Positions 1 to 64,000 of a DNA stretch of 64,000 nucleotides are shown here, in pieces. Every line of letters starts with the position of its first letter. Within the stretch, counting starts at the first letter, position 1. This stretch comes from Cohaesibacter marisflavi (lineage in GTDB: Bacteria > Pseudomonadota > Alphaproteobacteria > Rhizobiales > Cohaesibacteraceae). The position numbers and the translations under genes are program-made. Under the pieces are notes generated by a model. It was not told the origin of the DNA. It was given only the letters and a program-made list of their open reading frames with translations, and ran no database searches. The DNA lies in contig NZ_FOVR01000001.1 of NCBI RefSeq assembly GCF_900115225.1, positions 248,001 through 312,000 on the forward strand. Direction: 5' to 3'.

Positions 1-246
1 AGGGTCAATATGGCTAGTCTTAAAGACAGCATTGCAAACCAGAGCAATTCAGCAAGACAAGCCGATTAGCCCCGTGAAACAGGCCTCAGTCGAAATGATA
101 GCCCTTGGTATTTCTTGCAAGGAAAACTAATGAGCATCACACTTTATGTCGCGATTTAAACCAAAGCTTGCAAAATAAAGCGAAATTTAACGCAGAGCGC
201 ATAGGCTTGGGACTGGTTTTTCTTTGTCCAAATATGTTTTGCCAGT

Positions 247-3200
247 ATGCGTATATCATCCGTGTTCTATCTCTTGTTGTTTTCTACAGTCTGTTTGACC
301 GGTGAGGCTCATGCATCGGAGTTATCCAGTCTGAAGGCAAATATTGACCTCACATGGGTCATGGCGGCCTCGGCGCTTGTCATGTTCATGCAGGCGGGCT
401 TTCTTATGCTGGAAGCGGGGATGGTGCGCTCGAAAAACTCCATCAATGTCGCCCAGAAGAATTTGCTTGATTTTGTCTTCTCGGTGGCTGCCTTCACCAT
501 TCTGGGCTTCATGCTGGCCTTTGGAAAGTCCTATGGCATCTTTGGGCTGGATTGGCGCTATCTTGGGCTTCAGGATCTCACCTCTCAGGAGGCTGGCTTC
601 TTTGTTTTTCAGGTGATGTTCTGTGGAACGGCGGCGACGATTGTGTCCGGCGCCATCGCCGAGCGTATCAGATTGTCATCCTATGTGGTCGCCTCTGTCT
701 TTCTCTCGGCCATCATCTTTCCTGTTTTCGCCCATTGGGCCTGGGGCAATGCCCTGATGCCCAATGAGGGCGCATTCCTTGCCAATATGGGCTTTATCGA
801 TTTTGCCGGTTCATCGGTGGTGCATGGCACTGGCGGCTGGGTGGCTCTGGCAGGCTGCATTCTGCTTGGTGCGCGTGAGGGCCGTTTTGATCGGCAAGGC
901 AATCCGATCCGGCTCGCAGGACATAGTCCTGTTCTTGCGACTACCGGGGGGCTTTTGCTCTTTATCGGTTGGCTGGGATTCAATGGCGGATCAACGCTCA
1001 AGGCCGACGAGAGTGTCGCTTTCATTATACTAAACACTGTGCTCGCTGGCGGGTTCGGCACTGTGACCGGTTTCATGTTCGGCTATCATCAAGATGGCCA
1101 CTATCTGCCGGAAAAGTCCCTTGCCGGCCTTATCGGTGGACTGGTCGCTGTCACGGCTGGCTGCGCAGTCTTGACGCCATTGGGTGCGATTGTCATTGGA
1201 GCCATTGGTGGTCTCGTGGCTGTCATTGCAAACAGCGTTCTGGAACATAAATGGAAAATCGACGACGCCGTCGGAGCTATCGGAGCACATGGCTTTGCGG
1301 GTGTTGTGGGAACCATCGGGCTGGCTCTATTGGCGCCTGCAGAGCATTTCGAAAATGGCCGCCAATATCAGATCATGATTCAGTCGCTCGGTGCAGGGCT
1401 CAATTTTCTTGTCAGTTTCGGCCTCGGCTTTATCTGCTTCTGGTTCCTGAAGCGCTTTCTGCGTCTGCGGGCAAGCCGCGAGGAAGAGTTGATCGGCCTC
1501 AATATCGCCGAGCATGCCACCCGTATTGGTGTGGGACATGTCGAAGATGCCATGGAGAAGCTGCTCTCCGGTCAGCGAAGCTTTTCACAGAGATTGCCTG
1601 CCGTTGCCGGAGATGAAGCAGAAAACCTCACCGGTTTGTTCAACAAACTCATGAGTAATCTTGAAGCCGAGCATAAAAAGCTGAGCGAGCTGGAGATCCT
1701 CAAGACCCAGTCCGAAGAAGCTGAACGCATATCTGCTCTTTCCAACGCCACCTTTGAAGGGATCGCCATTCACCAGAATGGCATGGTGATCGACGGCAAT
1801 CCTCAAATTGCCGAGCTGCTGGACTACAGTCTTGAGGAAGTGATCGGCAAATCGATCATGCAGTTCGCTGATGAACGTCATCGCGGCCGGATCGAGCGCT
1901 CTATCGCCGAGAATTGCAGCGAGCCATATGAAGCAGTGCTCGTATCTAAATCTGGCGAGCGGATACCAGTCGCCATTCGCGGGCGTATGATCAACTACAA
2001 GGGACGGGAAGTGCGCATTTCCTGCTTTGTTGATCTGAGAGAACGCAAGGCCGCCGAAGAGCATATCCGCATCATGGCCCAACATGATGCCCTGACGGGC
2101 GTGGCCAACCGTTCGCTTTTTAACGCGCAGCTGGAAAACGCCGTAAAGACGTCAACCCCACAGCGGGCGATCGCCCTCATTCTGATCGATCTGGACCGTT
2201 TCAAGAATGTCAATGACGTGTATGGCCACCCAGCCGGAGATATTGTCATCAAGGAAACCGCCGCACGCTTGAAGGCGCTTGCTGGCGTCAACGACAGTGT
2301 TGCGCGACTGGGCGGAGATGAATTTGCGATCATTCAACGCAATATTCTTTTTACCAATCAGGCCGCCGATACCGGTCACCGGATTGTCAACGAGCTGTCC
2401 CGCCCCATCAAGATTGATGACAAGAAATCCGTGATGGTGGGGGCCAGTGTGGGCATTGCGCTCAGCCCAGAACATGCCAAGGATGCGGAAACCATATTCT
2501 CGCGCGCGGATATTGCGCTCTACCATTCAAAGAAGACAGGGCGGAATATTTCCAACATCTATCGAACCGGCCTCAACCAGTTGATGGAAAAACGCCGTGC
2601 GTTGCAGGCAGACCTTGAAAAGGCCCTCGAAGAGGACGAGTTCGAACTTTATTATCAGCCACGCATCAACGCCAAATCGTTGGAGATTGACTCCTATGAA
2701 GCTCTCCTACGCTGGAACCATCCGCAGAAAGGGCTGGTAAGTCCGGCGGAATTCATTCCCGTGGCCGAAGCCAGTGGTCTGATCGTGGACATCGACAACT
2801 GGGTCTTCAAGCGTGCCTGTCGGGACGCAGCCGAAGGACTGAAGGGCAAGCATCTCAGTATCAATGTCAGCCCGCTGGGTTTCCAGCAGCGTGACTTTGT
2901 CAAGACGATTGAAGAAACATTGGAAAAGACGGGAACCGATCCGTCGCAGATCGAGCTCGAGCTTACCGAGAGCATGTTGATCGAAGATGATGAACGTGGT
3001 CTGGCGGTGATGAAACAACTCAAGCGGTTGGGGCTGTCTCTGGCTTTGGATGATTTCGGTACTGGTTACTCGTCGCTTTCCTACCTGTCCAAGTATCCGT
3101 TTGACACCATCAAGATTGACCGCAACTTCGTTGTTGCCCTCGGGCAGGAGAAAAGTGCTGTCGCCATCATGAAGGTGATCATCGGGCTGGGTAAAGGGCT

Positions 3201-3480
3201 TGGCATGGATATCGTGGCCGAGGGCGTGGAAACGGTCGAGGAAGCAGCCTTCCTGCGTGAGAATGAATGCGATCAGCTTCAGGGCTACCTGATCAGCCGC
3301 CCCATGACGGTCGAAGAGATCATGCATGAAGTGCCGCTCGATATCCGCTGTTCCATTCTGAGAGCAGAGCCTGACGACAAAACGGACATGCAGGTGTCCA
3401 GCCTGCGTGCTGTCAAGGATGGCTCAAGCGAGAGCTCGGAACTCGCAAGTGATCCGGACGTCTCCCCCAAGCGGGCCTAA
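247..3480 (+). CDS. Ammonium transporter fused to PAS-GGDEF-EAL (cyclic-di-GMP signalling)
   Basis: The 1077-residue protein starts with a signal-like hydrophobic stretch and an Amt/Rh ammonium channel (about residues 25-410). The twin pore histidines are visible at H193 (VHGTGG) and H348 (IGAHGF). A charged linker and a PAS domain (about 495-610) lead into a diguanylate cyclase domain with an intact GGDEF motif at 689-693. An EAL phosphodiesterase domain follows, with EALLR at 818, NVSP, DDFGTG at 935 and EGVET, so both output domains look catalytically complete. Inference: an inner-membrane ammonium sensor or transceptor that couples ammonium to cyclic-di-GMP turnover. No glnK/PII gene is adjacent. 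It is a single gene, convergent with tamB. The start at 247 is the first in-frame codon ahead of the hydrophobic segment; a slightly later start cannot be excluded. Confidence 0.9.
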   Translation: MRISSVFYLLLFSTVCLTGEAHASELSSLKANIDLTWVMAASALVMFMQAGFLMLEAGMVRSKNSINVAQKNLLDFVFSVAAFTILGFMLAFGKSYGIFGLDWRYLGLQDLTSQEAGFFVFQVMFCGTAATIVSGAIAERIRLSSYVVASVFLSAIIFPVFAHWAWGNALMPNEGAFLANMGFIDFAGSSVVHGTGGWVALAGCILLGAREGRFDRQGNPIRLAGHSPVLATTGGLLLFIGWLGFNGGSTLKADESVAFIILNTVLAGGFGTVTGFMFGYHQDGHYLPEKSLAGLIGGLVAVTAGCAVLTPLGAIVIGAIGGLVAVIANSVLEHKWKIDDAVGAIGAHGFAGVVGTIGLALLAPAEHFENGRQYQIMIQSLGAGLNFLVSFGLGFICFWFLKRFLRLRASREEELIGLNIAEHATRIGVGHVEDAMEKLLSGQRSFSQRLPAVAGDEAENLTGLFNKLMSNLEAEHKKLSELEILKTQSEEAERISALSNATFEGIAIHQNGMVIDGNPQIAELLDYSLEEVIGKSIMQFADERHRGRIERSIAENCSEPYEAVLVSKSGERIPVAIRGRMINYKGREVRISCFVDLRERKAAEEHIRIMAQHDALTGVANRSLFNAQLENAVKTSTPQRAIALILIDLDRFKNVNDVYGHPAGDIVIKETAARLKALAGVNDSVARLGGDEFAIIQRNILFTNQAADTGHRIVNELSRPIKIDDKKSVMVGASVGIALSPEHAKDAETIFSRADIALYHSKKTGRNISNIYRTGLNQLMEKRRALQADLEKALEEDEFELYYQPRINAKSLEIDSYEALLRWNHPQKGLVSPAEFIPVAEASGLIVDIDNWVFKRACRDAAEGLKGKHLSINVSPLGFQQRDFVKTIEETLEKTGTDPSQIELELTESMLIEDDERGLAVMKQLKRLGLSLALDDFGTGYSSLSYLSKYPFDTIKIDRNFVVALGQEKSAVAIMKVIIGLGKGLGMDIVAEGVETVEEAAFLRENECDQLQGYLISRPMTVEEIMHEVPLDIRCSILRAEPDDKTDMQVSSLRAVKDGSSESSELASDPDVSPKRA

Positions 3481-3533
3481 AGATCTTCGACGCCTGCCGA
3501 TTGGCTTTCAAACAGGCGCTGTGCATTTAACTC

Positions 3534-6500
3534 TCAATAATCGCGCTCGAAGAAGATGCCGGCTTTGGTTTCCCCGTCTGAGCTGGCTTCGCCATGGGCC
3601 TTGATCTGATCGGTGATATCAAGATCGATGCTCACCTTGCCTGCGTCGCTGGCCGTGCTCTTCTCGACATTGATATAGGTGCGATCGTTGATATAGCGCC
3701 CGACTCCGACGGTTGTCTCGTTGGTTTCCGCATCAGATTTGATATCGATATTGTCGATGCCCGCCATGTTGCGCAGGCGGTCCAGAACGCCGGGGCCGGA
3801 ATTGACCCCGCTAAGGGTCGCCACAGCATTGGCCAACTGTGCAAGCTGAATGGCAGAGAGTTCGGAAAGCTCTTTGTCAAAGAACAGATGCGCCAGAATT
3901 TCGTCTTCCGGCAGTGTGGGGGATGAGGAGAGGCCGATCTCGGGCGCGGAGGCGTAGCCCTCAACGGATACGGTGTAGGTGGTGCCGCTGTTGGTTGAAG
4001 TGGCCGAGAAATCCAGAGCCGGGTCCAGTGTTCCCGCAAAGGTTACAGTTCCGCTGTCAAAATCCAGTCGTTTGGTGAGAATTTCAAGTCGCCCACGCTG
4101 CATGGCAATGGTGCCCAACGGGCGCGGATCTGCTGTGGTGCCAGTAATCCGGATGGAGCCACCCAGTTCTGCATCCATGCCGCGACCGCGTATATAGATG
4201 CTGCGCGGGGCCTGAATGTCCAGATCAAGCCGCATGGCCGGACCGGCATTCGCACTGCTGTCGCTTTGGGTTTTGGGAGCAAATTTCTCAGCCTGTTCTG
4301 CGACGCGTCCTTGCGCATTCTTGTGCGATACATCCACTGGAGAGACGGAAGAGGGCAGGGACTCAGGAATGAGGATCTCGGTTGTCTTGAGGTTGACCTG
4401 ACCGGAAATGACCGACGCCCCTGTCAGCTCACCTTTCAAGTTCATGTTGGCGTTAAACAGGCTCGTGAGGATCTCTTCATATTTATAATTGCCGTCCCGA
4501 ATGGTAACGGTGATATCGGCGGGCAGTCCGGCGTTGGCGTCCAGCCCGATTGTACCATTGACTGTCAGCGTGCCTTTCTGGCCCAGCCGTCCCGTTACAG
4601 ATTCAATGGATGCCTGCTGACCGGCAAGGCGAACCGTGCCGCCCAGATCGCGTAGAACGATGCCTGACGAAAATTCAGAGAAACGCGCGCCCTGTGTCGT
4701 GATGCTGCCATTGATGTTCGGCGCACTGAATGAGCCCGTTACCTTGGCCGAGACCGAAGCCCCCCCTTCAAGCTGCAAGCCCGCATCGGCAAGGCTGCGT
4801 GCGGCAAGGGAGAAAGGAACCGAGCCTTCGGCGGATATGTCCATGCTCTGGCGGGTAAGCGAAAGGCTGCCATTGACATTGAGGTCTGCTCCGCCTCCCG
4901 TAAGGTGGTTTTGCAAGGAAACAGAATTGTTGGCAAAGCGGCCCGAGCTGCTGATCGCCAATTGTGGAACACCAGCCTGACGGGTCGAGCGGACAGAGAG
5001 GCCGCTAACCGTGCCTTGCCAGCTGGCTTCCGGTGCTGCTGAGGTGCCCGAAATTTTGGCCGTCAGATCTAGCTGACCTGTCGGCGTCTCACCCGTTGGT
5101 GCGATCTTCTCGGCAATGGCCAGTGGCAGCGCGTCAAGCGCCACATCAAGGGCGAGCTGATCACCTGCCGAGCCGGAAACCGTCACAAGACCGCTATCGA
5201 CAGAAAGCTTGAGGGCATTGGCGAGCGAGGCGCCATTGGCCAGATCGACACGCACCGGTTCGACCAAACCGAGATCGATGCCTTTCCAACTGCCAGTGAA
5301 GCGATCAAGCGCGAGGGCTGTTTGCCCTTCCTGCTGCAACAGCTTGCCTTCCAGCGTCAAAGGCGCCTGAGAGACTCGTGCCGTCATGGAGAAAGGCAGG
5401 GTGCCGTTGCCACCTTTCATATTGGCCTTGAGCGAGCGGATGGTTTCGCCAGAGGCAGAGATGCGTTCAACGGATAGATCGGAATTCATGCTCATGATTC
5501 CGGTCGCATCATTGATCTGCGAACTCAGCGTCAGACCGGAAACAAAGATATCCTTCATTGCCAGCTCCGGCGCTGAAGCATCGACAGTGACCGACTGTTT
5601 ACCGTCGCTGGCCGACAGGGCGATGTCAGCCTTAAGCGAGCCCTTCAGATCCGGCTGCAGCAACAGGGGACCCAACGCGGCAAAATCCTTGATGGCTGCA
5701 TCCAGATCGCCCGATGCCAATCCGGCAGGCGATATGGCAAGAGAACCGGTTACTTCAGCGCCCGGTGCCGTGACCGAGAGCTGGTTGATGGAACGGCTGC
5801 CATCTTCATTGGTGACCAGTTCAAGGGCGCTCTCTATGGGCGATCCATCATACTGCGCTGAAAGCGTCAATGTGGCGTCCGGTGCCGCATTGGAAGCAAG
5901 ATCCAGCTTCAGATTTTCGATCGACTTGTCATAGACCGAAAGAGATTGACCGCGTAGGGCGAGGGTCAGTCGTGGGTTGCTGGTCGTTCCTTCAACCGAG
6001 AAATCACCTCCCAGAGCGCCGGAAAGCCCCTCATTGAGTGGCTTGATATCTGATAGGGCAAGGGTACCATCAAGTGCCAGCGCATCTGGCGCGTAGCTCC
6101 CTTCTGCCGTAAGGGACGCAAGGCCTGCAACCAGCTCGGCCTTGTTGAGACGTATGGTCTCTCCGTCGAGCGCGCTTTCTACCAGTAGGGTCTTGTCGCC
6201 AGAGAGGATCGCGTTGAGCGGGGCTGAACCTGTGGCCAGTTGATCGAGCGCCATGGTGGCATTGATCGCTCCTTCGCGATTTTCAATATCAAGCTCCGGC
6301 GCGGTGACTGACAGGGATGCGTTTTCAAGTGTAATGGCATCCTGCGACAGGCTGGCAACGGAGCCATCAAGTGTGAGGGCTGCTTTCTGCAAGGTTCCGC
6401 TCATGCGTCCCTTGAGGCCCACATGCCCGATCATCAGAGATGGCGCATCTTCTTGCTGCATTTCAATCTGCGTACCCTCAGAGCCCAGATCAAACGCCAT

Positions 6501-7532
6501 CTTTATGTCCAGACTGCTATCCCGATTGTCCAGAAAGCCATTGGCTTCAAGACGCGCCAAGCCGGATGCGAAGGAAAATTGCTTCAGCTCGATCACATCC
6601 TCTTGCGACTGCTCAAGCGAAAGGTTGATGTTGCTGGTACCTGCAACGAGGGGAAGAACAGACTGGGGCAAGAAGGGCGAAAGCTTGCCCAGCAGTTTCG
6701 CATTGACACGCGATCCGCTTTCATCAAAGCCGACGACCACTTGCCCGCTGACAGTGGTTTTCCCATCAAGCTTGACGGCAAGGTCCGAGCGCCAGTCATT
6801 CGCCGGTCCGTCTCCTTTAAGGCTCACATCAACGGCGGGCAGATTGGCAATATCCATCAGACGCGCGGCGAGGCCTCCACGCGGCTCAGTGAATGTCAAG
6901 TCCAACAGTCGCTGGTCTGCGGTAGGGTTGAGCGTCCAGCGCGCGCTAAGCCCATCCTCGGGGGCGTCCAGATAATGAAGATCGAGCACCCCATTTGTCT
7001 GGAAGGGGGCACCAACAAGCGCCATGTTGCCAGCCAGAGTGAGTTCGGCCTCTTTGCCCAAGAGAGGTTCTCCAAGAGAGATTTTCCCGATGGACAAGCT
7101 GTCGATCTGCGCTTCCACGGCTGGCAGGGTTGGGATAAGAGAGCCATCGCTGCTGCTCTCGGCAGCCGGTTGGCTGCTCGCCAGCGGCGTACGCTCAACC
7201 GATAGTTCATCCAGCGAGAGCGCATCCACCGACAGGGTGAGGCCAAACAGATCCGCAAGAGAATAGCGGCCAGACAGCCCCTTGGCGGTGAGCCATGGTC
7301 CGTCTTTGTCGGACAATGCAATTTGGCCGATCTCAATGTCGCCCAGAAGACTGTCAACACCTGAAATCTCCACCTTCTGCTCATCGCTACTGGCAACGGA
7401 ATTGACCAGTGACGTCGTCATCGATAGCCCAAAGCTGGTGGCAAGCAGGAGATAGCCGACCAGCAGCAGAGCCAGGATCAAGAAAAGTAGACTATAGAAA
7501 CCCCGGAATAGCAGGGTACGAGCAGACGTCAT
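3534..7532 (-). CDS. tamB: Translocation and assembly module subunit TamB (AsmA-like, DUF490)
   Basis: This is a 1332-residue protein with one N-terminal membrane anchor (about residues 10-35) and a very long repetitive beta-rich periplasmic region. It ends in the conserved TamB/DUF490 C-terminal domain, recognisable by LPEDEILAHLFF and the closing GIFFERDY. TamB family proteins span the periplasm as a lipid-binding groove and work with the outer-membrane protein TamA in envelope biogenesis and lipid transport. The gene lies 52 bp downstream of tamA on the same strand, the usual tamA-tamB operon. Length is typical for the family (about 1250-1500). Confidence 0.92.
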   Translation of the reverse strand: MTSARTLLFRGFYSLLFLILALLLVGYLLLATSFGLSMTTSLVNSVASSDEQKVEISGVDSLLGDIEIGQIALSDKDGPWLTAKGLSGRYSLADLFGLTLSVDALSLDELSVERTPLASSQPAAESSSDGSLIPTLPAVEAQIDSLSIGKISLGEPLLGKEAELTLAGNMALVGAPFQTNGVLDLHYLDAPEDGLSARWTLNPTADQRLLDLTFTEPRGGLAARLMDIANLPAVDVSLKGDGPANDWRSDLAVKLDGKTTVSGQVVVGFDESGSRVNAKLLGKLSPFLPQSVLPLVAGTSNINLSLEQSQEDVIELKQFSFASGLARLEANGFLDNRDSSLDIKMAFDLGSEGTQIEMQQEDAPSLMIGHVGLKGRMSGTLQKAALTLDGSVASLSQDAITLENASLSVTAPELDIENREGAINATMALDQLATGSAPLNAILSGDKTLLVESALDGETIRLNKAELVAGLASLTAEGSYAPDALALDGTLALSDIKPLNEGLSGALGGDFSVEGTTSNPRLTLALRGQSLSVYDKSIENLKLDLASNAAPDATLTLSAQYDGSPIESALELVTNEDGSRSINQLSVTAPGAEVTGSLAISPAGLASGDLDAAIKDFAALGPLLLQPDLKGSLKADIALSASDGKQSVTVDASAPELAMKDIFVSGLTLSSQINDATGIMSMNSDLSVERISASGETIRSLKANMKGGNGTLPFSMTARVSQAPLTLEGKLLQQEGQTALALDRFTGSWKGIDLGLVEPVRVDLANGASLANALKLSVDSGLVTVSGSAGDQLALDVALDALPLAIAEKIAPTGETPTGQLDLTAKISGTSAAPEASWQGTVSGLSVRSTRQAGVPQLAISSSGRFANNSVSLQNHLTGGGADLNVNGSLSLTRQSMDISAEGSVPFSLAARSLADAGLQLEGGASVSAKVTGSFSAPNINGSITTQGARFSEFSSGIVLRDLGGTVRLAGQQASIESVTGRLGQKGTLTVNGTIGLDANAGLPADITVTIRDGNYKYEEILTSLFNANMNLKGELTGASVISGQVNLKTTEILIPESLPSSVSPVDVSHKNAQGRVAEQAEKFAPKTQSDSSANAGPAMRLDLDIQAPRSIYIRGRGMDAELGGSIRITGTTADPRPLGTIAMQRGRLEILTKRLDFDSGTVTFAGTLDPALDFSATSTNSGTTYTVSVEGYASAPEIGLSSSPTLPEDEILAHLFFDKELSELSAIQLAQLANAVATLSGVNSGPGVLDRLRNMAGIDNIDIKSDAETNETTVGVGRYINDRTYINVEKSTASDAGKVSIDLDITDQIKAHGEASSDGETKAGIFFERDY

Positions 7533-7584
7533 AGTGGCCTCATGTCTGGAGAGTCTGGAGAATCAGTTCAACAGATGATTACAA

Positions 7585-9576
7585 CTAGAATGCCTGTCCT
7601 AGGCCCAGATAAACACCAAATTTGGGCTCATCCTTTATTTTCTTGAGAGGAACGGCCACATCAAGGCGCAGCGGACCAATTGGCGTGAGATAGCGCACGC
7701 CTGCTCCCACGCCGGTGTACCATTCGTCTTCAAATTTGGGCATGGAGCTGTTGAACGTGTTGCCGACATCGACAAAGGCGGCAAGGCCGATGGTATCGGT
7801 CACTTTCATGCGGGCTTCAAGGGATCCTGCAATATAGGAGCGTCCGCCGGTCGGGTCGTTGCTGGAATCACGCGGTCCCGCCATCTGGTAGGAATAGCCG
7901 CGAATGGAGCCTCCACCGCCGGTAAAGAAGCGTCGGTCGGTTGGCACATCGCTCTTGGATGCGCCCACGATGGTACCCGCAGAGATCTTGCCAGCCAGCA
8001 CAAAGCGTTTGGCCCTGTCCAGAGACTGATAGGCAGAAAGGGTTGCGCTCGTTTTGAGGAAGCCGATAGAGCCATCGCTGCTGATGGTCGGCTCCGCATC
8101 GATCAGTGCATAGAAGCCCTCAGTCGGGTCCAACTTGCTGTCGCGCTTGTCATAGGCCAATTCCAGCGGCGTAGAGAAAAGCAGATTGGTGTTCGTGCCC
8201 GAGCTGTCCGTAATGCGCGCATATTCGGTTTTGAAGGCTGCGCGGGTCGAAAGCGCGTCGGTCCACTGATAACTCAGCCCGACTTCGCCACTGACAGCGC
8301 GCTTCTGATAGGCCTCGGGATTGGTGAAATCCAACGAAAGCTTGGCGTCGAACGTGCTGGCAGGCCCGATCACGCCTGGCTTCTTGAAGATGATGTCGGC
8401 GTTATAATCCAGATCCTTGACGTCATCCTGCCCGATATTGGCAATCGAGCCCTGAACGCGCAGACTTTCCGCCCCGCCAAACAGGTTACGATGCACCCAA
8501 TAGCCTTCCAACCCGACGCCATCCAGATTGCCGATGGTAACACCGGCGCCGATGGTGCGGAACTTGCGTTCCTTGACGGAAATCTCGATCGGCAGGCTAC
8601 CATCATCCAGAACCACATCAGCCGTTTTGACGATAACGCTGTCAAACACACCAAGCGCTCTGAGATTTCGGCTGGCCCTGGTAATGGCTTCGGGGCTGTA
8701 GGTTTCGCCCACGGGTATGTTGGCCTGCTGGACGATCAGCTCGCTTTTGACATCCTCGTTGCCGGTCACTGTCACCTGCCCGAGACGGGCTCGTGGGCCA
8801 TGGTCAACGCGCAGCGTGACATCCAGCTTGCCGGTCTTGTGATCGGCAGCAAGGGAGCGCTCTTCGATTTTTGCAAGAGCAAAGCCGCGCTTCTTATAGT
8901 CGGCGACAATGGCGCTTTCTGCATCCAGCACCAGCTGCGAATAGGCAGGAGATCCAGCGATGACGCCATATTCACCAAGATCGATCGCTTCCCCGTTGCT
9001 CAACTGGGCATCCGGTTTGGAGAAGGTGAATACGCGTCCACTCGATACCGAGACGGCAACCTTGGCCGGACCGGCTGAAGACAATTCCTCATCCAGCGGT
9101 ACACGATCATAGCGTTCGCCATTGACGGTGATATCCACCGTGCCACCATAAAGGCCTTTTTGATAGAGCGCGGCGATGAGGCGTTTCTGGTCGCTTCGTG
9201 CGCGCATCAACAGGCCTGTGGTGCCGGAAGCTGGCTCTTCCTCTTTCTCGATCAGAAGGGACGTGTCTTTCAGCTCATCGGTCAGCGCATCGTCATCGCT
9301 CGTAAGTGTGACTGAATAGGTTACAGGGTCTGGGATATCGGCGGTCGGCTCTGCCTCGGAGACGGCTTTGATGCCACTGGTGCTGAACTCATAGCCGAAC
9401 AACTCAAATGCGGCAGCCGGACTGGTCCAGCCTGTAGACAAAAGCGTACTCGCAAGGCAGAGCGCAACAAGAGAAGAGCCTCCTTTGCGAACGAGCCTTG
9501 TTTGAGCGCTTGATTGTCGCTCTGCATTGTGTGTCAGCCGAGACAGCAAAATTACATACTCCGAACTCAATGGCAT
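7585..9576 (-). CDS. tamA: Outer-membrane assembly protein TamA (Omp85/BamA family)
   Basis: The 663-residue Omp85-superfamily protein has a long N-region signal peptide likely cleaved after the AAA near residue 56. POTRA domains (about 80-350) follow, then a 16-strand beta-barrel. The lid-loop signature SIRGYSY and a C-terminal phenylalanine (GLGQAF), typical of a BAM-recognised barrel, are visible. The motif SIKV(R)ERKFRTIG-like start of the barrel is seen as ISVKERKFRTIGAG. It pairs with tamB immediately downstream. The annotated start gives an unusually long pre-signal segment; a start further in is possible. Confidence 0.92.
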   Translation of the reverse strand: MPLSSEYVILLSRLTHNAERQSSAQTRLVRKGGSSLVALCLASTLLSTGWTSPAAAFELFGYEFSTSGIKAVSEAEPTADIPDPVTYSVTLTSDDDALTDELKDTSLLIEKEEEPASGTTGLLMRARSDQKRLIAALYQKGLYGGTVDITVNGERYDRVPLDEELSSAGPAKVAVSVSSGRVFTFSKPDAQLSNGEAIDLGEYGVIAGSPAYSQLVLDAESAIVADYKKRGFALAKIEERSLAADHKTGKLDVTLRVDHGPRARLGQVTVTGNEDVKSELIVQQANIPVGETYSPEAITRASRNLRALGVFDSVIVKTADVVLDDGSLPIEISVKERKFRTIGAGVTIGNLDGVGLEGYWVHRNLFGGAESLRVQGSIANIGQDDVKDLDYNADIIFKKPGVIGPASTFDAKLSLDFTNPEAYQKRAVSGEVGLSYQWTDALSTRAAFKTEYARITDSSGTNTNLLFSTPLELAYDKRDSKLDPTEGFYALIDAEPTISSDGSIGFLKTSATLSAYQSLDRAKRFVLAGKISAGTIVGASKSDVPTDRRFFTGGGGSIRGYSYQMAGPRDSSNDPTGGRSYIAGSLEARMKVTDTIGLAAFVDVGNTFNSSMPKFEDEWYTGVGAGVRYLTPIGPLRLDVAVPLKKIKDEPKFGVYLGLGQAF

Positions 9577-9910
9577 TTTGAGGCGATGAGACCTGATCAG
9601 CCCCGGTCAGCTAACATTAGCTTAACCAAAATTTCCAAATAAATTGTAATTATTTACCCTGATACGCAAATTGTTCTCATTCGGTTCAGATTCAATAGCA
9701 CATTGAAAATAATTCAGAAAGTCTCGTCCGGAAAATAGACACCGCTCAGCTTGACACTGATGGTCCGAAAAGGAAAATAAAAGCTCACTGAGCGCTCTAT
9801 TGCGACATATTCTGAGTGTTTGATATGTCCAGATTTGACAAAATTTCAAATTTGGCTTTAGCTTTTGATATTCATTTCCCGATTGCTCTTCTTCAGACAA
9901 GGTATTTTTG
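9577..9910. other. AT-rich divergent intergenic region between tamA and a LysR gene
   Basis: This 334-bp gap lies between divergently transcribed genes and must hold promoters in both directions. I see no ORF with protein-like composition, no hairpin terminator and no clear inverted repeat of operator length. Confidence 0.5.
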
Positions 9911-10858
9911 ATGGATATTCGCAATTACACCAGCTTTGTTGCCGTGGCCGAATTGATGAATTTCACAAAGGCTGCGGAACGGTTGAATATCACCCAGTCT
10001 GCCCTTTCCCGACAGGTCAAGGCGCTTGAAGATTATCTGGGCGTAAAACTTTTCGAAAAGTCTGGACGAAATATACGCTTCACCCCGCAGGGCGAGGCTC
10101 TACTGGCCAAGATCAACAATGTTCTGGTGGCGGATAGGGAACTGCGTACCTTTGCAGACGATCTCACAGAGGGGGAATCCGGCCTTCTCAAAATCGGCGC
10201 ATGCTCGCAACTGATCGAGCGCTACATGCCGAGCTTTCTGAAGAAATGGACCGAAGACAATCCGGACATCGAGATCCGCCTTGAAGATGGCGGTGGACCT
10301 GAGCTGGCGAGCAAGCTGGTGGATGGTGTCTTCCATCTGACCATCAGCGCCGAACCGTCTGCACCGATCGAGGTTTTGGAAAGTCGTCCTCTGGGGCAGC
10401 TCGGTTTTCTGGCTGTTGGTGGCGCGGAGTTTCTGGGCAATGAGGAAGACCCGATCGAGATTGAAGAATTGCTTAGCCTGCCCATTCTGACGCTCAATAA
10501 GAAACATGTCTCCCGTGAGGTGTTTGATGCAGCCTGCCGGGTGAGTGGAACCGTGCCTCGTGTGGTGCTGGAGAGCAATTCGCCCCACACGTTGCTGGCC
10601 ATGTCTATCGGCGGCAACGGCGTAGCTGTCGTGCCATCGTCTGCCCAGCCGCAAGAGCCAAAGCTGCGCAGCCGCCCCATTGCGCTCAAGGGTGAACCGA
10701 TTACCTTTGGGATTTGCGCCATGTGGAATGTGCGCCAGCCGTTGCCCGCCTATGGTCAGCGCTTTATTGATTCCCTCGGAGACCATATTTGTAACGAGCA
10801 ATATCAGGAAGAATTTTCACTTCATCCCGCACAATATGGGCATCTTCAGGTCATATAA
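9911..10858 (+). CDS. LysR-family transcriptional regulator
   Basis: This 315-residue regulator has an N-terminal winged helix-turn-helix (residues 1-60, with FTKAAERLNITQSALSRQ) and a two-lobed effector-binding domain (about 90-300). The ATG at 9911 is preferred over the TTG immediately before it. It lies just upstream of, and in the same direction as, the ABC/SMP-30 operon that begins at 11031, and a T-N11-A dyad sits in the gap between them. By position it is the likely regulator of that operon; the effector is unknown. Confidence 0.88.
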   Translation: MDIRNYTSFVAVAELMNFTKAAERLNITQSALSRQVKALEDYLGVKLFEKSGRNIRFTPQGEALLAKINNVLVADRELRTFADDLTEGESGLLKIGACSQLIERYMPSFLKKWTEDNPDIEIRLEDGGGPELASKLVDGVFHLTISAEPSAPIEVLESRPLGQLGFLAVGGAEFLGNEEDPIEIEELLSLPILTLNKKHVSREVFDAACRVSGTVPRVVLESNSPHTLLAMSIGGNGVAVVPSSAQPQEPKLRSRPIALKGEPITFGICAMWNVRQPLPAYGQRFIDSLGDHICNEQYQEEFSLHPAQYGHLQVI

Positions 10859-10867
10859 TCGTTTGAT

Positions 10868-10879
10868 TTTTGCGCAAAA
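10868..10879. promoter_or_regulatory. 12-bp perfect palindrome after the LysR gene
   Basis: TTTTGCGCAAAA is a perfect 12-bp palindrome 10 bp after the LysR stop codon. It could be an operator half of the promoter region for the operon at 11031. No T-run follows, so it is not an obvious terminator. Confidence 0.3.
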
Positions 10880-10886
10880 CAGCAAT

Positions 10887-10905
10887 CCATGCAGAATGCG
10901 CATGG
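10887..10905. promoter_or_regulatory. Candidate LysR box (CCATGC-N7-GCATGG)
   Basis: A perfect 6-bp inverted repeat, CCATGC and GCATGG separated by 7 bp, contains the T-N11-A spacing typical of LysR-family sites (T at 10890, A at 10902). It lies between the LysR gene and the permease gene at 11031, about 130 bp upstream of the latter's start. A second dyad, CTGCAT-N7-ATGCAG, lies at 10983-11001. Confidence 0.42.
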
Positions 10906-10982
10906 TTTATACGTAAAAATATTCATTGGACGCGCTGTTCCAACTGACGCTACGCTGCTTATTGTTTAGGCAAGATGGCTTG

Positions 10983-11001
10983 CTGCATCAATATTATGCA
11001 G
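10983..11001. promoter_or_regulatory. Second dyad (CTGCAT-N7-ATGCAG) upstream of the ABC operon
   Basis: A perfect 6-bp inverted repeat with 7-bp spacer lies 30 bp before the first permease start. It has the same 6-7-6 geometry as the dyad at 10887-10905 but lacks the symmetric T-N11-A. It could be an operator or a leader hairpin. Confidence 0.3.
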
Positions 11002-11030
11002 TGGCTGGGCATGGAGTAGGGTAGCGCAAA

Positions 11031-12002
11031 ATGAGCTTCATAAAAAATCTCAATCAGGAAAGCATCGTACTGGCGATTACGGTGGTTATGTTTGCGCTGG
11101 CGTCTTTGCTTCTGCCGGGTTTCTTCTCGGCAAACAATCTGGTTGCCATTGTGCGCTCTGTTTCCGTTTTGGGGATCCTTGCTCTTGGCATGGCCATGAT
11201 TATTATCGGTCGTGGCATTGACCTTTCCATGGTAGCCATCATGGCTATGTCCGTTGCCTGCTATTTGCAAATGCTCAATTCGGGCATGGGAGAGGGGAGT
11301 GCTCTTGTTCTGGCTTTGGCTGGCGTGTTGGCCATCGGGCTGATTAACGGCGTTCTGGTGGCCTATGCCGATGTGCCCGCTATTTTCGTAACGCTGGCCA
11401 GCTCATCATTCGTTTTCGGCTTTGTGCGGTCCCAGCTGATCAACACCGATGCTGTCCCTGTGCCGTCCGGGCACTGGGTCGAGATTCTTGGCGGTATGCG
11501 CTTTATGAGCATTCCGGTCGAGGTCTTCCTCTTTGCCGGTCTTGCCCTTGCGACTTTCCTGTTCCTGCGTTACAGCAAGTGGGGACGCTATGTCTATTAT
11601 GCGGGCGACAACCCGGAGGCTGCGCGCAATTCCGGCATGCCGGTCCGTCCGATGATGGTGCTGCGCTATGTGATTTCCGCGCTCATTGCCTTCATCGCCG
11701 GCATTCTTACTGCTTCCAGCCTGCATTCCATCAATACCCGTATCGTCAATTCCAACCTGCTCTATGACATTGTGCTGATCACGGTCATCGGAGGCATCGG
11801 CCTCTCAGGCGGCAAAGGGGGCGTGCGCAACGTTTTGTTCGGCGCAGCTCTTATCGGTATTATGCTCAACGCCATGACGATCATCGATATTCCGCTGCTC
11901 TACCAGAATCTGATCAAGGCAGGCATCCTGCTGGGCGCCATCATCGTCGACGGTATTCTCAATCCCCGCGATGAACAGACTGCGCAGCAGGGAGACATTT
12001 AA
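11031..12002 (+). CDS. ABC transporter permease, RbsC-type (carbohydrate uptake family)
   Basis: This 323-residue polytopic protein has about 8-10 hydrophobic segments and the RbsC/AraH-family core (ILALGMAMIIIGRGIDLS and GGIGLSGGKGGV). It is one of two RbsC-type permeases of this operon; the other is at 13371 and is fused to an enzyme-like domain, so the importer probably uses a permease heterodimer. It is the first gene of the operon, 123 bp before the binding-protein gene. The substrate cannot be read from sequence. Confidence 0.88.
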   Translation: MSFIKNLNQESIVLAITVVMFALASLLLPGFFSANNLVAIVRSVSVLGILALGMAMIIIGRGIDLSMVAIMAMSVACYLQMLNSGMGEGSALVLALAGVLAIGLINGVLVAYADVPAIFVTLASSSFVFGFVRSQLINTDAVPVPSGHWVEILGGMRFMSIPVEVFLFAGLALATFLFLRYSKWGRYVYYAGDNPEAARNSGMPVRPMMVLRYVISALIAFIAGILTASSLHSINTRIVNSNLLYDIVLITVIGGIGLSGGKGGVRNVLFGAALIGIMLNAMTIIDIPLLYQNLIKAGILLGAIIVDGILNPRDEQTAQQGDI

Positions 12003-12125
12003 AGCAAGCCCCGTATAGACCCCTCAAGACCCCACTACACCCACGAAGTCCAGAACCAACAGTATCTATATCAATAAAAATCAAAAGTCCGAGCAATCAC
12101 AATCCTTTCCAACAGAGGGACAGAC

Positions 12126-13157
12126 ATGAACATCATCAAGACCCTTATGGCCGCGACTGCGGCGCTTACCATCAGCTCAGCCGCCCTTGTTACGCAGGTT
12201 GCTGCCGCTGGCGATCCTGCACCACAGATCTATGCAAAGGCCATGGAAGGCAAGCGTATCATGCTCGTGCCGATGGCCATGGGCTTCGATCTGGCGCAGG
12301 GCTGGGCCGCTATCCTGAAGCGTGAAGTGGACGCCTTTGGCGGTATCTTCGAAACCCGCGACCCCAACTGGAGCGTGGAAGCTGGCGCACAGGCCATCAC
12401 CGAAGCCATTGCCTCAGAAAACAAGCCTGATGTTCTGATTGTCATGTCACCGGACATGAACTCCTATTCCAAGCTGATGAAGCGCGCCCAGAAGGCTGGC
12501 ATCTATGTCATCCTCGTGGACAACCCGGCCAACTTCAAGGCTGATGCCTATGTTGGTAGTGATTGGACCCAGCTTGGCCGTCTGGAAGCAGAAGCCGTTG
12601 TCAAAGGCTGTGGCCCGGATTCTTCCAAGAAGATTGGTCTGGTGCAGGGCGATCAGGTCAACGCAACCAGCCTGTTCCAATATGCAGGCATCATGGAAGT
12701 GCTCGCCAAATATCCTGAGTTCGAAGTGGTCGCCAAGCCTGATTCCAACTGGGATGCCACTACCTCGCGTAACGTGACCACCACCATGTTGCAGCAGAAT
12801 CCTGATATCTGCGGCATCATCGACTTCTGGGATGGGGATGCCTCTGGTGCCGCCGCAGCCATTCGCGATGCTGGCAAGCAGGACGATGTTTTCCTTGTCA
12901 CCACGGGCGGCGGTGAGAAAACCGCTGACTGTGATCTCATCGAAGATGGCACCTATGGTGCCGTGGTCATGACTGACTTGGCTCAGGAAACCCACAATAT
13001 GGTGGCGATCATCAAATATCTGCTCCAGAGCGGTCAGCCTGCAGGCACCTCAGCGCCGTATATCTACACGTTGCTGAAGGCAACCACCAAAGACAACCTC
13101 AAGCCTGACAGCTGTTGGGATCTTGCCGCGCTTCAGGCTGAAGCTGCTGGCGAATAA
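12126..13157 (+). CDS. ABC transporter periplasmic substrate-binding protein (RbsB/PBP1-like)
   Basis: This 343-residue protein has a Sec signal peptide (about 1-27, ending in AAAG) and the two-lobed fold of the periplasmic-binding-protein-like I family. Family-like segments include VLIVMSPDMNSYSK, GIYVILVDNPANF and the hinge region around IIDFWDGDASG. It is the soluble receptor of the ABC importer encoded on both sides. Four internal cysteines are unusual for this family and might form disulphides. An RBS (AGAGGGACAG) precedes the ATG. A strong hairpin just after the stop may protect its transcript and give the excess expression usual for binding proteins. Confidence 0.88.
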   Translation: MNIIKTLMAATAALTISSAALVTQVAAAGDPAPQIYAKAMEGKRIMLVPMAMGFDLAQGWAAILKREVDAFGGIFETRDPNWSVEAGAQAITEAIASENKPDVLIVMSPDMNSYSKLMKRAQKAGIYVILVDNPANFKADAYVGSDWTQLGRLEAEAVVKGCGPDSSKKIGLVQGDQVNATSLFQYAGIMEVLAKYPEFEVVAKPDSNWDATTSRNVTTTMLQQNPDICGIIDFWDGDASGAAAAIRDAGKQDDVFLVTTGGGEKTADCDLIEDGTYGAVVMTDLAQETHNMVAIIKYLLQSGQPAGTSAPYIYTLLKATTKDNLKPDSCWDLAALQAEAAGE

Positions 13158-13172
13158 AAGTCGCGATCTGGT

Positions 13173-13197
13173 CTGGCAGCGCTTGGGGCGCTGCCAG
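13173..13197 (+). terminator. Post-binding-protein hairpin (attenuator or mRNA-stability element)
   Basis: CTGGCAGCGC and GCGCTGCCAG form a perfect 10-bp stem with a 5-nt loop, 15 bp after the binding-protein stop. The following bases (CCTTAATC) lack a T-run. It is therefore more likely a partial terminator or 3' stabiliser inside the operon than a full stop. Confidence 0.6.
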
Positions 13198-13370
13198 CCT
13201 TAATCAGGCGCGGGCAGGGTGCTTTTAGTCTGCCCGTTCCACTCCGCCTCCTTGCCGGTGCTGATCCGCAGTCAAGCAGGTGGAATCTTTGTTTTTTCTA
13301 TTCCCACTCCGTCTCTTTCTGGAATCCTCCCTTACGTGACGGATGGCTCAAGTCGTCGGAAAATTGATAG

Positions 13371-15494
13371 ATGGCCTTTCGTGAAAGACTGCAAGCCTGG
13401 CGCTACAATACCATTCCTGATCATCTTATCGGGGAGATCCTGACCAAGCGTTGGACGGATAACGCCATTCCCTTCATTGCCCTGGTGATCACTGTGGCCG
13501 CCTTCGGATCTGCTATTCCGGGGTTTTTCAGACCCTATTCCTTGCAGGAATCCACCCGGCAACTGGGGGAATTCTCTCTGGTTGTTACGGGGTTGTCAGT
13601 TGTCATGCTGGGGGGCGGCATCGACCTTTCGGTTGGCTCCATCTTTGCGCTGGCGACATTTGCGTCTGTTGGGACCTTCTTCATTTTCGAAGCGCCGGTG
13701 TGGGTCTGTCTGTTGGCTGCCATCGCAACGGGTGTTGTCTGCGGCGCGATCAACGGCTATCTCATCGGCTTTCTGCGCCTGCGCGCTTTCCTTACCACGC
13801 TGGTGACCTTCATCATCGGGCGTGCCCTGTTTGATATTCTCGTGGTGCAATATGGTGCCGCAACGCAGATGTCCTTCATGTCGTCCGACTTGTGGGATTT
13901 CATCGGTGATGGCACGCTGTTTGGCTTCTCGGTGCCGGTGTTGACGGCGATTGTCTTTGCGCTGATCACCCACATTGCTCTCACCCGATCGAGGCCTGGC
14001 TGGCATGTGCAGGCAGTTGGGGGCTCTCGCCGCTCGGCGCATAATGCCGGTATCCGCGTGCGGCGCACTGTTTTCATGACCTATGTCTTTTCAGGCTTTT
14101 GTGCCGGCGTGTCTGGCTTCCTCATGGCAACACGATTGTCGAGCGCTGGGCCGGGCACAGGCCACGGTCTTGAAATTCTGGCGCTGACGGCTGCCGTTGT
14201 TGGCGGCAACTCCTTGGGCGGTGGTCGTGGCTCCGTGGTCAAGGGCATCATGGGCGCGATCATCGTGCTGGTGATGACCAACGGTCTTATTCGCCTTGGC
14301 TTCGGTACGGGCACCAACCAGATGGTCCTCGGCATCATGTTGGCGCTCGCTGTAACCATCGATATCCGCTGGCTGAAAAACCGCCACAAGGTGCTCAACG
14401 AGGTCTATGTCGCGCCGGTCTATCTCAAGATGGGAAAATCGGAATCCGCAGAACCTGGATCTGGTTCGGCCTATTCCCTCAACAACAAGCTTTCCTCGGC
14501 CCAGCATATAGGTCTGGGCGAGTTGGAAGGGCCTGAGGATGTGATCCTCGACCGCGATGATCATCTTTATTGCGGCACACGCCATGGCGAGATCATCCGC
14601 TACTTTGCACCCGACTATAAACGGTCTGAAGTCTTTGCCCATGTCGGTGGCTTCCCGCTGGGGCTGGCCTTCGACAAGGATCAAAACCTCATCACCTGCG
14701 TTGGTGCAATGGGGCTCTACAAAATCTCGCCGGACCGCGAAGTCACGCGCCTTTCTGCCGAGACGCGCCGTTCGCTGACCTCCATCGTCGATGACGCCCG
14801 CATGCGTGATCCGAACGACCTCGACATCGCGCCTGACGGCAAGATCTATTTTACCGATTCCACCAAGCGCTATGATGCTCATGAATGGATGCTCGACTCT
14901 ATTGAGAACCGTGGTACAGGGCGCCTGTTGGTCTATGATCCCAAGGATGGCTCCACCAAGACGCTGCTTGATGGCTACCGCTACACCAACGGCGTGTGCA
15001 TGGCCCATGATGGTCAGTCGCTCTATTTCTCTGAAAGCTGGAGAAGCCGCATCCATCGTTATTGGATCGCTGGCCCCAAGGCAGGTACCGTGGAATGTGT
15101 CATCAAGGATATGCCGGGCTATACCGATAATATCAACCGTGCGTCCGATGGCACCTACTGGATGGCATGGCTCGGCATGCGCACACCCAGTTTTGACCTC
15201 TCACTGCGCCACCCGGACATGCGCAAGCGCATGACCCGTCGCCTGCCGCAGGATGACTGGTTGTTCCCGAACATCAACACCGGCGGTATCGTCAAATTCG
15301 ACGACAGCGGCACAATCATCCAGACCATGGGTGATCTTACCGGTCAGAACCACCCGATGGTGACCTCGATGCGCGAGCATAAGGGCAAGCTCTTTATCGG
15401 AGGCATTCTGAACAACCGCATCGGCCTGTTTGATATTGAAGGCGCCGACCCGAATTGGACCGGCATGACGTCCTATTGGGGAGAAAAAGCATGA
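13371..15494 (+). CDS. ABC permease (RbsC-type) fused to SMP-30/strictosidine-synthase-like beta-propeller
   Basis: The 707-residue protein has an RbsC-type permease (about residues 1-330, with VVMLGGGIDLSVGS and GGNSLGGGRGSVVKG). A short linker leads to a six-bladed propeller of the SMP-30/gluconolactonase/strictosidine-synthase class (about 380-700, with LEGPEDVILD, DPNDLDIAPDGKIYFTD, NGVCMAHDGQSLYFSE and GYTDNINRASDG). The reading frame is continuous across the junction, so this is a real fusion. RbsC-type permeases usually end in the cytoplasm, so the propeller would sit at the cytoplasmic exit and could open or hydrolyse the incoming substrate (inference). The stop overlaps the next start by 4 bp (ATGA), implying translational coupling with the second propeller gene. 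Confidence 0.88.
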   Translation: MAFRERLQAWRYNTIPDHLIGEILTKRWTDNAIPFIALVITVAAFGSAIPGFFRPYSLQESTRQLGEFSLVVTGLSVVMLGGGIDLSVGSIFALATFASVGTFFIFEAPVWVCLLAAIATGVVCGAINGYLIGFLRLRAFLTTLVTFIIGRALFDILVVQYGAATQMSFMSSDLWDFIGDGTLFGFSVPVLTAIVFALITHIALTRSRPGWHVQAVGGSRRSAHNAGIRVRRTVFMTYVFSGFCAGVSGFLMATRLSSAGPGTGHGLEILALTAAVVGGNSLGGGRGSVVKGIMGAIIVLVMTNGLIRLGFGTGTNQMVLGIMLALAVTIDIRWLKNRHKVLNEVYVAPVYLKMGKSESAEPGSGSAYSLNNKLSSAQHIGLGELEGPEDVILDRDDHLYCGTRHGEIIRYFAPDYKRSEVFAHVGGFPLGLAFDKDQNLITCVGAMGLYKISPDREVTRLSAETRRSLTSIVDDARMRDPNDLDIAPDGKIYFTDSTKRYDAHEWMLDSIENRGTGRLLVYDPKDGSTKTLLDGYRYTNGVCMAHDGQSLYFSESWRSRIHRYWIAGPKAGTVECVIKDMPGYTDNINRASDGTYWMAWLGMRTPSFDLSLRHPDMRKRMTRRLPQDDWLFPNINTGGIVKFDDSGTIIQTMGDLTGQNHPMVTSMREHKGKLFIGGILNNRIGLFDIEGADPNWTGMTSYWGEKA

Positions 15495-16546
15495 TCCTCG
15501 ATCCCATCCTCGATATTTTCCGCGGCAAGGCCGTCACCATTCCGCCCATGGATGGCGCTTTCCGTCCCAACACGGTGCTGGATGACGCCGAAATTGTCTC
15601 CCACCTTTCCGAGCCGGACAATCTGGCCGTGCTGAAAGGAGAGGTGATTGCCACCTCGGGCAATGCCATCTATGCCATAAACAAGGGCAACGAGCCCAAG
15701 GTGCTGCGCTCTTTCGAAGCGCCGATCACGGCCCTGGCTGTTTCGCCCGACGATAAACTGGCGGTCGCTCTGGAAACTGGCCAGCTCTTCGTTGAAGGGG
15801 AGCCTGTCCATCTGCTCGAAGAGATCAAGGCAATCACCGCACTGGCCTATTCCTATGATGGCTCTCTCTGGTTGGCCAATGGCTCTTCGGAACATGCCTG
15901 CTCGGATTGGGCTGCCGACCTGATGAGCAAGAAGGCCTGCGGGTCTATCTGGGTGCGCCATACCCCTAGCGAGCCGTTCGAAAAGGTCGCCGGCGGCTTG
16001 GCCTATCCCTATGGTCTGTGCCCCTTGAGCGGTGGCCGTGTGGTCTTCTCTGAAAGCTGGAAGCATCGCGTGATGCAGATAGATGCAGATAAGAATGTCT
16101 CCACGCTGATTGACCAGATTCCCGGATATCCCTCCCGCATCATGCCGACAGAGGATGGTGGTGCTATTCTTTCCGTTTTTGCTCCGCGCAACCGGCTGGT
16201 TGAGCTGGTGCTACAGGAAAAACATTATCGCTATGACATGATGGAAAGCGTTCCCCGCGAATACTGGATTGCTCCGGCGCTCTATTCCAACCGCAGCTTC
16301 CTTGAGCCGCTGCAATGTGGCGGCATCCGCACCATGGGTGTTTACAAGGCTTGGGCCCCGGCTCGTTCCTACGGCATGGTCGTGCGGTTGGGCAAGGCCA
16401 TGAACCCGATCACCAGTATGCACAGCCGTTCAAATGGCAACCGTCATGGTGTCTGCTGCGCCATCGAGCATGGTGGCGAGATCATCGTCGCTTCCAAGGG
16501 CGGTGATTTGCTGCTTGGCATCGAAGATACGAAAGCGGAGGGCTAA
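15491..16546 (+). CDS. SMP-30/strictosidine-synthase-like beta-propeller protein
   Basis: This 351-residue soluble protein has no signal peptide. Repeated propeller blades include EPDNLAVLKGEVIATSGN, ITALAVSPDDKLAVAL, LAYPYGLCPLSGGRVVFSES and GYPSRIMPTEDGGAILS. These match blade motifs of the propeller fused to the preceding permease, so the two domains are probably related partners. The start at 15491 is set by the ATGA overlap with the upstream gene. Its likely role is a cytoplasmic lactonase or hydrolase in the operon's pathway; the reaction is unknown. The metal ligands of true SMP-30 cannot be assigned securely by eye. Confidence 0.78.
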   Translation: MILDPILDIFRGKAVTIPPMDGAFRPNTVLDDAEIVSHLSEPDNLAVLKGEVIATSGNAIYAINKGNEPKVLRSFEAPITALAVSPDDKLAVALETGQLFVEGEPVHLLEEIKAITALAYSYDGSLWLANGSSEHACSDWAADLMSKKACGSIWVRHTPSEPFEKVAGGLAYPYGLCPLSGGRVVFSESWKHRVMQIDADKNVSTLIDQIPGYPSRIMPTEDGGAILSVFAPRNRLVELVLQEKHYRYDMMESVPREYWIAPALYSNRSFLEPLQCGGIRTMGVYKAWAPARSYGMVVRLGKAMNPITSMHSRSNGNRHGVCCAIEHGGEIIVASKGGDLLLGIEDTKAEG

Positions 16547-16550
16547 GGAT

Positions 16551-18047
16551 ATGGACCCCATCATTCGCATGGAAAAAATCACCAAGGCCTACCGCGGCGT
16601 TCCTGCCATCAAGGACGTGGATTTCGAGCTGCACAAGGGCGAAGTGCACGCGCTTCTCGGTGAGAACGGCGCTGGCAAATCCACCCTTACCAAGATGATG
16701 GCGGGCGTGGTCGAGCCAACCAGTGGCAAGATGTTCCATCATGGCAAGGAGACGGTCTTTACCAACCCGAATGAGGCACTTGAAGCGGGCATTGCCATGG
16801 TGTTTCAGGAAACCAGCCTTGTTCCATCCATGACGGTGGCGCAGAATCTTTATCTGGGCTCGGAGAGCTTCCTCAATCGCTTGCGTGGCACCTTCATTTC
16901 GGCCCAGCAGTTCTTGCAATCGCTCAACTTCTCTGTAGACCCGACAGCGTTGGTCGCCACCCTTGGTGCTGCCAAGCGGCAGATGGTCGAGATTGCCCGT
17001 GCGGTGCATCACAAGGCCGAAGTCATCATTTTCGATGAGCCGACCGCTACCCTTACACCGGAAGAAAAGCGCCATTTCTTTGCGCTGATCGAGCGGCTCA
17101 AAAAGAGCGGCGTGTCGATTATCTTCATCAGCCATGCCCTTGAGGAAGCACTTCAGATTTCCGATCGCATCACCATCCTGCGCGATGGTGAATTGGTGGC
17201 CAGTGACAAGACCGAGAATTTCACCCGCGACACGGTGATTGCTGCCATGGTCGGCCGTACCCTTTCGGGCGAGCTTTATCGCGATCGTGGCGAAAGCGGC
17301 GTACGCAAGGCGGGCAAGAAGGTGCTCTCCGTGCAGGATATTTCCATGGGCGCCATGGTTCGCAACAACTCTTTCTCCGTTTTTGCTGGCCAGATCACCG
17401 GCGTCTTTGGGCTGATCGGGTCTGGCCGTACCGAGACTTTCAAGATCATTTCCGGCATCTACAAGCGCGACTTCCTGCGCGGCGGAACCGTGGTGCTCAA
17501 CGAAAAGCCGACCCGCTATTATGTACCGCGCGAAGCGGTCAATGACGGTATTGTCTATGTCACCGAAGATCGAAAGAGCGAAGGCTTCTTCGAAACCATG
17601 TCGATTGCCGAGAATATCTATGCGGGGCTCATTGCTGCCGGTCATGACAAGGCCTGGTATATCAGCAAGAACGAAATGAGCGATGTAGCGGCCGCCTGGT
17701 CCAAAAAGCTGAACATCAAAGCCATTAATGACAATGCCCGCGTGGTCGAGCTTTCCGGTGGTAACCAGCAGAAGGTAGTGATCGGCAAGGGACTGGTGCA
17801 GGAGCCCAAACTGGTGATTTTCGATGAACCCACCCGCGGTGTGGATGTGGGGGCTATTGCGGAAATCCATCAGATCATCAACGGCTTGGCTGATCAGGGG
17901 CTGGCGGTGGTGGTGATTTCTTCCTACCTGCCAGAGATCATGAACCTCTCAGACCGTATTCTCGTCTGCCGACAGGGGCGCATCGTGGAGGAATTTTCAC
18001 CTGCTGAGGCGACCGAGGAAAAAATCATGTATGCGGCAGTCCATTAA
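16551..18047 (+). CDS. ABC transporter ATP-binding protein, RbsA/MglA-type (two ATPase domains)
   Basis: This 498-residue protein has two nucleotide-binding domains. The first has Walker A GENGAGKST and Walker B VIIFDEPTATLTPEE, but a weak signature (LGAAKRQ). The second has a degenerate Walker A (GLIGSGRTE), signature LSGGNQQKV and Walker B LVIFDEPTRGVDVG. One complete and one degenerate site is normal for sugar ATPases of this class. The start at 16551 (MDPIIRMEKI) is 4 bp after the preceding stop and follows TAAGGAT; a longer in-frame extension upstream would overlap the propeller gene and is rejected. It energises the permease pair of this operon. Confidence 0.92.
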   Translation: MDPIIRMEKITKAYRGVPAIKDVDFELHKGEVHALLGENGAGKSTLTKMMAGVVEPTSGKMFHHGKETVFTNPNEALEAGIAMVFQETSLVPSMTVAQNLYLGSESFLNRLRGTFISAQQFLQSLNFSVDPTALVATLGAAKRQMVEIARAVHHKAEVIIFDEPTATLTPEEKRHFFALIERLKKSGVSIIFISHALEEALQISDRITILRDGELVASDKTENFTRDTVIAAMVGRTLSGELYRDRGESGVRKAGKKVLSVQDISMGAMVRNNSFSVFAGQITGVFGLIGSGRTETFKIISGIYKRDFLRGGTVVLNEKPTRYYVPREAVNDGIVYVTEDRKSEGFFETMSIAENIYAGLIAAGHDKAWYISKNEMSDVAAAWSKKLNIKAINDNARVVELSGGNQQKVVIGKGLVQEPKLVIFDEPTRGVDVGAIAEIHQIINGLADQGLAVVVISSYLPEIMNLSDRILVCRQGRIVEEFSPAEATEEKIMYAAVH

Positions 18048-18073
18048 CGGCCCAAAACTCATCGAGGAGAAAC

Positions 18074-18931
18074 ATGATGGCATCCGAGCGCGCAATGTGG
18101 ACCTATTACAAGGGCGATTGGCATGAGGGAGATGTGCGCATTCTGGGCGCCGCTTCTCATGCAACATGGCTCGGGTCTTTGGTGTTTGACGGCGCGCGCC
18201 TGTTTGAGGGCGTTTCACCGGATCTGGACCTGCATTGCCAGCGGATCAATCGCTCTGCTGAAGCCCTGATGCTGGACCCGACCTTTACGGGGGAAGAGAT
18301 CGAAGCACTTGCCAAAGACGGCATCAAGAAATTTGCTCCCGATACCGATGTCTATATCCGGCCAATGTATTGGGCAGAGGAAAGCGATATCGGTACCTTG
18401 CCACCGCTGGCCTCATCGACCGATTTTGCCCTTTGTCTCGAAGAAATTCCGATGGTGGAGCCGTCAGGTTTTTCCATTACCACCACCCAGTTCCGCCGCC
18501 CGACCATTGCCGTTGCACCGACCAACGCCAAGGCAGCCGGCCTTTATGCCAACAATGCCCGCATGGTGCGTGAAGCCCAGAAAAAGGGCTTTGACAATGC
18601 ATTGGTCACCGATTGCGCGGGCAATGTAGCCGAACTGGCCACCGCCAACGTTTTCATGGTGCGCGGCGGGGAGGTGTTCACCTCCATCCCCAATGGCACC
18701 TTCCTTGCTGGCATCACGCGCAAGCGTGTCCTCGGGCTGTTGCGCGACGCTGGCTACACCGTGCATGAAATGACCCTGACGGTTCAGGATTTCATGGAAG
18801 CGGACGAAATTTTTTCTACCGGGAATATCTCCAAGGTCATCCCGGTATCTCGCATAGAAGACCGGGAACTCGCATACGGGCCAATCACCAAGAAGGCTCG
18901 TTCACTCTATATGGAATGGGCACACGCCTAG
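18074..18931 (+). CDS. Branched-chain-type (class IV) PLP aminotransferase
   Basis: This 285-residue fold-type IV PLP enzyme resembles IlvE and D-amino-acid aminotransferases. It has LVFDGARLFEGV near residue 36, the PLP lysine in APTNAKAAGLYANN (about residue 157), and GNVAELATANVF with the cofactor-contacting glutamate. It sits in the ABC/SMP-30 operon with a GAGGAGAAAC RBS (GAGGAGAAACATG). Inside a catabolic operon it more likely transaminates an imported amine or amino acid than makes branched-chain amino acids. Substrate unknown. Confidence 0.82.
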   Translation: MMASERAMWTYYKGDWHEGDVRILGAASHATWLGSLVFDGARLFEGVSPDLDLHCQRINRSAEALMLDPTFTGEEIEALAKDGIKKFAPDTDVYIRPMYWAEESDIGTLPPLASSTDFALCLEEIPMVEPSGFSITTTQFRRPTIAVAPTNAKAAGLYANNARMVREAQKKGFDNALVTDCAGNVAELATANVFMVRGGEVFTSIPNGTFLAGITRKRVLGLLRDAGYTVHEMTLTVQDFMEADEIFSTGNISKVIPVSRIEDRELAYGPITKKARSLYMEWAHA

Positions 18932-18943
18932 GAGGATACCACA

Positions 18944-19351
18944 ATGGCAACTGTCAAATTGCTCACCAATGAAGAAGCCGAAAAGATCCCGGCCGTAAAG
19001 GAAGTCTTTGACGAAATTCGCGACCTGCGCAAAACCGACTTCATCAACAACTTCTGGCGTGCGCTGGGAGCGGCTGATCCGGCCTTGCTCAAACGCACAT
19101 GGGAAGGGCTCAAGGCTGTCATGATGACACCGGGCAACATTGACCCGATGACGCGCGAGATGATTTACATCGCCGTTTCAGCAGCCAACGCCTGTTCCTA
19201 TTGCCTGCATTCGCACACGGCGCAGGCCCGCGCCAAGGGTATGACTGAAGACACCTATGCCGAGTTGCTCTCCATTGTCGGGCTGGCTGCACAGACGAAC
19301 CATATGGTGACTGCTATGCAGGTGCCTGTTGACCCCGAATTTTTGGCCTGA
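18944..19351 (+). CDS. Carboxymuconolactone decarboxylase / AhpD-like family protein
   Basis: This small 135-residue helical protein has the AhpD-like redox motif in NACSYCLHSHTAQARAKG: CxxC followed by histidine. It follows the aminotransferase by 12 bp with an AGGAGG-like RBS. Family members act as alkylhydroperoxidases, lactone decarboxylases or thiol-redox partners. The CxxCxxH form here points to redox or peroxide chemistry rather than decarboxylation. Its link to the next gene, a quinone oxidoreductase, suggests a redox step in the same pathway. Confidence 0.82.
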   Translation: MATVKLLTNEEAEKIPAVKEVFDEIRDLRKTDFINNFWRALGAADPALLKRTWEGLKAVMMTPGNIDPMTREMIYIAVSAANACSYCLHSHTAQARAKGMTEDTYAELLSIVGLAAQTNHMVTAMQVPVDPEFLA

Positions 19352-19428
19352 GCGCCTGACATAAACACATGACTTGGGCTCCGACGCCTCTTTTTGATGC
19401 GGCGTCGGTGCAAAAATCGGAGAAGAAA

Positions 19429-20400
19429 ATGGATATGGCACTTGTCGCTTCCAGACCTGGTGGTCCGGAAGTCATGAAGTGGTGCGCGCTGGAAACAGGC
19501 GAACCCGGACCCGGAGAAGCCTTGGTGCGCCACACTGCAATTGGCGTCAATTTTATCGATGTCTATAATCGCACGGGGCTTTATCCCTGGGCAGAAGACA
19601 CGATGATCCCCGGCGCGGAGGCTGCTGGTGTTGTAGAAGCCATCGGTGCAGGCGTCGAAGGGCTCAAGGTTGGCGACCGGGTTGCTTATGTCCTCAAGTT
19701 CGGTGCCTATCGCGAGCGCCGCGTGCTTGCCGCGGATCGTCTGGTTGTGCTGCCCGATGGGGTATCCGATGACCTAGCTGCTTCCGTTATGCTCAAGGGC
19801 CTGACCGCGCAGTATCTCGTTACCTCCTCCTATGCCGTCAAGGCAGGGGATACGGTGTTGGTTCATGCCGCCGCTGGCGGGGTTGGCCTCATTCTGGGCC
19901 AGTGGCTCAAGGCCCTGGGCGCGCGCGCCATAGGCACGGCAGGCTCGGCGGAAAAGGTCGCGCTTGCGCTTCAGCATGGCTATAGCGATGTCATCAACTA
20001 TCGTGAAGAGAATTTTGCCGAGAAGGTCATGGAACTGACCGGAGGCGAAGGCTGCGAAGTGGTCTATGACAGCGTTGGTAAGGATACATGGCGTGGGTCG
20101 ATCAGTTGCCTCAAGCCTTTTGGCATGTTTGCCAACTTTGGACAGTCGTCCGGCATGATCGAGGATTTCAAACTCTCCGATTTGGCCAGTGGATCAAAAG
20201 CCGCCTGCCGCCCTGTGTTGTTTGACTATGTGGCCAAGCGGTCCGATCTGGAAGCACGCGCTGCGGATCTTTTTGACAAACTTGTCAGTGGTGCGGTGAA
20301 GGCCGATGTGGTGGCATCCGTACCTTTGAAAGACGCAGGCAAAGCCCACAAGGCTCTGGAAGGGCGCAAGACCACCGGAGCCACCATTCTCAAACCGTGA
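19429..20400 (+). CDS. Quinone oxidoreductase (zinc-free MDR family, QOR-like)
   Basis: This 323-residue medium-chain dehydrogenase/reductase has a GroES-like fold at the N-terminus (NFIDVYNRTGLYP) and a Rossmann fold with VLVHAAAGGVGLILGQ. It lacks the structural-zinc cysteines, as in NADPH:quinone reductases. The start at 19429 is chosen over an in-frame ATG 60 bp upstream because GGAGAAG lies 4 bp before it and the homology begins there. It is the last gene of the ABC/SMP-30 operon, followed by a convergent terminator. Confidence 0.88.
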   Translation: MDMALVASRPGGPEVMKWCALETGEPGPGEALVRHTAIGVNFIDVYNRTGLYPWAEDTMIPGAEAAGVVEAIGAGVEGLKVGDRVAYVLKFGAYRERRVLAADRLVVLPDGVSDDLAASVMLKGLTAQYLVTSSYAVKAGDTVLVHAAAGGVGLILGQWLKALGARAIGTAGSAEKVALALQHGYSDVINYREENFAEKVMELTGGEGCEVVYDSVGKDTWRGSISCLKPFGMFANFGQSSGMIEDFKLSDLASGSKAACRPVLFDYVAKRSDLEARAADLFDKLVSGAVKADVVASVPLKDAGKAHKALEGRKTTGATILKP

Positions 20401-20445
20401 GGTAGAGCCGAGAGCTGACAGCATAGGCTCACGTGAAGAATACAA

Positions 20446-20484
20446 AAAGGCCCAGCATCACAAGATGCCGGGCCTTTGTTTATT
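20446..20484 (+). terminator. Bidirectional rho-independent terminator
   Basis: AAAGGCCCAGCAT and ATGCCGGGCCTTT pair over 13 positions with one A-C mismatch and a 6-nt loop. GTTTATT follows on the plus strand and an A-run precedes it. It sits between the convergent quinone oxidoreductase and BCCT genes and probably ends both transcripts. Confidence 0.85.
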
Positions 20485-20522
20485 GGAAAAGCAGGCTGGC
20501 CTGTGGCCATATGCTTTAGCCG

Positions 20523-22160
20523 TTATCGTGGCTCCGAACTGAGGCCCTTATAGACCGCATAGCACATGACCAGCAGCACCACCGCGAACGGCAGTCCGGT
20601 GGAAATGACCATCGCTTGCAGGGCGGTCAGGCCGCCGCCAACCAGCAACACGATTGCAACCGCGCCCTCGAAGGTAGCCCAGAAAACGCGCTGCGGAACC
20701 GGAGCGTCAATCTTGCCGCCTGCCGTAATGGTATCAATGACTAGCGAGCCAGAGTCGGACGAGGTAACGAAGAAGACAATCACCAGCACGATGGCAATCA
20801 CCGATGTTATGCTGGAGAAGGGCAGGCCTTCAAGCATCGCAAACAGCGAAAGCGGCGGATTGTAATTGTCGATCACATTGTCTTTGACTGCCGAGGTCAA
20901 CGGGTCGGTCAGAACCTGATCGATTGCCACACCACCAAAGACTGCCATCCAGAGGACGCAGACCAGAGACGGGATCAACAGCACACAGGTGATGAATTCG
21001 CGCACGGTTCTGCCGCGAGAAACACGGGCAATGAACATGCCGACGAAAGGTGACCAGCTGATCCACCAAGCCCAGTAAAAGGTTGTCCAGCCATGCAGAT
21101 AATCCATATCGGTCCGCCCAAAGGGATTGGACAGTGGAACGAGATCTTCGACATAAGCGACAAGCCCTTCACCAAAGTCGGTCAAGATCATCAATGTCGG
21201 CCCCACAAACAGGACAAACAGCAGCAGCAAGGCCGCGATACCCATGTTGATTTCGGAGAGCATTTTGACCCCGCCATCAAGACCGCGCAGGACCGAGAAG
21301 AGGGCAACCGCCGTGATGATGGTGATGAGGATGATCTGTACTGGCGTGCCGATGGGAACGCCAAAGACATGATGCAAGCCCGCATTGGCCTGCTGCGCAC
21401 CAAAGCCCAGCGATGTGGCGAGGCCGAAGAGGGTCGCAAACACGGCCAGAATATCAATGATATGACCGGTCCAGCCCCAAATGCGATCACCGAAAATCGG
21501 ATGGAACGCAGAGCGGATCGTCAGCGGCAAGCCCTTGTTAAAGGAAAACAACGCCAGAGCCAGAGCCACAATGGCATAGATGGCCCAAGGGTGAAGACCC
21601 CAGTGGTAGATGGTGGCAGCAAGCGCCATCGCCTTGGCCTGCTCAACATTCTCGGCAATGATATTGCCCGAGCCATCCAATGGGGACGGTGTTCCCAATG
21701 GCTGGGAAACCGCCATGTGATAGACAGGTTCCAGAACCCCGAAGAACATCAGGCCGATGCCCATGCCTGCGGCAAAGAGCATTGCGAACCAGCCCCTGTA
21801 GGAAAAGTCCGGTTCCGCATCCTGTCCCCCAAGTCGCACCTTGCCCCAAGGGCTGACAATGAGAAAGAGGCAGAAAAGAACAAAGATATTGGCAGCACCA
21901 AGGAAGAACCAGTCAAAGGTCGACGTGAGCCACGGGCGCAGCCAGCCAAAAATGGATGCTGCCTGTTCGGGCAGGGCCAGCGCATAAAAAACAAAAGCTA
22001 CAATGCATAGTCCCGAGACAAGAAAGACCGGGTTGTGCACGTCAAATCCGAATGGTCCAACCTGACCCTCGACATTGTCCTGACCGATTTCGTAATCGGT
22101 TTCAATAATTTCCGTATCGCCTTCCGGCGCGGGGATGCCAGCTTCTTCGGCATTCGTCAT
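20523..22160 (-). CDS. BCCT-family compatible-solute transporter
   Basis: This 545-residue carrier has about 12 membrane segments. It carries the BCCT signature (TTFYWAWWISWSPFVGMFIA) and the glycine-rich GMGIGLMFFG segment of betaine-type Na+-coupled members. The N-terminal tail is long and acidic (about 50 residues with many E/D), as in osmoregulated BCCT carriers. It is co-directional with and 84 bp downstream of a UspA gene. The ectoine catabolic cluster lies just upstream on the same strand, so ectoine, betaine or a related solute is plausible. The exact substrate is not readable. Confidence 0.9.
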   Translation of the reverse strand: MTNAEEAGIPAPEGDTEIIETDYEIGQDNVEGQVGPFGFDVHNPVFLVSGLCIVAFVFYALALPEQAASIFGWLRPWLTSTFDWFFLGAANIFVLFCLFLIVSPWGKVRLGGQDAEPDFSYRGWFAMLFAAGMGIGLMFFGVLEPVYHMAVSQPLGTPSPLDGSGNIIAENVEQAKAMALAATIYHWGLHPWAIYAIVALALALFSFNKGLPLTIRSAFHPIFGDRIWGWTGHIIDILAVFATLFGLATSLGFGAQQANAGLHHVFGVPIGTPVQIILITIITAVALFSVLRGLDGGVKMLSEINMGIAALLLLFVLFVGPTLMILTDFGEGLVAYVEDLVPLSNPFGRTDMDYLHGWTTFYWAWWISWSPFVGMFIARVSRGRTVREFITCVLLIPSLVCVLWMAVFGGVAIDQVLTDPLTSAVKDNVIDNYNPPLSLFAMLEGLPFSSITSVIAIVLVIVFFVTSSDSGSLVIDTITAGGKIDAPVPQRVFWATFEGAVAIVLLVGGGLTALQAMVISTGLPFAVVLLVMCYAVYKGLSSEPR

Positions 22161-22244
22161 TACGATGCAGTCTCCATATTGTTTTTATTTTGGATGATGA
22201 GATAGATCATTCGGATAGTGGGTGCCAACAGCAGGCACCCTTGG

Positions 22245-22661
22245 CTAGCCACGAACAAGAAAGACCGATGCCTTCGTGTGGCTTGCCAAATGGCCACCAT
22301 GAGATGACCAGATATAGTCCGATATGTTGGGAATATGGGATGCCATGATGACCAGATCAGAGCCTGTAGCCTCGACGGCTTCCAGCAGCTTCTTGTCCAG
22401 ATCGATTGCCGGGTCATTGGCAACAATCACATGGGTTGTTGCTTCTATCCCGTGAGCCTGTGTTTGCGCGGACGCAAAGGCCTGCAATTTTTGGCCAAAT
22501 TCCTTCGGCGTGTGGCCCAAGTCCCCTGGTTCAGGGCCGGTGACACCAACATAGATGACAGCTGCTTCGTTGGTTTTTGCCATATCAGCTGCGATGGTCA
22601 ACGTCTTCTCCAGCCTGGAGGTGTGACGCAAGTCCACCGGAACCATGATCGTATTGAACAT
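22245..22661 (-). CDS. Universal stress protein (UspA family)
   Basis: This 138-residue single-domain Usp protein begins MFNTIMVPVDL and ends in the typical HTKASVFLVRG strand. The nucleotide-binding GxxGH-type loop is not obvious (SSHGGHLA). The start at 22661 is used because AGGATAGAG lies just upstream; a GTG five codons earlier is possible. It precedes the BCCT gene, echoing the usp gene paired with the TRAP transporter at 32180. Confidence 0.85.
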   Translation of the reverse strand: MFNTIMVPVDLRHTSRLEKTLTIAADMAKTNEAAVIYVGVTGPEPGDLGHTPKEFGQKLQAFASAQTQAHGIEATTHVIVANDPAIDLDKKLLEAVEATGSDLVIMASHIPNISDYIWSSHGGHLASHTKASVFLVRG

Positions 22662-23025
22662 TTTCTCTATCCTCACGTTTCCGTGAATCGGACAATAACG
22701 AATAGTATCCTCTGTGTCGAATCAGCATCTGGATAAGTAAAATTTGCGAGGATCGTGACTTGTTCAAAGCTAAGAAAAGAATTGTCTTTTGGACATGCGT
22801 GTCCTTGATGTGAAAACACGCTTTGATAGTAGGAGTTTATACATATATTGAACTGAGCAGAAGACGCGGAATAGTCCGGAAATTGCCTGCGTTCTACCGC
22901 CTCGTGCAAGTGAATATTTTTGCGGATCTTTGCACGCTTCATCACTATTTGTTGAAGTCATAGCCGATGAAAAGAGGGCGCACTTCGGGCGGTGGAAACA
23001 GTACGTGGAAAGGGGCAGGTGTCAG
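22662..23025. other. Intergenic region between the usp and Lrp genes
   Basis: This AT-rich 364-bp gap separates two minus-strand genes. It must hold the usp-BCCT promoter and the 3' end of the Lrp transcript. I see no credible ORF and no strong terminator hairpin. Confidence 0.45.
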
Positions 23026-23517
23026 TTAACCAAGCTGGAGTTTTTCCAGCGGCAACGCCGATCTGTTGACCACCGGCTTCGTCACCACATAGGTGAAATA
23101 GCGTCTCAGCCCGATATCGGCTTCGAGCATATGGTCGATGAGCCGTTGATAGTGATCGACATCTTTGGCAACGATCTTGAGAATGTAATCAAGCCCACCG
23201 CCCACGGCCCAGCATTCAAGAATTTCCGGATAGTCCTGAACGGCCGTCTCGAACCGCTCAAAATCCTCCGAACGATGGCTATCAAGTTCCACCTCGACAA
23301 ATACCACGGCGAGAGCGCCGAAAGCCTTGAGGGAAAGACGGGTTTCATAGGCTTCGATAATACCCGCCTCTTCCAGCCGTTTCAGCCTTTCCCAGCAGGG
23401 GGTGGGAGAGAGATTGACCCGCTGCGCCAGAGCCGCCTTGGTGATGCGCCCCTCGGTCTGCAAAATCTTCAGGATCGCCCAATCTCTGTCATCCAGTTTC
23501 AGTCCTGCGGCAGGCAT
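23026..23517 (-). CDS. Lrp/AsnC-family transcriptional regulator
   Basis: The 163-residue protein has an N-terminal helix-turn-helix (DRDWAILKILQTEGRITKAALAQRVNLSPTPC spans about residues 8-40) and a C-terminal RAM ligand-binding domain (about 75-155, with GGLDYILKIVAKD). It lies downstream of the aminotransferase gene of the ectoine cluster but beyond a strong terminator, so it probably has its own promoter. In Ruegeria-type ectoine clusters an asnC gene lies among the catabolic genes, and this may be its counterpart at a displaced position. Regulation of the cluster by this protein is inferred. Confidence 0.88.
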   Translation of the reverse strand: MPAAGLKLDDRDWAILKILQTEGRITKAALAQRVNLSPTPCWERLKRLEEAGIIEAYETRLSLKAFGALAVVFVEVELDSHRSEDFERFETAVQDYPEILECWAVGGGLDYILKIVAKDVDHYQRLIDHMLEADIGLRRYFTYVVTKPVVNRSALPLEKLQLG

Positions 23518-23679
23518 CTATATCAAATCTCCGTGCGCTATCGGCTATTGGGCAAATGGGGTTTGCTGAGCAAACCATTGGCTCTTTGCTATTGGTAGCA
23601 TAATTGAACCGGGAAAGGCCAAGGACAGTTTCTCTCTGCCGACCAGCCTATGGAAAAGAATAAAATATCGGGTAGGAAA

Positions 23680-23709
23680 ACGAACAAGGCGGGCATGGAG
23701 CCCGCCTTG
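23680..23709 (-). terminator. Terminator at the end of the ectoine catabolic operon
   Basis: CAAGGCGGGC and GCCCGCCTTG form a perfect 10-bp stem with a 5-nt loop, about 20 bp after the aminotransferase stop. TTCGTTTTCC follows on the minus strand and GCTTTTG on the plus strand. It separates the catabolic operon from the Lrp gene. Confidence 0.82.
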
Positions 23710-23727
23710 CTTTTGCGTTGGTAATGA

Positions 23728-25107
23728 TCAGAGTTTGGCGATAACCGTTTCGATTGCGTCTTTGGTGGCGGCAATCACGGTGTCGGCTTCCTCTTTGGTC
23801 ATGCAGAGCGGCGGTGCAAAGCCAAGAATATCGCCCTGTGGCATGGCGCGACCGATCACCTTGTGGCGTTCCAGAAGCGCACCAACCACCGCATAGCCAA
23901 TCTTGTCAGTCGGGTCAAAGAAGGTGCGGCTGTCCTTGTCCTTGACGAATTCGACAGCGGCCATGATGCCTTCGCCGCGCACATCGCCAACAATTGGCAA
24001 ATCGCCAACGGCGTCTTTAAGCCCCTGAACAAAGTAGGCGCCGGTATCCTTGGCATTATCGACCAGTTTCAACTCGTCGATCAGCTTGAGGTTGGCAACG
24101 CCCGCAGCAGCCCCGATCGGGTGAGCGGAATAGGTCCAACCATGGCCGATGGCGCCGTATTTGTCCGTGCCATCTTCCAGAACCTTCCAGACCCGATCTG
24201 CCACGATGGAGCCGGAAAGCGGCGCATAGGCAGAGGTGAGGCCCTTGGCGATGGTCATGATGTCCGGCTTCAGGCCATAATGATCCGAGCCGAACATAGA
24301 GCCGAGGCGACCGAAACCGGTGATCACTTCGTCCACAATCAGCAGAATGTCATATTTATTGAGCACAGCCTGAATGGCTTCCCAGTAGCCTGCCGGAGGA
24401 GGCACGATGCCGCCGGTGCCAAGAACTGGCTCACCGATGAAGGCTGCGATGGTATCCGGGCCTTCTTTCTGGATAAGGGCGTCGAGATTGTCCGCGCACT
24501 GTTTGACGAACTCGGCTTCGGATTGCCCCAGATTGTCGCGACGGAAATAATAAGGAGCATCCGTATGCACCACGTAAGGCAGCGGCAGATCGAATTGGTT
24601 ATGGAAAGTTTCAAGGCCGGTGAGGGAACCGGTCATCAGGCCTGAGCCATGATAGCCGCGCCAGCGGGAAATGATCTTCTTCTTTTCCGGACGCCCCAGC
24701 ACATTGTTGTAGTACCAGACAAGCTTGATGTTGGTTTCGTTGGCATCAGAGCCGGATTGGCCGAAATAGACCTTGGACATATGGTCTGGCGCACGGTCGA
24801 GAATCATCTTGGCCAGCGTGATATTGGCTTCAGTCCCATGGCCTACATAGGAGTGGTAATAAGCCAGTTCCTTGGCCTGCGCTGCAATGGCTTCGGCGAT
24901 TTCCTGACGGCCATAGCCGATATTCACGCAATAGAGGCCAGCGAATGCGTCGAGCAGTTTGTTGCCTTCGCGATCTTCAATATAAACGCCCTTGCCGCCG
25001 GTTACGATGCGGTTGTTCAGTTCACCACGAGCGAACTGGCCGAGCGGCGTGGACGGATGGAAGAAATTTTCCCGATCCCATTGCGCTAATTGATCATTCT
25101 CCAACAT
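23728..25107 (-). CDS. doeD: Class III PLP aminotransferase (probable 2,4-diaminobutyrate transaminase of ectoine catabolism)
   Basis: This 459-residue fold-type I omega-aminotransferase has the class III pattern LLIVDEVITGFGRLG and the PLP lysine in DIMTIAKGLTSAYAPLS. Closest recognisable relatives are putrescine/beta-alanine-pyruvate type transaminases. It is the last gene of the ectoine operon, 53 bp after the aldehyde dehydrogenase, the place of atf/doeD in known clusters. The expected role is L-2,4-diaminobutyrate to aspartate semialdehyde. The name rests mainly on context. Confidence 0.82.
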   Translation of the reverse strand: MLENDQLAQWDRENFFHPSTPLGQFARGELNNRIVTGGKGVYIEDREGNKLLDAFAGLYCVNIGYGRQEIAEAIAAQAKELAYYHSYVGHGTEANITLAKMILDRAPDHMSKVYFGQSGSDANETNIKLVWYYNNVLGRPEKKKIISRWRGYHGSGLMTGSLTGLETFHNQFDLPLPYVVHTDAPYYFRRDNLGQSEAEFVKQCADNLDALIQKEGPDTIAAFIGEPVLGTGGIVPPPAGYWEAIQAVLNKYDILLIVDEVITGFGRLGSMFGSDHYGLKPDIMTIAKGLTSAYAPLSGSIVADRVWKVLEDGTDKYGAIGHGWTYSAHPIGAAAGVANLKLIDELKLVDNAKDTGAYFVQGLKDAVGDLPIVGDVRGEGIMAAVEFVKDKDSRTFFDPTDKIGYAVVGALLERHKVIGRAMPQGDILGFAPPLCMTKEEADTVIAATKDAIETVIAKL

Positions 25108-25160
25108 ATCTTTCTCCTAATGTTTGGCGCGTCGGGCGCCTTATTCGGTCGTCGCGGCCC

Positions 25161-26648
25161 TCAAGAGAAGTCGCGGCACACATATTTGATTTCAGTGAAT
25201 TCCTCTAGGCCCTGCCGAGCGCCTTCACGCCCGAGGCCGGATTGCTTCATGCCGCCAAAGGGAATGGGCGCTCCGGTGACCTTGGTGCGGTTGACGGCGA
25301 CCATGCCATATTGCAGGGCGCGGGAAGCGGCATAGATCCGCTTGGCGTCGCCCGTATGCAGATAGGCGACAAGGCCATATTCGGTGTCATTGGCCATTGC
25401 GATGACATCTTCATCGCTATCAAATGCAATGAGCGCAGCGACAGGCCCGAAGGTTTCTTCATGAGCGATCAACGCATCCCGCGGCACATCGCCTAAAACG
25501 GTCGGCTCATAAAAGAGCGGCCCCAGCGAATGGCTCTTGCCACCGCACAGCAGCTTGGCGCCCTTCTTGAGGGCATCTTCCACATGCTCTTTCTGCTTCT
25601 TCACCGCGTTGGTATTCATCAGCGGGCCGATGTCGGGATCGTCTGAGCCCTTTCCAACGGTTAGGGCCTTGGTGGCTGCGGTGAATTTCTCGGCGAATGC
25701 CTTATAGACGGAGCGTTCGATATAGAAGCGGTTGGCGCCCAGACAATCCTGTCCGGAGGTTGCAAACTTGGCTGAGATGGCGCAATCAACGGCGCGATCA
25801 AGATCTGCATCGGCAAAGACGATGAAGGGCGCATGACCGCCAAGTTCCATCACCAGATGCTTGACCGTTTCCGCCGACTGCCGATAGAGCAGGCGACCGA
25901 TCTCCGTCGAACCGGTAAAGGATAAGGCACGCACGCGTGGATCTTGGGTCCACGGCTCGACGATTTCTGCGGCATAGCCTGTCACGACGTTGAAAACGCC
26001 CGCTGGCAAGCCGGCCCGTTCACCCAGCTCGGCCAGCGCCGTAGCTGAATAGGGGGTTTCCCGAGACGGATGGACAACACAGGTGCAGCCCACGGCCAGC
26101 GCGGCGGCCGCCTTGCGCGAGATCATGGCACACGGGAAGTTCCATGGTGTGATGAGAGCAACAACGCCGATGGCTTCGCGCCAGACCTCCACTTCTCCAT
26201 CGGGTAGATGGGAGGTGACACCCTCGATGTTGGGGCGTTTGGCTTCTTCCGCATAGAATTCGACAAAGCTCGCCGCATAGTCGATTTCGCCACGGGCTTC
26301 CGAAATCGGTTTGCCCTGTTCCAGCGTCATCAGCAGCGCCAGATCTTCCTTGTTTTCAAGGATGAGATCGAACCATTTGCGCAGAATGGCCGCTCTTTCT
26401 TGCGGCAGCTTGGCTGCCCATGGGCCAAAGGCGGCCTGAGCTGCATCAACAGCCGCCCGGCTCTTGCTTGCGCCAAGAGCTGGCACTGTACCCAACAATG
26501 ATCCATCCGCAGGATCATGCACGGCGATGGCTGGAGTTTCCCTCTGGGACACCCATTCGCCATTGATATAGGAAAATTCCTTGAACAGGCGCAGATCATC
26601 CAGCTTCCCAAGGGCGTGAGATCTGTTTTTGGTCTGTGAGTCAAGCAT
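25161..26648 (-). CDS. doeC: NAD(P)-dependent aldehyde dehydrogenase, succinate/aspartate-semialdehyde type
   Basis: This 495-residue ALDH-superfamily enzyme has the Rossmann segment ITPWNFPCAM, the catalytic glutamate in VMELGGHAPF and the catalytic cysteine in SGQDCLGANRFY. Overall it reads like GabD. The start at 26648 (MLDSQTKN) is preceded by AGGGGAG at good spacing; an in-frame upstream extension lacks family character. In ectoine clusters this gene (ssd/doeC) oxidises aspartate semialdehyde to aspartate. Succinate-semialdehyde activity cannot be ruled out. Confidence 0.87.
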   Translation of the reverse strand: MLDSQTKNRSHALGKLDDLRLFKEFSYINGEWVSQRETPAIAVHDPADGSLLGTVPALGASKSRAAVDAAQAAFGPWAAKLPQERAAILRKWFDLILENKEDLALLMTLEQGKPISEARGEIDYAASFVEFYAEEAKRPNIEGVTSHLPDGEVEVWREAIGVVALITPWNFPCAMISRKAAAALAVGCTCVVHPSRETPYSATALAELGERAGLPAGVFNVVTGYAAEIVEPWTQDPRVRALSFTGSTEIGRLLYRQSAETVKHLVMELGGHAPFIVFADADLDRAVDCAISAKFATSGQDCLGANRFYIERSVYKAFAEKFTAATKALTVGKGSDDPDIGPLMNTNAVKKQKEHVEDALKKGAKLLCGGKSHSLGPLFYEPTVLGDVPRDALIAHEETFGPVAALIAFDSDEDVIAMANDTEYGLVAYLHTGDAKRIYAASRALQYGMVAVNRTKVTGAPIPFGGMKQSGLGREGARQGLEEFTEIKYVCRDFS

Positions 26649-26735
26649 CTTGGCATCTCCCCTCATTTTGCCCGATAGTGGGCCATGAGGAGGCGAATGT
26701 GCCTCCAAAGATGGTTGCAATTTCAGAGCAAAAAT

Positions 26736-26757
26736 CTGCCCGGACCCTATCGGGCAG
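26736..26757 (-). repeat. Intra-operon hairpin CTGCCCG/CGGGCAG
   Basis: A 7-bp perfect inverted repeat with 8-nt loop lies in the 145-bp gap between the M20 deacetylase and the aldehyde dehydrogenase. A second CTGCCCG copy at 26770-26776 could form an alternative pairing with the same right arm. A role in partial termination or processing is inferred. Confidence 0.45.
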
Positions 26758-26780
26758 AGGATTCATCTTCTGCCCGTTTG

Positions 26781-26794
26781 GTGAGGGCCCTCAC
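26781..26794. repeat. 14-bp perfect palindrome at the 3' end of the M20 gene
   Basis: GTGAGGGCCCTCAC is self-complementary over all 14 bases and ends on the last base of the M20 deacetylase stop codon. It could be a protein-binding site or a short hairpin; nothing in context decides. Confidence 0.4.
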
Positions 26795-27969
26795 TAGTCG
26801 CTGTCGAGGCTTTCCAGATGATCCGAGACGTCGCTCAAAAAGGAAAGACAGCGTGATATTTCTGAGACTTCGATATATTCATCGGGCTTGTGAGCCTGAT
26901 TGATCGAGCCGGGGCCGAATACCACGGTCGAGATGCCGACACGCTCGAAATGCCCCGCATCGGTGCCGAATGAGACCACTTCGCTGTTATTGATGCCGGT
27001 GATCCGGCGTACGAATTGCACAGCAGCAGAGGATTCATCTGCCCAGAGCGGCGGAACGTCTGCTTCGATGATGGTTCGGATCTCTGCCTCGGGGTAGCTT
27101 TGCCTCATCAGTGGCAGCAATTCGTCATCACAGAAATATTGCAACTCGACCAGAATGGCCCGTCCGTCATCGGAAGGAATAGGGCGCAATTCCCAGTCAA
27201 TCGAGCAGCTGTTGGCGGTGATGTTGCGGGCAACGCCACCGTTGATCGTGCCAATATTGAACGTGGTATAAGGAGGCTCGAAGGGGGTTTGCAGATCCGG
27301 GTTGATCGAACAGCGATCGGCAATTTCGATGATCTTGCCGATATAGCGCGCAGCAAATTCGATGGCATTCATGCCCTTGCGCGGGTCGGAGGCATGGGCG
27401 GAAAGGCCGATGAGGTCCGTATGCATTTCATAGCCTGCCTTGTGGCCATTGACCAGATTCATCAAGGTTGGCTCACCAACAATGGCAACGGAGGGTTTGG
27501 GGCCTCGCGCAATGATATCCCGCGCCAATATGGGCGCGCCGAAGCCGCCGATTTCCTCGTCATAGCAACAGGAAAACAGGATCGGCCGCTTGAGGTCTGT
27601 TGCCTTGAAATGGGGAACCATCGCCAGAGCGCAGGCAAGAAACCCCTTCATGTCGACCGCGCCGCGACCATAGAGCTTGCCGTCTTTTTCCAACAGGTCA
27701 AACGGGTCGTGCGTCCATGGCTGCCCTCGAGCCGGAACGACATCGGTATGTCCGTTGAGCACGATGCCGCCTTCTACATCAGGCCCGATGGAAGCAAAGA
27801 GGTTGGCTCTGTTGCCCGTCTCATCATAAGACAGCTTTGCTTCCACGCCATGGCTGGCCAGATAGCTCGTGATATAGTCAATCATATCAAGATTGGATTG
27901 CCCCGAGAGGCTTTCGAAAGCCACCAGTTGCGCCAGTATTTCTTTTGTCTTTTCAAGCAGCTGCTGCAT
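26794..27969 (-). CDS. M20-family deacetylase, ArgE-like (candidate N-acetyl-diaminobutyrate deacetylase)
   Basis: This 391-residue M20 metallopeptidase-fold enzyme resembles acetylornithine deacetylase. Zinc ligands and catalytic residues appear in order: NGHTDVVPA, LYGRGAVDMKG, CYDEEIGGFGA, VGEPT and QAHKPDEYIEV. The start at 27969 (MQQLLEKT) follows GGAGGTAGGT. It sits between doeA and the aldehyde dehydrogenase, where DoeB/EutE (an unrelated AstE-type deacetylase) is usual; no AstE-type gene is in the window. Inference: it removes the acetyl group from N-acetyl-2,4-diaminobutyrate, an acetylornithine analogue one methylene shorter. A genuine arginine-pathway role is the alternative. Confidence 0.85.
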   Translation of the reverse strand: MQQLLEKTKEILAQLVAFESLSGQSNLDMIDYITSYLASHGVEAKLSYDETGNRANLFASIGPDVEGGIVLNGHTDVVPARGQPWTHDPFDLLEKDGKLYGRGAVDMKGFLACALAMVPHFKATDLKRPILFSCCYDEEIGGFGAPILARDIIARGPKPSVAIVGEPTLMNLVNGHKAGYEMHTDLIGLSAHASDPRKGMNAIEFAARYIGKIIEIADRCSINPDLQTPFEPPYTTFNIGTINGGVARNITANSCSIDWELRPIPSDDGRAILVELQYFCDDELLPLMRQSYPEAEIRTIIEADVPPLWADESSAAVQFVRRITGINNSEVVSFGTDAGHFERVGISTVVFGPGSINQAHKPDEYIEVSEISRCLSFLSDVSDHLESLDSD

Positions 27970-27992
27970 ACCTACCTCCAGGCTGAATGGAG

Positions 27993-28047
27993 GTCGGGCC
28001 ACTCTCGTTCTTGCTTGCCACAAGCAAAGATTTGAGGGCGGCCCGAC
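27993..28047. repeat. Nested inverted repeats between doeA and the M20 gene
   Basis: An outer 8-bp arm pair (GTCGGGCC at 27993 and GGCCCGAC ending 28047) encloses a perfect 7-bp hairpin with a 3-nt loop (TTGCTTG and CAAGCAA, 28011-28027). It spans most of the 92-bp gap inside the ectoine operon. It may be an attenuator, RNA-processing site or extragenic repeat. Confidence 0.5.
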
Positions 28048-28061
28048 ACGCTTGTCTTTCC

Positions 28062-29255
28062 CTAGTCGACGATGACCAGTTCACGCGGTACGTTGGCCAG
28101 ACATTCCGGCCCGTTGGTGCCAATGGCGATGCTTTCGGTGATCTCCAGACCCCATCCGTCCTGCCACAGGCCGGTCATAAAGTGGAAGGTCATGCCTTCT
28201 TCCAGAACCGTTCTGTCACCGGCTCTCAAACTCATGGTGTGTTCGCCCCAATCCGGCGGATAGGCCAGACCGATCGGATAGCCGGTCCGGTTGTCCTTGA
28301 CGATGCCGTATTTCTTCAACACCCCAAAGAAGGCATTGGCGATGTCTTCGCAGACATTGCCCACCTTGGCCATTTCAAGCCCGGCTTCCATCCCTTCCAG
28401 AACTGCTTTCTCGGCATCAAGAAACTGCTGGGTTGGCTTGCCCATGAAGACCGAACGAGACAGCGGGCAATGATAGCGATGATAGCTACCGGCCACTTCA
28501 AAGAAGGTGCCTTCGCCAAGCTTAAAGGGGCGGTCATCCCATGTGAGGTGCGGGGCCGAGGCATCCGCGCCCGATGGCAGAAGCGGAACGATGGCGGCAT
28601 AGTCGCCTCCGATGCCTTCAACGCCGCGCAAGGACGCGTCATAGATCTCGGCAACCAGCTCGTTCTTGGGAAGGCCGGGACGGGCATGCTCCCGAATGCG
28701 GGCATGCATGGCTTCGACGATCCGGCCAGCGGTTCGCATCATCTCCAGCTCAGGCTCTGACTTGGCCGCACGCTGCCAATGGACGAGCACATTGCAGTCC
28801 ACGAACTTGGCGTTGGGCATATGCTTGAGTAGGGAACAATAAGCTGCGGCAGAGAAATAATAGTTATCCATCTCCAGACCGATGCTGGCCGAGGAAAAGC
28901 CCTTGTCGATCAGAATGGCCGAGAGCAGATCCATAGGATGGCGCTCGGTGGATTGCACATAATGATCCGGATAGCTCAGGATATTCTCGTGATCCAGATA
29001 ACAGGTCACTTTTGCGCCGTTGGCATCCTGCGTGCGGCCATACCAGATCGGCTGGCCTTCCATCGTCACGATGACGCACTGATGCACATAGAATGACCAG
29101 CCGTCATAGCCGGTCAGCCACGCCATGTTGGCCGGTTCAGTGCAGATAAGGACGTCAACGCCTTTCATCTGCATGGCCTTGCGTGTCTTGGCCAGCCGCC
29201 GGTCATATTCTTCCTGAGTGAAGAATAGTCTTGGCTTCACATGTTCCATTGTCAT
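28062..29255 (-). CDS. doeA: Ectoine hydrolase DoeA/EutD (M24 creatinase/prolidase fold)
   Basis: This 397-residue protein has the two-domain creatinase/aminopeptidase-P fold. The N-terminal domain contains NMAWLTGYDGWSFYVHQ and the pita-bread domain contains FEVAGSYHRYHCPLSRSVF and GMTFHFMTGLWQDGWGLEI. Metal ligands of true prolidases are partly replaced, as in creatinase-like hydrolases. Ectoine hydrolase opens ectoine to N-acetyl-L-2,4-diaminobutyrate, the reported inducer of EnuR. Context (TRAP ectoine importer, eutABC, EnuR) makes this assignment strong. Confidence 0.92.
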   Translation of the reverse strand: MTMEHVKPRLFFTQEEYDRRLAKTRKAMQMKGVDVLICTEPANMAWLTGYDGWSFYVHQCVIVTMEGQPIWYGRTQDANGAKVTCYLDHENILSYPDHYVQSTERHPMDLLSAILIDKGFSSASIGLEMDNYYFSAAAYCSLLKHMPNAKFVDCNVLVHWQRAAKSEPELEMMRTAGRIVEAMHARIREHARPGLPKNELVAEIYDASLRGVEGIGGDYAAIVPLLPSGADASAPHLTWDDRPFKLGEGTFFEVAGSYHRYHCPLSRSVFMGKPTQQFLDAEKAVLEGMEAGLEMAKVGNVCEDIANAFFGVLKKYGIVKDNRTGYPIGLAYPPDWGEHTMSLRAGDRTVLEEGMTFHFMTGLWQDGWGLEITESIAIGTNGPECLANVPRELVIVD

Positions 29256-29307
29256 GCTCGGTTCCTTCTTGTCTTGAATGTTTCGTAATCACGGATTCCT
29301 ATTAGAT

Positions 29308-30291
29308 TTAAAATTCGGCTCCGGCCTTTAGCGCCATGGCGCGTTGGCGGGCGAGCGTCGCAATCGCGGTGTCCTGCACGCCCATGCCGGTCAGATCACA
29401 TACGGTGATATCCGCCTCTGTTTCCCGGCCCGGACGCGTTCCGGCAACGATAGTGCCTAGCTCGGGAAACTGAGTCTCTCCGGTGACAACAGCCGCTGCG
29501 ATCGCCGAACGCAATTCGCCCAGCTTGCGTGTCTGTGTCAGGCGATCGGCGACATAGAGATTGGCCTTGCCGATGATGGCTGGTTCGATTTCATTCTTGT
29601 AATCGGCGTCCGACCCCATGGCAGTGACATGTTGGCCCGGCTCCAGCCAGTCGGCCATCAGAATGGGAGATTGCGATGGTGTCGTGGTCACCAGAATGTC
29701 AGCGCCCTTGGCGGCCTCTTGCTCGCTTTCGAAGGCTTTTATGTCGATGCCGAGCTTTTCGCTTAGCTCGCTGGCTGTCGCCTTCGCCTTGTCTGGCGAA
29801 CGTCCCCAGATGCGGGCGGAGGTAATCGGGCGGACAAGGCACAGGGCTTCCAGCTGCAAACGCGCCTGAAGGCCCGTACCATAAATTGTAGCCACCTTGG
29901 AATCGGCCCGCGACAGAGCCTTGGCCGCAACAGCGCCTGCGGCGGCGGTGCGCAGGTCGGTCAAATAGCCATTGTCCAGTAGCACCGCTTCCACGATGCC
30001 GGTCTGGGCGGAAAACAAAACCATCAGACCGTTAAGGCTGGGCAGGCCGAGCTTGGGATTGTCAAAGAAGCCCGGACTGATCTTGATGGCAAAGCTATCC
30101 AGGCCGGGAACATAGGCGGTTTTGACATCCACTTCACCATTGAATTCGGGAATTTCCATCGACAGGATCGGCGGCATGACGACCTGCTTTGTTGCAAGGC
30201 TCTCGATTGCCTCTTCGATGCAAGAGACACTCTCGGCATCCAGTGTGACCGCTTGGCGTAAATCCTGTTCAGACAGAATGAGAATGGACAT
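29308..30291 (-). CDS. eutC: Ectoine utilization protein EutC (ornithine cyclodeaminase/mu-crystallin family)
   Basis: This 327-residue protein of the ornithine cyclodeaminase/mu-crystallin family has the Rossmann motif VATIYGTGLQARLQLEAL and the family core VLLDNGYLTDLRTAAAGAV. It lies 10 bp after eutB and 52 bp before doeA. EutABC are proposed to convert hydroxyectoine to ectoine, with EutC as the NAD(P)-dependent reductive step. That role comes from published cluster logic, not from motifs. Confidence 0.9.
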   Translation of the reverse strand: MSILILSEQDLRQAVTLDAESVSCIEEAIESLATKQVVMPPILSMEIPEFNGEVDVKTAYVPGLDSFAIKISPGFFDNPKLGLPSLNGLMVLFSAQTGIVEAVLLDNGYLTDLRTAAAGAVAAKALSRADSKVATIYGTGLQARLQLEALCLVRPITSARIWGRSPDKAKATASELSEKLGIDIKAFESEQEAAKGADILVTTTPSQSPILMADWLEPGQHVTAMGSDADYKNEIEPAIIGKANLYVADRLTQTRKLGELRSAIAAAVVTGETQFPELGTIVAGTRPGRETEADITVCDLTGMGVQDTAIATLARQRAMALKAGAEF

Positions 30292-30301
30292 CGGTGCCTC
30301 C

Positions 30302-31321
30302 TTAAAGCGTAACCATTTCGCCGGAAATCAGCTTGTGATGCATGGACATATCGATGTTGCGACCCGACAGGATGGCCACGCAGCGCCCCGGGGCCTCGAT
30401 CTTGCCGGTAAGCAAGGCCGAGATCCCGACTGCGCCAGCCCCCTCTAAAATTTCTTCTTCCTGCCAATAGGCATGACGTACGCCTTCGGCGATCTCTTCC
30501 TCGCTCAGCAGGATCACCTCGTCGACGAGAGCTTGTGTCATCGCAAAAGTGTAGCTGTTCTCAAGACCAATGCCGCCGCCAAGGGAATCCGCCAGTGTCG
30601 GCAATTCTTCCACCTGTACCGGTTTGCCCGCCTCAAGGCTGGCATGCATTGCAGCGCCCCGCTGCATGGAAATGCCGATAATGCGTGTCTTGGGGGAGAT
30701 GCCCTTGATCGCGGCAGCCACACCTGAAATCAGCCCGCCGCCGGAAAGCTGCACCAGCACGGTGTCGATATCAGCAAGGTCCTGCAAGATCTCCAAGCCA
30801 AGCGTGCCCTGACCGGCGATAACGTCGGCATGATCAAAGGGGGGAATGGTCGCCATACCGTCTTCGGCCACCATGCGATCGACTGCCTGTTGTGCTTCGT
30901 CTTGCGAGCGGCCGTGTATGACCACTTCAGCTCCCAATGCTGCGATGCCGTCTCGTTTGTTCTGCGGTACCAACTCGGACATGGCGATAACGCAACGCAC
31001 CCCGGCATTGCGGGCCGCAAAGGCAAGGCCACGCCCATGGTTACCAGTCGAAACTGCAGCGATACCTTTAGCTTTCTGCTCATCAGTCAGCGAAAGCACG
31101 GCATTGGTGGCACCCCTTAGCTTGAAGCTGCCAGTATGCTGGCGATGTTCCATCTTGAGATAAATCTCGCCGCCGGTCTTCTCGCAAAGGGTTTGCGAAT
31201 GGCGCATGGGCGTTTGCACTACATGAGGTGCTATGCGTCTTTGCGCTTGCAGAATGTCAGAGAGGGATATGGGAGGCGACTGAAAGGCGTCGGGCGAGGG
31301 GGCTTGGTGCGGGCGGGTCAT
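30302..31321 (-). CDS. eutB: Hydroxyectoine utilization dehydratase EutB (PLP, threonine-dehydratase-like)
   Basis: This 339-residue fold-type II PLP enzyme has the Schiff-base lysine in HTGSFKLRGATNAV and the phosphate-binding loop VSTGNHGRGLAFAARN. The glycine-rich LSGGGLISGVAAAIKG completes the serine/threonine dehydratase pattern; there is no ACT domain. By position between eutA and eutC it is the hydroxyectoine-specific dehydratase rather than a biosynthetic threonine dehydratase. Confidence 0.9.
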   Translation of the reverse strand: MTRPHQAPSPDAFQSPPISLSDILQAQRRIAPHVVQTPMRHSQTLCEKTGGEIYLKMEHRQHTGSFKLRGATNAVLSLTDEQKAKGIAAVSTGNHGRGLAFAARNAGVRCVIAMSELVPQNKRDGIAALGAEVVIHGRSQDEAQQAVDRMVAEDGMATIPPFDHADVIAGQGTLGLEILQDLADIDTVLVQLSGGGLISGVAAAIKGISPKTRIIGISMQRGAAMHASLEAGKPVQVEELPTLADSLGGGIGLENSYTFAMTQALVDEVILLSEEEIAEGVRHAYWQEEEILEGAGAVGISALLTGKIEAPGRCVAILSGRNIDMSMHHKLISGEMVTL

Positions 31322-31357
31322 GGCAGGCCTCGAAAGAGTGGCGTGAATGAACCCCTG

Positions 31358-32122
31358 TCAGGCGGCTTCAGGCAGGGTGTGAAACAGCTGGCAGCTGTTG
31401 CGGACGGGTTGCGGCAGGCCAAGAAGACGCAGGATGTACCAGATGGCCGCCTGATTGCTGGTGATGACCGGTTTGCCAAGACGCTTCTCAAGCTCGGGCA
31501 CCACTTCCAGCGCACGCAGTGCCGTGCAGGAAATGAACAGGGCATCCGCCGAGGGGTGATCGGCCTCAATGGCCGCCTGAATGAGACTGCGGGCATTGAG
31601 CGCCGCCATGATGCGGTCATCCTCTATGCCAAGGCAGGAATGTTTGACGACCGAAATGCCTCGCTCTGTGAAATAGGGTTCCAGCGGTGCGCTGGTTTCG
31701 GGCAGATAAGGCGTCAGGATGGCCATAGAGCCGACCCGCAGCTGATGGCAGGCAGCCAAGGCTGCCAATGTAGGCGTTACCACGCTTGCGGTCGGCTTGG
31801 CCTTGTTAATCTCGCTTGCCACGACATCGTCGCCAATAACAAAGGAGGCTGAGGTGCAGCCATAATAGACCACATCAAGATCCGCCTCTGGCAAAATCTG
31901 CTCGGCCCGTTCCCCCAGAAGGGGCACCATTTTGCGCAGATTTTCCGGCGTGGTGGGATTGGCATAGGTGACCCGATTGGCATAGACCCCGACCAGATCG
32001 TGCGGCATGTGCCGCGCAAATTCCAGCTCGGTCGTATGGTCCGTTTCCAACAGCAAAAGGCCCACCCGACAGGGAACGGTCTTGTTGCGCAGGGATAAGG
32101 TCAGATTGAGTTGGGTCACCAT
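31358..32122 (-). CDS. eutA: Ectoine utilization protein EutA (Asp/Glu racemase / maleate isomerase-like)
   Basis: This 254-residue protein of the Asp/Glu racemase superfamily (arylmalonate decarboxylase and maleate isomerase relatives) has the two catalytic cysteines in VYYGCTSASF and FISCTALRA. The start at 32122 (MVTQLNL) is the first ATG; an in-frame TTG 39 bp upstream adds a lysine-rich tail with no family similarity. In published models EutA adjusts hydroxyectoine stereochemistry for EutB/EutC. Confidence 0.87.
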   Translation of the reverse strand: MVTQLNLTLSLRNKTVPCRVGLLLLETDHTTELEFARHMPHDLVGVYANRVTYANPTTPENLRKMVPLLGERAEQILPEADLDVVYYGCTSASFVIGDDVVASEINKAKPTASVVTPTLAALAACHQLRVGSMAILTPYLPETSAPLEPYFTERGISVVKHSCLGIEDDRIMAALNARSLIQAAIEADHPSADALFISCTALRALEVVPELEKRLGKPVITSNQAAIWYILRLLGLPQPVRNSCQLFHTLPEAA

Positions 32123-32179
32123 GGCCTGTTCTTCTTTTCTGTTCTTGTTTCTTTTCACCAAAGCAAAATGCGCGGGTGC

Positions 32180-32626
32180 TCAACGCACGATCATAACGGG
32201 ACAATGGGCAAGGCTCGTCACCTTGTGTGAGACGCTGCCCAGAAGCAGGGCTTCCAGATCGCCATAGCCACGCCCGCCCATGACAATCAGGTCGCCCTGA
32301 TGCTCTGAGGCAAAGCGCATGATGGTGCGCGCCGTTGGCCCTTGCATGACATGGGCGGTGACGTTGCGCCCGCCCATCTCGAAGGCCCTGTTTTTGGCGT
32401 CCTGCACCACTTCGCGTGCATGCTGGGACAGGGCCTTGTCGATGACATCAGGGGTGGAGGGGCGCACCATGGAGACCGAAGCCTCTCGCGCCCCTTGATG
32501 GCGATAGACACAGATGATCTTGAGCACACAGTCGAGCCCGCACAATTTCTGAAGTTCGACTGCTTTTTCCAGTGCATTCAGAGAACAGGGTGAGCCGTCT
32601 ATCGGCACGATTATCCTTTCAAACAT
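32180..32626 (-). CDS. Universal stress protein (UspA family) of the ectoine TRAP cluster
   Basis: This 148-residue Usp protein has the ATP-binding loop GGRGYGDLEALLLGSVS (a G-2x-G-9x-G-S/T type pattern). Usp partners of ectoine TRAP transporters (TeaD type) bind ATP and down-regulate transport. Here it follows uehC by 17 bp, as in Halomonas and Ruegeria clusters. Inference: it modulates UehABC. Confidence 0.9.
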   Translation of the reverse strand: MFERIIVPIDGSPCSLNALEKAVELQKLCGLDCVLKIICVYRHQGAREASVSMVRPSTPDVIDKALSQHAREVVQDAKNRAFEMGGRNVTAHVMQGPTARTIMRFASEHQGDLIVMGGRGYGDLEALLLGSVSHKVTSLAHCPVMIVR

Positions 32627-32643
32627 TCGCCATCTCCTCCCAT

Positions 32644-33927
32644 TTAGCGAAACGCGATATCACGCAGGAACAATGCAATCTGCGGGAACATGATCAGCAA
32701 TGCTGACACCATGACCAGCATGAAGATGAATGGTGGGGTTCCCTTGATAACATCGAAATAAGGGCGTCGGAAAATTGCCATCGCTGTGAAAATATCACAC
32801 CCGAAGGGCGGCGTCGCTGAGCCAATCGCCACCTGAAGTGTGATGATGGTTCCCACCAGAACCGGATCCAGTCCGACAGATTTGATGACCGGCGCAAAGA
32901 TCGGCACCAAGATCAGGATAACCACAATGGGATCCACAAACATGCAGCCGATGAAGAAGGACAGGGAAATGACAATCAGTACCCCGATTGCTCCCATTTC
33001 CGAAATGCCGATGGCTGCCAGAATATGCTGTGGGATCTGGGCAAAGGAAATGACCCATGAGAAGGCTGCCCCTGCGGCAACCAGAATGAAGACAACCGCC
33101 GTGATCAGGCCTGTAGACTTGGAGATCTCGTAAAGATCTCCAAAGTTGAGAGACCGGAAGACGATCATCTCCAGCACCACCGCATAAAAGACGCAGACCG
33201 CAGCCGCTTCGGTGGGCGAGAAGATGCCGCCGTAAATGCCGCCAACGATGATAACCGGGAAGCCAAGAGGCCAGATTGCCCCCAAAACCGCTTCAAAGCG
33301 CTCTTTCCAGCTCGCTTTCGGTTCGGTAGGGACATCATTCACATAGGCATAGATGATGCTGTAGATCGAAAAGAGCGACAGGATCAACAGCCCCGGACCG
33401 ATGCCCGCGATGAACAGCTCGGCGATGGACGTGTTGGACACAACGCCATAAATGATCATGCCGATGGATGGCGGAATGAGAAAGGCGATATCGCTCGAGT
33501 TGACGATCAGGGCCAGCACAAAGGAATCCTTGTAACCTGCCTTGAGCATGCGTGGGCGCAAGGGCGAGCCAACGGCAACCACAGTTGCCTGCGTCGAGCC
33601 TGAAACGGCACCGAACAATGTACAGGCTGCAGCTGTGGTCACGGCCAGACCGCCTTTGATGTGGCCGACAAATTTCATCACCATGTCGATTAGGCGACCG
33701 GCAGACTGACCTCTTGTCATGATATCTGCGGCCAGAATGAACATGGGCACCGCAATCAGTGAGGCTGGCCGAATGCCCGCCATGAACTGCTGAACCATGA
33801 AATCCATTTTGCCGAAGCCGCCAAACATGGAATAGAAGCCGATGGAAGCACCTGCCATCAGCGGCACCATCATGGGGAACCCGATTAGCAGCAGCGCCAC
33901 CATGACGAGGAACATCGTAATAGCCAT
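32644..33927 (-). CDS. uehC: TRAP transporter large permease, ectoine type (UehC/DctM)
   Basis: This 427-residue DctM-family protein has about 12 membrane segments. Family hallmarks include FPMMVPLMAGASIGFYSM, SGSTQATVVAVGSPLRP and the C-terminal IGSATPPFGCDIFTA loop. It forms the ion-coupled channel subunit with UehB (10 bp upstream on the minus strand) and takes ectoine or hydroxyectoine from UehA. Assignment to ectoine rests on the strong UehA match and the downstream catabolic genes. Confidence 0.9.
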   Translation of the reverse strand: MAITMFLVMVALLLIGFPMMVPLMAGASIGFYSMFGGFGKMDFMVQQFMAGIRPASLIAVPMFILAADIMTRGQSAGRLIDMVMKFVGHIKGGLAVTTAAACTLFGAVSGSTQATVVAVGSPLRPRMLKAGYKDSFVLALIVNSSDIAFLIPPSIGMIIYGVVSNTSIAELFIAGIGPGLLILSLFSIYSIIYAYVNDVPTEPKASWKERFEAVLGAIWPLGFPVIIVGGIYGGIFSPTEAAAVCVFYAVVLEMIVFRSLNFGDLYEISKSTGLITAVVFILVAAGAAFSWVISFAQIPQHILAAIGISEMGAIGVLIVISLSFFIGCMFVDPIVVILILVPIFAPVIKSVGLDPVLVGTIITLQVAIGSATPPFGCDIFTAMAIFRRPYFDVIKGTPPFIFMLVMVSALLIMFPQIALFLRDIAFR

Positions 33928-33936
33928 GATACGCTC

Positions 33937-34506
33937 CTAAACCTCGTATTCGTCTTCGGAATATCCCTCAAGCACCTGGCTGGAAAGATAGATATCCTTG
34001 GACGTGATGTTGCGAATGGCAGTCAGAATATATTGCAGCCCGGTCAGGAACAGCCCAACCGGCACCCACAGATAGATCCAGTAGACCGGGATCTGCAAAG
34101 CAGGCAGAACACGGCCCGATTTGGCGACTGTGAGAATGTAGGAGAAGGAAAAATAGGCCAGCGCGAGCATGATCACCGCTGTGCAGATCGCGATGATAAT
34201 CATGAGCACCTTGCGTGCAGGAGACATCAGCTTGTCAAAAATTGCTGACATGCGAATATGTCGCCCCTGTCTGGCAGCATAAGAGATACCAGAGAAAGTG
34301 ATCAGAACGATCAGAAAACGGTTCAGTTCTTCAGAAAAGAAAATACTGTTCTGAAAAACAAAACGACCGATAACGTTGGCGACGGTATTGGTCGCCATGA
34401 GAATGACCCCAAGGGCCAGCATCATTGACTCGATCTTGGCGATCGATATGTCAATCAGCCCCAGCACGCCCGGCAGGGTCGTGTCCGAATGATTGTCCAT
34501 GGACAT
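33937..34506 (-). CDS. uehB: TRAP transporter small permease, ectoine type (UehB/DctQ)
   Basis: This 189-residue DctQ-family protein has four membrane segments, with family-like LNRFLIVLITFSGISYAARQ and the closing IPVYWIYLWVPVGL. The start at 34506 is preceded by TTGGGAGC; an upstream in-frame start would add a hydrophobic cysteine-rich tail unlike the family. Next to UehA and UehC it completes the TRAP importer. Confidence 0.88.
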   Translation of the reverse strand: MSMDNHSDTTLPGVLGLIDISIAKIESMMLALGVILMATNTVANVIGRFVFQNSIFFSEELNRFLIVLITFSGISYAARQGRHIRMSAIFDKLMSPARKVLMIIIAICTAVIMLALAYFSFSYILTVAKSGRVLPALQIPVYWIYLWVPVGLFLTGLQYILTAIRNITSKDIYLSSQVLEGYSEDEYEV

Positions 34507-34649
34507 GGCAAGCTCCCAACTGAAGCAAAAACCAAGGAAAAGAAGCGGACAGCAAAAGCCCGCTTCCAGCATGGTCAGGGCACCAGCGCTCATGGCCCTG
34601 TTCTATCGGGCATAAGAGGGAGGCTGATACCTAGACTGGAAATCCTGCT

Positions 34650-34688
34650 CCGGTAGCGGAAAGACGCCCAGGCATTTCCCGCTACCGG
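34650..34688 (-). terminator. Hairpin after the ectoine-binding protein gene
   Basis: CCGGTAGCGGAAA pairs with TTTCCCGCTACCGG over 13 bp with one bulged C and a 12-nt loop. It starts 12 bp after the uehA stop on the minus strand, within the 193-bp gap before uehB. No T-run follows. This fits a stabiliser or partial terminator that raises binding-protein dosage. Confidence 0.6.
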
Positions 34689-34699
34689 TTGGCTTTTGA

Positions 34700-35734
34700 T
34701 CAGTCCGCAGAGACGGCTTCCAGATCAGCTTTCATCTGATCCAGAATGGCCTTGCCGCTGTCGCCGGTCATCTCGATGAACTTGGCTTCCACCTTGGCAG
34801 CAGCTGCCTTGAACGGAGCGCGTTCTTCTTCGGTCAACACATTGACCTCGATGGATGGCTTGGCTTCCTTGATTGCATCAAGAGCTTCTTTTTCAAGCCC
34901 CTTCTGATAGTCGAGGATATAATCGAAAGCTGCGGTTGCTGCATTCTGAACCAGCTCTTTATCGCCATCGCTCAGGCCGTCATAGAATTCCTTGTTGGCC
35001 ATGACTGCGGTCGTAAAATTGCTGTGACCCGCATAGGTGATGACGTCGGTGACTTCATACAGCTTGGTGGATTCGATGAAGGAGGTCGGGTTTTCCTGTC
35101 CCTGAATGATGTTGGTCTGAAGACCGCCATACACTTCGCCCCACGGCAACGGAGTAGGAGTGGCGCCAAAGGCCTGATAGGCTTCCACCAGAAGCGGGTT
35201 GGTCATGACGCGGAACTTGACCTCGTTGAGATCTTCCGGGCTATGCACCGGTTCCTTGGTGGTCATGGCGACTTCGCCTTCCGGGAACATCTTGAGCAGC
35301 TCAAGGCCCTGCTCGGCGTAAAGACCCATGAAATCTTCATTGATTGCTTTGGAGGTGCGGAAGAACTCGTTGAGTTTTTCGGTGTCGGTCGGCAAGAGGT
35401 AAGGTACAAAGAAGACCTGCGCTTCCGGGATCAGGGCGCCGGTGAACCCGGGAGACTGGTCAACGAACTGCAGGATGCCTGCCTGGGTCTGTTCCATGGT
35501 ATCGGCAGATTCGCCAAGTGTGCCATAAGGGAAAATCTGAACCTCATGGTCGGAATTGGCTTCAATTTCTTCTTTGAATTTGGTTGCGTATACGCCCTGC
35601 ACTTCGTTGATGGCTTCTTCGATAGCATATTTCCAGGTGTCCGCCTGGGCCATGGAAGGCACAAGAGCAAAACCGGCGAGCAGGGAGGCAACAGATGTTG
35701 CCGTACATAATTTTTTAACAAATGGAGTTTTCAT
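34700..35734 (-). CDS. uehA: TRAP ectoine/hydroxyectoine-binding protein (UehA/TeaA, DctP family)
   Basis: This 344-residue protein has a Sec signal peptide (about 1-30, ending MAQAD). Segments shared with TeaA/UehA include MEQTQAGILQFVDQSPGFTG, LPWGEVYGGLQT and QGQENP. The phenylalanine of PGFTG and the tryptophan of LPWGEVY correspond to aromatic residues that hold ectoine in those receptors. The start at 35734 follows GAGGGAAGTG. It is the first structural gene after enuR and delivers ectoine to UehBC. The similarity to Halomonas TeaA as I recall it is extensive, so this is one of the safest functional calls here. Confidence 0.93.
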   Translation of the reverse strand: MKTPFVKKLCTATSVASLLAGFALVPSMAQADTWKYAIEEAINEVQGVYATKFKEEIEANSDHEVQIFPYGTLGESADTMEQTQAGILQFVDQSPGFTGALIPEAQVFFVPYLLPTDTEKLNEFFRTSKAINEDFMGLYAEQGLELLKMFPEGEVAMTTKEPVHSPEDLNEVKFRVMTNPLLVEAYQAFGATPTPLPWGEVYGGLQTNIIQGQENPTSFIESTKLYEVTDVITYAGHSNFTTAVMANKEFYDGLSDGDKELVQNAATAAFDYILDYQKGLEKEALDAIKEAKPSIEVNVLTEEERAPFKAAAAKVEAKFIEMTGDSGKAILDQMKADLEAVSAD

Positions 35735-35782
35735 CACTTCCCTCGTTGTCGGATATGAATGCGTTTTTATTGTTGTTGCCAC

Positions 35783-35811
35783 ACAATCAAACAGAGACAA
35801 TTTCAGGTCAA
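35783..35811 (-). promoter_or_regulatory. Candidate uehA promoter
   Basis: On the minus strand TTGACC (35811-35806) and GATTGT (35788-35783) are 17 bp apart, about 50 bp before the uehA start. The -10 match is modest. A perfect dyad CTTGAG-C-CTCAAG lies just upstream at 35839-35851 and could be an operator. Confidence 0.4.
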
Positions 35812-35838
35812 TTGAAACATTAAATCATGACAATTTAA

Positions 35839-35851
35839 CTTGAGCCTCAAG
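35839..35851. promoter_or_regulatory. Dyad CTTGAG-C-CTCAAG upstream of uehA
   Basis: A perfect 6-bp inverted repeat with a single central base lies between enuR and uehA, about 30 bp upstream of the candidate -35 box. It could be bound by EnuR or another regulator. It is too short to be a confident terminator for enuR. Confidence 0.35.
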
Positions 35852-35904
35852 ACTGACTCTGTTTCAACGCTATGCAAATGAGTAAAATTTCAACGGCAGT
35901 TGGC

Positions 35905-37311
35905 CTAAAACATAGGCAACGGTTTCTCGGATCCTGCCCCCAATAGGGTTGCTATGACATTGAGTGCATGAGTCAATTGCTCTTCACTGCAAGGCCCCAG
36001 AGCCACTCTGACGGAGTTGAGTTTGATGGGGTCACCTTCATTTGAATGTTCTGCCATGATGAAGGGTAAACTGCCCGCAATCGCTACATTATTTTTCCGC
36101 GCTCTTTCCACAAATTCACTTTCTTGCCAAATCTTGGGAAGTGGAATCCAGATGTGAGGTGCGCATTTGTGATTCAAATAGCTGTGGCCCTTGAGCAATC
36201 TGGCTGCAAGCTTCTGTCGCTGCTGTAGAGCGCGGGCTTGCCACGATATGAGATGGTCTGCCGTGCCATTATCAAACCAGTGCGTCAGTAAGTCGACTGT
36301 CAGGGGGTTGGCCATCCAGTTGGTAACCAAATGGCGGTTTTTGGTGACAATATACATGGAAGGAGGGGTGATCAGGAGTCCGACGCGCAAGCCGGGCATG
36401 ATGGTTTTGGAGAAGGATGTAATGTAGAAAACGCGCTCCGGATCGAGCTGATGCAGCGTCGGTGGGGCATTTTTGATCAAGGTGCCCAAGACATCATTCT
36501 CGATGATAAAGACGTCATTTCTTCTCGCAATATCAAGGATTTCTTGCCGCCTTGCACTCCCCATCACATAGGCTCTGGGGTTAGAGACGGTCGGCGAAAT
36601 CACAAGGGCTCGGATGGAGTGGTTCTGACAGAGCGCTTCGAATTGCTCCGGTATCAGGCCTTCCTCGTCCATACCGGCGGTTTCAAGGCGCACACCAAGA
36701 TACTCGCATAAGGGGCGGATGCTGTGAAAGCTGACCTCTTCGGCGCAAATCGTAGATCCCGGAGGCGCGGCACTCATGATGGAGGCAACCAGCGCAGGAA
36801 TGGCGCCGTTCGTATAAGTGGTGTGGCTTGGGTCCGCATGAATGTGATGGGATTTCAGCCAGCGGCAGGCGATCTTTATATGCTCGCGAAAGGCTTCTTC
36901 AGGACGAAAGGATTGCACCAGATCCTTGGTAAAATCCCGTGACAACTCCTCAAGACCCTTCTGCATGGTGTCGTAATGCAGCGACGAGGTGACCGGCTTG
37001 AGCATGGAGAGGTCGATCAGCCCTTCCTGTCGGTTCGGTACAAAGGGCATCGGGGTGTCTGTCGTCTCGCGATAACGCACATAGGTGCCGCGTCCGACTT
37101 CTCCAGCCAGATAGCCCAGCTTGCACAGGGCGTCATAAGTGCGTGAAACAGTTTGCACGGAGATGTTGAGTTTGTAGGCGAAATCACGGTGGGTCGGCAT
37201 CCGGTCCCCCGGTTGCAGTTCTCCCGCATCGATCGCGTCAATTATCAATCCCTGCAAGGTCTTGTAGACGGGTCTTTTGAGCTTTGCAGGATCTGGCCAC
37301 CAATTTGTCAT
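35905..37311 (-). CDS. enuR: EnuR-type MocR/GntR regulator of ectoine catabolism (PLP-dependent)
   Basis: This 468-residue protein has a GntR winged helix (about residues 15-80, MPTHRDFAYKLNISVQTVSR) joined to a fold-type I aminotransferase domain. The PLP lysine is in YITSFSKTIMPGLRVG and counts to residue 302, matching the Lys302 reported for EnuR of Ruegeria pomeroyi. The start at 37311 (MTNWWPDP) is chosen over an upstream in-frame start because the winged-helix homology begins there. It sits directly upstream of uehA. EnuR is known as a repressor released by N-acetyl-diaminobutyrate or diaminobutyrate bound to PLP. Confidence 0.9.
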   Translation of the reverse strand: MTNWWPDPAKLKRPVYKTLQGLIIDAIDAGELQPGDRMPTHRDFAYKLNISVQTVSRTYDALCKLGYLAGEVGRGTYVRYRETTDTPMPFVPNRQEGLIDLSMLKPVTSSLHYDTMQKGLEELSRDFTKDLVQSFRPEEAFREHIKIACRWLKSHHIHADPSHTTYTNGAIPALVASIMSAAPPGSTICAEEVSFHSIRPLCEYLGVRLETAGMDEEGLIPEQFEALCQNHSIRALVISPTVSNPRAYVMGSARRQEILDIARRNDVFIIENDVLGTLIKNAPPTLHQLDPERVFYITSFSKTIMPGLRVGLLITPPSMYIVTKNRHLVTNWMANPLTVDLLTHWFDNGTADHLISWQARALQQRQKLAARLLKGHSYLNHKCAPHIWIPLPKIWQESEFVERARKNNVAIAGSLPFIMAEHSNEGDPIKLNSVRVALGPCSEEQLTHALNVIATLLGAGSEKPLPMF

Positions 37312-37329
37312 GAAAATAGTGATTAGCAA

Positions 37330-37373
37330 TATCAGTACAATTTGGCAATATAGATGACACTATTATCAGTACA
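37330..37373. promoter_or_regulatory. 10-bp direct repeat upstream of enuR (candidate MocR operator)
   Basis: TATCAGTACA occurs at 37330-37339 and again at 37364-37373, in direct orientation and 34 bp start to start, just upstream of the enuR start at 37311. MocR regulators such as GabR bind direct repeats in their promoter regions. Autoregulation by EnuR is inferred; the repeat does not recur in the enuR-uehA gap. Confidence 0.5.
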
Positions 37374-37605
37374 TATTCCAATTTTTCATAATGATTTGAG
37401 TTGCATGGGGTGGGTTGCGCTCGCTCTTTGTGTTCAATTCAGGGTGCAATCGGTGAAAGGATTATCTACGAGCGGGCATGTAGCTTGATAAGAATTGCAG
37501 GCGAGGGGCCTTCTTCTGTTGAAAGAAAAGCCTCCCGCCCACATGCCTTGCCACTCCACCCAAGGCTAAATTCTCGGCCATGCGTCATTTTGTTTTCAGG
37601 CCTTA

Positions 37606-40575
37606 TCAGATCTTCAGGGCTTGCAAAAGAATCTCCGCGCTGTGAAGCGCCTCCCGTTTGGCTCCGTCTTTTATCTGATGCCGGCAACTGGTTCCCGAAG
37701 CAGCGATGATGACGCTCTCATCGGCCTCGCGAACGGCGGGAAGAAGGATCTGCTCGGCGATGGTCATGGAAAGGGCATGATGCTCTTTCTCATAACCAAA
37801 GGCGCCTGCCATGCCGCAGCAGCTGCTCGGAATCTCGCTTACATGATAATTCTCGGGCAAAGATAGAACCTTGACGACCAGGTCGCTTGAAGAGATTGAT
37901 TTTTGATGACAATGCACATGTACTCGCACCTCTTTGGCCTCTTGGGTGAAGTGTTCGGGACCTATATGGCCTGCATCCATCTCTCGGGCGATGAATTCCT
38001 CGAACATCAGGCTGTTTTTGGAAAGCGCCTTGGCTTTGACGCGTAGATCCGGGGCAACAAGGTCAGGATATTCATCCTTGAAACAAGCGATGGTGGAGGG
38101 CTCTACGGCGATCATCGGTGCGTCTTCGGAAACGATATCGCCAAAGGCTGCCACATTGCTGTCGGCAAAGAGCTTGGCCCGCTTGACGAATCCTTGAGAA
38201 AGAGACGACCGGCCACTTTCCTTGTTGCGGAGGAGGACAACCTCGTAGCCGAGGCGCGTAAGGAGGTGGACGGTCGCCATGCCAATATGAGCGTCATTCA
38301 CATTGGTAAACTCATCACAAAACAGATGAACCTTACGCATGGCTTTGGCCGTGGTCGGCATCTCCCGATTATATTGCTTTTCAAAGCTCAATCGACAGAG
38401 TGCGGGCATGCTGCGGTCGAGCGCAAAGCCGGCCGCCAGTTTGACCGGAGCCGAGAGAACCCGGTTGCCCATAAAGAGATTGTAAAGCGGCGCAAAGGGC
38501 AGGGCCAACCCCATCAGGGTCGTAAAATGAGCAACCAGCCAGGGGCGCAAACCGCTGCCGTGCAAATCGTAGTAATGCTGCAGGAATTCCGCCTTCATGC
38601 GCGCCATATCGACGCCTGCCGGACACTCGCTCTTGCAGCCCTTGCAGGAGAGGCAGAGATCGAGAATATCCTTGATCTCCTTGTGATCATAGCGGTTGGC
38701 TTTGTCGGTGCGCGAGAGGAAACCGCGCAGGATATTGGCACGGGCACGGGTGGAGTCTTTCTCCTCCCTTGTGCCCATATAGCTTGGGCACATGAGGCCG
38801 GAGGTCACTTTTTTGCATTCCCCGATGCCTGAGCAACGCTCCACGGCGCGCATCAGACCTTGATCCTTGTCCCAATTGAAATAGGTTGGCAGATCTGGCG
38901 TTTCCTCGCCGGGGATATAGCGCAGGGACACATCCATCGGTGGCGCGTCGACGATCTTGTTCGGGTTGAAAATGTGAGATGCATCGAAGGTGGATTTCAC
39001 CCGCTTGCAAAGCTGGTAATTGGCGTCCCCCAAAAGCTCTGGCAGGAATTCGGCCCTGAGGCGTCCATCTCCATGCTCCCCGGAGAGGGAGCCGCGGAAG
39101 CGTTTGACGAGCTTGGCTACCTGCTCCAATACGGAGCGCACGGAAGCAATGCCCTCTTGGGTCTTGTGATTGACAAACAGAATGGTGTGCAACTCACCGT
39201 CCCCGGCATGGGCCGAGTGGGTGAACTGAACCCCTTCGCGATGCAGAATGCGTTCAAGCTCGGTTACATAGGCAGGCTGATCCTCCACATCCACCGCGCA
39301 ATCTTCTATAGCTTCAAACGGCTTGATATCGCCCGCTTTCGAGCTGTTGATGCCGCCAAGATCGCGCCGCAACTGCCAGATCTTTTCGACATCTTCGCCA
39401 AAGAAGAGCGGCCAGGCATAGCCCATCTTTTTCTCTGCCAATTCTGCGGTGAGCGCGGCGGCCCTTCGTTCTACCGCTTCGCGGCTGTCATCGGCGAGTT
39501 CCACGACGATGATGGATTCCGGTGCTCCGATAATCCACTGGCTACACCGGGCGATAGTGTTGAATTTGTTGATCTTGTTGTTCTCCATGGCCTGCTGTAC
39601 ATGGAAGGCGCCAATCAGCTCGCAGCTCGTGGGCTTGTATTTGAGGGCCACAAGCGTCGCCTTCAGGGATTCAATAGAATCCTCGAAATGCATGGCAACC
39701 ACGCCGATGACCGGTGGCAGTGGCTCGACCAGATTGAGTGTTGCCTCGGTCAGAACGCAAAGGGTGCCTTCTGATCCTGCGATCAGTTTGCACATGTTGA
39801 AGTCTGGCCCACCGTCAGTAAAGATATTCGAACGGGCAAGCAGATCGAGCGCATAGCCATTGTTGCGACGACGAATGGACGCCTTGGGATAGCCTTTTTC
39901 AAGGTCTGAGCGGGTCTGCTCGCTCTTTAGTTCCTGATAGAGCATCTCATAGAGCGAGCCCTCCAGTGTCTGTTCTGCGCGCTTGGCGTGGAATTCTTCC
40001 GGTGCGAGGGCTTGGAAAGAGGCTTCACTGCCATCTGCCAGAATGGCGCGACAGGCGAGCAGATGATCTCTTGTTGAACCCCAGACGATGGAATGCATGC
40101 CGCAGGAATTATTCCCGATCATGCCGCCGATAACGGCGCGGTTTGCGGTGCTGGTTTCTGGCCCGAAGAGCAGACCATGAGGGGCGAGCCAGTCATTGAG
40201 ACTGTTGCGAATGACGCTTGGCTCAACCGTGACCCATTTTGCTTCTTTGTTGAAGTCAAGAATGCGGTTGAAGCGGCGCATATCCAGCACCAGACCGCTG
40301 CCCACCACCTGACCGGCCAGAGACGTTCCTGCCCCGCGCGGGATCAGGGGCACCTTATGCTCCTGACAAAAACGAACGATGGTGATGAGGTCTTCTTTGT
40401 CTTCGGGGGTTACGACGCCAAGGGGCATCTCCTGATAGGCCGAGGCATCGCTGGCAAAGATGGTGCGGCTGGCTTCATCACTGCGCACGGTGCCCTTGAT
40501 GCTGTGGGCCAGCCTGTCAAGGAGCGAAGGGAGAGCCTTGAAATATTCAGGGTCAGGTATCTGCAATGTCATCAT
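37606..40575 (-). CDS. FAD/Fe-S 2-hydroxyacid dehydrogenase (D-lactate or D-2-hydroxyglutarate type, with CCG domain)
   Basis: The 989-residue protein has an FAD-binding PCMH domain near the N-terminus (VPLIPRGAGTSLAGQ, about residue 85, and GGMIGNNSCGMHS). An FAD-oxidase C-terminal domain runs to about 500. The Fe-S region has two cysteine clusters (CSGIGECKKVTSGLMCPS and CLSCKGCKSECPAGVD). A heterodisulphide-reductase-like CCG module (VHCHQKS and SSCCGMAGAFG) ends it. The architecture matches Dld-II/YdiJ-type enzymes that oxidise a D-2-hydroxyacid and pass electrons to a membrane acceptor. It ends the TRAP/DapA operon, 60 bp after dctM, so it likely acts on the imported acid or its cleavage product. 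Confidence 0.87.
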   Translation of the reverse strand: MMTLQIPDPEYFKALPSLLDRLAHSIKGTVRSDEASRTIFASDASAYQEMPLGVVTPEDKEDLITIVRFCQEHKVPLIPRGAGTSLAGQVVGSGLVLDMRRFNRILDFNKEAKWVTVEPSVIRNSLNDWLAPHGLLFGPETSTANRAVIGGMIGNNSCGMHSIVWGSTRDHLLACRAILADGSEASFQALAPEEFHAKRAEQTLEGSLYEMLYQELKSEQTRSDLEKGYPKASIRRRNNGYALDLLARSNIFTDGGPDFNMCKLIAGSEGTLCVLTEATLNLVEPLPPVIGVVAMHFEDSIESLKATLVALKYKPTSCELIGAFHVQQAMENNKINKFNTIARCSQWIIGAPESIIVVELADDSREAVERRAAALTAELAEKKMGYAWPLFFGEDVEKIWQLRRDLGGINSSKAGDIKPFEAIEDCAVDVEDQPAYVTELERILHREGVQFTHSAHAGDGELHTILFVNHKTQEGIASVRSVLEQVAKLVKRFRGSLSGEHGDGRLRAEFLPELLGDANYQLCKRVKSTFDASHIFNPNKIVDAPPMDVSLRYIPGEETPDLPTYFNWDKDQGLMRAVERCSGIGECKKVTSGLMCPSYMGTREEKDSTRARANILRGFLSRTDKANRYDHKEIKDILDLCLSCKGCKSECPAGVDMARMKAEFLQHYYDLHGSGLRPWLVAHFTTLMGLALPFAPLYNLFMGNRVLSAPVKLAAGFALDRSMPALCRLSFEKQYNREMPTTAKAMRKVHLFCDEFTNVNDAHIGMATVHLLTRLGYEVVLLRNKESGRSSLSQGFVKRAKLFADSNVAAFGDIVSEDAPMIAVEPSTIACFKDEYPDLVAPDLRVKAKALSKNSLMFEEFIAREMDAGHIGPEHFTQEAKEVRVHVHCHQKSISSSDLVVKVLSLPENYHVSEIPSSCCGMAGAFGYEKEHHALSMTIAEQILLPAVREADESVIIAASGTSCRHQIKDGAKREALHSAEILLQALKI

Positions 40576-40635
40576 TCTTCTCCATCAAGTCATCCGGAAG
40601 GGGAGGCTCCGGCCCAGAAGAGCCGGAAGAGACCG

Positions 40636-41919
40636 TTACGGGTAGAGAAGGTTCGGCAGGAAGAGGATGATTTGCGGCAGGAAGACAAGCAGGATCTGGA
40701 TGACCAGCATACTCGCGACGAAAGGTAGAATGGATCGCGCCAGATCAATGAGCCTTGTTCCGCTGATCGATTTGGCAATAAAGACATTGACCCCGACCGG
40801 TGGCGTAATCAGACCAAGCTCGGTGCCAACCACCAGAATGATACCGAAGTGATAAGGGTTGATGCCCAGCTTGACGAGCACTGGCAGCAACAGCGGCGTG
40901 TAGATCAGGATCTGTGCCGTCGTATCCATGAACATGCCGGTAACGGTGATCATGACCACGAAGAACAGGAGAATGATGGTGCCGTTGTCGGTGATCTGCA
41001 AGATCAATTCTGCGACCTGATTGGGAATCTGCGCAATGGTCAGATAGCGGGCGAAAGCCATGGCAAAACCCAGAATGATCATCACGGAGCCCGTCGTCAT
41101 GGCCGAACGAGAGGTGATCTCATACAGATCGCTGAATTTCATGTCCTTATAGATGAAGAGACTAACGACCAGGGCATAGATCACCGTGATGCAGGCGGCC
41201 TCGGTTGGCGTGAAGACGCCTGAATAGATGCCGCCCAGCACAACAAAGGGTGTCAGCAAGGCCCATTTGCCCGCCCATGCCGTTTTGGCGACACGGCACC
41301 ATGAGAAGGATTGGTCTGACCCGTGGTAGCCACGTTTCCATGAGATGAAAACGGCTACCAGGATCAGCCCCGCGCCAATGAGGAACCCGGGAACGATGCC
41401 TGCCACGAACATCTGACCGATGGAGAGATCGGCGCTGATGGCGTAAATGATCATCGGAATGGACGGTGGGATCATGATGCCCAATGACCCCGCGCAGGCT
41501 GTGAGACCGCCAGAAAACTCGGCGCCATAGCCACGACGGATCATCGAGGGGATCATCATTGCGCCAATTGCCGCCACCGTAGCAGGCGAGGAGCCGGAAA
41601 TAGACGCAAAGAACATGCAGGCCAAAACCGTGACTACCGACAAGCCGCCCGTTATCCTGCCGACAAGGCTGGAGGCGAAATCGACGATCCTCTGGGAAAG
41701 GCCGCCCACCTCCATCACATAGCCCGCCATGATAAACAGCGGAATGGCCAGAAAGACGAAACTGTCCAGCGCAGAGAACGCGATGTGAGAAAGAAAACTA
41801 AAGGGAATATCGGTCATCATCAGGGCTATTGCCGTTGAAATGCCGATGGATATGGCGATGGGCATTCCCAGAAACAGAAGCAGGAAGAATGCCACGAACA
41901 TGACGATTGTGCCGCTCAT
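40636..41919 (-). CDS. dctM: TRAP transporter large permease (DctM family)
   Basis: This 427-residue DctM-type permease has about 12 membrane segments, SGSSPATVAAIGAMMIPSM and ELGLITPPVGVNVFIA. It is 12 bp after the small-permease gene and belongs with the binding protein at 42658. It is clearly distinct from UehC. The substrate is probably a carboxylate given the neighbouring lyase and hydroxyacid dehydrogenase, but the sequence does not fix it. Confidence 0.9.
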   Translation of the reverse strand: MSGTIVMFVAFFLLLFLGMPIAISIGISTAIALMMTDIPFSFLSHIAFSALDSFVFLAIPLFIMAGYVMEVGGLSQRIVDFASSLVGRITGGLSVVTVLACMFFASISGSSPATVAAIGAMMIPSMIRRGYGAEFSGGLTACAGSLGIMIPPSIPMIIYAISADLSIGQMFVAGIVPGFLIGAGLILVAVFISWKRGYHGSDQSFSWCRVAKTAWAGKWALLTPFVVLGGIYSGVFTPTEAACITVIYALVVSLFIYKDMKFSDLYEITSRSAMTTGSVMIILGFAMAFARYLTIAQIPNQVAELILQITDNGTIILLFFVVMITVTGMFMDTTAQILIYTPLLLPVLVKLGINPYHFGIILVVGTELGLITPPVGVNVFIAKSISGTRLIDLARSILPFVASMLVIQILLVFLPQIILFLPNLLYP

Positions 41920-41931
41920 CTCAGGCCTCCT

Positions 41932-42426
41932 TTAAAGATGCTCTTCTTTGGCCACCCAGAGCTGATGGCGAGATACCATCCGCTCGATGAGGCGAACAGT
42001 CATAAGGGCGAATGTGAAAGGGATCACCGCATAGACCCAGCCATAGGGCCAGTCGAGGGCGGGGGTGGTTTTGCCGATCATCAGCGCGTCTTCAGCGATA
42101 GCAATCGCATGCCATCCGACCGAGAAAATGAAGACCGTCCAGACAAGGTCGAGTAGCTGGTCCAGCCAGTATTTCGGGCGACCGACAACAAAGATATCGA
42201 TGATCTCCACTCTCACATGTGCTCCTTTCTGAATGCAGAGGCTGCAGGAGATATAGACAAGCAGGATGAAATCATAGTTTGCCAGTTCTTCTGTCCAGGA
42301 CAGGGAGAAATTGATGACGAACCGAAAGGCGACCTGCATGAAACAGAGGATGACAAGGAGCGAGAACAGAATGACGCTCATCACCTCTTCGAATTTTTCT
42401 GAATATTGAAGCAGTTTGCGCAACAT
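41932..42426 (-). CDS. dctQ: TRAP transporter small permease (DctQ family)
   Basis: This 164-residue protein has four membrane segments. DctQ features include FSLSWTEELANYDFILLVY and WPYGWVYAVIPFTFALM. It partners the DctM protein encoded 12 bp downstream. A 231-bp gap with a hairpin separates it from the binding-protein gene. Confidence 0.87.
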   Translation of the reverse strand: MLRKLLQYSEKFEEVMSVILFSLLVILCFMQVAFRFVINFSLSWTEELANYDFILLVYISCSLCIQKGAHVRVEIIDIFVVGRPKYWLDQLLDLVWTVFIFSVGWHAIAIAEDALMIGKTTPALDWPYGWVYAVIPFTFALMTVRLIERMVSRHQLWVAKEEHL

Positions 42427-42597
42427 GACCTGCCACCTCCTCCAGGGCAGACATTAGCTTGCATATTACCCTCTCCTTATGCTCGGAAGGGGTAGCGGCA
42501 ACCGAGAGCCGTGCTGCCTTTCGTGCGGGGGTGAGGCCATCGGATGCGGTTCGAGCAAAAGTGGCACCAGTTGGCCTCGATTTGCGAAAGGCAAAGG

Positions 42598-42643
42598 GCT
42601 CCTCTCCCGGTGGTGGTGGATCAGACCATTGCGAGAGAGGAGC
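42598..42643 (-). terminator. Hairpin after the second TRAP binding-protein gene
   Basis: GCTCCTCTC and GAGAGGAGC form a 9-bp stem with a 28-nt loop, starting 15 bp after the binding-protein stop on the minus strand. It is a weaker structure than the ones after uehA or the ABC binding protein but sits at the same place. Partial termination or mRNA protection is inferred. Confidence 0.4.
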
Positions 42644-42657
42644 TTTCTCCTCAGGAG

Positions 42658-43668
42658 CTACTCCGCGGAGACATTCTCGATTTCGGCAATCAATTCGTCA
42701 TACATGCTTGCGGAAATATCCTTGCCGTGTTGCTCGATAACGGGCAGCGCGGTTTCGCGCATTTCTGCGAGATTTTCCTTGGAAATTTCCGTGTAGGTGA
42801 TTCCGGTGTCGATCAGAGCCTGCAGGGCTTCTTTTTCAGCCTTGGCCGATGCTTCATGTTCATATTCGGCGAAGATTTTGGCGCCTTCGTCGATGATCTT
42901 CTGCTGATCTGCGCTCATATTGTCATAGAAGCGCTTGCCGATAACCAGCACATCCCAGGAATGCATGTGGCCACTGTTGGAGAGATATTTCTGCACTTCA
43001 TAGAAGCGGGAGAGAAGGATCGTGGCATATGGGTTTTCCTGCCCGTCAATGGTGCCGGTCTGCAGAGCGGAGAAGACTTCGCCAAAGCTCATCGGTGTCG
43101 GGTTGGTGCCAAGGGCGCGGAAGACATCCAGAATGACCGGATTTTGCATCACGCGGATTTTCATGCCCTTAAGATCTGAAAGGGATTCAATCGGACGCAC
43201 GCGATTGGTCAGATGGCGGACGCCGAAGTTGCCGATAGCCAGGCCATGAATGCCAACCGGGTCAAGCATATCCATCAGCTTGCGTGCCCATGGGCCGCGC
43301 GCAACCTTGGCGGAGACTTCCTTGCTCGGGAAAATATAGGGTAGATCTGGCAGGCGGAATTCTTTTACATAGTTGCCCAGTACCGATGGGGTTGGGACCA
43401 CCATGTGAACCGTGCCCAGCTTTATGGCTTCGAGCACTTCAAGGTCACCGCCGAGCATGGCGTTCGGGAAGATCTGGACCTCGATATCGCCGCCGGATTT
43501 GTCTTCAACATACTTTTTGAATTCAGTCAGCGCTTTATACTGGTAATGTTGCTCGGATATGCCTGTGCTGACCTTGATGGTCTTGCTTGCTGCCTGAGCT
43601 TGCCCGCCGGCAAGTGTCATGGCGGCAGCAAACAGCAGGGCGTGAGCCGTCTTTGCTAGAAAATTCAT
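42658..43668 (-). CDS. dctP: TRAP transporter substrate-binding protein (DctP family)
   Basis: This 336-residue protein has a signal peptide (about 1-25, ending GGQAQAAS). DctP-family elements include SGGDIEVQIFPNAMLGGDLE, KIRVMQNPVILDVFRALG and the ligand-site arginine in that segment. QTGTIDGQENPYATI is the usual Q-D-G-Q-E-N signature. The start at 43668 is preceded by TGGAGGAAAAC. The conserved arginine supports a carboxylate ligand. Confidence 0.9.
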   Translation of the reverse strand: MNFLAKTAHALLFAAAMTLAGGQAQAASKTIKVSTGISEQHYQYKALTEFKKYVEDKSGGDIEVQIFPNAMLGGDLEVLEAIKLGTVHMVVPTPSVLGNYVKEFRLPDLPYIFPSKEVSAKVARGPWARKLMDMLDPVGIHGLAIGNFGVRHLTNRVRPIESLSDLKGMKIRVMQNPVILDVFRALGTNPTPMSFGEVFSALQTGTIDGQENPYATILLSRFYEVQKYLSNSGHMHSWDVLVIGKRFYDNMSADQQKIIDEGAKIFAEYEHEASAKAEKEALQALIDTGITYTEISKENLAEMRETALPVIEQHGKDISASMYDELIAEIENVSAE

Positions 43669-43891
43669 GTTTTCCTCCACTTTATGCTGGGTATTCGGCA
43701 CGGTGCCCTCTACACCGTCTTCAATCCAACTCCAGCTTCCTATTCCTCCCAAAGCAGGCACACGGATTGACCGAATTGCGTAAATTCCCCCCAAACGGCT
43801 GCCATTCACAAATCCGGAAGACAGCCTGTTCGGAGGGGTGCTGAACAGCCCGGTGGCTCATGGCATGAGGCCACCGGGCAAGGAGCAGGAC

Positions 43892-44788
43892 CTAGAGCAG
43901 GTCTGCGAGGAGCTTGTCGATTTTCTTCTTGTTGGCATCGTCCAGTTCGCCAAGCGGATGGCGTGGCAGACCAACATCAAGACCTTGAGCGGCGAGGGTG
44001 TATTTGCACACTTCCTGCCAATGGGGCACGCCCGCTTCCTTGTCATAGAAGAAGTAATCGATATATGGCTGCATCTTGGCCTGCTGGGCTCGGGCTTTGT
44101 CGACGTCTTTCTCGACGATGCAGATGTCCATCAGGGTGCGGCATGCTTTTGGCAGAACAGCAGGGAAGCCGCTGAGCCAGCCATTAGCACCTGCCAGCAT
44201 GCCTTCCATGGCGGCATAGTCGTGGCCGTAGAAGATATCGAGCTTGTCACCACAGTGGAAGCGCAATTCATGCACGCGGTTTGCGTCGCCATGAGCTGCC
44301 TTGATGGCGTTGATCACACCTTCATCCAAAAGTGTTTTTACTTCGAGCGGGGTCAGTTCATATCCGGCGAACCATGGGTTATTATATACCATGATGGGAA
44401 TATCGACATTCTGGCGCAGCTCGCGGAAGTGGCTCATCACCGCTTTCTTATGCGGGTTGAGATAGTAAGGCAGGATAACCATCAGGCCATCGGCGCCCTT
44501 GTCCTGAGCAAACTTGCTCATGTCGATGGTGTTAATGGTCGAATAGAAGCCTGTGCCGCAATAAATAGGCACTTCACCATCAATGAAGCCGAGAACATGC
44601 TCGAGAATTTCTTTCTGTTCGGTCGGGTTCATGGCGATATTTTCGCCGGTGCTGCCGCAGATGGAAAGATTCTGCGCGCCCTGATCGATCAACCAGCGCA
44701 GATATTTTTCCATTTTGGGTTTGCTGTAGGTCTGATCGTCGTTCCAGATCGTCATACATGCTGGCATAAGGCCTGAAGCGTGTTTCAT
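43892..44788 (-). CDS. Dihydrodipicolinate synthase/N-acetylneuraminate lyase family aldolase
   Basis: This 298-residue class I aldolase has the pyruvate/2-oxoacid-binding GSTGENIAMNPTEQ motif, the tyrosine in MVYNNPW and the Schiff-base lysine in NAIKAAHGD. DapA's substrate-binding arginine after the YN-P motif is missing (YNNPWFAG), so it is probably not the lysine-pathway enzyme. It heads the TRAP operon, so it likely cleaves a 2-oxo sugar acid or a related hydroxy-oxo acid. Two of the IclR-type dyads lie upstream. Confidence 0.85.
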   Translation of the reverse strand: MKHASGLMPACMTIWNDDQTYSKPKMEKYLRWLIDQGAQNLSICGSTGENIAMNPTEQKEILEHVLGFIDGEVPIYCGTGFYSTINTIDMSKFAQDKGADGLMVILPYYLNPHKKAVMSHFRELRQNVDIPIMVYNNPWFAGYELTPLEVKTLLDEGVINAIKAAHGDANRVHELRFHCGDKLDIFYGHDYAAMEGMLAGANGWLSGFPAVLPKACRTLMDICIVEKDVDKARAQQAKMQPYIDYFFYDKEAGVPHWQEVCKYTLAAQGLDVGLPRHPLGELDDANKKKIDKLLADLL

Positions 44789-44905
44789 GTCTAAATTCCT
44801 TGGTTGTTCAGGATGTCACCTCGGGCACTCCCGGTTGACGGTGGGAGTATGAGATTGATTGTTAGGTTTATTCAAAATGGAATTTAAGTCAACAAAAATA
44901 TATTC

Positions 44906-44924
44906 AATCCCATAATGTGGAAGA
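44906..44924. promoter_or_regulatory. Candidate IclR operator upstream of the aldolase/TRAP operon
   Basis: AATCCC-N7-GGAAGA; read on the minus strand it is TCTTCC-N7-GGGATT followed by GAA, which matches the site before tctC (AATTCC-N7-GGGATTGAA). It lies about 120 bp upstream of the aldolase start. Confidence 0.45.
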
Positions 44925-45334
44925 AAGATGCTATATTTTCCGCAATTATTATCCACAATTGGAAGTTAGGCAAATTGTATCTTTTCAATGTCCATTTATG
45001 GCTATCGCCCCAAATGAAGTGAAGGCTTGAGAGAAACCGTGCTTTCTTGAGCTTGAAATGAGGTGTCTTGGCGCTTCTGCAGAACGAGTGAAAAGGGGAT
45101 GCTCAAGGCAGGCATAGCAAATGTCTTGCTGCAGAAAAAAATAGAAAAATATAATAATTACAAAAAGATAGAAATGTGGTTATCGGGTTTCGTCTCTGCT
45201 GTAAGTGTCAACAAGACCATCAATTGCTGCGTCATTGGTTCGGCGCTGCTGGCAGGCTGGGCATGATTGGGATTTTTTCGAGCGGCGAATAAATTGATCA
45301 TCAGTCACTATGGCTCGTACATCTTGGTGAGGAA

Positions 45335-45353
45335 TATTCCGTAATTTGGAATA
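45335..45353. promoter_or_regulatory. Candidate IclR operator (perfect dyad)
   Basis: TATTCC-GTAATTT-GGAATA is a perfect 6-bp inverted repeat with 7-bp spacer. It is the best copy of a dyad found four times around this regulator. Confidence 0.55.
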
Positions 45354-45622
45354 TACCGTAATACCAATTGCTGAATTTGCACTTCGAAACCCATTCAAAG
45401 GGTGCACTATTCCGGTGGGTAACCTTTCAGGCCAATTCAGTCGAGTATGGGTTGCCGATGTGAGATTCTGCAATCGGCAGAAAAGCTAAGGGAATTGCTG
45501 CTTTTTAGCGATTCTTGCTTAATTGTGAATAGTAGAATAATGGGTTGTAATCGGTAAAAATTACTATTTATATTATTTATTTGATGGTCAATGGTGGAGA
45601 TTCTCCAACAGTCTGAGTTGCT

Positions 45623-45641
45623 ATGTTCCGTATTGTGGATT
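45623..45641. promoter_or_regulatory. Candidate IclR operator upstream of iclR
   Basis: ATGTTCC-GTATTGT-GGATT shares the TTCC-N7-GGA core and shares its CCGTA run with the 45335 site. It lies about 220 bp upstream of the IclR start and could serve autoregulation. Confidence 0.45.
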
Positions 45642-45856
45642 ATTTCTGAAATATATCCCCCTTAAATAAGGGTTTTGGAATTTGAAGCGCAGGCCGGGCT
45701 GCGTACGCATGAAGGAAACGCGCGAACGACGGTAAATTGACTTGCAATTTTGCCTCGAAACAAGAATTAAACCTGTTCAAATGAGGGCGAGAGCTTCTGT
45801 TGCATGACGATAGGACTTCTCAGTCTGGCGCCTCTTAAAAAAGCTTGGAAAGAACA

Positions 45857-46651
45857 ATGGTCAAAAAAAATGATGCCGGCGGAAACGAAGCGGGCGCAAA
45901 GCTGTTTACAAAAATGATGACGGTCCTCAATTGCTTTACCCGTGCCAGGGGGCAATTGAGTATCAGTGAAATCGTGGAAACAACCGGGCTCCCGCGTACC
46001 ACGGTGCACCGCATCGTCGCGTCTTTAAGAGATGTTGGCATGCTTGATCAGGACGGGCGAAGACAGACCTATCGTCTTGGTTTGAAAATGTTTTATTTCG
46101 GCAGCGTGGTCATCGCCAACCTGGATTTAACCGGCAATTCGCGGCCGCATATCCTTTCGTTGCATCAGCTGACAGGCGAAGCTGTGCATCTGCATATCTT
46201 TGACGGCAGCCATATGGTCTGTATCGAGCGCGAGGAAATGGGTGAGAACAGATTGACGACCCTGACGACAATCGAGGGGGCCCCGACCTATTGCACCAGT
46301 GTTGGTAAAGCCTTTCTGGCCTATCAGGACGACAAGCTCGTCAATAGAATCGCCAAAGAGGAAGGGCTCGAAGCCCGCACCGAAAAAACCATTACCGACC
46401 TTTCTGCGCTCAAGGAAGAGCTGGAGACAGTGCGTACAAACGGCTACGCAATCGACGATGAGGAAAACGAATTGGGCATTCGCTGTGTTGGTGCTCCAAT
46501 TCGGGATTCGCGTGGACAAGTCTTCGCTTCCATCAGTGTTTCAGGCACAACTGAGCGCATGCCGATGCCTCGTGTGCTCGGTTTGGCCTCTGCTGTTGCC
46601 AATGCAGCAGATGAAATTTCGAAAAGTCTGGGTTGGAACCCGAATTTGTGA
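45857..46651 (+). CDS. IclR-family transcriptional regulator
   Basis: This 264-residue regulator has an N-terminal winged helix (LSISEIVETTGLPRTTVHRI, about residues 35-55) and a C-terminal IclR effector domain. The latter shows TSVGKAFLAYQDD and IRCVGAPIRDSRGQVFASIS. The ATG at 45857 is preferred to a TTG four codons earlier. It is divergent from the aldolase/TRAP operon and 99 bp upstream of the tct operon. Four similar dyads flank these transcription units, which supports joint control by this protein. Confidence 0.9.
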   Translation: MVKKNDAGGNEAGAKLFTKMMTVLNCFTRARGQLSISEIVETTGLPRTTVHRIVASLRDVGMLDQDGRRQTYRLGLKMFYFGSVVIANLDLTGNSRPHILSLHQLTGEAVHLHIFDGSHMVCIEREEMGENRLTTLTTIEGAPTYCTSVGKAFLAYQDDKLVNRIAKEEGLEARTEKTITDLSALKEELETVRTNGYAIDDEENELGIRCVGAPIRDSRGQVFASISVSGTTERMPMPRVLGLASAVANAADEISKSLGWNPNL

Positions 46652-46675
46652 TCTCTAAAACTGGTCAATTGGTTT

Positions 46676-46694
46676 AATTCCGAAATGTGGGATT
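46676..46694. promoter_or_regulatory. Candidate IclR operator upstream of tctC
   Basis: AATTCC-GAAATGT-GGGATT is a 6-7-6 dyad with one mismatch, between the iclR stop (46651) and the tctC start (46751). The same core occurs at three sites upstream of iclR. Confidence 0.5.
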
Positions 46695-46750
46695 GAAAAA
46701 GTATCGGTCATCGTTTATTCCTATTTGTGTCGAGGAATGGGAGGTTTTCG

Positions 46751-47719
46751 ATGATTTGCTCACGCAACTATCTTTTGGCGCTCACTGTAGCGCCGTTTAT
46801 GGTGTCCGCTGGCTGGGCTGCTGATTTTCCAACAAGGCCCGTTACAATCATCGTTCCCGCTGCCGCTGGCGGCGGTGGCGATACCACCACACGCATTCTG
46901 GCTCGCAGCATCGAGCAGGAAATGGGGTGGACGGTCAGCATCATCAATCAGGGGCAGGGCGGTGGCGTCGTCGGCTTGACAAGCATGGTCAATGCCGAGC
47001 CGGATGGCTATACCGTCGGTTTGCTGTTTCCCTATGCTGGCTACAAATATACTGGTCAGGCTGATTTCGCCGGAGCGGATTTTTCACCAATTGCCAATTT
47101 TAATGGGGACTCTTCCTCACTCGTTACATCTGCGTCCTCGCCTTTCGAGACGTTGGCTGGCGCATTGGACGCAATCAAGGCCGAGCCTTCGAAATACAAG
47201 ATCCATTGCAGTGGCGGCTGCGGAAGCGTCTGGGATGTACCCGTTGCCGGCATGATGATGGATTACGGCATCGAAGTTGAAAAGATCACCTGGATTCCGG
47301 GACAGGGCGCAGCCACAGGATTGCAAGAGCTGGCCTCCGGTGGTGTCGATTTCCAAACAGTCTCCTTGCCTGAAGCCTCAGGGCTCATCTCTGCCGGTCT
47401 TGTGCGTCCTTTGGGGGTCTTGAGCCCGGAACCGGTGCCCGGCTTTGAAGATGTGCCTCTTGCCGGTGAAGTCATGGGTCATCCGGTGGATGGCGGCACA
47501 TGGCGCGCGCTTGGCGGGCCTGCGGGTGTTTCTGATGACATTATCAAGGCGTGGGAAGACGCCGCCCAAAAGGCCGTGCAGTCCGATAGCTTCAAGAATG
47601 CAATGAAGACGGCCAATTTCGGCGTCAAATGGATGCCCACCGAAGATCTCGCCGTCTTGATGAAGAGCCATGAAGAGGACACCGCGCGTGTGATGGCTGC
47701 CCTCGGTTACAGCAAGTAA
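46751..47719 (+). CDS. tctC: Tripartite tricarboxylate transporter substrate-binding protein (TctC family), first copy
   Basis: This 322-residue TctC/BugT-type receptor has a signal peptide (about 1-24, ending SAGWAAD). The family pattern includes RPVTIIVPAAAGGGGDTTTR and PDGYTVGLLFP. ATG 46751 is chosen because GGGAGG lies 8 bp upstream; an earlier in-frame GTG lacks an RBS. It is the first of two TctC genes bracketing tctBA. The ligand is probably a carboxylate; the exact one is unknown. Confidence 0.9.
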   Translation: MICSRNYLLALTVAPFMVSAGWAADFPTRPVTIIVPAAAGGGGDTTTRILARSIEQEMGWTVSIINQGQGGGVVGLTSMVNAEPDGYTVGLLFPYAGYKYTGQADFAGADFSPIANFNGDSSSLVTSASSPFETLAGALDAIKAEPSKYKIHCSGGCGSVWDVPVAGMMMDYGIEVEKITWIPGQGAATGLQELASGGVDFQTVSLPEASGLISAGLVRPLGVLSPEPVPGFEDVPLAGEVMGHPVDGGTWRALGGPAGVSDDIIKAWEDAAQKAVQSDSFKNAMKTANFGVKWMPTEDLAVLMKSHEEDTARVMAALGYSK

Positions 47720-47733
47720 CAAGAGAAAATTCC

Positions 47734-48219
47734 ATGAAAGCTCATGATAGTATCGTCGGCTTGGTCGTGGCCATTCTGGGAGGGGCGATTGCGCTCTACT
47801 CCCAGAGTCTGGTGCCGCCTCGCCATTTGAATTACGGGCCGGGATTCTTTCCCCTGCTTATCGGCATCGGTCTTGTGTTGGTTGGTGGCGGGCTCATCGT
47901 CCAAGGGTATGTGACCGGGCGAGACAAGCCCTTATTTTACCGGCCGCGCTGGCTGGAGAACCGCCAACTCGTCTTTCGTTTCTGGATCATTCCGATCGCA
48001 ATTCTCTTCTATTGGCTGGCCGTTACGCCTCTGGGCTTTCTCGCCACAGCGACAATTCTGCTCGCAATGATCCAGATAGCCAATGGGGTGCGATGGAAAT
48101 TGGCTTTCGCCGTAGCGCTGATAACCGCGCTGGTGGTCAACATCCTGTTTGCCTCCATCCTGCATGTACCCCTTTCCTGGGGGGTGCTCACTCCAATTTC
48201 AGGATTGTTCATATGGTAG
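47734..48219 (+). CDS. tctB: Tripartite tricarboxylate transporter small membrane subunit TctB
   Basis: This 161-residue protein has four predicted membrane segments and the TctB pattern RHLNYGPGFFPLLIGIGLVL near the N-terminus. It lies 14 bp after tctC and overlaps the tctA start by 7 bp, so the subunits are probably translationally coupled. Confidence 0.88.
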   Translation: MKAHDSIVGLVVAILGGAIALYSQSLVPPRHLNYGPGFFPLLIGIGLVLVGGGLIVQGYVTGRDKPLFYRPRWLENRQLVFRFWIIPIAILFYWLAVTPLGFLATATILLAMIQIANGVRWKLAFAVALITALVVNILFASILHVPLSWGVLTPISGLFIW

Positions 48220-49730
48220 ACGCTGGCACAATTCTCGCGCAGCTAGCCGATCCCTATCTGCTTTTGGTGATCGTCGCATCTGCTGCATATGGGCTTGCGA
48301 TTGGCTCCATTCCCGGGCTGACAGCTCTGATGGCAACGGCCTTGCTTGTCCCCTTCATTATCTTTATGGCTCCGCTCCCTGCGATTGCTTCCATCATCAC
48401 GGCATCTGCCATGGCGATTTTCGCCGGTGATATTCCGGGCGCACTGCTACGCATGCCGGGCACGCCTGCCTCGGCGGCCTATACAGATGATGCCTTCAAG
48501 CTGACCCGGCAGGGCAAATCGGCGACGGCACTAGGGGCCGGGCTGTTTGCATCCGCCTTCGGTGGTGTAGCCAGCGCAACCATCCTGACGCTCTGCGCCC
48601 CTTGGCTGGCCCGCATTGCGCTGTCCTTCTCCAGCGTTGAATATTTCTGGCTCGGGGTTTTGGGGTTGAGCTGTGCCACCTTCGTGGCCGGTCCGTCCTT
48701 GCTCAAGGGGCTTGCCTCTTTGCTGTTCGGCCTGTTCCTTGCGACCATGGGGCTTGATCCGATTTCCGGCATGCCTCGATTTACCTTCGGCTCGACCAAT
48801 TTGGTTGGCGGGCTCGGGCTCATTCCCGTGCTGATCGGACTGTTCGCTGTTTCGGAATTACTGCGCAACAGTTACGGACAGGATCGACAGATGTCGGAGA
48901 AGGCAAAACCTGCCTCAATTGTCAAAACAGTGGTCAAGCTGATGTGGCCGCATAAGATCGGATTGCTTCGGGGCAGCCTGCTCGGCACGGTCGTCGGTTC
49001 CTTGCCCGGAGCCGGATCCGACATCGCCGCTTGGATTTCCTACGCTCTGGCGAAAAAATCGTCCAAGCGTGGCAATAGCGATACCGAAGAAGGGGCGGTG
49101 GAGCGCATCATGTCAGCCAGTGCGGCCAACAATGCCAGCTTGGGCGGCGCCTACATTCCGGCAACCGTATTCGGCATTCCCGGTGATGCGATTACCGCAA
49201 TTGTCATCAGCGTCATGTTCATCAAAGGGGTCAACCCGGGGCCGACGCTGTTTCTCAACCAGCCTCAGGTCATCTATGCAATTTTTGCGATCTTCTTTCT
49301 GGCAAATCTTCTGATGCTACCGCTTGGCATTGCCTGCATCCGCGGCTTTGGTCTGATCTTGCGCTTGCCAACGAGCATCATTTCTCCGGTCATTCTGCTC
49401 TTCTGCATTCTGGGGGCATTTTCGGTCGAGAATACGCTTTTTGCCGTTGGCCTCGTCGCGCTGTTCGGTTTGCTTGGCTATGTGATGGAAGAGAATGAAG
49501 TGCCTCTGGCTCCGGCCATTCTGGGGCTCATTCTTGGCCCGCTCCTCGAGCAGACCTTCATGACCACAATGCTAAAATCCCAAGGTGATCTCTTAACTTT
49601 CTTCAACCGACCGATTGGAGGAACGATCGGTGCCGTCACCATTCTGGTGTGGGCCCTGATCATCGGTCTCAAACTCTTCGCGTCTCGCGACGCGAAGAAC
49701 GACAGCTCACTTGCCGACACCGCTTCATGA
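48213..49730 (+). CDS. tctA: Tripartite tricarboxylate transporter large membrane subunit TctA
   Basis: This 505-residue protein has about 12 membrane segments. TctA hallmarks include GSIPGLTALMATALLVPFI, GDIPGALLRMPGTPASAAY, GSLPGAGSDIAAWISYALAK and VFGIPGDAITA. The start at 48213 overlaps the end of tctB; a longer in-frame extension lies inside tctB and is rejected. It forms the translocation unit with TctB. Confidence 0.92.
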   Translation: MVDAGTILAQLADPYLLLVIVASAAYGLAIGSIPGLTALMATALLVPFIIFMAPLPAIASIITASAMAIFAGDIPGALLRMPGTPASAAYTDDAFKLTRQGKSATALGAGLFASAFGGVASATILTLCAPWLARIALSFSSVEYFWLGVLGLSCATFVAGPSLLKGLASLLFGLFLATMGLDPISGMPRFTFGSTNLVGGLGLIPVLIGLFAVSELLRNSYGQDRQMSEKAKPASIVKTVVKLMWPHKIGLLRGSLLGTVVGSLPGAGSDIAAWISYALAKKSSKRGNSDTEEGAVERIMSASAANNASLGGAYIPATVFGIPGDAITAIVISVMFIKGVNPGPTLFLNQPQVIYAIFAIFFLANLLMLPLGIACIRGFGLILRLPTSIISPVILLFCILGAFSVENTLFAVGLVALFGLLGYVMEENEVPLAPAILGLILGPLLEQTFMTTMLKSQGDLLTFFNRPIGGTIGAVTILVWALIIGLKLFASRDAKNDSSLADTAS

Positions 49731-49787
49731 GTGGTGCCGACAGGGTACTTTCTTAAAGAATATTCCTGTTGAGTGGAGGAGAATATC

Positions 49788-50765
49788 ATGAACAGGTCCC
49801 GCAGAATTATCCGCACAATTCTTTGCACCAGTGCCATGGCTACGCTTTTGGCAGGGCCAGCCCTTGCATGGCCAGACCAACCGGTCAGCATGATTGTTGT
49901 CGCCGGTGCCGGCGGTGGCAGCGACTTTACATTTCGACTGTTGTCCCGTGAACTGGAAAGCCAGACTTCGCAGCCGGTCAATGTGATCAATCAGGCACAG
50001 GGTGGCGGCATTGTCGGCTACACGACCTACAGCACCGCCAAGCCTGATGGCTACACAATGGGGCAGCTATCGCCCTTTGCACAGTTCAAAATTCTCGGGC
50101 AGGCCGATTTCACCGCTGACAGCTTCACACCGCTGTCTCTGGTCAATGTCGACCCGTCTGCGATCCATGTCGGTGTCAGTTCCGACTTGAAATCGCTTGA
50201 TGATATTGTTGCCGCGCTGAAGAAAGATCCTGCTTCCTTGCGGATCTCTTGCGGTGGTACATGCAGCGCCAGCTGGGATATTCCCTTTATTTCGCTGATG
50301 ATGGCTGAAGGCATCGATGTAGCTAAAATCAACCTGATCCCTGCTTCCGGCTCGGCTGCCGGTTTGCAAGAACTTGCCTCTGGCGGCATGGATGTGGTGC
50401 TCTGCTCCATTCCTGAAACCGATGCCCTGACAGATGCTGGCATGGTCAAGACTGTTGCTGTTCTGTCCAGCGATCGGTTAGAGCGCTATCCTGATGTACC
50501 GACCGCCAAGGAAATCACCGGCAAGGATGTGACCGGTGGCACATGGCGTGGTGTTGCCGGTCCTGCAGGCATGGACCCGGCATTGGTCAAGGAAATCGAG
50601 GCGCAATTGAAGGTCGCCTATGAGTCCGAGCGTTTCCAGACTGGCATGAAAGATCGCGGTTTCGGCACACAATATATGGATTCCGCCGGATTCGCAGCCT
50701 TCATCAAGGGGCATGAAGCCCAAACAAAAGAAGTGATGACCGCGCTGGGCGTTGGTAGCGAGTGA
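49788..50765 (+). CDS. tctC: Tripartite tricarboxylate transporter substrate-binding protein (TctC family), second copy
   Basis: This 325-residue TctC-type receptor has a signal peptide (about 1-27, ending ALAWP) and conserved QPVSMIVVAGAGGGSDFT and PDGYTMGQLSPFAQFKILGQ. It shares clear block similarity with the first copy (for example SGGxDxQ/VLxSxPE and GGTWRxxxGPAG), so the two probably arose by duplication. RBS GGAGGAG precedes the ATG. Two receptors for one TctAB pair may widen the substrate range. Confidence 0.9.
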   Translation: MNRSRRIIRTILCTSAMATLLAGPALAWPDQPVSMIVVAGAGGGSDFTFRLLSRELESQTSQPVNVINQAQGGGIVGYTTYSTAKPDGYTMGQLSPFAQFKILGQADFTADSFTPLSLVNVDPSAIHVGVSSDLKSLDDIVAALKKDPASLRISCGGTCSASWDIPFISLMMAEGIDVAKINLIPASGSAAGLQELASGGMDVVLCSIPETDALTDAGMVKTVAVLSSDRLERYPDVPTAKEITGKDVTGGTWRGVAGPAGMDPALVKEIEAQLKVAYESERFQTGMKDRGFGTQYMDSAGFAAFIKGHEAQTKEVMTALGVGSE

Positions 50766-50786
50766 TCATTCTGTAAATCCTCCCTG

Positions 50787-50867
50787 GAGCTGACTGGGGC
50801 AGTCAGCTCTTGGACTGAAGGCAGGCAATCGGCATTCCCTTGCATGTTGATTGCCTGCCGGATTTTT
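50787..50867 (+). terminator. Tandem hairpins after the tct operon, second with T-run
   Basis: The first hairpin, GAGCTGACTG and CAGTCAGCTC (50787-50809), is a perfect 10-bp stem with a 3-nt loop. The second, GGCAGGCAATC and GATTGCCTGCC (50820-50859), is a perfect 11-bp stem with an 18-nt loop, followed by GGATTTTT. Together they form a likely terminator between the second tctC and the kinase gene. Confidence 0.7.
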
Positions 50868-50968
50868 ACCCATTCCACAAAAGTCCGTATTTGCCGGAGC
50901 AGCTCGGAAGAGCGAGCTGCCATGAGGGCATGCGCAAAAGCGCTGAGAGCAGGCCGAAGGAGAGCCAC

Positions 50969-51883
50969 ATGTCGATCACTATATTCGGGTCTGTCAATCT
51001 TGATATGACTGTTTCTGTTCAGCATTTGCCGGTGGCTGGCGAGACGAGTCATGCGGGCAGCTTCCAGACCGGACTTGGCGGCAAAGGCGCCAATCAGGCG
51101 GTGGCCGCCACCCGATTGGCCACCTGTCCGGTGAAATTTGTCGCCGCTGTTGGGGAGGACAGTTTTGCCGACAAACTGCGCGCTGATTTAGAGGCCATGA
51201 CGGTGGACACGAGCCATCTCGTCACCATCAATGGAGCGGAGAGTGGTATCGCGCTGATCCATGTCGATGAAAGTTCGCAGAATTCGATAACGGTGGTTGG
51301 TGGAGCCAATATGGTCTGGCCAGATGAAGGGCCTGATGCGGATGTGTTCAAGGGGGCCAAGGTGGCGCTCTTCCAGCTGGAAACGCCTCTTGATGCGACC
51401 ATCGCGGCAATGCGTAAGGCCAAAGCCGCAGGGGCAACCGTCATCCTAGATCCTGCCCCCATCTCGGAAGGTCATATGGACGCTTTAATTGCACAAGCGG
51501 ATATCATCACCCCGAACGAGACCGAAACTGCCGCGATAACCGGAACCATGCCAGGTAACTTTCTGGAAGCAGAAACTCTGGCTAAAAGGTTGCTCGCGAT
51601 GGGACCTAAGCTTGCTGTGGTCAAGCTAGGTGCCAAAGGGCTGGCCTATGCTTCAAGAGAGGAGGGGTCGGGCCACATAGACCCTTATTATGTTAAGGCC
51701 ATTGATACGGTCGCTGCTGGTGATAGCTTCAACGGAGGGCTCGCCGCTGCTCTGGCTGAGGGCAAGAGCCTTCTGGATGCACTCAAATTTGCTGCAGCGG
51801 CAGGGGCCTTGGCCACTACGCGGCGCGGTGCAGGCGAAGCCGTGCCTTCGCGAGCGGAAGTTGAGGCGCTGGTCGCCGGATAG
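50969..51883 (+). CDS. rbsK: Ribokinase (PfkB-family sugar kinase)
   Basis: This 304-residue PfkB kinase has the N-terminal signature FGSVNLDMTVSV, glycine-rich GGKGANQAVAATR, and the catalytic/anion-hole motif DTVAAGDSFNGG with the catalytic aspartate. The ATG at 50969 follows AAGGAGAG. It lies downstream of the tct operon but beyond tandem hairpins, so its expression may be partly separate. Ribose is the default substrate for this type; another pentose or deoxyribose is possible. Confidence 0.85.
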   Translation: MSITIFGSVNLDMTVSVQHLPVAGETSHAGSFQTGLGGKGANQAVAATRLATCPVKFVAAVGEDSFADKLRADLEAMTVDTSHLVTINGAESGIALIHVDESSQNSITVVGGANMVWPDEGPDADVFKGAKVALFQLETPLDATIAAMRKAKAAGATVILDPAPISEGHMDALIAQADIITPNETETAAITGTMPGNFLEAETLAKRLLAMGPKLAVVKLGAKGLAYASREEGSGHIDPYYVKAIDTVAAGDSFNGGLAAALAEGKSLLDALKFAAAAGALATTRRGAGEAVPSRAEVEALVAG

Positions 51884-52255
51884 CCAAGAAGCAATTGGGA
51901 GATATAATTGCGCCTTCGTTCCTGTTGCAAAGCGTAGGCGAGGGCGTTGCATTTGGGTATACAGGTATCCGGGCATCTGAAGTTCGACAGAAGCTGTATA
52001 TCAGATGCCTAAACATCATTCTTACACACACATGGTGGCAGAAGGCAGGCGTCATGCGCCACTCTGTTTGCTGTCCAAAAATACTTGCTGCATGGGGGGA
52101 TGAAAACGAGTTTGATTTCAATGGCTTGATGAGGATGCGTGACCATAGGTCTTCCGATATCACCTGATAGGTATATATCATAATGATTTTATAAGATTTC
52201 TCTTCCATACCTATAGTTGCTTTTTGATTTCTGATGAGCAATTTCGGGAGCTGCT
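51884..52255. other. Intergenic region before the RTX gene
   Basis: This 372-bp gap turns AT-rich toward the RTX gene and must hold its promoter. I see no credible ORF, repeat or terminator. Confidence 0.45.
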
Positions 52256-54643
52256 ATGCCTGCCTTGCCAAAGCTTATTTCCATGTCGACGTCCGGGGTA
52301 AATGCCAACGGCCCCGCCTTTGCATATTCCGCAGCAGGCAATGGTCGCTATGTGGTCTTTGCAAGTGACTCGACAAATCTGACGCCTCAGGATGGAGTCG
52401 GGCAGAATATCTTTTTGCGCGATACCGCAACCGGCCGCACTTTCAATGTTGATGTCAGTTCAAACGGGGCAATAGCAGACTACAGTGCCTGGCCCGGCAG
52501 TGCGCTTCAGAACCCTGACAACCCAACGGAGGTTGCCTTCACCACGAATGGCTTTGGTGAGGGCTTCAATCTCTATATCCGCGATGTCAATCTCGGCACA
52601 ACGCGAGTGATTGCAAAAGACATCAGCACCGTGGACTATCCCTTCTCTCAGGATGTGAAATGGCATTTGAGCCAGTTTGGATATTCCAATGACGGCAGTC
52701 ATATTGCCTATGCCAGTGCCAACAGCACTACTGTTGCCAACGACACCAATCGTGTCACGGATATTTTCGTTGAAGAACTCGCAACTGGCGATGTCGAGCG
52801 TATTTCTGTTGCCGCAGACGGGACCGAGGCCAACGGATCGTCCTACAATCCCATTTTCTCGCCCGATGGCACCAAAGTCGCCTTTTGGAGCAATGCCAAC
52901 AATCTAAGCCCGACCGACACCAATTTCTCATCCGATGTCTATATCAAAGACCTCAATACCGGTGATGTGACGCTGGTCAGCAAGGCCCTGAATGGCGGCG
53001 CTGCGAATGGCGCTTCCGTATCTGTGGGCGGTTTTTCCTCAGATGGGCGGTATCTGCTGTTTGAGAGCGCTGCCAGCAATCTGGTCGCCAATGACAGGAA
53101 CAACGACATTGATGTTTTCGCCTATGACATGCTTACCGGCGATACGATCCGCGTGTCTGAGCGATCAGATGGAGTGGAATCCAATGGCGATGATCTGTTT
53201 GCGCGTTTCATTCCGGGAACGCATATCGTCGAGTTCACGACCTCTTCAAACAATCTCCTTGCCGATGATGTCAATATGCGTCCCGACGTCGTCTATACCC
53301 GCCTTGGCTCGGGAGAGTTTGAAACGCTTGACTTTACAGGCCCCGTTCATCCCAACAAAGGCATAACGGGCATCAGCTATTCTGCTGACGGAAACTATGC
53401 CTATCTTGTGACCAACTCGGCGAATCTGGTCCCCAAAGACAAGGATACGGTGGAGAGCATTGTGCGCGTGCCGATGTCCCAAATTCTCAAGACGTTGCAG
53501 CATGAGGGCACATTCAGGGCGGATTCCCTTTGGGGGGATGACAAGAGCAATTACATGATCGGCAAGAATGGCAATGATCAGATACATGGCGGTGCTGGCG
53601 ACGACTATATTCAAGGGGACAGTGGCAATGACACGCTCGTTGGTGAGAGGGGCGCTGACTATTTGCTAGGTGGAACGGGGTCAGATGAGCTCTTTGGCCG
53701 CCAGGGAAACGACTATCTTGATGGCGGCCTTGGCGAAGACAAGATGCATGGTAATTTGGGGAACGACACCTATGTCGTCAATGACACTCAGGACAAGGTC
53801 TTTGAATATGTTGGTCAGGGCACGGATCTCATCATCAGCTCTGCGAGCTACATATTGAGAGACAACAGCCAACATGTTGAAAATCTAACCCTCACAGGCC
53901 TCGCGTTCATGGGCGTGGGCAATATGCAGAACAATGTCATCAAAGGCACAATGGCGCAGAATATGCTGAATGGCCTTTATGGGCATGACACGCTGCTGGG
54001 CTTCGCTGGTAATGACTCCCTTTTGGGTGGCTATGGAAATGATCGTCTTTATGGGCACAATGGAAATGACTATCTCAACGGAGACGTTGGCTGGGATAAG
54101 CTGTTTGGTGGCAATGGTGACGACACTTTGGTGGGGGGAAATGGCAATGATTTCGCCCGTGGAGGCAATGGCGATGACACCCTGTTAGGGGGCGATGGCG
54201 ACGACATTATACATGGCGATAATGGTCACGATACCTTGCGTGGTAATTTCGGCGATGACAAACTCTACGCTGGTGTCGGTGCTGATCGCATCGTCGGTGG
54301 TTTGGGAAGCGACGTGATGTTTGCCGGAAATGACAGCGGCAAGGATACCTTTGTTTTCATAACTGCCGAAGACAGTCCCTCCGGACCAGATCACGACGTC
54401 ATCTTCCTCTTCGATAGCGGCGAGGATGTGATCGATCTGGCTCAGATAGATGCCAATGAAAATCTGGATGGCAATCGGTCATTTAATTTCGCTGGCATGC
54501 AGGCTGAAGCAAATTCAATCTGGTATGAAACAAACAATGGCGACGCCACGCTCTATGCTGATACGGATGGAGATGCTGTTGCGGATTTCGAAGTGGAATT
54601 GCGTGACGTGACCCATCTCTCCTTTGGAGATTTCATCCTCTAG
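52256..54643 (+). CDS. Secreted RTX calcium-binding protein with N-terminal TolB/PD40-like beta-propeller
   Basis: This 795-residue protein has no Sec signal. The first 410 residues contain repeated propeller blades of the PD40/TolB kind (YVVFASDSTNLTPQD, NPIFSPDGTKVAFWSNANNL and SSDGRYLLFESAASNL). Residues about 434-690 hold two blocks of hemolysin-type nonapeptide repeats (GGxGxDxLxGGxGND pattern, such as GGAGDDYIQGDSGNDTL and GGNGDDTLVGGNGND). The C-terminus (VELRDVTHLSFGDFIL) fits a type I secretion signal. No ABC/MFP secretion genes are adjacent. Probable calcium-dependent extracellular or surface protein; no catalytic motif recognised. Confidence 0.87.
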   Translation: MPALPKLISMSTSGVNANGPAFAYSAAGNGRYVVFASDSTNLTPQDGVGQNIFLRDTATGRTFNVDVSSNGAIADYSAWPGSALQNPDNPTEVAFTTNGFGEGFNLYIRDVNLGTTRVIAKDISTVDYPFSQDVKWHLSQFGYSNDGSHIAYASANSTTVANDTNRVTDIFVEELATGDVERISVAADGTEANGSSYNPIFSPDGTKVAFWSNANNLSPTDTNFSSDVYIKDLNTGDVTLVSKALNGGAANGASVSVGGFSSDGRYLLFESAASNLVANDRNNDIDVFAYDMLTGDTIRVSERSDGVESNGDDLFARFIPGTHIVEFTTSSNNLLADDVNMRPDVVYTRLGSGEFETLDFTGPVHPNKGITGISYSADGNYAYLVTNSANLVPKDKDTVESIVRVPMSQILKTLQHEGTFRADSLWGDDKSNYMIGKNGNDQIHGGAGDDYIQGDSGNDTLVGERGADYLLGGTGSDELFGRQGNDYLDGGLGEDKMHGNLGNDTYVVNDTQDKVFEYVGQGTDLIISSASYILRDNSQHVENLTLTGLAFMGVGNMQNNVIKGTMAQNMLNGLYGHDTLLGFAGNDSLLGGYGNDRLYGHNGNDYLNGDVGWDKLFGGNGDDTLVGGNGNDFARGGNGDDTLLGGDGDDIIHGDNGHDTLRGNFGDDKLYAGVGADRIVGGLGSDVMFAGNDSGKDTFVFITAEDSPSGPDHDVIFLFDSGEDVIDLAQIDANENLDGNRSFNFAGMQAEANSIWYETNNGDATLYADTDGDAVADFEVELRDVTHLSFGDFIL

Positions 54644-54674
54644 GGGATGCGCATTGCAGACAGTCATAATTATC

Positions 54675-54710
54675 AAAACAGGGCACCGCTGGGATGCCCT
54701 GTTTTCGTTT
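54675..54710. terminator. Bidirectional terminator between RTX and chemoreceptor genes
   Basis: AAAACAGGGCA and TGCCCTGTTTT form a perfect 11-bp stem with 9-nt loop followed by CGTTT. It lies between the convergent RTX and MCP genes and can serve both. Confidence 0.85.
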
Positions 54711-54732
54711 GCATGTGCATAGGGGAGGGGGA

Positions 54733-56811
54733 TCAGGCCGCCCGGACCTGATCAATGAATTTGTCCACCTCGGCCTTGAGCATCTCGGACTGCTCGGCCA
54801 ACTCGCCAGACGAAGCGAGCACTTGACTGGAAGCGCTTCCAGCTTCCTGCGAGGCTTTGTTGACGGAGTCGATATTCTCGTTGACCAGCTCCGTGCCCTT
54901 CGCTGCCTGATGGATGTTGCTGGAAACCTCGCTGATAGCGACATTCTGCTCTTCCATCGCCGCAGCAATAGCCGTCGAAATCTCGTTGAGATGCTGGATG
55001 ACGTGGCTGACTTCTTCCATGGAAGCGGACGACTGTTCGGTGGCCGATTGAACCTCTGCAATCTGCTTGGCGATTTCATCGGTCGCCTTGGCGGTTTGCC
55101 CTGCCAAGGCTTTCACCTCTCCGGCCACAACCGCGAACCCTTTGCCAGCTTCACCGGCCCGAGCCGACTCGATGGTTGCATTGAGGGCAAGCAGATTGGT
55201 CTGTTCCGCAATCGTGGAGATCATTTCAACCACTTTGCCGATGTTGCTCGCGGTTTCAGAAAGCACAGCCATCTGTTCGTTGGTCGAGCTGACCTTGTTG
55301 ACCGCGTCGTTTGCTGAGCGGGAGGCCGTGGCCACCTGATGAGCAATTTCGGCGATGGTGCTGGTCATTTCTTCGGTGGCTGTTGCGATCGTCTGAACGC
55401 TGGCTGTCGTCTGCTGAGATGCCGAGGCTGCCTGCGTGGCCTGCTGCAAGGTCAGTTCACTCACGCTGGTCATGGATTTGGCGCTGGCATTGAGTTCAAC
55501 CGAGTTGGAAGAAACTGCCTGAACGATGGAGCCGACTTGACGCTCGAACTCATCCGCCATCTGCATCATGATCTGGCGTTTCTCTTCTTCGGCCTTTCGC
55601 TTGTTCTCCTGCTGCTCGGCTTCCAGTGTTCTGGCCTTTACGATATTCTGCTTGAATATCTCGACTGTATGGGCCATGTCGCCCAACTCGTCTTTTCTGC
55701 TCTGGCCGGGGATGCCGGTATCCACATTGCCGTCTGCGAGACGCTGCATGGACCGTGTCAGTGCATTGACAGGTGAGGTAATGCCACGTGCGATGATGAA
55801 GGCGCCAGCCAGGGCTATCACCAAGGCTATGACAGCAATCGTGATCAGGCCGCTCTCAGCACTGGAGAGGCTGGCGTAAACCTGTTCACGCATCGTTGTT
55901 TCATCTCGATCTGCGGAAACTGATGTCGCCTCAGCTGCGCTGAATATGGTGTCTGTGCTTGTATTCAGTTTGCCATCCAGAATGGTATTGCGCTCAAGGA
56001 TCACATTGGTCAGCTCCTTGGTCGCTGCCTGATAATCCTTTGCAAGAGTGGCGGTTTTCTCTTGAAGAGCCTGCCTTTGAGGATTTAGGAGAGAAGCGTG
56101 CAACTCGGACAAAGCCTTGTTGAGAGCCTGCAACTCGCTTGTCGTGCGCTGTGCGGCTTCATCGCTGTTGTCATCAAGGAATTTCATCACATAAAGACGT
56201 GCAAGCAGCAGATGCTCCTGCGCAATTCCGGCAAAACTCGCCGACTCATAGTCACCCGCAGAGAAGGCGCCTGAACGAATGCTGGTCAGGTTTTCCTGCA
56301 TTGCGAGCCCTTTCGCGCCAAGTTCCTTGTAGACCAGTATATTGCGGCGGTCGATGAGATTGGCAACCTCGTCAAATCCGGATTTATAGTCTTTGAGCGC
56401 CTTCGCGATCTGGTCAAGATGGCGGGCTCTTTCCGGATGCTCAATGGTAGATTGCGCCTGTTCCATCAGTGCGCTGACATCTTTATATTGCTTAAGAAAA
56501 GCGGCCTTTTCGTCATCTGCAGATGTTCGGAAATAGTTCCGTTGTGCTAGCTGAGTCTTTACGACCTCTGCGCTCAGGCTATCTATAAGTTTGGTGTCCT
56601 TGGCCATGTCTCCATAGGCATCAAACTGAACAATCTGATCTCTGAATGCCAGGATCCCCATAATCGACAGGGTGACTATCAAGGCAATCTGGACAAGAAA
56701 ACCACCATAGATCCGTTGCCCGATCTTGAATCGAGATAAAATATCTCTCGCACCAGTTGAATCAGTCTTACTATCTAAGTTTTGCGAGTTTCGTTGCTGA
56801 TACTCACTCAT
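54733..56811 (-). CDS. Methyl-accepting chemotaxis protein
   Basis: The 692-residue chemoreceptor has a cytoplasmic N-tail, TM1 (about 34-56) and a long helical periplasmic sensor (about 57-316, HBM-like by length and helix content). TM2 (about 317-340), a HAMP domain ([20 protein letters not shown]) and the signalling domain follow. The hairpin-tip motif [20 protein letters not shown] is well conserved. No CheR-binding pentapeptide is seen at the C-terminus (DQVRAA). Stand-alone gene with no che genes nearby; ligand unknown. Confidence 0.92.
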
Positions 56812-57307
56812 GATCGCTATATCCTGTTTGGGATGTAATATCTTGTCGCTATCCAGAAATACCGACGTCTCCTTAAGTTAAAAGTTGATTATCATGGTTA
56901 ACAAAGGATTTAATTTCATGGATGTACAATATGATTCATGTAAATTCAGGGTTGAAATGAGTGTTGGTTGTGGAATTTGTGTTGTTTTATCTAGGGTATT
57001 GTTTTGTATTGAGTAAAACAATATTGTCAGTTTACGGAGAATATGCCCTTTTTGTCATGTTCGTTGCCTGATGCGGGCGACGCTGTCGGCATCAAGGGTG
57101 AAAGGTGAGGGCAGTTTCGGCGAGGCGATGGAGCGGGCACGACAGAGCCAACAATGAGAGCATTTTCATTGAAATTCTTCCTGTCAGCCCTTATGCCTAT
57201 GGGAAAAATCTATAGCCTTCCAATAAAAGCTCTCCCCCTTCAGCCATTTAAAGATGATTTGCAGGTCATTGCATGAGGGAGGTTAGAAAAACCGTCAGGA
57301 ACCCTCC
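56812..57307. other. Divergent intergenic region between MCP and dehydratase genes
   Basis: This 496-bp gap is AT-rich near the MCP end and must carry both promoters. I see no ORF, no clear dyad of operator size and no repeat. Confidence 0.45.
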
Positions 57308-59107
57308 ATGTCCGATCCCAAAAAGCGACGCCCGCTCCGCTCCGAACTCTGGTTCAATGATCTGTCAAATCCCGAAATGACGGCTATCTATCTGGAGCAT
57401 TATCCAAATTACGGTTTGACGCTGGACGAGTTGCAATCGGGCAAACCGATCATTGGCATTGCCCAGACCGGATCAGACCTGTCGCCCTGCAATCGACACC
57501 ATCTGGAGCTGACCAAGCGCGTGCGAGAGGGCATTCGCTCCGCTGGTGGGATTGCTATGGAGATCCCGGTACACCCCATACAAGAAACCGGCAAACGGCC
57601 CACAGCCATGCTGGATAGAAACCTTGCCTATCTTGGGCTGGTCGAAGCCTTGCATGGTTACCCGATTGATGGCGTGGTGCTCAATATTGGTTGCGACAAG
57701 ACGACGCCCGCTCTGTTGATGGCAGCCGCAACGGTCAATATTCCCGCGCTGGCTCTCTCTGTGGGCCCCATGCTCAATGGCTGGTACAAGGGCAAGCGCT
57801 CTGGCTCGGGCTCGATCATCTGGCAAGCGCGTCAGCAATTTGCAGCAGGGGAAATCGACGCCAAGGAATTTCTCAAAATGGCAGCCTCTTCATCGCCCTC
57901 GGTTGGTTATTGCAACACCATGGGCACTGCCTCTACTATGAACTCCCTAGCTGAGGTGCTCGGAATGCAGCTGCCCGGCTCAGCTTCCATTCCCGCTCCC
58001 TATAGTGAGCGCGCGCGGATTTCCTACAAGGTGGGGGAACGCATCGTCGGTATGGTGCATGAAGATCTGAAGCCATCGGACATCATGACCCGAGAGGCTT
58101 TCGAAAACGCGATTGTCGTTTGCTCGGCACTGGGGGGCTCGACCAATGCGCCGATCCACATGAATGCCGTAGCGCGCCATCTCGGCGTGGAATTGACGAA
58201 TAAGGATTGGGACGCCATAGGGTATGAGGTTCCGCTGTTGGCCAATATTCAACCGGCGGGGCCCTATCTCAGTGAGGATTTTTATCGGGCAGGGGGGCTG
58301 CCTGCCGTCATCGGGGAATTGCTGCGTTCTGGCCTCATCCCCCATCCTGATGTGATGACGGCCTCTGGCGAGTCTTTCGCGGCACTCTATCGCGATTGCC
58401 AGATCGAAGACCGTGATGTCATTCACCCGCTGAGCGATCCCCTGACTGCCAAGGCAGGGTTTGTGTCACTGGGCGGCAATCTTTTTGACGATGCCATCAT
58501 GAAGACATCCGGTATCAGCGAGGAGTTCCGCTCTCGTTATTTGAGCAATCCCGAAGACCCGAATGCTTTTGAAGGCCCGGTCTTCGTCTTTGATGGACCG
58601 GAAGACTTTCACAAAAGAATCGATGATCCATCACTTGCTATTACACCCGAAAGCCTGCTGGTGATGCGCGGAGCAGGGCCCATTGGTTTTCCTGGCGGGG
58701 CGGAAGTGGTCAATATGCGCCCGCCATCCTACCTGATCAAGCAGGGTGTCCATGACATGCCCTGCATCGGCGATGGGCGACAGTCGGGCACATCCGGTGC
58801 TGCCTCTATCCTCAATGCGTCTCCCGAGGCGGCGGCAGGGGGAAATCTCGCCATCATCAGAGACGGGGATCGCCTGCGCATTGATCTTGATGCCAGACGT
58901 GTGACACTCCTGCTGTCTGAGGAAGAGATTGCTAAGAGACGGGATGCCTTGTTGGCAAGCGGTGGTCCGAACAATCCGCAAAGCCAGACGCCATGGCAGG
59001 AGATGTTCCGCAAGTCCGTTCGCCCGTTTGCAGAAGGGATGATTATTGAGGGCGCCGATAGCTATCTTGACGTTGGCAACACGACAGTTCCGCGCCACAG
59101 CCACTAG
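57308..59107 (+). CDS. IlvD/Edd-family dehydratase (probable sugar-acid dehydratase)
   Basis: This 599-residue Fe-S dehydratase has the three family cysteines in [26 protein letters not shown] and [14 protein letters not shown]. Motifs such as [12 protein letters not shown] and the length near 600 resemble pentonate dehydratases (xylonate/arabonate) more than IlvD of branched-chain synthesis. It is a monocistronic gene with RBS AGGA, with no aldolase or sugar dehydrogenase adjacent. The exact sugar acid cannot be chosen from sequence. Confidence 0.85.
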
Positions 59108-59172
59108 ATACGCGACAAGGCCAATACCCCCTATTGCATGAAGCATGGTGGTGGTTGGGCTTAAGCATGGAA

Positions 59173-59207
59173 ACACGGACACTGGGAAGCAAGAAAAGTG
59201 TCCGTGT
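59173..59207. terminator. Hairpin between convergent dehydratase and GtrA genes
   Basis: ACACGGACACT and AGTGTCCGTGT form a perfect 11-bp stem with a 13-nt A-rich loop. There is no clear T-run, but its place between convergent stops fits a shared terminator. Confidence 0.6.
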
Positions 59208-59218
59208 GCCTGCGTCTC

Positions 59219-59647
59219 CTAGACATCGAATGTGATATTCTTGTGCCCCAGATAATTGACGACCGCACCAGCTGCAATGCCTGTGGCGTGGGCAAAGCCC
59301 TCGATCACAATTGTGGGAAGCGGTAGTCCGCCCAACACCCAGTTAAGCGCATAGGCGACAATGATCGTAACCAGTCCGCCTGCGATATTGACCAGAATGA
59401 AATCGCGAATTTCAAGAAACACAGAGCGGCTGCGCGGCGAAACGAATGCCCAGTAACGATAGATGATAAACCCGTAGATCATGCCCACCACGAGCGCCAG
59501 ACAGACCGCTAATAGATAGGGAAGATACAGGCTGAATAAAAAGCGTATGCCCCAGTTGAGAAGGGCAGCACTGCCTCCGGCCACAAGAAACCGTACCCGC
59601 ATATCCAGCGTCAATTTTGCAACGACCATCATGTGATTCCTATCCAT
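59219..59647 (-). CDS. GtrA-family membrane protein
   Basis: This 142-residue protein has four membrane segments and the GtrA/DPMS-associated pattern (VRFLVAGGSAALLNWGIRFL and the Y-G-F-I-I-Y-R-Y-W segment). GtrA proteins are thought to move polyprenyl-phosphate-linked sugars across the membrane. The start overlaps the end of the HAD-UbiA gene by 19 bp, so the two are probably co-translated. Confidence 0.87.
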   Translation of the reverse strand: MDRNHMMVVAKLTLDMRVRFLVAGGSAALLNWGIRFLFSLYLPYLLAVCLALVVGMIYGFIIYRYWAFVSPRSRSVFLEIRDFILVNIAGGLVTIIVAYALNWVLGGLPLPTIVIEGFAHATGIAAGAVVNYLGHKNITFDV

Positions 59648-61086
59648 GCTGCCGCGAAGCAGGTGACCATTCCGCCTCCAAGGGCCAGACTCATCCGGTC
59701 TCTTATGGCAAAGGCAACGGGGTCATCCTTCATCAGTCCCCTCTGACACATTAGCCAGATGCGCGAAATGAACAGAAACAGGAAGATCGGAAACCCCCAT
59801 AGCCATGTGATGTCGCCATAAAAGGTCTGTGTGAAGGCATCGTCAATAATATAGAGCACCAGAATAAGTACGGCGCAGATGCCTGTGGCAACTCCATTCG
59901 CAAGAATAAGCGGCAGGTCAAGGGTCTGGTAGCCCCGTCCGCGCACTTCGTCTCCTCCGCGCAAGAGAACGCCGGATACTTCCGTATGGCGCTTGGCGAA
60001 GCTGAGCGAGCCAAACAGAAACATGGAAAAGACCAGAAGCCACGGTGAGGCAATGGTTCCCGCAGCAGCAATCCCCAGCCCCAGTCGCAGGGTAAAAAGG
60101 CTCGCCAACGTGAAGCCATCAATGATGGGATAGCGCTTTAAGCCAAAGGAATAGGCCAGCGTGGCCGCGATGTAGGTGATAACAATGAGCAGGGCGCTCT
60201 TGCCCGCCAGCAGTGACAAGGCGAGACCGAGAAGTAAAATTACAGGTACAGACAGGATACCGATCCTTATGGGCAGATCACCACTGGCGAGCGGCCGCTT
60301 ATTTTTGGACCAGTGTCGCCGGTCGTCTGACAAATCGAGCAGGTCATTGACGAGATACGTGGCCGACGCAACAAGATTGATGCCCCAGAAAGCAACAAAT
60401 GCTGCCATGATCGCCTGCGCGTCTCCAAGTTTGCCCGCAAGAAACAGCGGAACGAAAACCAGCCCGTTTTTGGCCCATTGATGGGGCCTGATCGCCTTGA
60501 TGAAGGGCTTCCATAGGGAATGGCGCGGCAAGATCTTTTCGATTGTCGTGTGCTTCTGGGCGGCTGATACCACTTGCCTTGGCGCTTCCACAACAACAGC
60601 GGCCTTTGCGCCCTTCCATACGGAAAGATCGGCCATTGCATCGCCGGCATAGGCAAAGCCTTGAGGGAAGCGCTCTTGCAGGACACGCGCCTTTTGAGGA
60701 CCTTTGAGATTGGTCTGGTCATCACTGGCGATGACCTCGCGTATGTTGGGCAGGCGGGCGGCAACTTGTTTGGCAACACTCACATTGGCCGCTGTTGCCA
60801 CATAGATGGGACGCCCTCTTTCGCCCTGCTCGGCCACATAGGAAAGCAGGGCCTGATTGAGCGGCAGGGACTGGATGTCGATATCCGTTTCGTTTGCCAG
60901 TTTATGCTTCAAGAGCGCACGCCCCTTGAGCATCCACCAGATGATCAGAAAAATATCCCATGGACGCTTCTTGAGAAAGACCAGCATGGCTTCCAGAAGC
61001 ATGTCGCTGCGCACAACGGTGCCGTCCAGATCCAGAACGAGAGGAAGCGCCAATTTGGTCTGCTCACTCGGCATCTTGTCCTTCAT
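59629..61086 (-). CDS. HAD hydrolase-UbiA prenyltransferase fusion
   Basis: The 485-residue protein begins with a HAD phosphatase domain (about 1-190) with catalytic D19-x-D21 in LDLDGTVV. A UbiA-type integral-membrane prenyltransferase follows (about 195-485), with the metal-binding NDLLDLSDDR motif and KNKRPLASGDLP. The latter resembles decaprenyl-phosphate phosphoribosyltransferase more than ubiquinone UbiA. Inference: it makes a polyprenyl-linked pentose phosphate and the HAD part may remove its phosphate. It lies between a GT-C-like membrane protein and GtrA in one operon. Confidence 0.85.
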   Translation of the reverse strand: MKDKMPSEQTKLALPLVLDLDGTVVRSDMLLEAMLVFLKKRPWDIFLIIWWMLKGRALLKHKLANETDIDIQSLPLNQALLSYVAEQGERGRPIYVATAANVSVAKQVAARLPNIREVIASDDQTNLKGPQKARVLQERFPQGFAYAGDAMADLSVWKGAKAAVVVEAPRQVVSAAQKHTTIEKILPRHSLWKPFIKAIRPHQWAKNGLVFVPLFLAGKLGDAQAIMAAFVAFWGINLVASATYLVNDLLDLSDDRRHWSKNKRPLASGDLPIRIGILSVPVILLLGLALSLLAGKSALLIVITYIAATLAYSFGLKRYPIIDGFTLASLFTLRLGLGIAAAGTIASPWLLVFSMFLFGSLSFAKRHTEVSGVLLRGGDEVRGRGYQTLDLPLILANGVATGICAVLILVLYIIDDAFTQTFYGDITWLWGFPIFLFLFISRIWLMCQRGLMKDDPVAFAIRDRMSLALGGGMVTCFAAAWIGIT

Positions 61087-61089
61087 CGG

Positions 61090-62715
61090 CTATTCCCCTC
61101 TCCGAGCATAGAAATCCCAGCAGCTATTCAGATGCGTTTTTTTGAAATCCTGTTCCAGAGCCGCCAGATAATAAGGCGTGATATTCATATCGGTAACATT
61201 GCAAAGATCGGCAAAAACCCCGTCGGCGCTTGCCAGATAGGCGCGGGCCTCCTCAATAGAGGGCTCTGGAAGGGTTCGTCCTATATCCATAACCAGTGTG
61301 GTATGTTTGGCTGGCGTCAGGCCGAGCAAGCGACCGAACGGATCGGAAAAGGCGATCGTGGTCGTGCTTTGTACCGTGTCCCCAAGCCCCTTTTCCCTGA
61401 ATATCCGGGCGGCATCCAGAATGGCGTAAAGCTGAGCCAGATTGACTGCCGGAGCATTGGATGTCGGGTCATATGTAAGGAAAAAGCGATCGGTCTGAAG
61501 GGCGCGGATGCGATCTCTTTGCTGCTCAATCAATTGTCCGAAAAACTGGCCCCCCTCATCGGTCGGTAAGGGAACGCGCGTTCCGGGAATCAAGACATCC
61601 AGTTTTTGCTCGATGGCAGGTTGTTTTTCTCTTACAAGCACCTTCATGCCGCGATGAACAACCATGTCGGCAACGGGAAACAGCGTCGCTGCCAGCAGAA
61701 GCGCCGAGGTCACCTTATGGCGCTCCCAGGCTGCCGCTCCAAACAGGCACGCAATCCCGGCGATCAGCCCCAACCCTCCCGTATTCTGGCTCTCTGCCAT
61801 GAAGGCAGCTGCCATGAGCAGCACAGTATCAATGGCATAAGCCTCATCGGTAATGATGGCAGACCAGCGAAAAGCGCGTCCCTTGCGAAAGACCAAGAGG
61901 CGTGCGAGCGCGGCCAAACCAATAAAGGCAACGATGCTACCCGCCAGCCAATAGGTGAAAGCGGTATAGAATAGCTTGTAAACGGCTCCGCCCTGATTGA
62001 CTGAAAGCATGGAGTGAATATCGTTGATATAGGACGAGATGAAGCCGCTCTGTAATTCCAGCCCAAGCAGCAGAGACCAAAACAGGCATATTCCGCCAAG
62101 GATGATCGTCCATCGGCTGCGCCCCAGAATAACGGACGCGAGCAGTATGCCGCAGACCACCAGAAAAGCGGTAATTTTCAAGAAGAACAGCAGGCCGAGC
62201 AGGTAGGCCAGCAGAATGGCATCAAACCGCGATTTGGGTAGCATATACCAGAGCCCGGCCAAAAGGAGCAGGGCGGTTGCGAAGCGGTTATAGGTGGCAA
62301 AATAGCTGATTTCAGAAAGATGGGTCTGGTCCAGTGTCATGGGAACCAGTGTGATCAGCGCCAACAACAGCAAGGCGCATCCGAACTCTGTATGGGATCT
62401 GAAACGGGGTACGAGCGCCATGAAGACAGGCAGAAGCACCAGCCATGTCATGATGTGCAAGGAGACAAAGGCGTTGCTGTGGGGAAACAGCGCTTCTCCC
62501 CACTTGGCCAAATAAAGCGTCAGTGAACCGATTGGTGAAAAGAAATCGATATGGGGCACCTGTCCCAGAGATATCCTGTAAGCGCCATCCTGAACAAAAA
62601 TAAAGTCAAAAATCGCTCGGCCATAGGGTGCTCGCTGTAAAAACAGATAGCCGCACACCACGAGCAAAAGTGAAAAGGCCAGAAAAATAACCTGGCGAGG
62701 TAATATGTTCTGCAT
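61090..62715 (-). CDS. Polytopic membrane protein, possibly GT-C-type glycosyltransferase
   Basis: The 541-residue protein has about 11 hydrophobic segments in the first 360 residues and a soluble C-terminal domain. An early loop contains the acidic pair in DGAYRISLGQVPHIDFFSP (about residues 41-59), the kind of loop in which GT-C enzymes keep their catalytic aspartate. It is 3 bp from the HAD-UbiA gene, so probably uses a polyprenyl-phosphate sugar made by that enzyme. I do not recognise a specific family; the glycosyltransferase idea rests on topology and neighbours. Confidence 0.7.
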   Translation of the reverse strand: MQNILPRQVIFLAFSLLLVVCGYLFLQRAPYGRAIFDFIFVQDGAYRISLGQVPHIDFFSPIGSLTLYLAKWGEALFPHSNAFVSLHIMTWLVLLPVFMALVPRFRSHTEFGCALLLLALITLVPMTLDQTHLSEISYFATYNRFATALLLLAGLWYMLPKSRFDAILLAYLLGLLFFLKITAFLVVCGILLASVILGRSRWTIILGGICLFWSLLLGLELQSGFISSYINDIHSMLSVNQGGAVYKLFYTAFTYWLAGSIVAFIGLAALARLLVFRKGRAFRWSAIITDEAYAIDTVLLMAAAFMAESQNTGGLGLIAGIACLFGAAAWERHKVTSALLLAATLFPVADMVVHRGMKVLVREKQPAIEQKLDVLIPGTRVPLPTDEGGQFFGQLIEQQRDRIRALQTDRFFLTYDPTSNAPAVNLAQLYAILDAARIFREKGLGDTVQSTTTIAFSDPFGRLLGLTPAKHTTLVMDIGRTLPEPSIEEARAYLASADGVFADLCNVTDMNITPYYLAALEQDFKKTHLNSCWDFYARRGE

Positions 62716-63079
62716 GAGAAAACCGCAACACTAATATTCAACTCTGGCTAAATCTACACTCCAAGATTTAACACTTGGTTGTGTGTTCAATTTTCTCACA
62801 CTTTACCGATTAGTGCCTCACATAAGCTCGGTTTGGTCTATCGGTCTGAAACTATGGTGAAATACGCATCTGGTGCGGGTAGAGTGCGAAATCCATTGGG
62901 ACGATCTGCCACAGATTGCTGGCAGAAAGACAGGCAGACATATCTGTGTGTGGAAGAAATGGTGCCGCATAAACACCAAGCCAGTGCATGGCATCCATGG
63001 ATTTTAAAAATGGAGAAGAAACGACCTCATCAGCCTCAATATCAGAAGCGGGAAAAGACATCGCTTTGAGGAAGAGAAT
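62716..63079. other. Intergenic region between membrane protein and tRNA-Gln
   Basis: This 364-bp region holds the presumed promoter of the minus-strand glycan operon. A 96-codon open frame at 62779-63069 has a composition and histidine/tryptophan/lysine-rich tail that look non-coding. I see no terminator. Confidence 0.45.
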
Positions 63080-63154
63080 TGGCTGGGGTGGTAGGATTCG
63101 AACCTACGATACACGATACCAAAAACCGATGCCTTACCACTTGGCCACACCCCA
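63080..63154 (-). tRNA. tRNA-Gln (anticodon TTG)
   Basis: The minus-strand sequence TGGGGTGTGGCCAAGTGG... folds into a cloverleaf. The T-arm GTAGGTTCGAATCCTAC is present, the anticodon loop reads TTTTGGT-type (anticodon TTG), and the acceptor TGGGGTG pairs with CACCCCA. The discriminator G and a genome-encoded CCA follow. It is 75 nt including CCA. Confidence 0.95.
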
Positions 63155-63431
63155 GCAAGCCCGAATAATTGCTCCGGCTTAGAGTAGGCTTTCTATACAG
63201 AAGGCCGATGGGTCGTGCAATGCTTTAAACCAAATTTTTCACAAGTGAGGGCCATCTTTCATAAATCGGCTTGGTGTCCGCTCTTCGTCTTGGCGGAAAA
63301 GGGGCTCTAAGGACAGAAAAAGCAGCCGATCTGATATCCGACGTGGAAATCTTTCAAAGAGTTTAGAAATTTGTCTTTTATGCTCTTGCCATACCGCGAT
63401 GGGGAGGCTATAAGCGCCTCCACCAGAGGTA

Positions 63432-63508
<77 letters not shown>

Positions 63509-63630
63509 TTTATTCTTATTTCCTCAATAGTTATAGATGGTCGTCACCCATGAAGCGCAGGATGATTCCTTGCGCCTTAACCGGTTTTCATGAGTTTCTT
63601 TTTGATATCGGAATGCCGTGCCCGTAGGCC

Positions 63631-64000
63631 TTAATCCAGCGTCAGATTGTCATCGAACACAGACTTGTTTGCCATATATTCAGGCTCGATGTGAATCGTC
63701 ACCACGGCGTGAGGCATTTCTTTTTGCAGGGCATTTTCGATTCTGTCACAAATGGCGTGGGCGTCATAGACGCTCATCTGGCTGGGGACCACCAGATGAA
63801 ACTCCACAAATATCACTCGGCCAGCATGGCGCGTGCGGATATCATGCGCTTCGATTGCTCCGTCCGCATTGGCCATGATGGATGTGCGCAGCTGCAACAG
63901 CTCCTCAGGATCAATCGCTTCATCCATCAGACCGCTTAATGACCCCTTGATCAACTCCCATCCTGTCCAGAGAATGGAAACGCCGACAAACATGGCGAGC
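63631..64000 (-). CDS. Cation diffusion facilitator (CDF) efflux protein, C-terminal part
   Basis: The last 123 codons of a CDF-family metal/H+ antiporter are present; the 5' part lies beyond the window edge. The last membrane segment (SILWTGWELIKGSLSGLMDEA) and the cytoplasmic ferredoxin-like domain are visible. The latter has EAHDIRTRHAGRVIFVEFHL, DAHAICDRIENAL and VTIHIEPE. The DxxH-type metal site in the membrane part cannot be checked. The metal is unknown. Confidence 0.85.
   Translation of the reverse strand, partial: LAMFVGVSILWTGWELIKGSLSGLMDEAIDPEELLQLRTSIMANADGAIEAHDIRTRHAGRVIFVEFHLVVPSQMSVYDAHAICDRIENALQKEMPHAVVTIHIEPEYMANKSVFDDNLTLD

Follow-up and report, generated by a model that had tools for sequence, protein, structure and literature searches.

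What might the permease of an ABC importer do with a strictosidine-synthase-like propeller attached to its C-terminus? The question is raised by a reading frame of Cohaesibacter marisflavi, located at positions 13371-15494 of the forward strand of the window, by which we mean the whole stretch of 64,000 nucleotides that was analysed (contig NZ_FOVR01000001.1, positions 248,001 to 312,000). In the original prediction, which was made from the sequence alone, the frame was read as a hydrolase or lactonase tethered at the exit of an import channel. If this is true, the ABC importer would act as a chemical trap, in which transport and the first catabolic step are combined in one protein, and the arrangement may let cells split a nutrient during its entry. 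The genes and residues of the window that are described below lie on the forward strand.

A Permease and a Propeller in One Reading Frame

The frame 13371-15494 translates into 707 residues without an internal stop. The fusion protein comprises an RbsC-type permease (residues 1 to about 340), a linker (about 341-378) and a strictosidine-synthase-like propeller (about 379-707). This order had been claimed from the uninterrupted frame and is borne out by the domain search of both halves that had been suggested with it. In Pfam, the permease half matches BPD_transp_2 (E 1.1e-34, residues 66-327), and the propeller half (residues 368-602) matches Str_synth (E 2.1e-23), SGL (E 2.6e-16) and SSL_N (E 4.6e-14). 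The profile scores place the fused propeller within two of these families, with 82.7 bits for Str_synth (cut-off 25) and 52.4 bits for SSL_N (cut-off 18.9). The permease half gave no match in the PDB at E 0.01, either as a single sequence or as a profile. AlphaFold modelling of the whole fusion resulted in a pLDDT of 51 and a pTM of 0.44, from an alignment of 36 sequences that included 35 relatives of 79-96% identity; only the helix boundaries of this model were used, after adjustment by hand, for the loop charge count given below.

The Cassette in the Window

The fusion is part of a five-gene cassette in the order permease, binding protein, fusion, second propeller and ATPase. The first gene (11031-12002; BPD_transp_2, E 4.7e-29) encodes an unfused RbsC-type permease, the partner of the fusion, which is found in all 105 loci that are uncut by a contig end. 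It is followed by a periplasmic solute-binding protein (12126-13157; Peripla_BP_4, PF13407, E 7.8e-43), whose closest relatives in the PDB are remote ribose/allose-type binding proteins and which scores below the cut-off of all 10 NCBIfam models listed. Downstream of the fusion lie the second propeller (15491-16546) and an RbsA/AraG-type double ATPase (16551-18047), in which PF00005 matches two stretches; with the AraG model, this ATPase scores 467 bits, below the cut-off of 689. A BPD_transp_2 permease, a PF13407 binding protein and a double ABC ATPase in one cluster characterize the CUT2 (RbsABC-type) importers, and all of these are present here. Among the models listed, curated NCBIfam transporter cut-offs are reached by none of the four importer parts, namely both permeases, the binding protein and the ATPase, the last being judged from the best 25 of 190 rows. 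When the genome of the window was queried with the fusion, 26 matches were obtained; 24 of them are permease-like sequences, and the other two are the second propeller and the fusion itself.

Upstream of the cassette, a LysR-type regulator (9908-10858; Pfam HTH_1 and LysR_substrate) is the probable regulator of these genes, and a LysR relative lies upstream in some of the related loci. The gap between the binding protein and the fusion (13158-13370) has a predicted RNA fold of -83.2 kcal/mol (z -3.27), a value as low as which was found in 0 of 200 shuffles, and contains two GC-rich hairpins shortly 3' of the binding-protein stop. Hairpins of such kind can allow excess production of the binding protein.

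Conservation and Origin of the Fusion

The survey of fusion frequency and neighbours that had been suggested was carried out on 112 loci, namely the window and the loci L038-L129, L150-L157 and L162-L172, which form 18 clusters when grouped at 70% identity, with 85 loci in a single cluster. The fusion frame is uninterrupted in all 112 loci (111 distinct sequences), which contradicts the idea that the junction is a sequencing artefact absent from relatives, and all five cassette genes are present in 105 of them, the remaining 7 being cut by contig ends. The search of genome contigs returned 148 relatives; the best 80 were retained, and each of these covers nearly the whole query. On plasmids, 15 of 1780 matching records cover at least 80% of the fusion query, Pantoea and Paraburkholderia being among them. 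Within the genus of the window, the fusion occurs in 11 of 18 genomes. Ten of these, counting the genome of the window, show 88-100% identity, and the eleventh shows 53%; among named relatives, two Cohaesibacter genomes are the closest, at 96% and 88%. A sample of the class, with up to three candidates scored per genome, contained 9 full-length fusions in 7 of 289 genomes, again including the window's own.

Most of the 112 loci were retrieved with the whole fusion as the query, and therefore a profile of the propeller only is the fairer test of the fusion state. This profile was run against 398 evenly sampled genomes of the phylum (E 1e-30, up to five candidates scored per genome), and 42 matches from 32 genomes were obtained. 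Seventeen matches exceed 500 bits, each of them in a frame of 707 amino acids or more; they come from 11 genomes, all of which belong to the class of the window. The other 25 matches reach at most 278 bits; 24 of them lie in frames of 354-520 amino acids, and one is in a 627-amino-acid frame beside a fusion.

For a quick tree, the 119 fused, 119 second and 22 stand-alone rows were thinned to 28, 35 and 19 propellers, respectively. With midpoint rooting, each of the three groups occupies one side of a branch (SH-aLRT 97, 100 and 95 for fused, second and stand-alone propellers), and the second propellers sit on a long branch. As each group falls on one side of a branch, the simplest reading of these sequences is that the fusion arose once. 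Some genomes harbour several diverged fusion cassettes (three each in G334 and G459, two each in G066, G643 and G263); the presence of two or three diverged cassettes in one genome suggests that they serve different solutes.

Side of the Membrane

Ten helices were placed in the permease. Their boundaries were drawn manually, with the low-confidence fusion model as a guide; hydropathy on its own fuses helices 2-4. Across 21 sequences, the lysine and arginine sum is 16.5 in the loops predicted to be inside, compared with 1.9 in those predicted to be outside. The inside loops include an arginine-rich loop (residues 205-230), which is the expected contact of the ATPase, and the KNRHKVL stretch past the last helix. 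After residue 345, the most hydrophobic 19-residue stretch averages 0.88, compared with 2.19 in the permease. Because of the excess of positive charges inside and the lack of a strongly hydrophobic stretch past residue 345, the fused propeller is predicted to be cytosolic. A periplasmic propeller, which would have spoken against the original prediction, is thus contradicted by charge counts and hydropathy, both at the level of prediction. For RbsC itself, the C-terminus lies in the cytoplasm.

At the other end of the protein, residues 1-30 (13371-13460) form a conserved extension before the first helix, which is predicted to be cytosolic and in which G21, E22, L24, K26 and W28 are invariant in 21 sequences. 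This extension is a possible contact for a propeller.

Metal-Ligand Positions in the Propellers

TGW6, the plant strictosidine synthases and squid DFPase all align with a profile built from 22 fused propellers. Four metal-ligand positions are recognized in the fused propeller, namely E389 (14535-14537), N482 (14814-14816), N540 (14988-14990) and D586 (15126-15128), at which TGW6 has E, N, N and D in the profile alignment. In the plant strictosidine synthases, glycine is found at the third and fourth of these positions (N540 and D586), the first two lying outside the alignment. The fused propellers do not share this absence of metal ligands, as both N540 and D586 are kept.

Among the distinct fused sequences, E389, N540 and D586 are each found in 106 of 106, and position 482 is N in 86 and D in 20, the latter residue likewise occurring in 19 of 22 stand-alone relatives. 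In the second propellers, E occupies the first position in 3 of 106 sequences and N the second in 4 (otherwise T, S, A or I); N is found at the third in 9, and the aspartate of the fourth is replaced by A, S or G in all 106. The complete set of E, N or D, N, and D is thereby present in all 106 fused and in 21 of 22 stand-alone propellers, and in none of the 106 second propellers, counted as distinct sequences in the alignment; with duplicates, the ligand rows amount to 119 fused, 22 stand-alone and 119 second propellers. A further signature of the fused group is H661 (15351-15353), a position occupied by histidine throughout the 106 fused propellers and by L, I, V, F or Y in all 22 stand-alone relatives. 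Judged from this pattern, H661 is a candidate for a functional residue special to the fusion.

For SSL proteins that retain the four ligands, hydrolysis is considered more likely in an excerpt of a review (PMC4215206). From its residues, the fused propeller is apparently an active N6P-type hydrolase of the SSL subgroup; its metal site can also be one that serves structure only. As for an active-site cavity, whose absence would have counted against the original prediction, the four ligand positions are in place in the sequence.

The Second Propeller

The second propeller starts on the stop codon of the fusion, in an ATGA overlap (15491-15494). Of the 112 loci, 99 have ATGA and 9 have GTGA at the fusion stop (93 and 5 in a separate count of 100 rows), and in 108 of them a frame of 300 codons or more begins at the overlapping start. 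No Pfam or NCBIfam match was found for this reading frame at E 0.001. Compared with the fused propeller by profile, it gave an hhalign probability of 99.5 (E 9.1e-23), and its AlphaFold model (pLDDT 84) has strictosidine synthase (E 3e-13), TGW6 and paraoxonase as best PDB matches, with Drp35 also among the matches.

As an N6P hydrolase, the second propeller would be expected to carry the four ligands, and 0 of 106 distinct sequences do so. In sequence terms it is a pseudoenzyme paralogue of the fused propeller, a pseudoenzyme because the ligand set is gone in 106 of 106 and a paralogue because of the hhalign match and the AlphaFold fold. The earlier view of the next gene as an ATGA-coupled second propeller agrees with the overlap, the hhalign match and the AlphaFold model. 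A second enzyme of the same kind does not fit the absence of the ligand set.

A Probable Hydrolase at the Channel Exit and Its Alternatives

Since the fusion is conserved, its propeller is predicted to be cytosolic and its ligand positions are intact, a tethered hydrolase at the exit is the best reading of the locus. We consider it rather probable, from these comparisons, that the cassette encodes a CUT2 importer with two permeases, one of which carries a cytosolic metal-dependent propeller hydrolase that would cleave an imported lactone or ester at the channel exit. The hydrolase of the original prediction gains from the predicted cytosolic side and the intact ligand positions, and the coupling of import and opening is what we infer.

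Such an importer would be of the RbsABC type (CUT2) with two unlike permeases, and the C-terminus of one of them would form a six-bladed, metal-dependent hydrolase of the SSL subgroup of the N6P superfamily, located in the cytosol. A solute containing a lactone or ester linkage would be captured by the binding protein and brought in by the permease pair and the RbsA-like ATPase. At the exit, the propeller would cleave it to the free hydroxy-acid, or to an acid and an alcohol, and the hydrolysed solute, unable to leak back, would pass on to catabolism. The second propeller, devoid of a metal site, would probably pair with the first and scaffold or regulate it. The asymmetry of enzyme and dead propeller would mirror that of the permease with and the permease without an enzyme; a pairing of the dead propeller with the fused propeller or with the other permease is speculative. 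More broadly, a conserved import-and-open class of ABC importers may exist, with a permease-borne enzyme, a pseudoenzyme in an asymmetric pair and a substrate that varies between cassettes (mevalonolactone in at least two), a generalization that we put forward tentatively and with more doubt than belief. If true, the cassette would offer a clean system for studying the effect of tethering on net uptake, as it combines an active with a dead propeller and a permease with an enzyme and one without.

The main rival of the tethered hydrolase is trans-inhibition, in which the fused propeller, perhaps together with the second, would bind, on the cytosolic side, the solute that has entered or a product of it and shut the importer down, the metal site being structural. 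C-terminal domains shut down some ABC importers in this manner (MetNI and ModBC). A domain tethered to the permease would be well positioned for acting on the ATPase, and the second propeller is kept in all 112 loci even though its metal site is lost. Against this stand the four ligand positions, which are kept in each of the 106 fused propellers and lost in the sister, and which 21 of 22 stand-alone relatives also retain, so that we regard trans-inhibition as unlikely. It is also conceivable that the propeller is a real hydrolase that works on the cytosolic pool, with the fusion providing equal dosage and a membrane location, and no channelling. There is indeed an Rbs-type importer whose genes are followed by a separate one annotated as gluconolactonase. 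However, all 17 strong propeller-only matches are fused, with up to five candidates scored per genome, as are all 119 rows of the fused group, although these loci were mostly retrieved with the whole fusion as the query, and a mere scaffold function of the fusion appears quite unlikely.

Two further explanations concern the reaction and the frame itself. Str_synth is the top Pfam match of the propeller, which would fit a condensation like that of strictosidine synthase instead of hydrolysis; yet the plant enzymes are without the last two ligands, whereas the fused propellers have both, and the excerpt of PMC4215206 reads ligand-bearing members as hydrolytic. Condensation is therefore very improbable. 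For an artefact of assembly or annotation, or a periplasmic propeller, no evidence was found, although the fusion model is of low confidence and the topology is placed by prediction; either is hardly credible given the 112 open loci and the 11 of 18 genomes of the genus with the fusion, as well as the charge counts and the lack of a strong hydrophobic segment past residue 345.

Relation to Known Systems

The proposed tethered-hydrolase importer shares its type of permeases, its binding protein and its double ATPase with the RbsC/AraH-type CUT2 importers (NCBIfam NF007067, NF008441 and others). It differs from these by two unlike permeases, one with a C-terminal propeller, and by the gene of a second propeller. 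With the SSL subgroup of N6P, represented by TGW6 (PDB 8kg3) and stand-alone bacterial SSL proteins, it has SSL_N, Str_synth and the four ligand positions in common; unlike its stand-alone relatives, it has the permease fusion and the invariant H661. A chemical change of the solute at import, acting as a trap, is known from group translocation by the PTS. There, the modification itself drives transport, whereas in the proposed importer ATP would drive it and hydrolysis would follow. Drp35 of Staphylococcus aureus belongs to the same superfamily and likely shares the reaction type; in an excerpt of its description (PMC6052127), this lactonase is presented without a transporter part, in contrast to the fusion.

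An unfused parallel, as annotated, is found in Neorhizobium on plasmid pNCHU2750a (406-5788; locus L158), where the genes rbsB-rbsA-rbsC-rbsC-gluconolactonase follow each other; here, the lactonase is a separate gene and a second propeller is absent from the annotation. Some weak single tblastn matches on plasmids, at about 26% identity, extend across a permease and a lactonase. They need not represent further fusions, as one of them, L158, consists of two separate annotated genes in this region; two others carry no annotation.

Both halves of the fusion are of already known kinds, and what may be new is their combination with a pseudoenzyme partner. A full-text search of the open-licence literature, outside of which most subscription papers lie, found no description of a permease-propeller fusion with a pseudoenzyme partner. 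The databases already contain fusion proteins, mostly named for the propeller alone. Of 11 annotated plasmid loci, 9 list the fusion protein as 'SMP-30/gluconolactonase/LRE family protein' and 2 as a permease, while the second propeller is entered as a 'hypothetical protein' in 9 and as a 'strictosidine synthase' in 2 of them; a twelfth locus carries no annotation. Annotation thus hides the fusion, and the permease subunit is overlooked in 9 of these 11 loci.

Substrate Leads and Neighbouring Genes

The genes next to the cassette are diverse between clusters, and therefore the solute probably differs between clusters as well. A degradative HMG-CoA reductase (TIGR00532, cut-off 260) adjoins two cassettes, with 434 and 431 bits. 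Degradative HMG-CoA reductase uses mevalonate. In Shinella sp. HZN7, its gene lies directly upstream of the cassette, the annotated gene end and the permease start overlapping by one base, and in L171 it lies two genes upstream, with a CoA-transferase III in between. The two fusions are 55.5% identical, and each is nearer to other fusions than to the other. The N6P lactonase Drp35 converts mevalonolactone to mevalonate at 478 umol/min/mg, according to the excerpt of PMC6052127. By analogy, mevalonolactone is the best lead for the substrate of these two cassettes, a link that was chosen post hoc from many neighbours and concerns 2 of 18 clusters, the cluster of the window not being among them. 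The TIGR00532 gene occurs in 8 of 289 genomes of the class, and the L171 genome has one copy. None of those 8 class genomes has it next to a fusion: in 7, the matches listed include no full-length fusion, and in G203 the two are about 256 kb apart.

Other neighbours were less informative as to the substrate. Carboxylate-activating enzymes, namely CoA ligases (AMP-binding) near 5 of 18 clusters and CoA-transferase III near 4 of 18, were dropped as a clue, with ten of these genomes carrying 5 to 68 AMP-binding genes each. An amidohydrolase and aldehyde and alcohol dehydrogenases recur near cassettes and name no substrate.

In the window, the ATPase is followed by three accessory genes. These encode a class IV aminotransferase (18074-18931; NF009896, 488 bits, cut-off 262), which is accessory in the window's subgroup, a carboxymuconolactone-decarboxylase-family (CMD) protein (18944-19351; PF02627, E 9.4e-20), and an NADPH:quinone-reductase-like protein (19369-20400; NF008024, 328 bits, slightly under the cut-off of 348). 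At a distance of up to 6 kb, the aminotransferase accompanies 19, the CMD protein 81 and the quinone-reductase-like protein 23 of the 112 cassettes, in 2, 3 and 2 of the 18 clusters, respectively. The trio is recurrent in the window's subgroup and points to no particular solute; in Shinella PSBB067, it is located upstream of the cassette, not downstream. In two further loci (L150, 13530-16184; L151, 2828-5476), an acyl-CoA synthetase and an enoyl-CoA hydratase are encoded in one gene directly downstream of the cassette.
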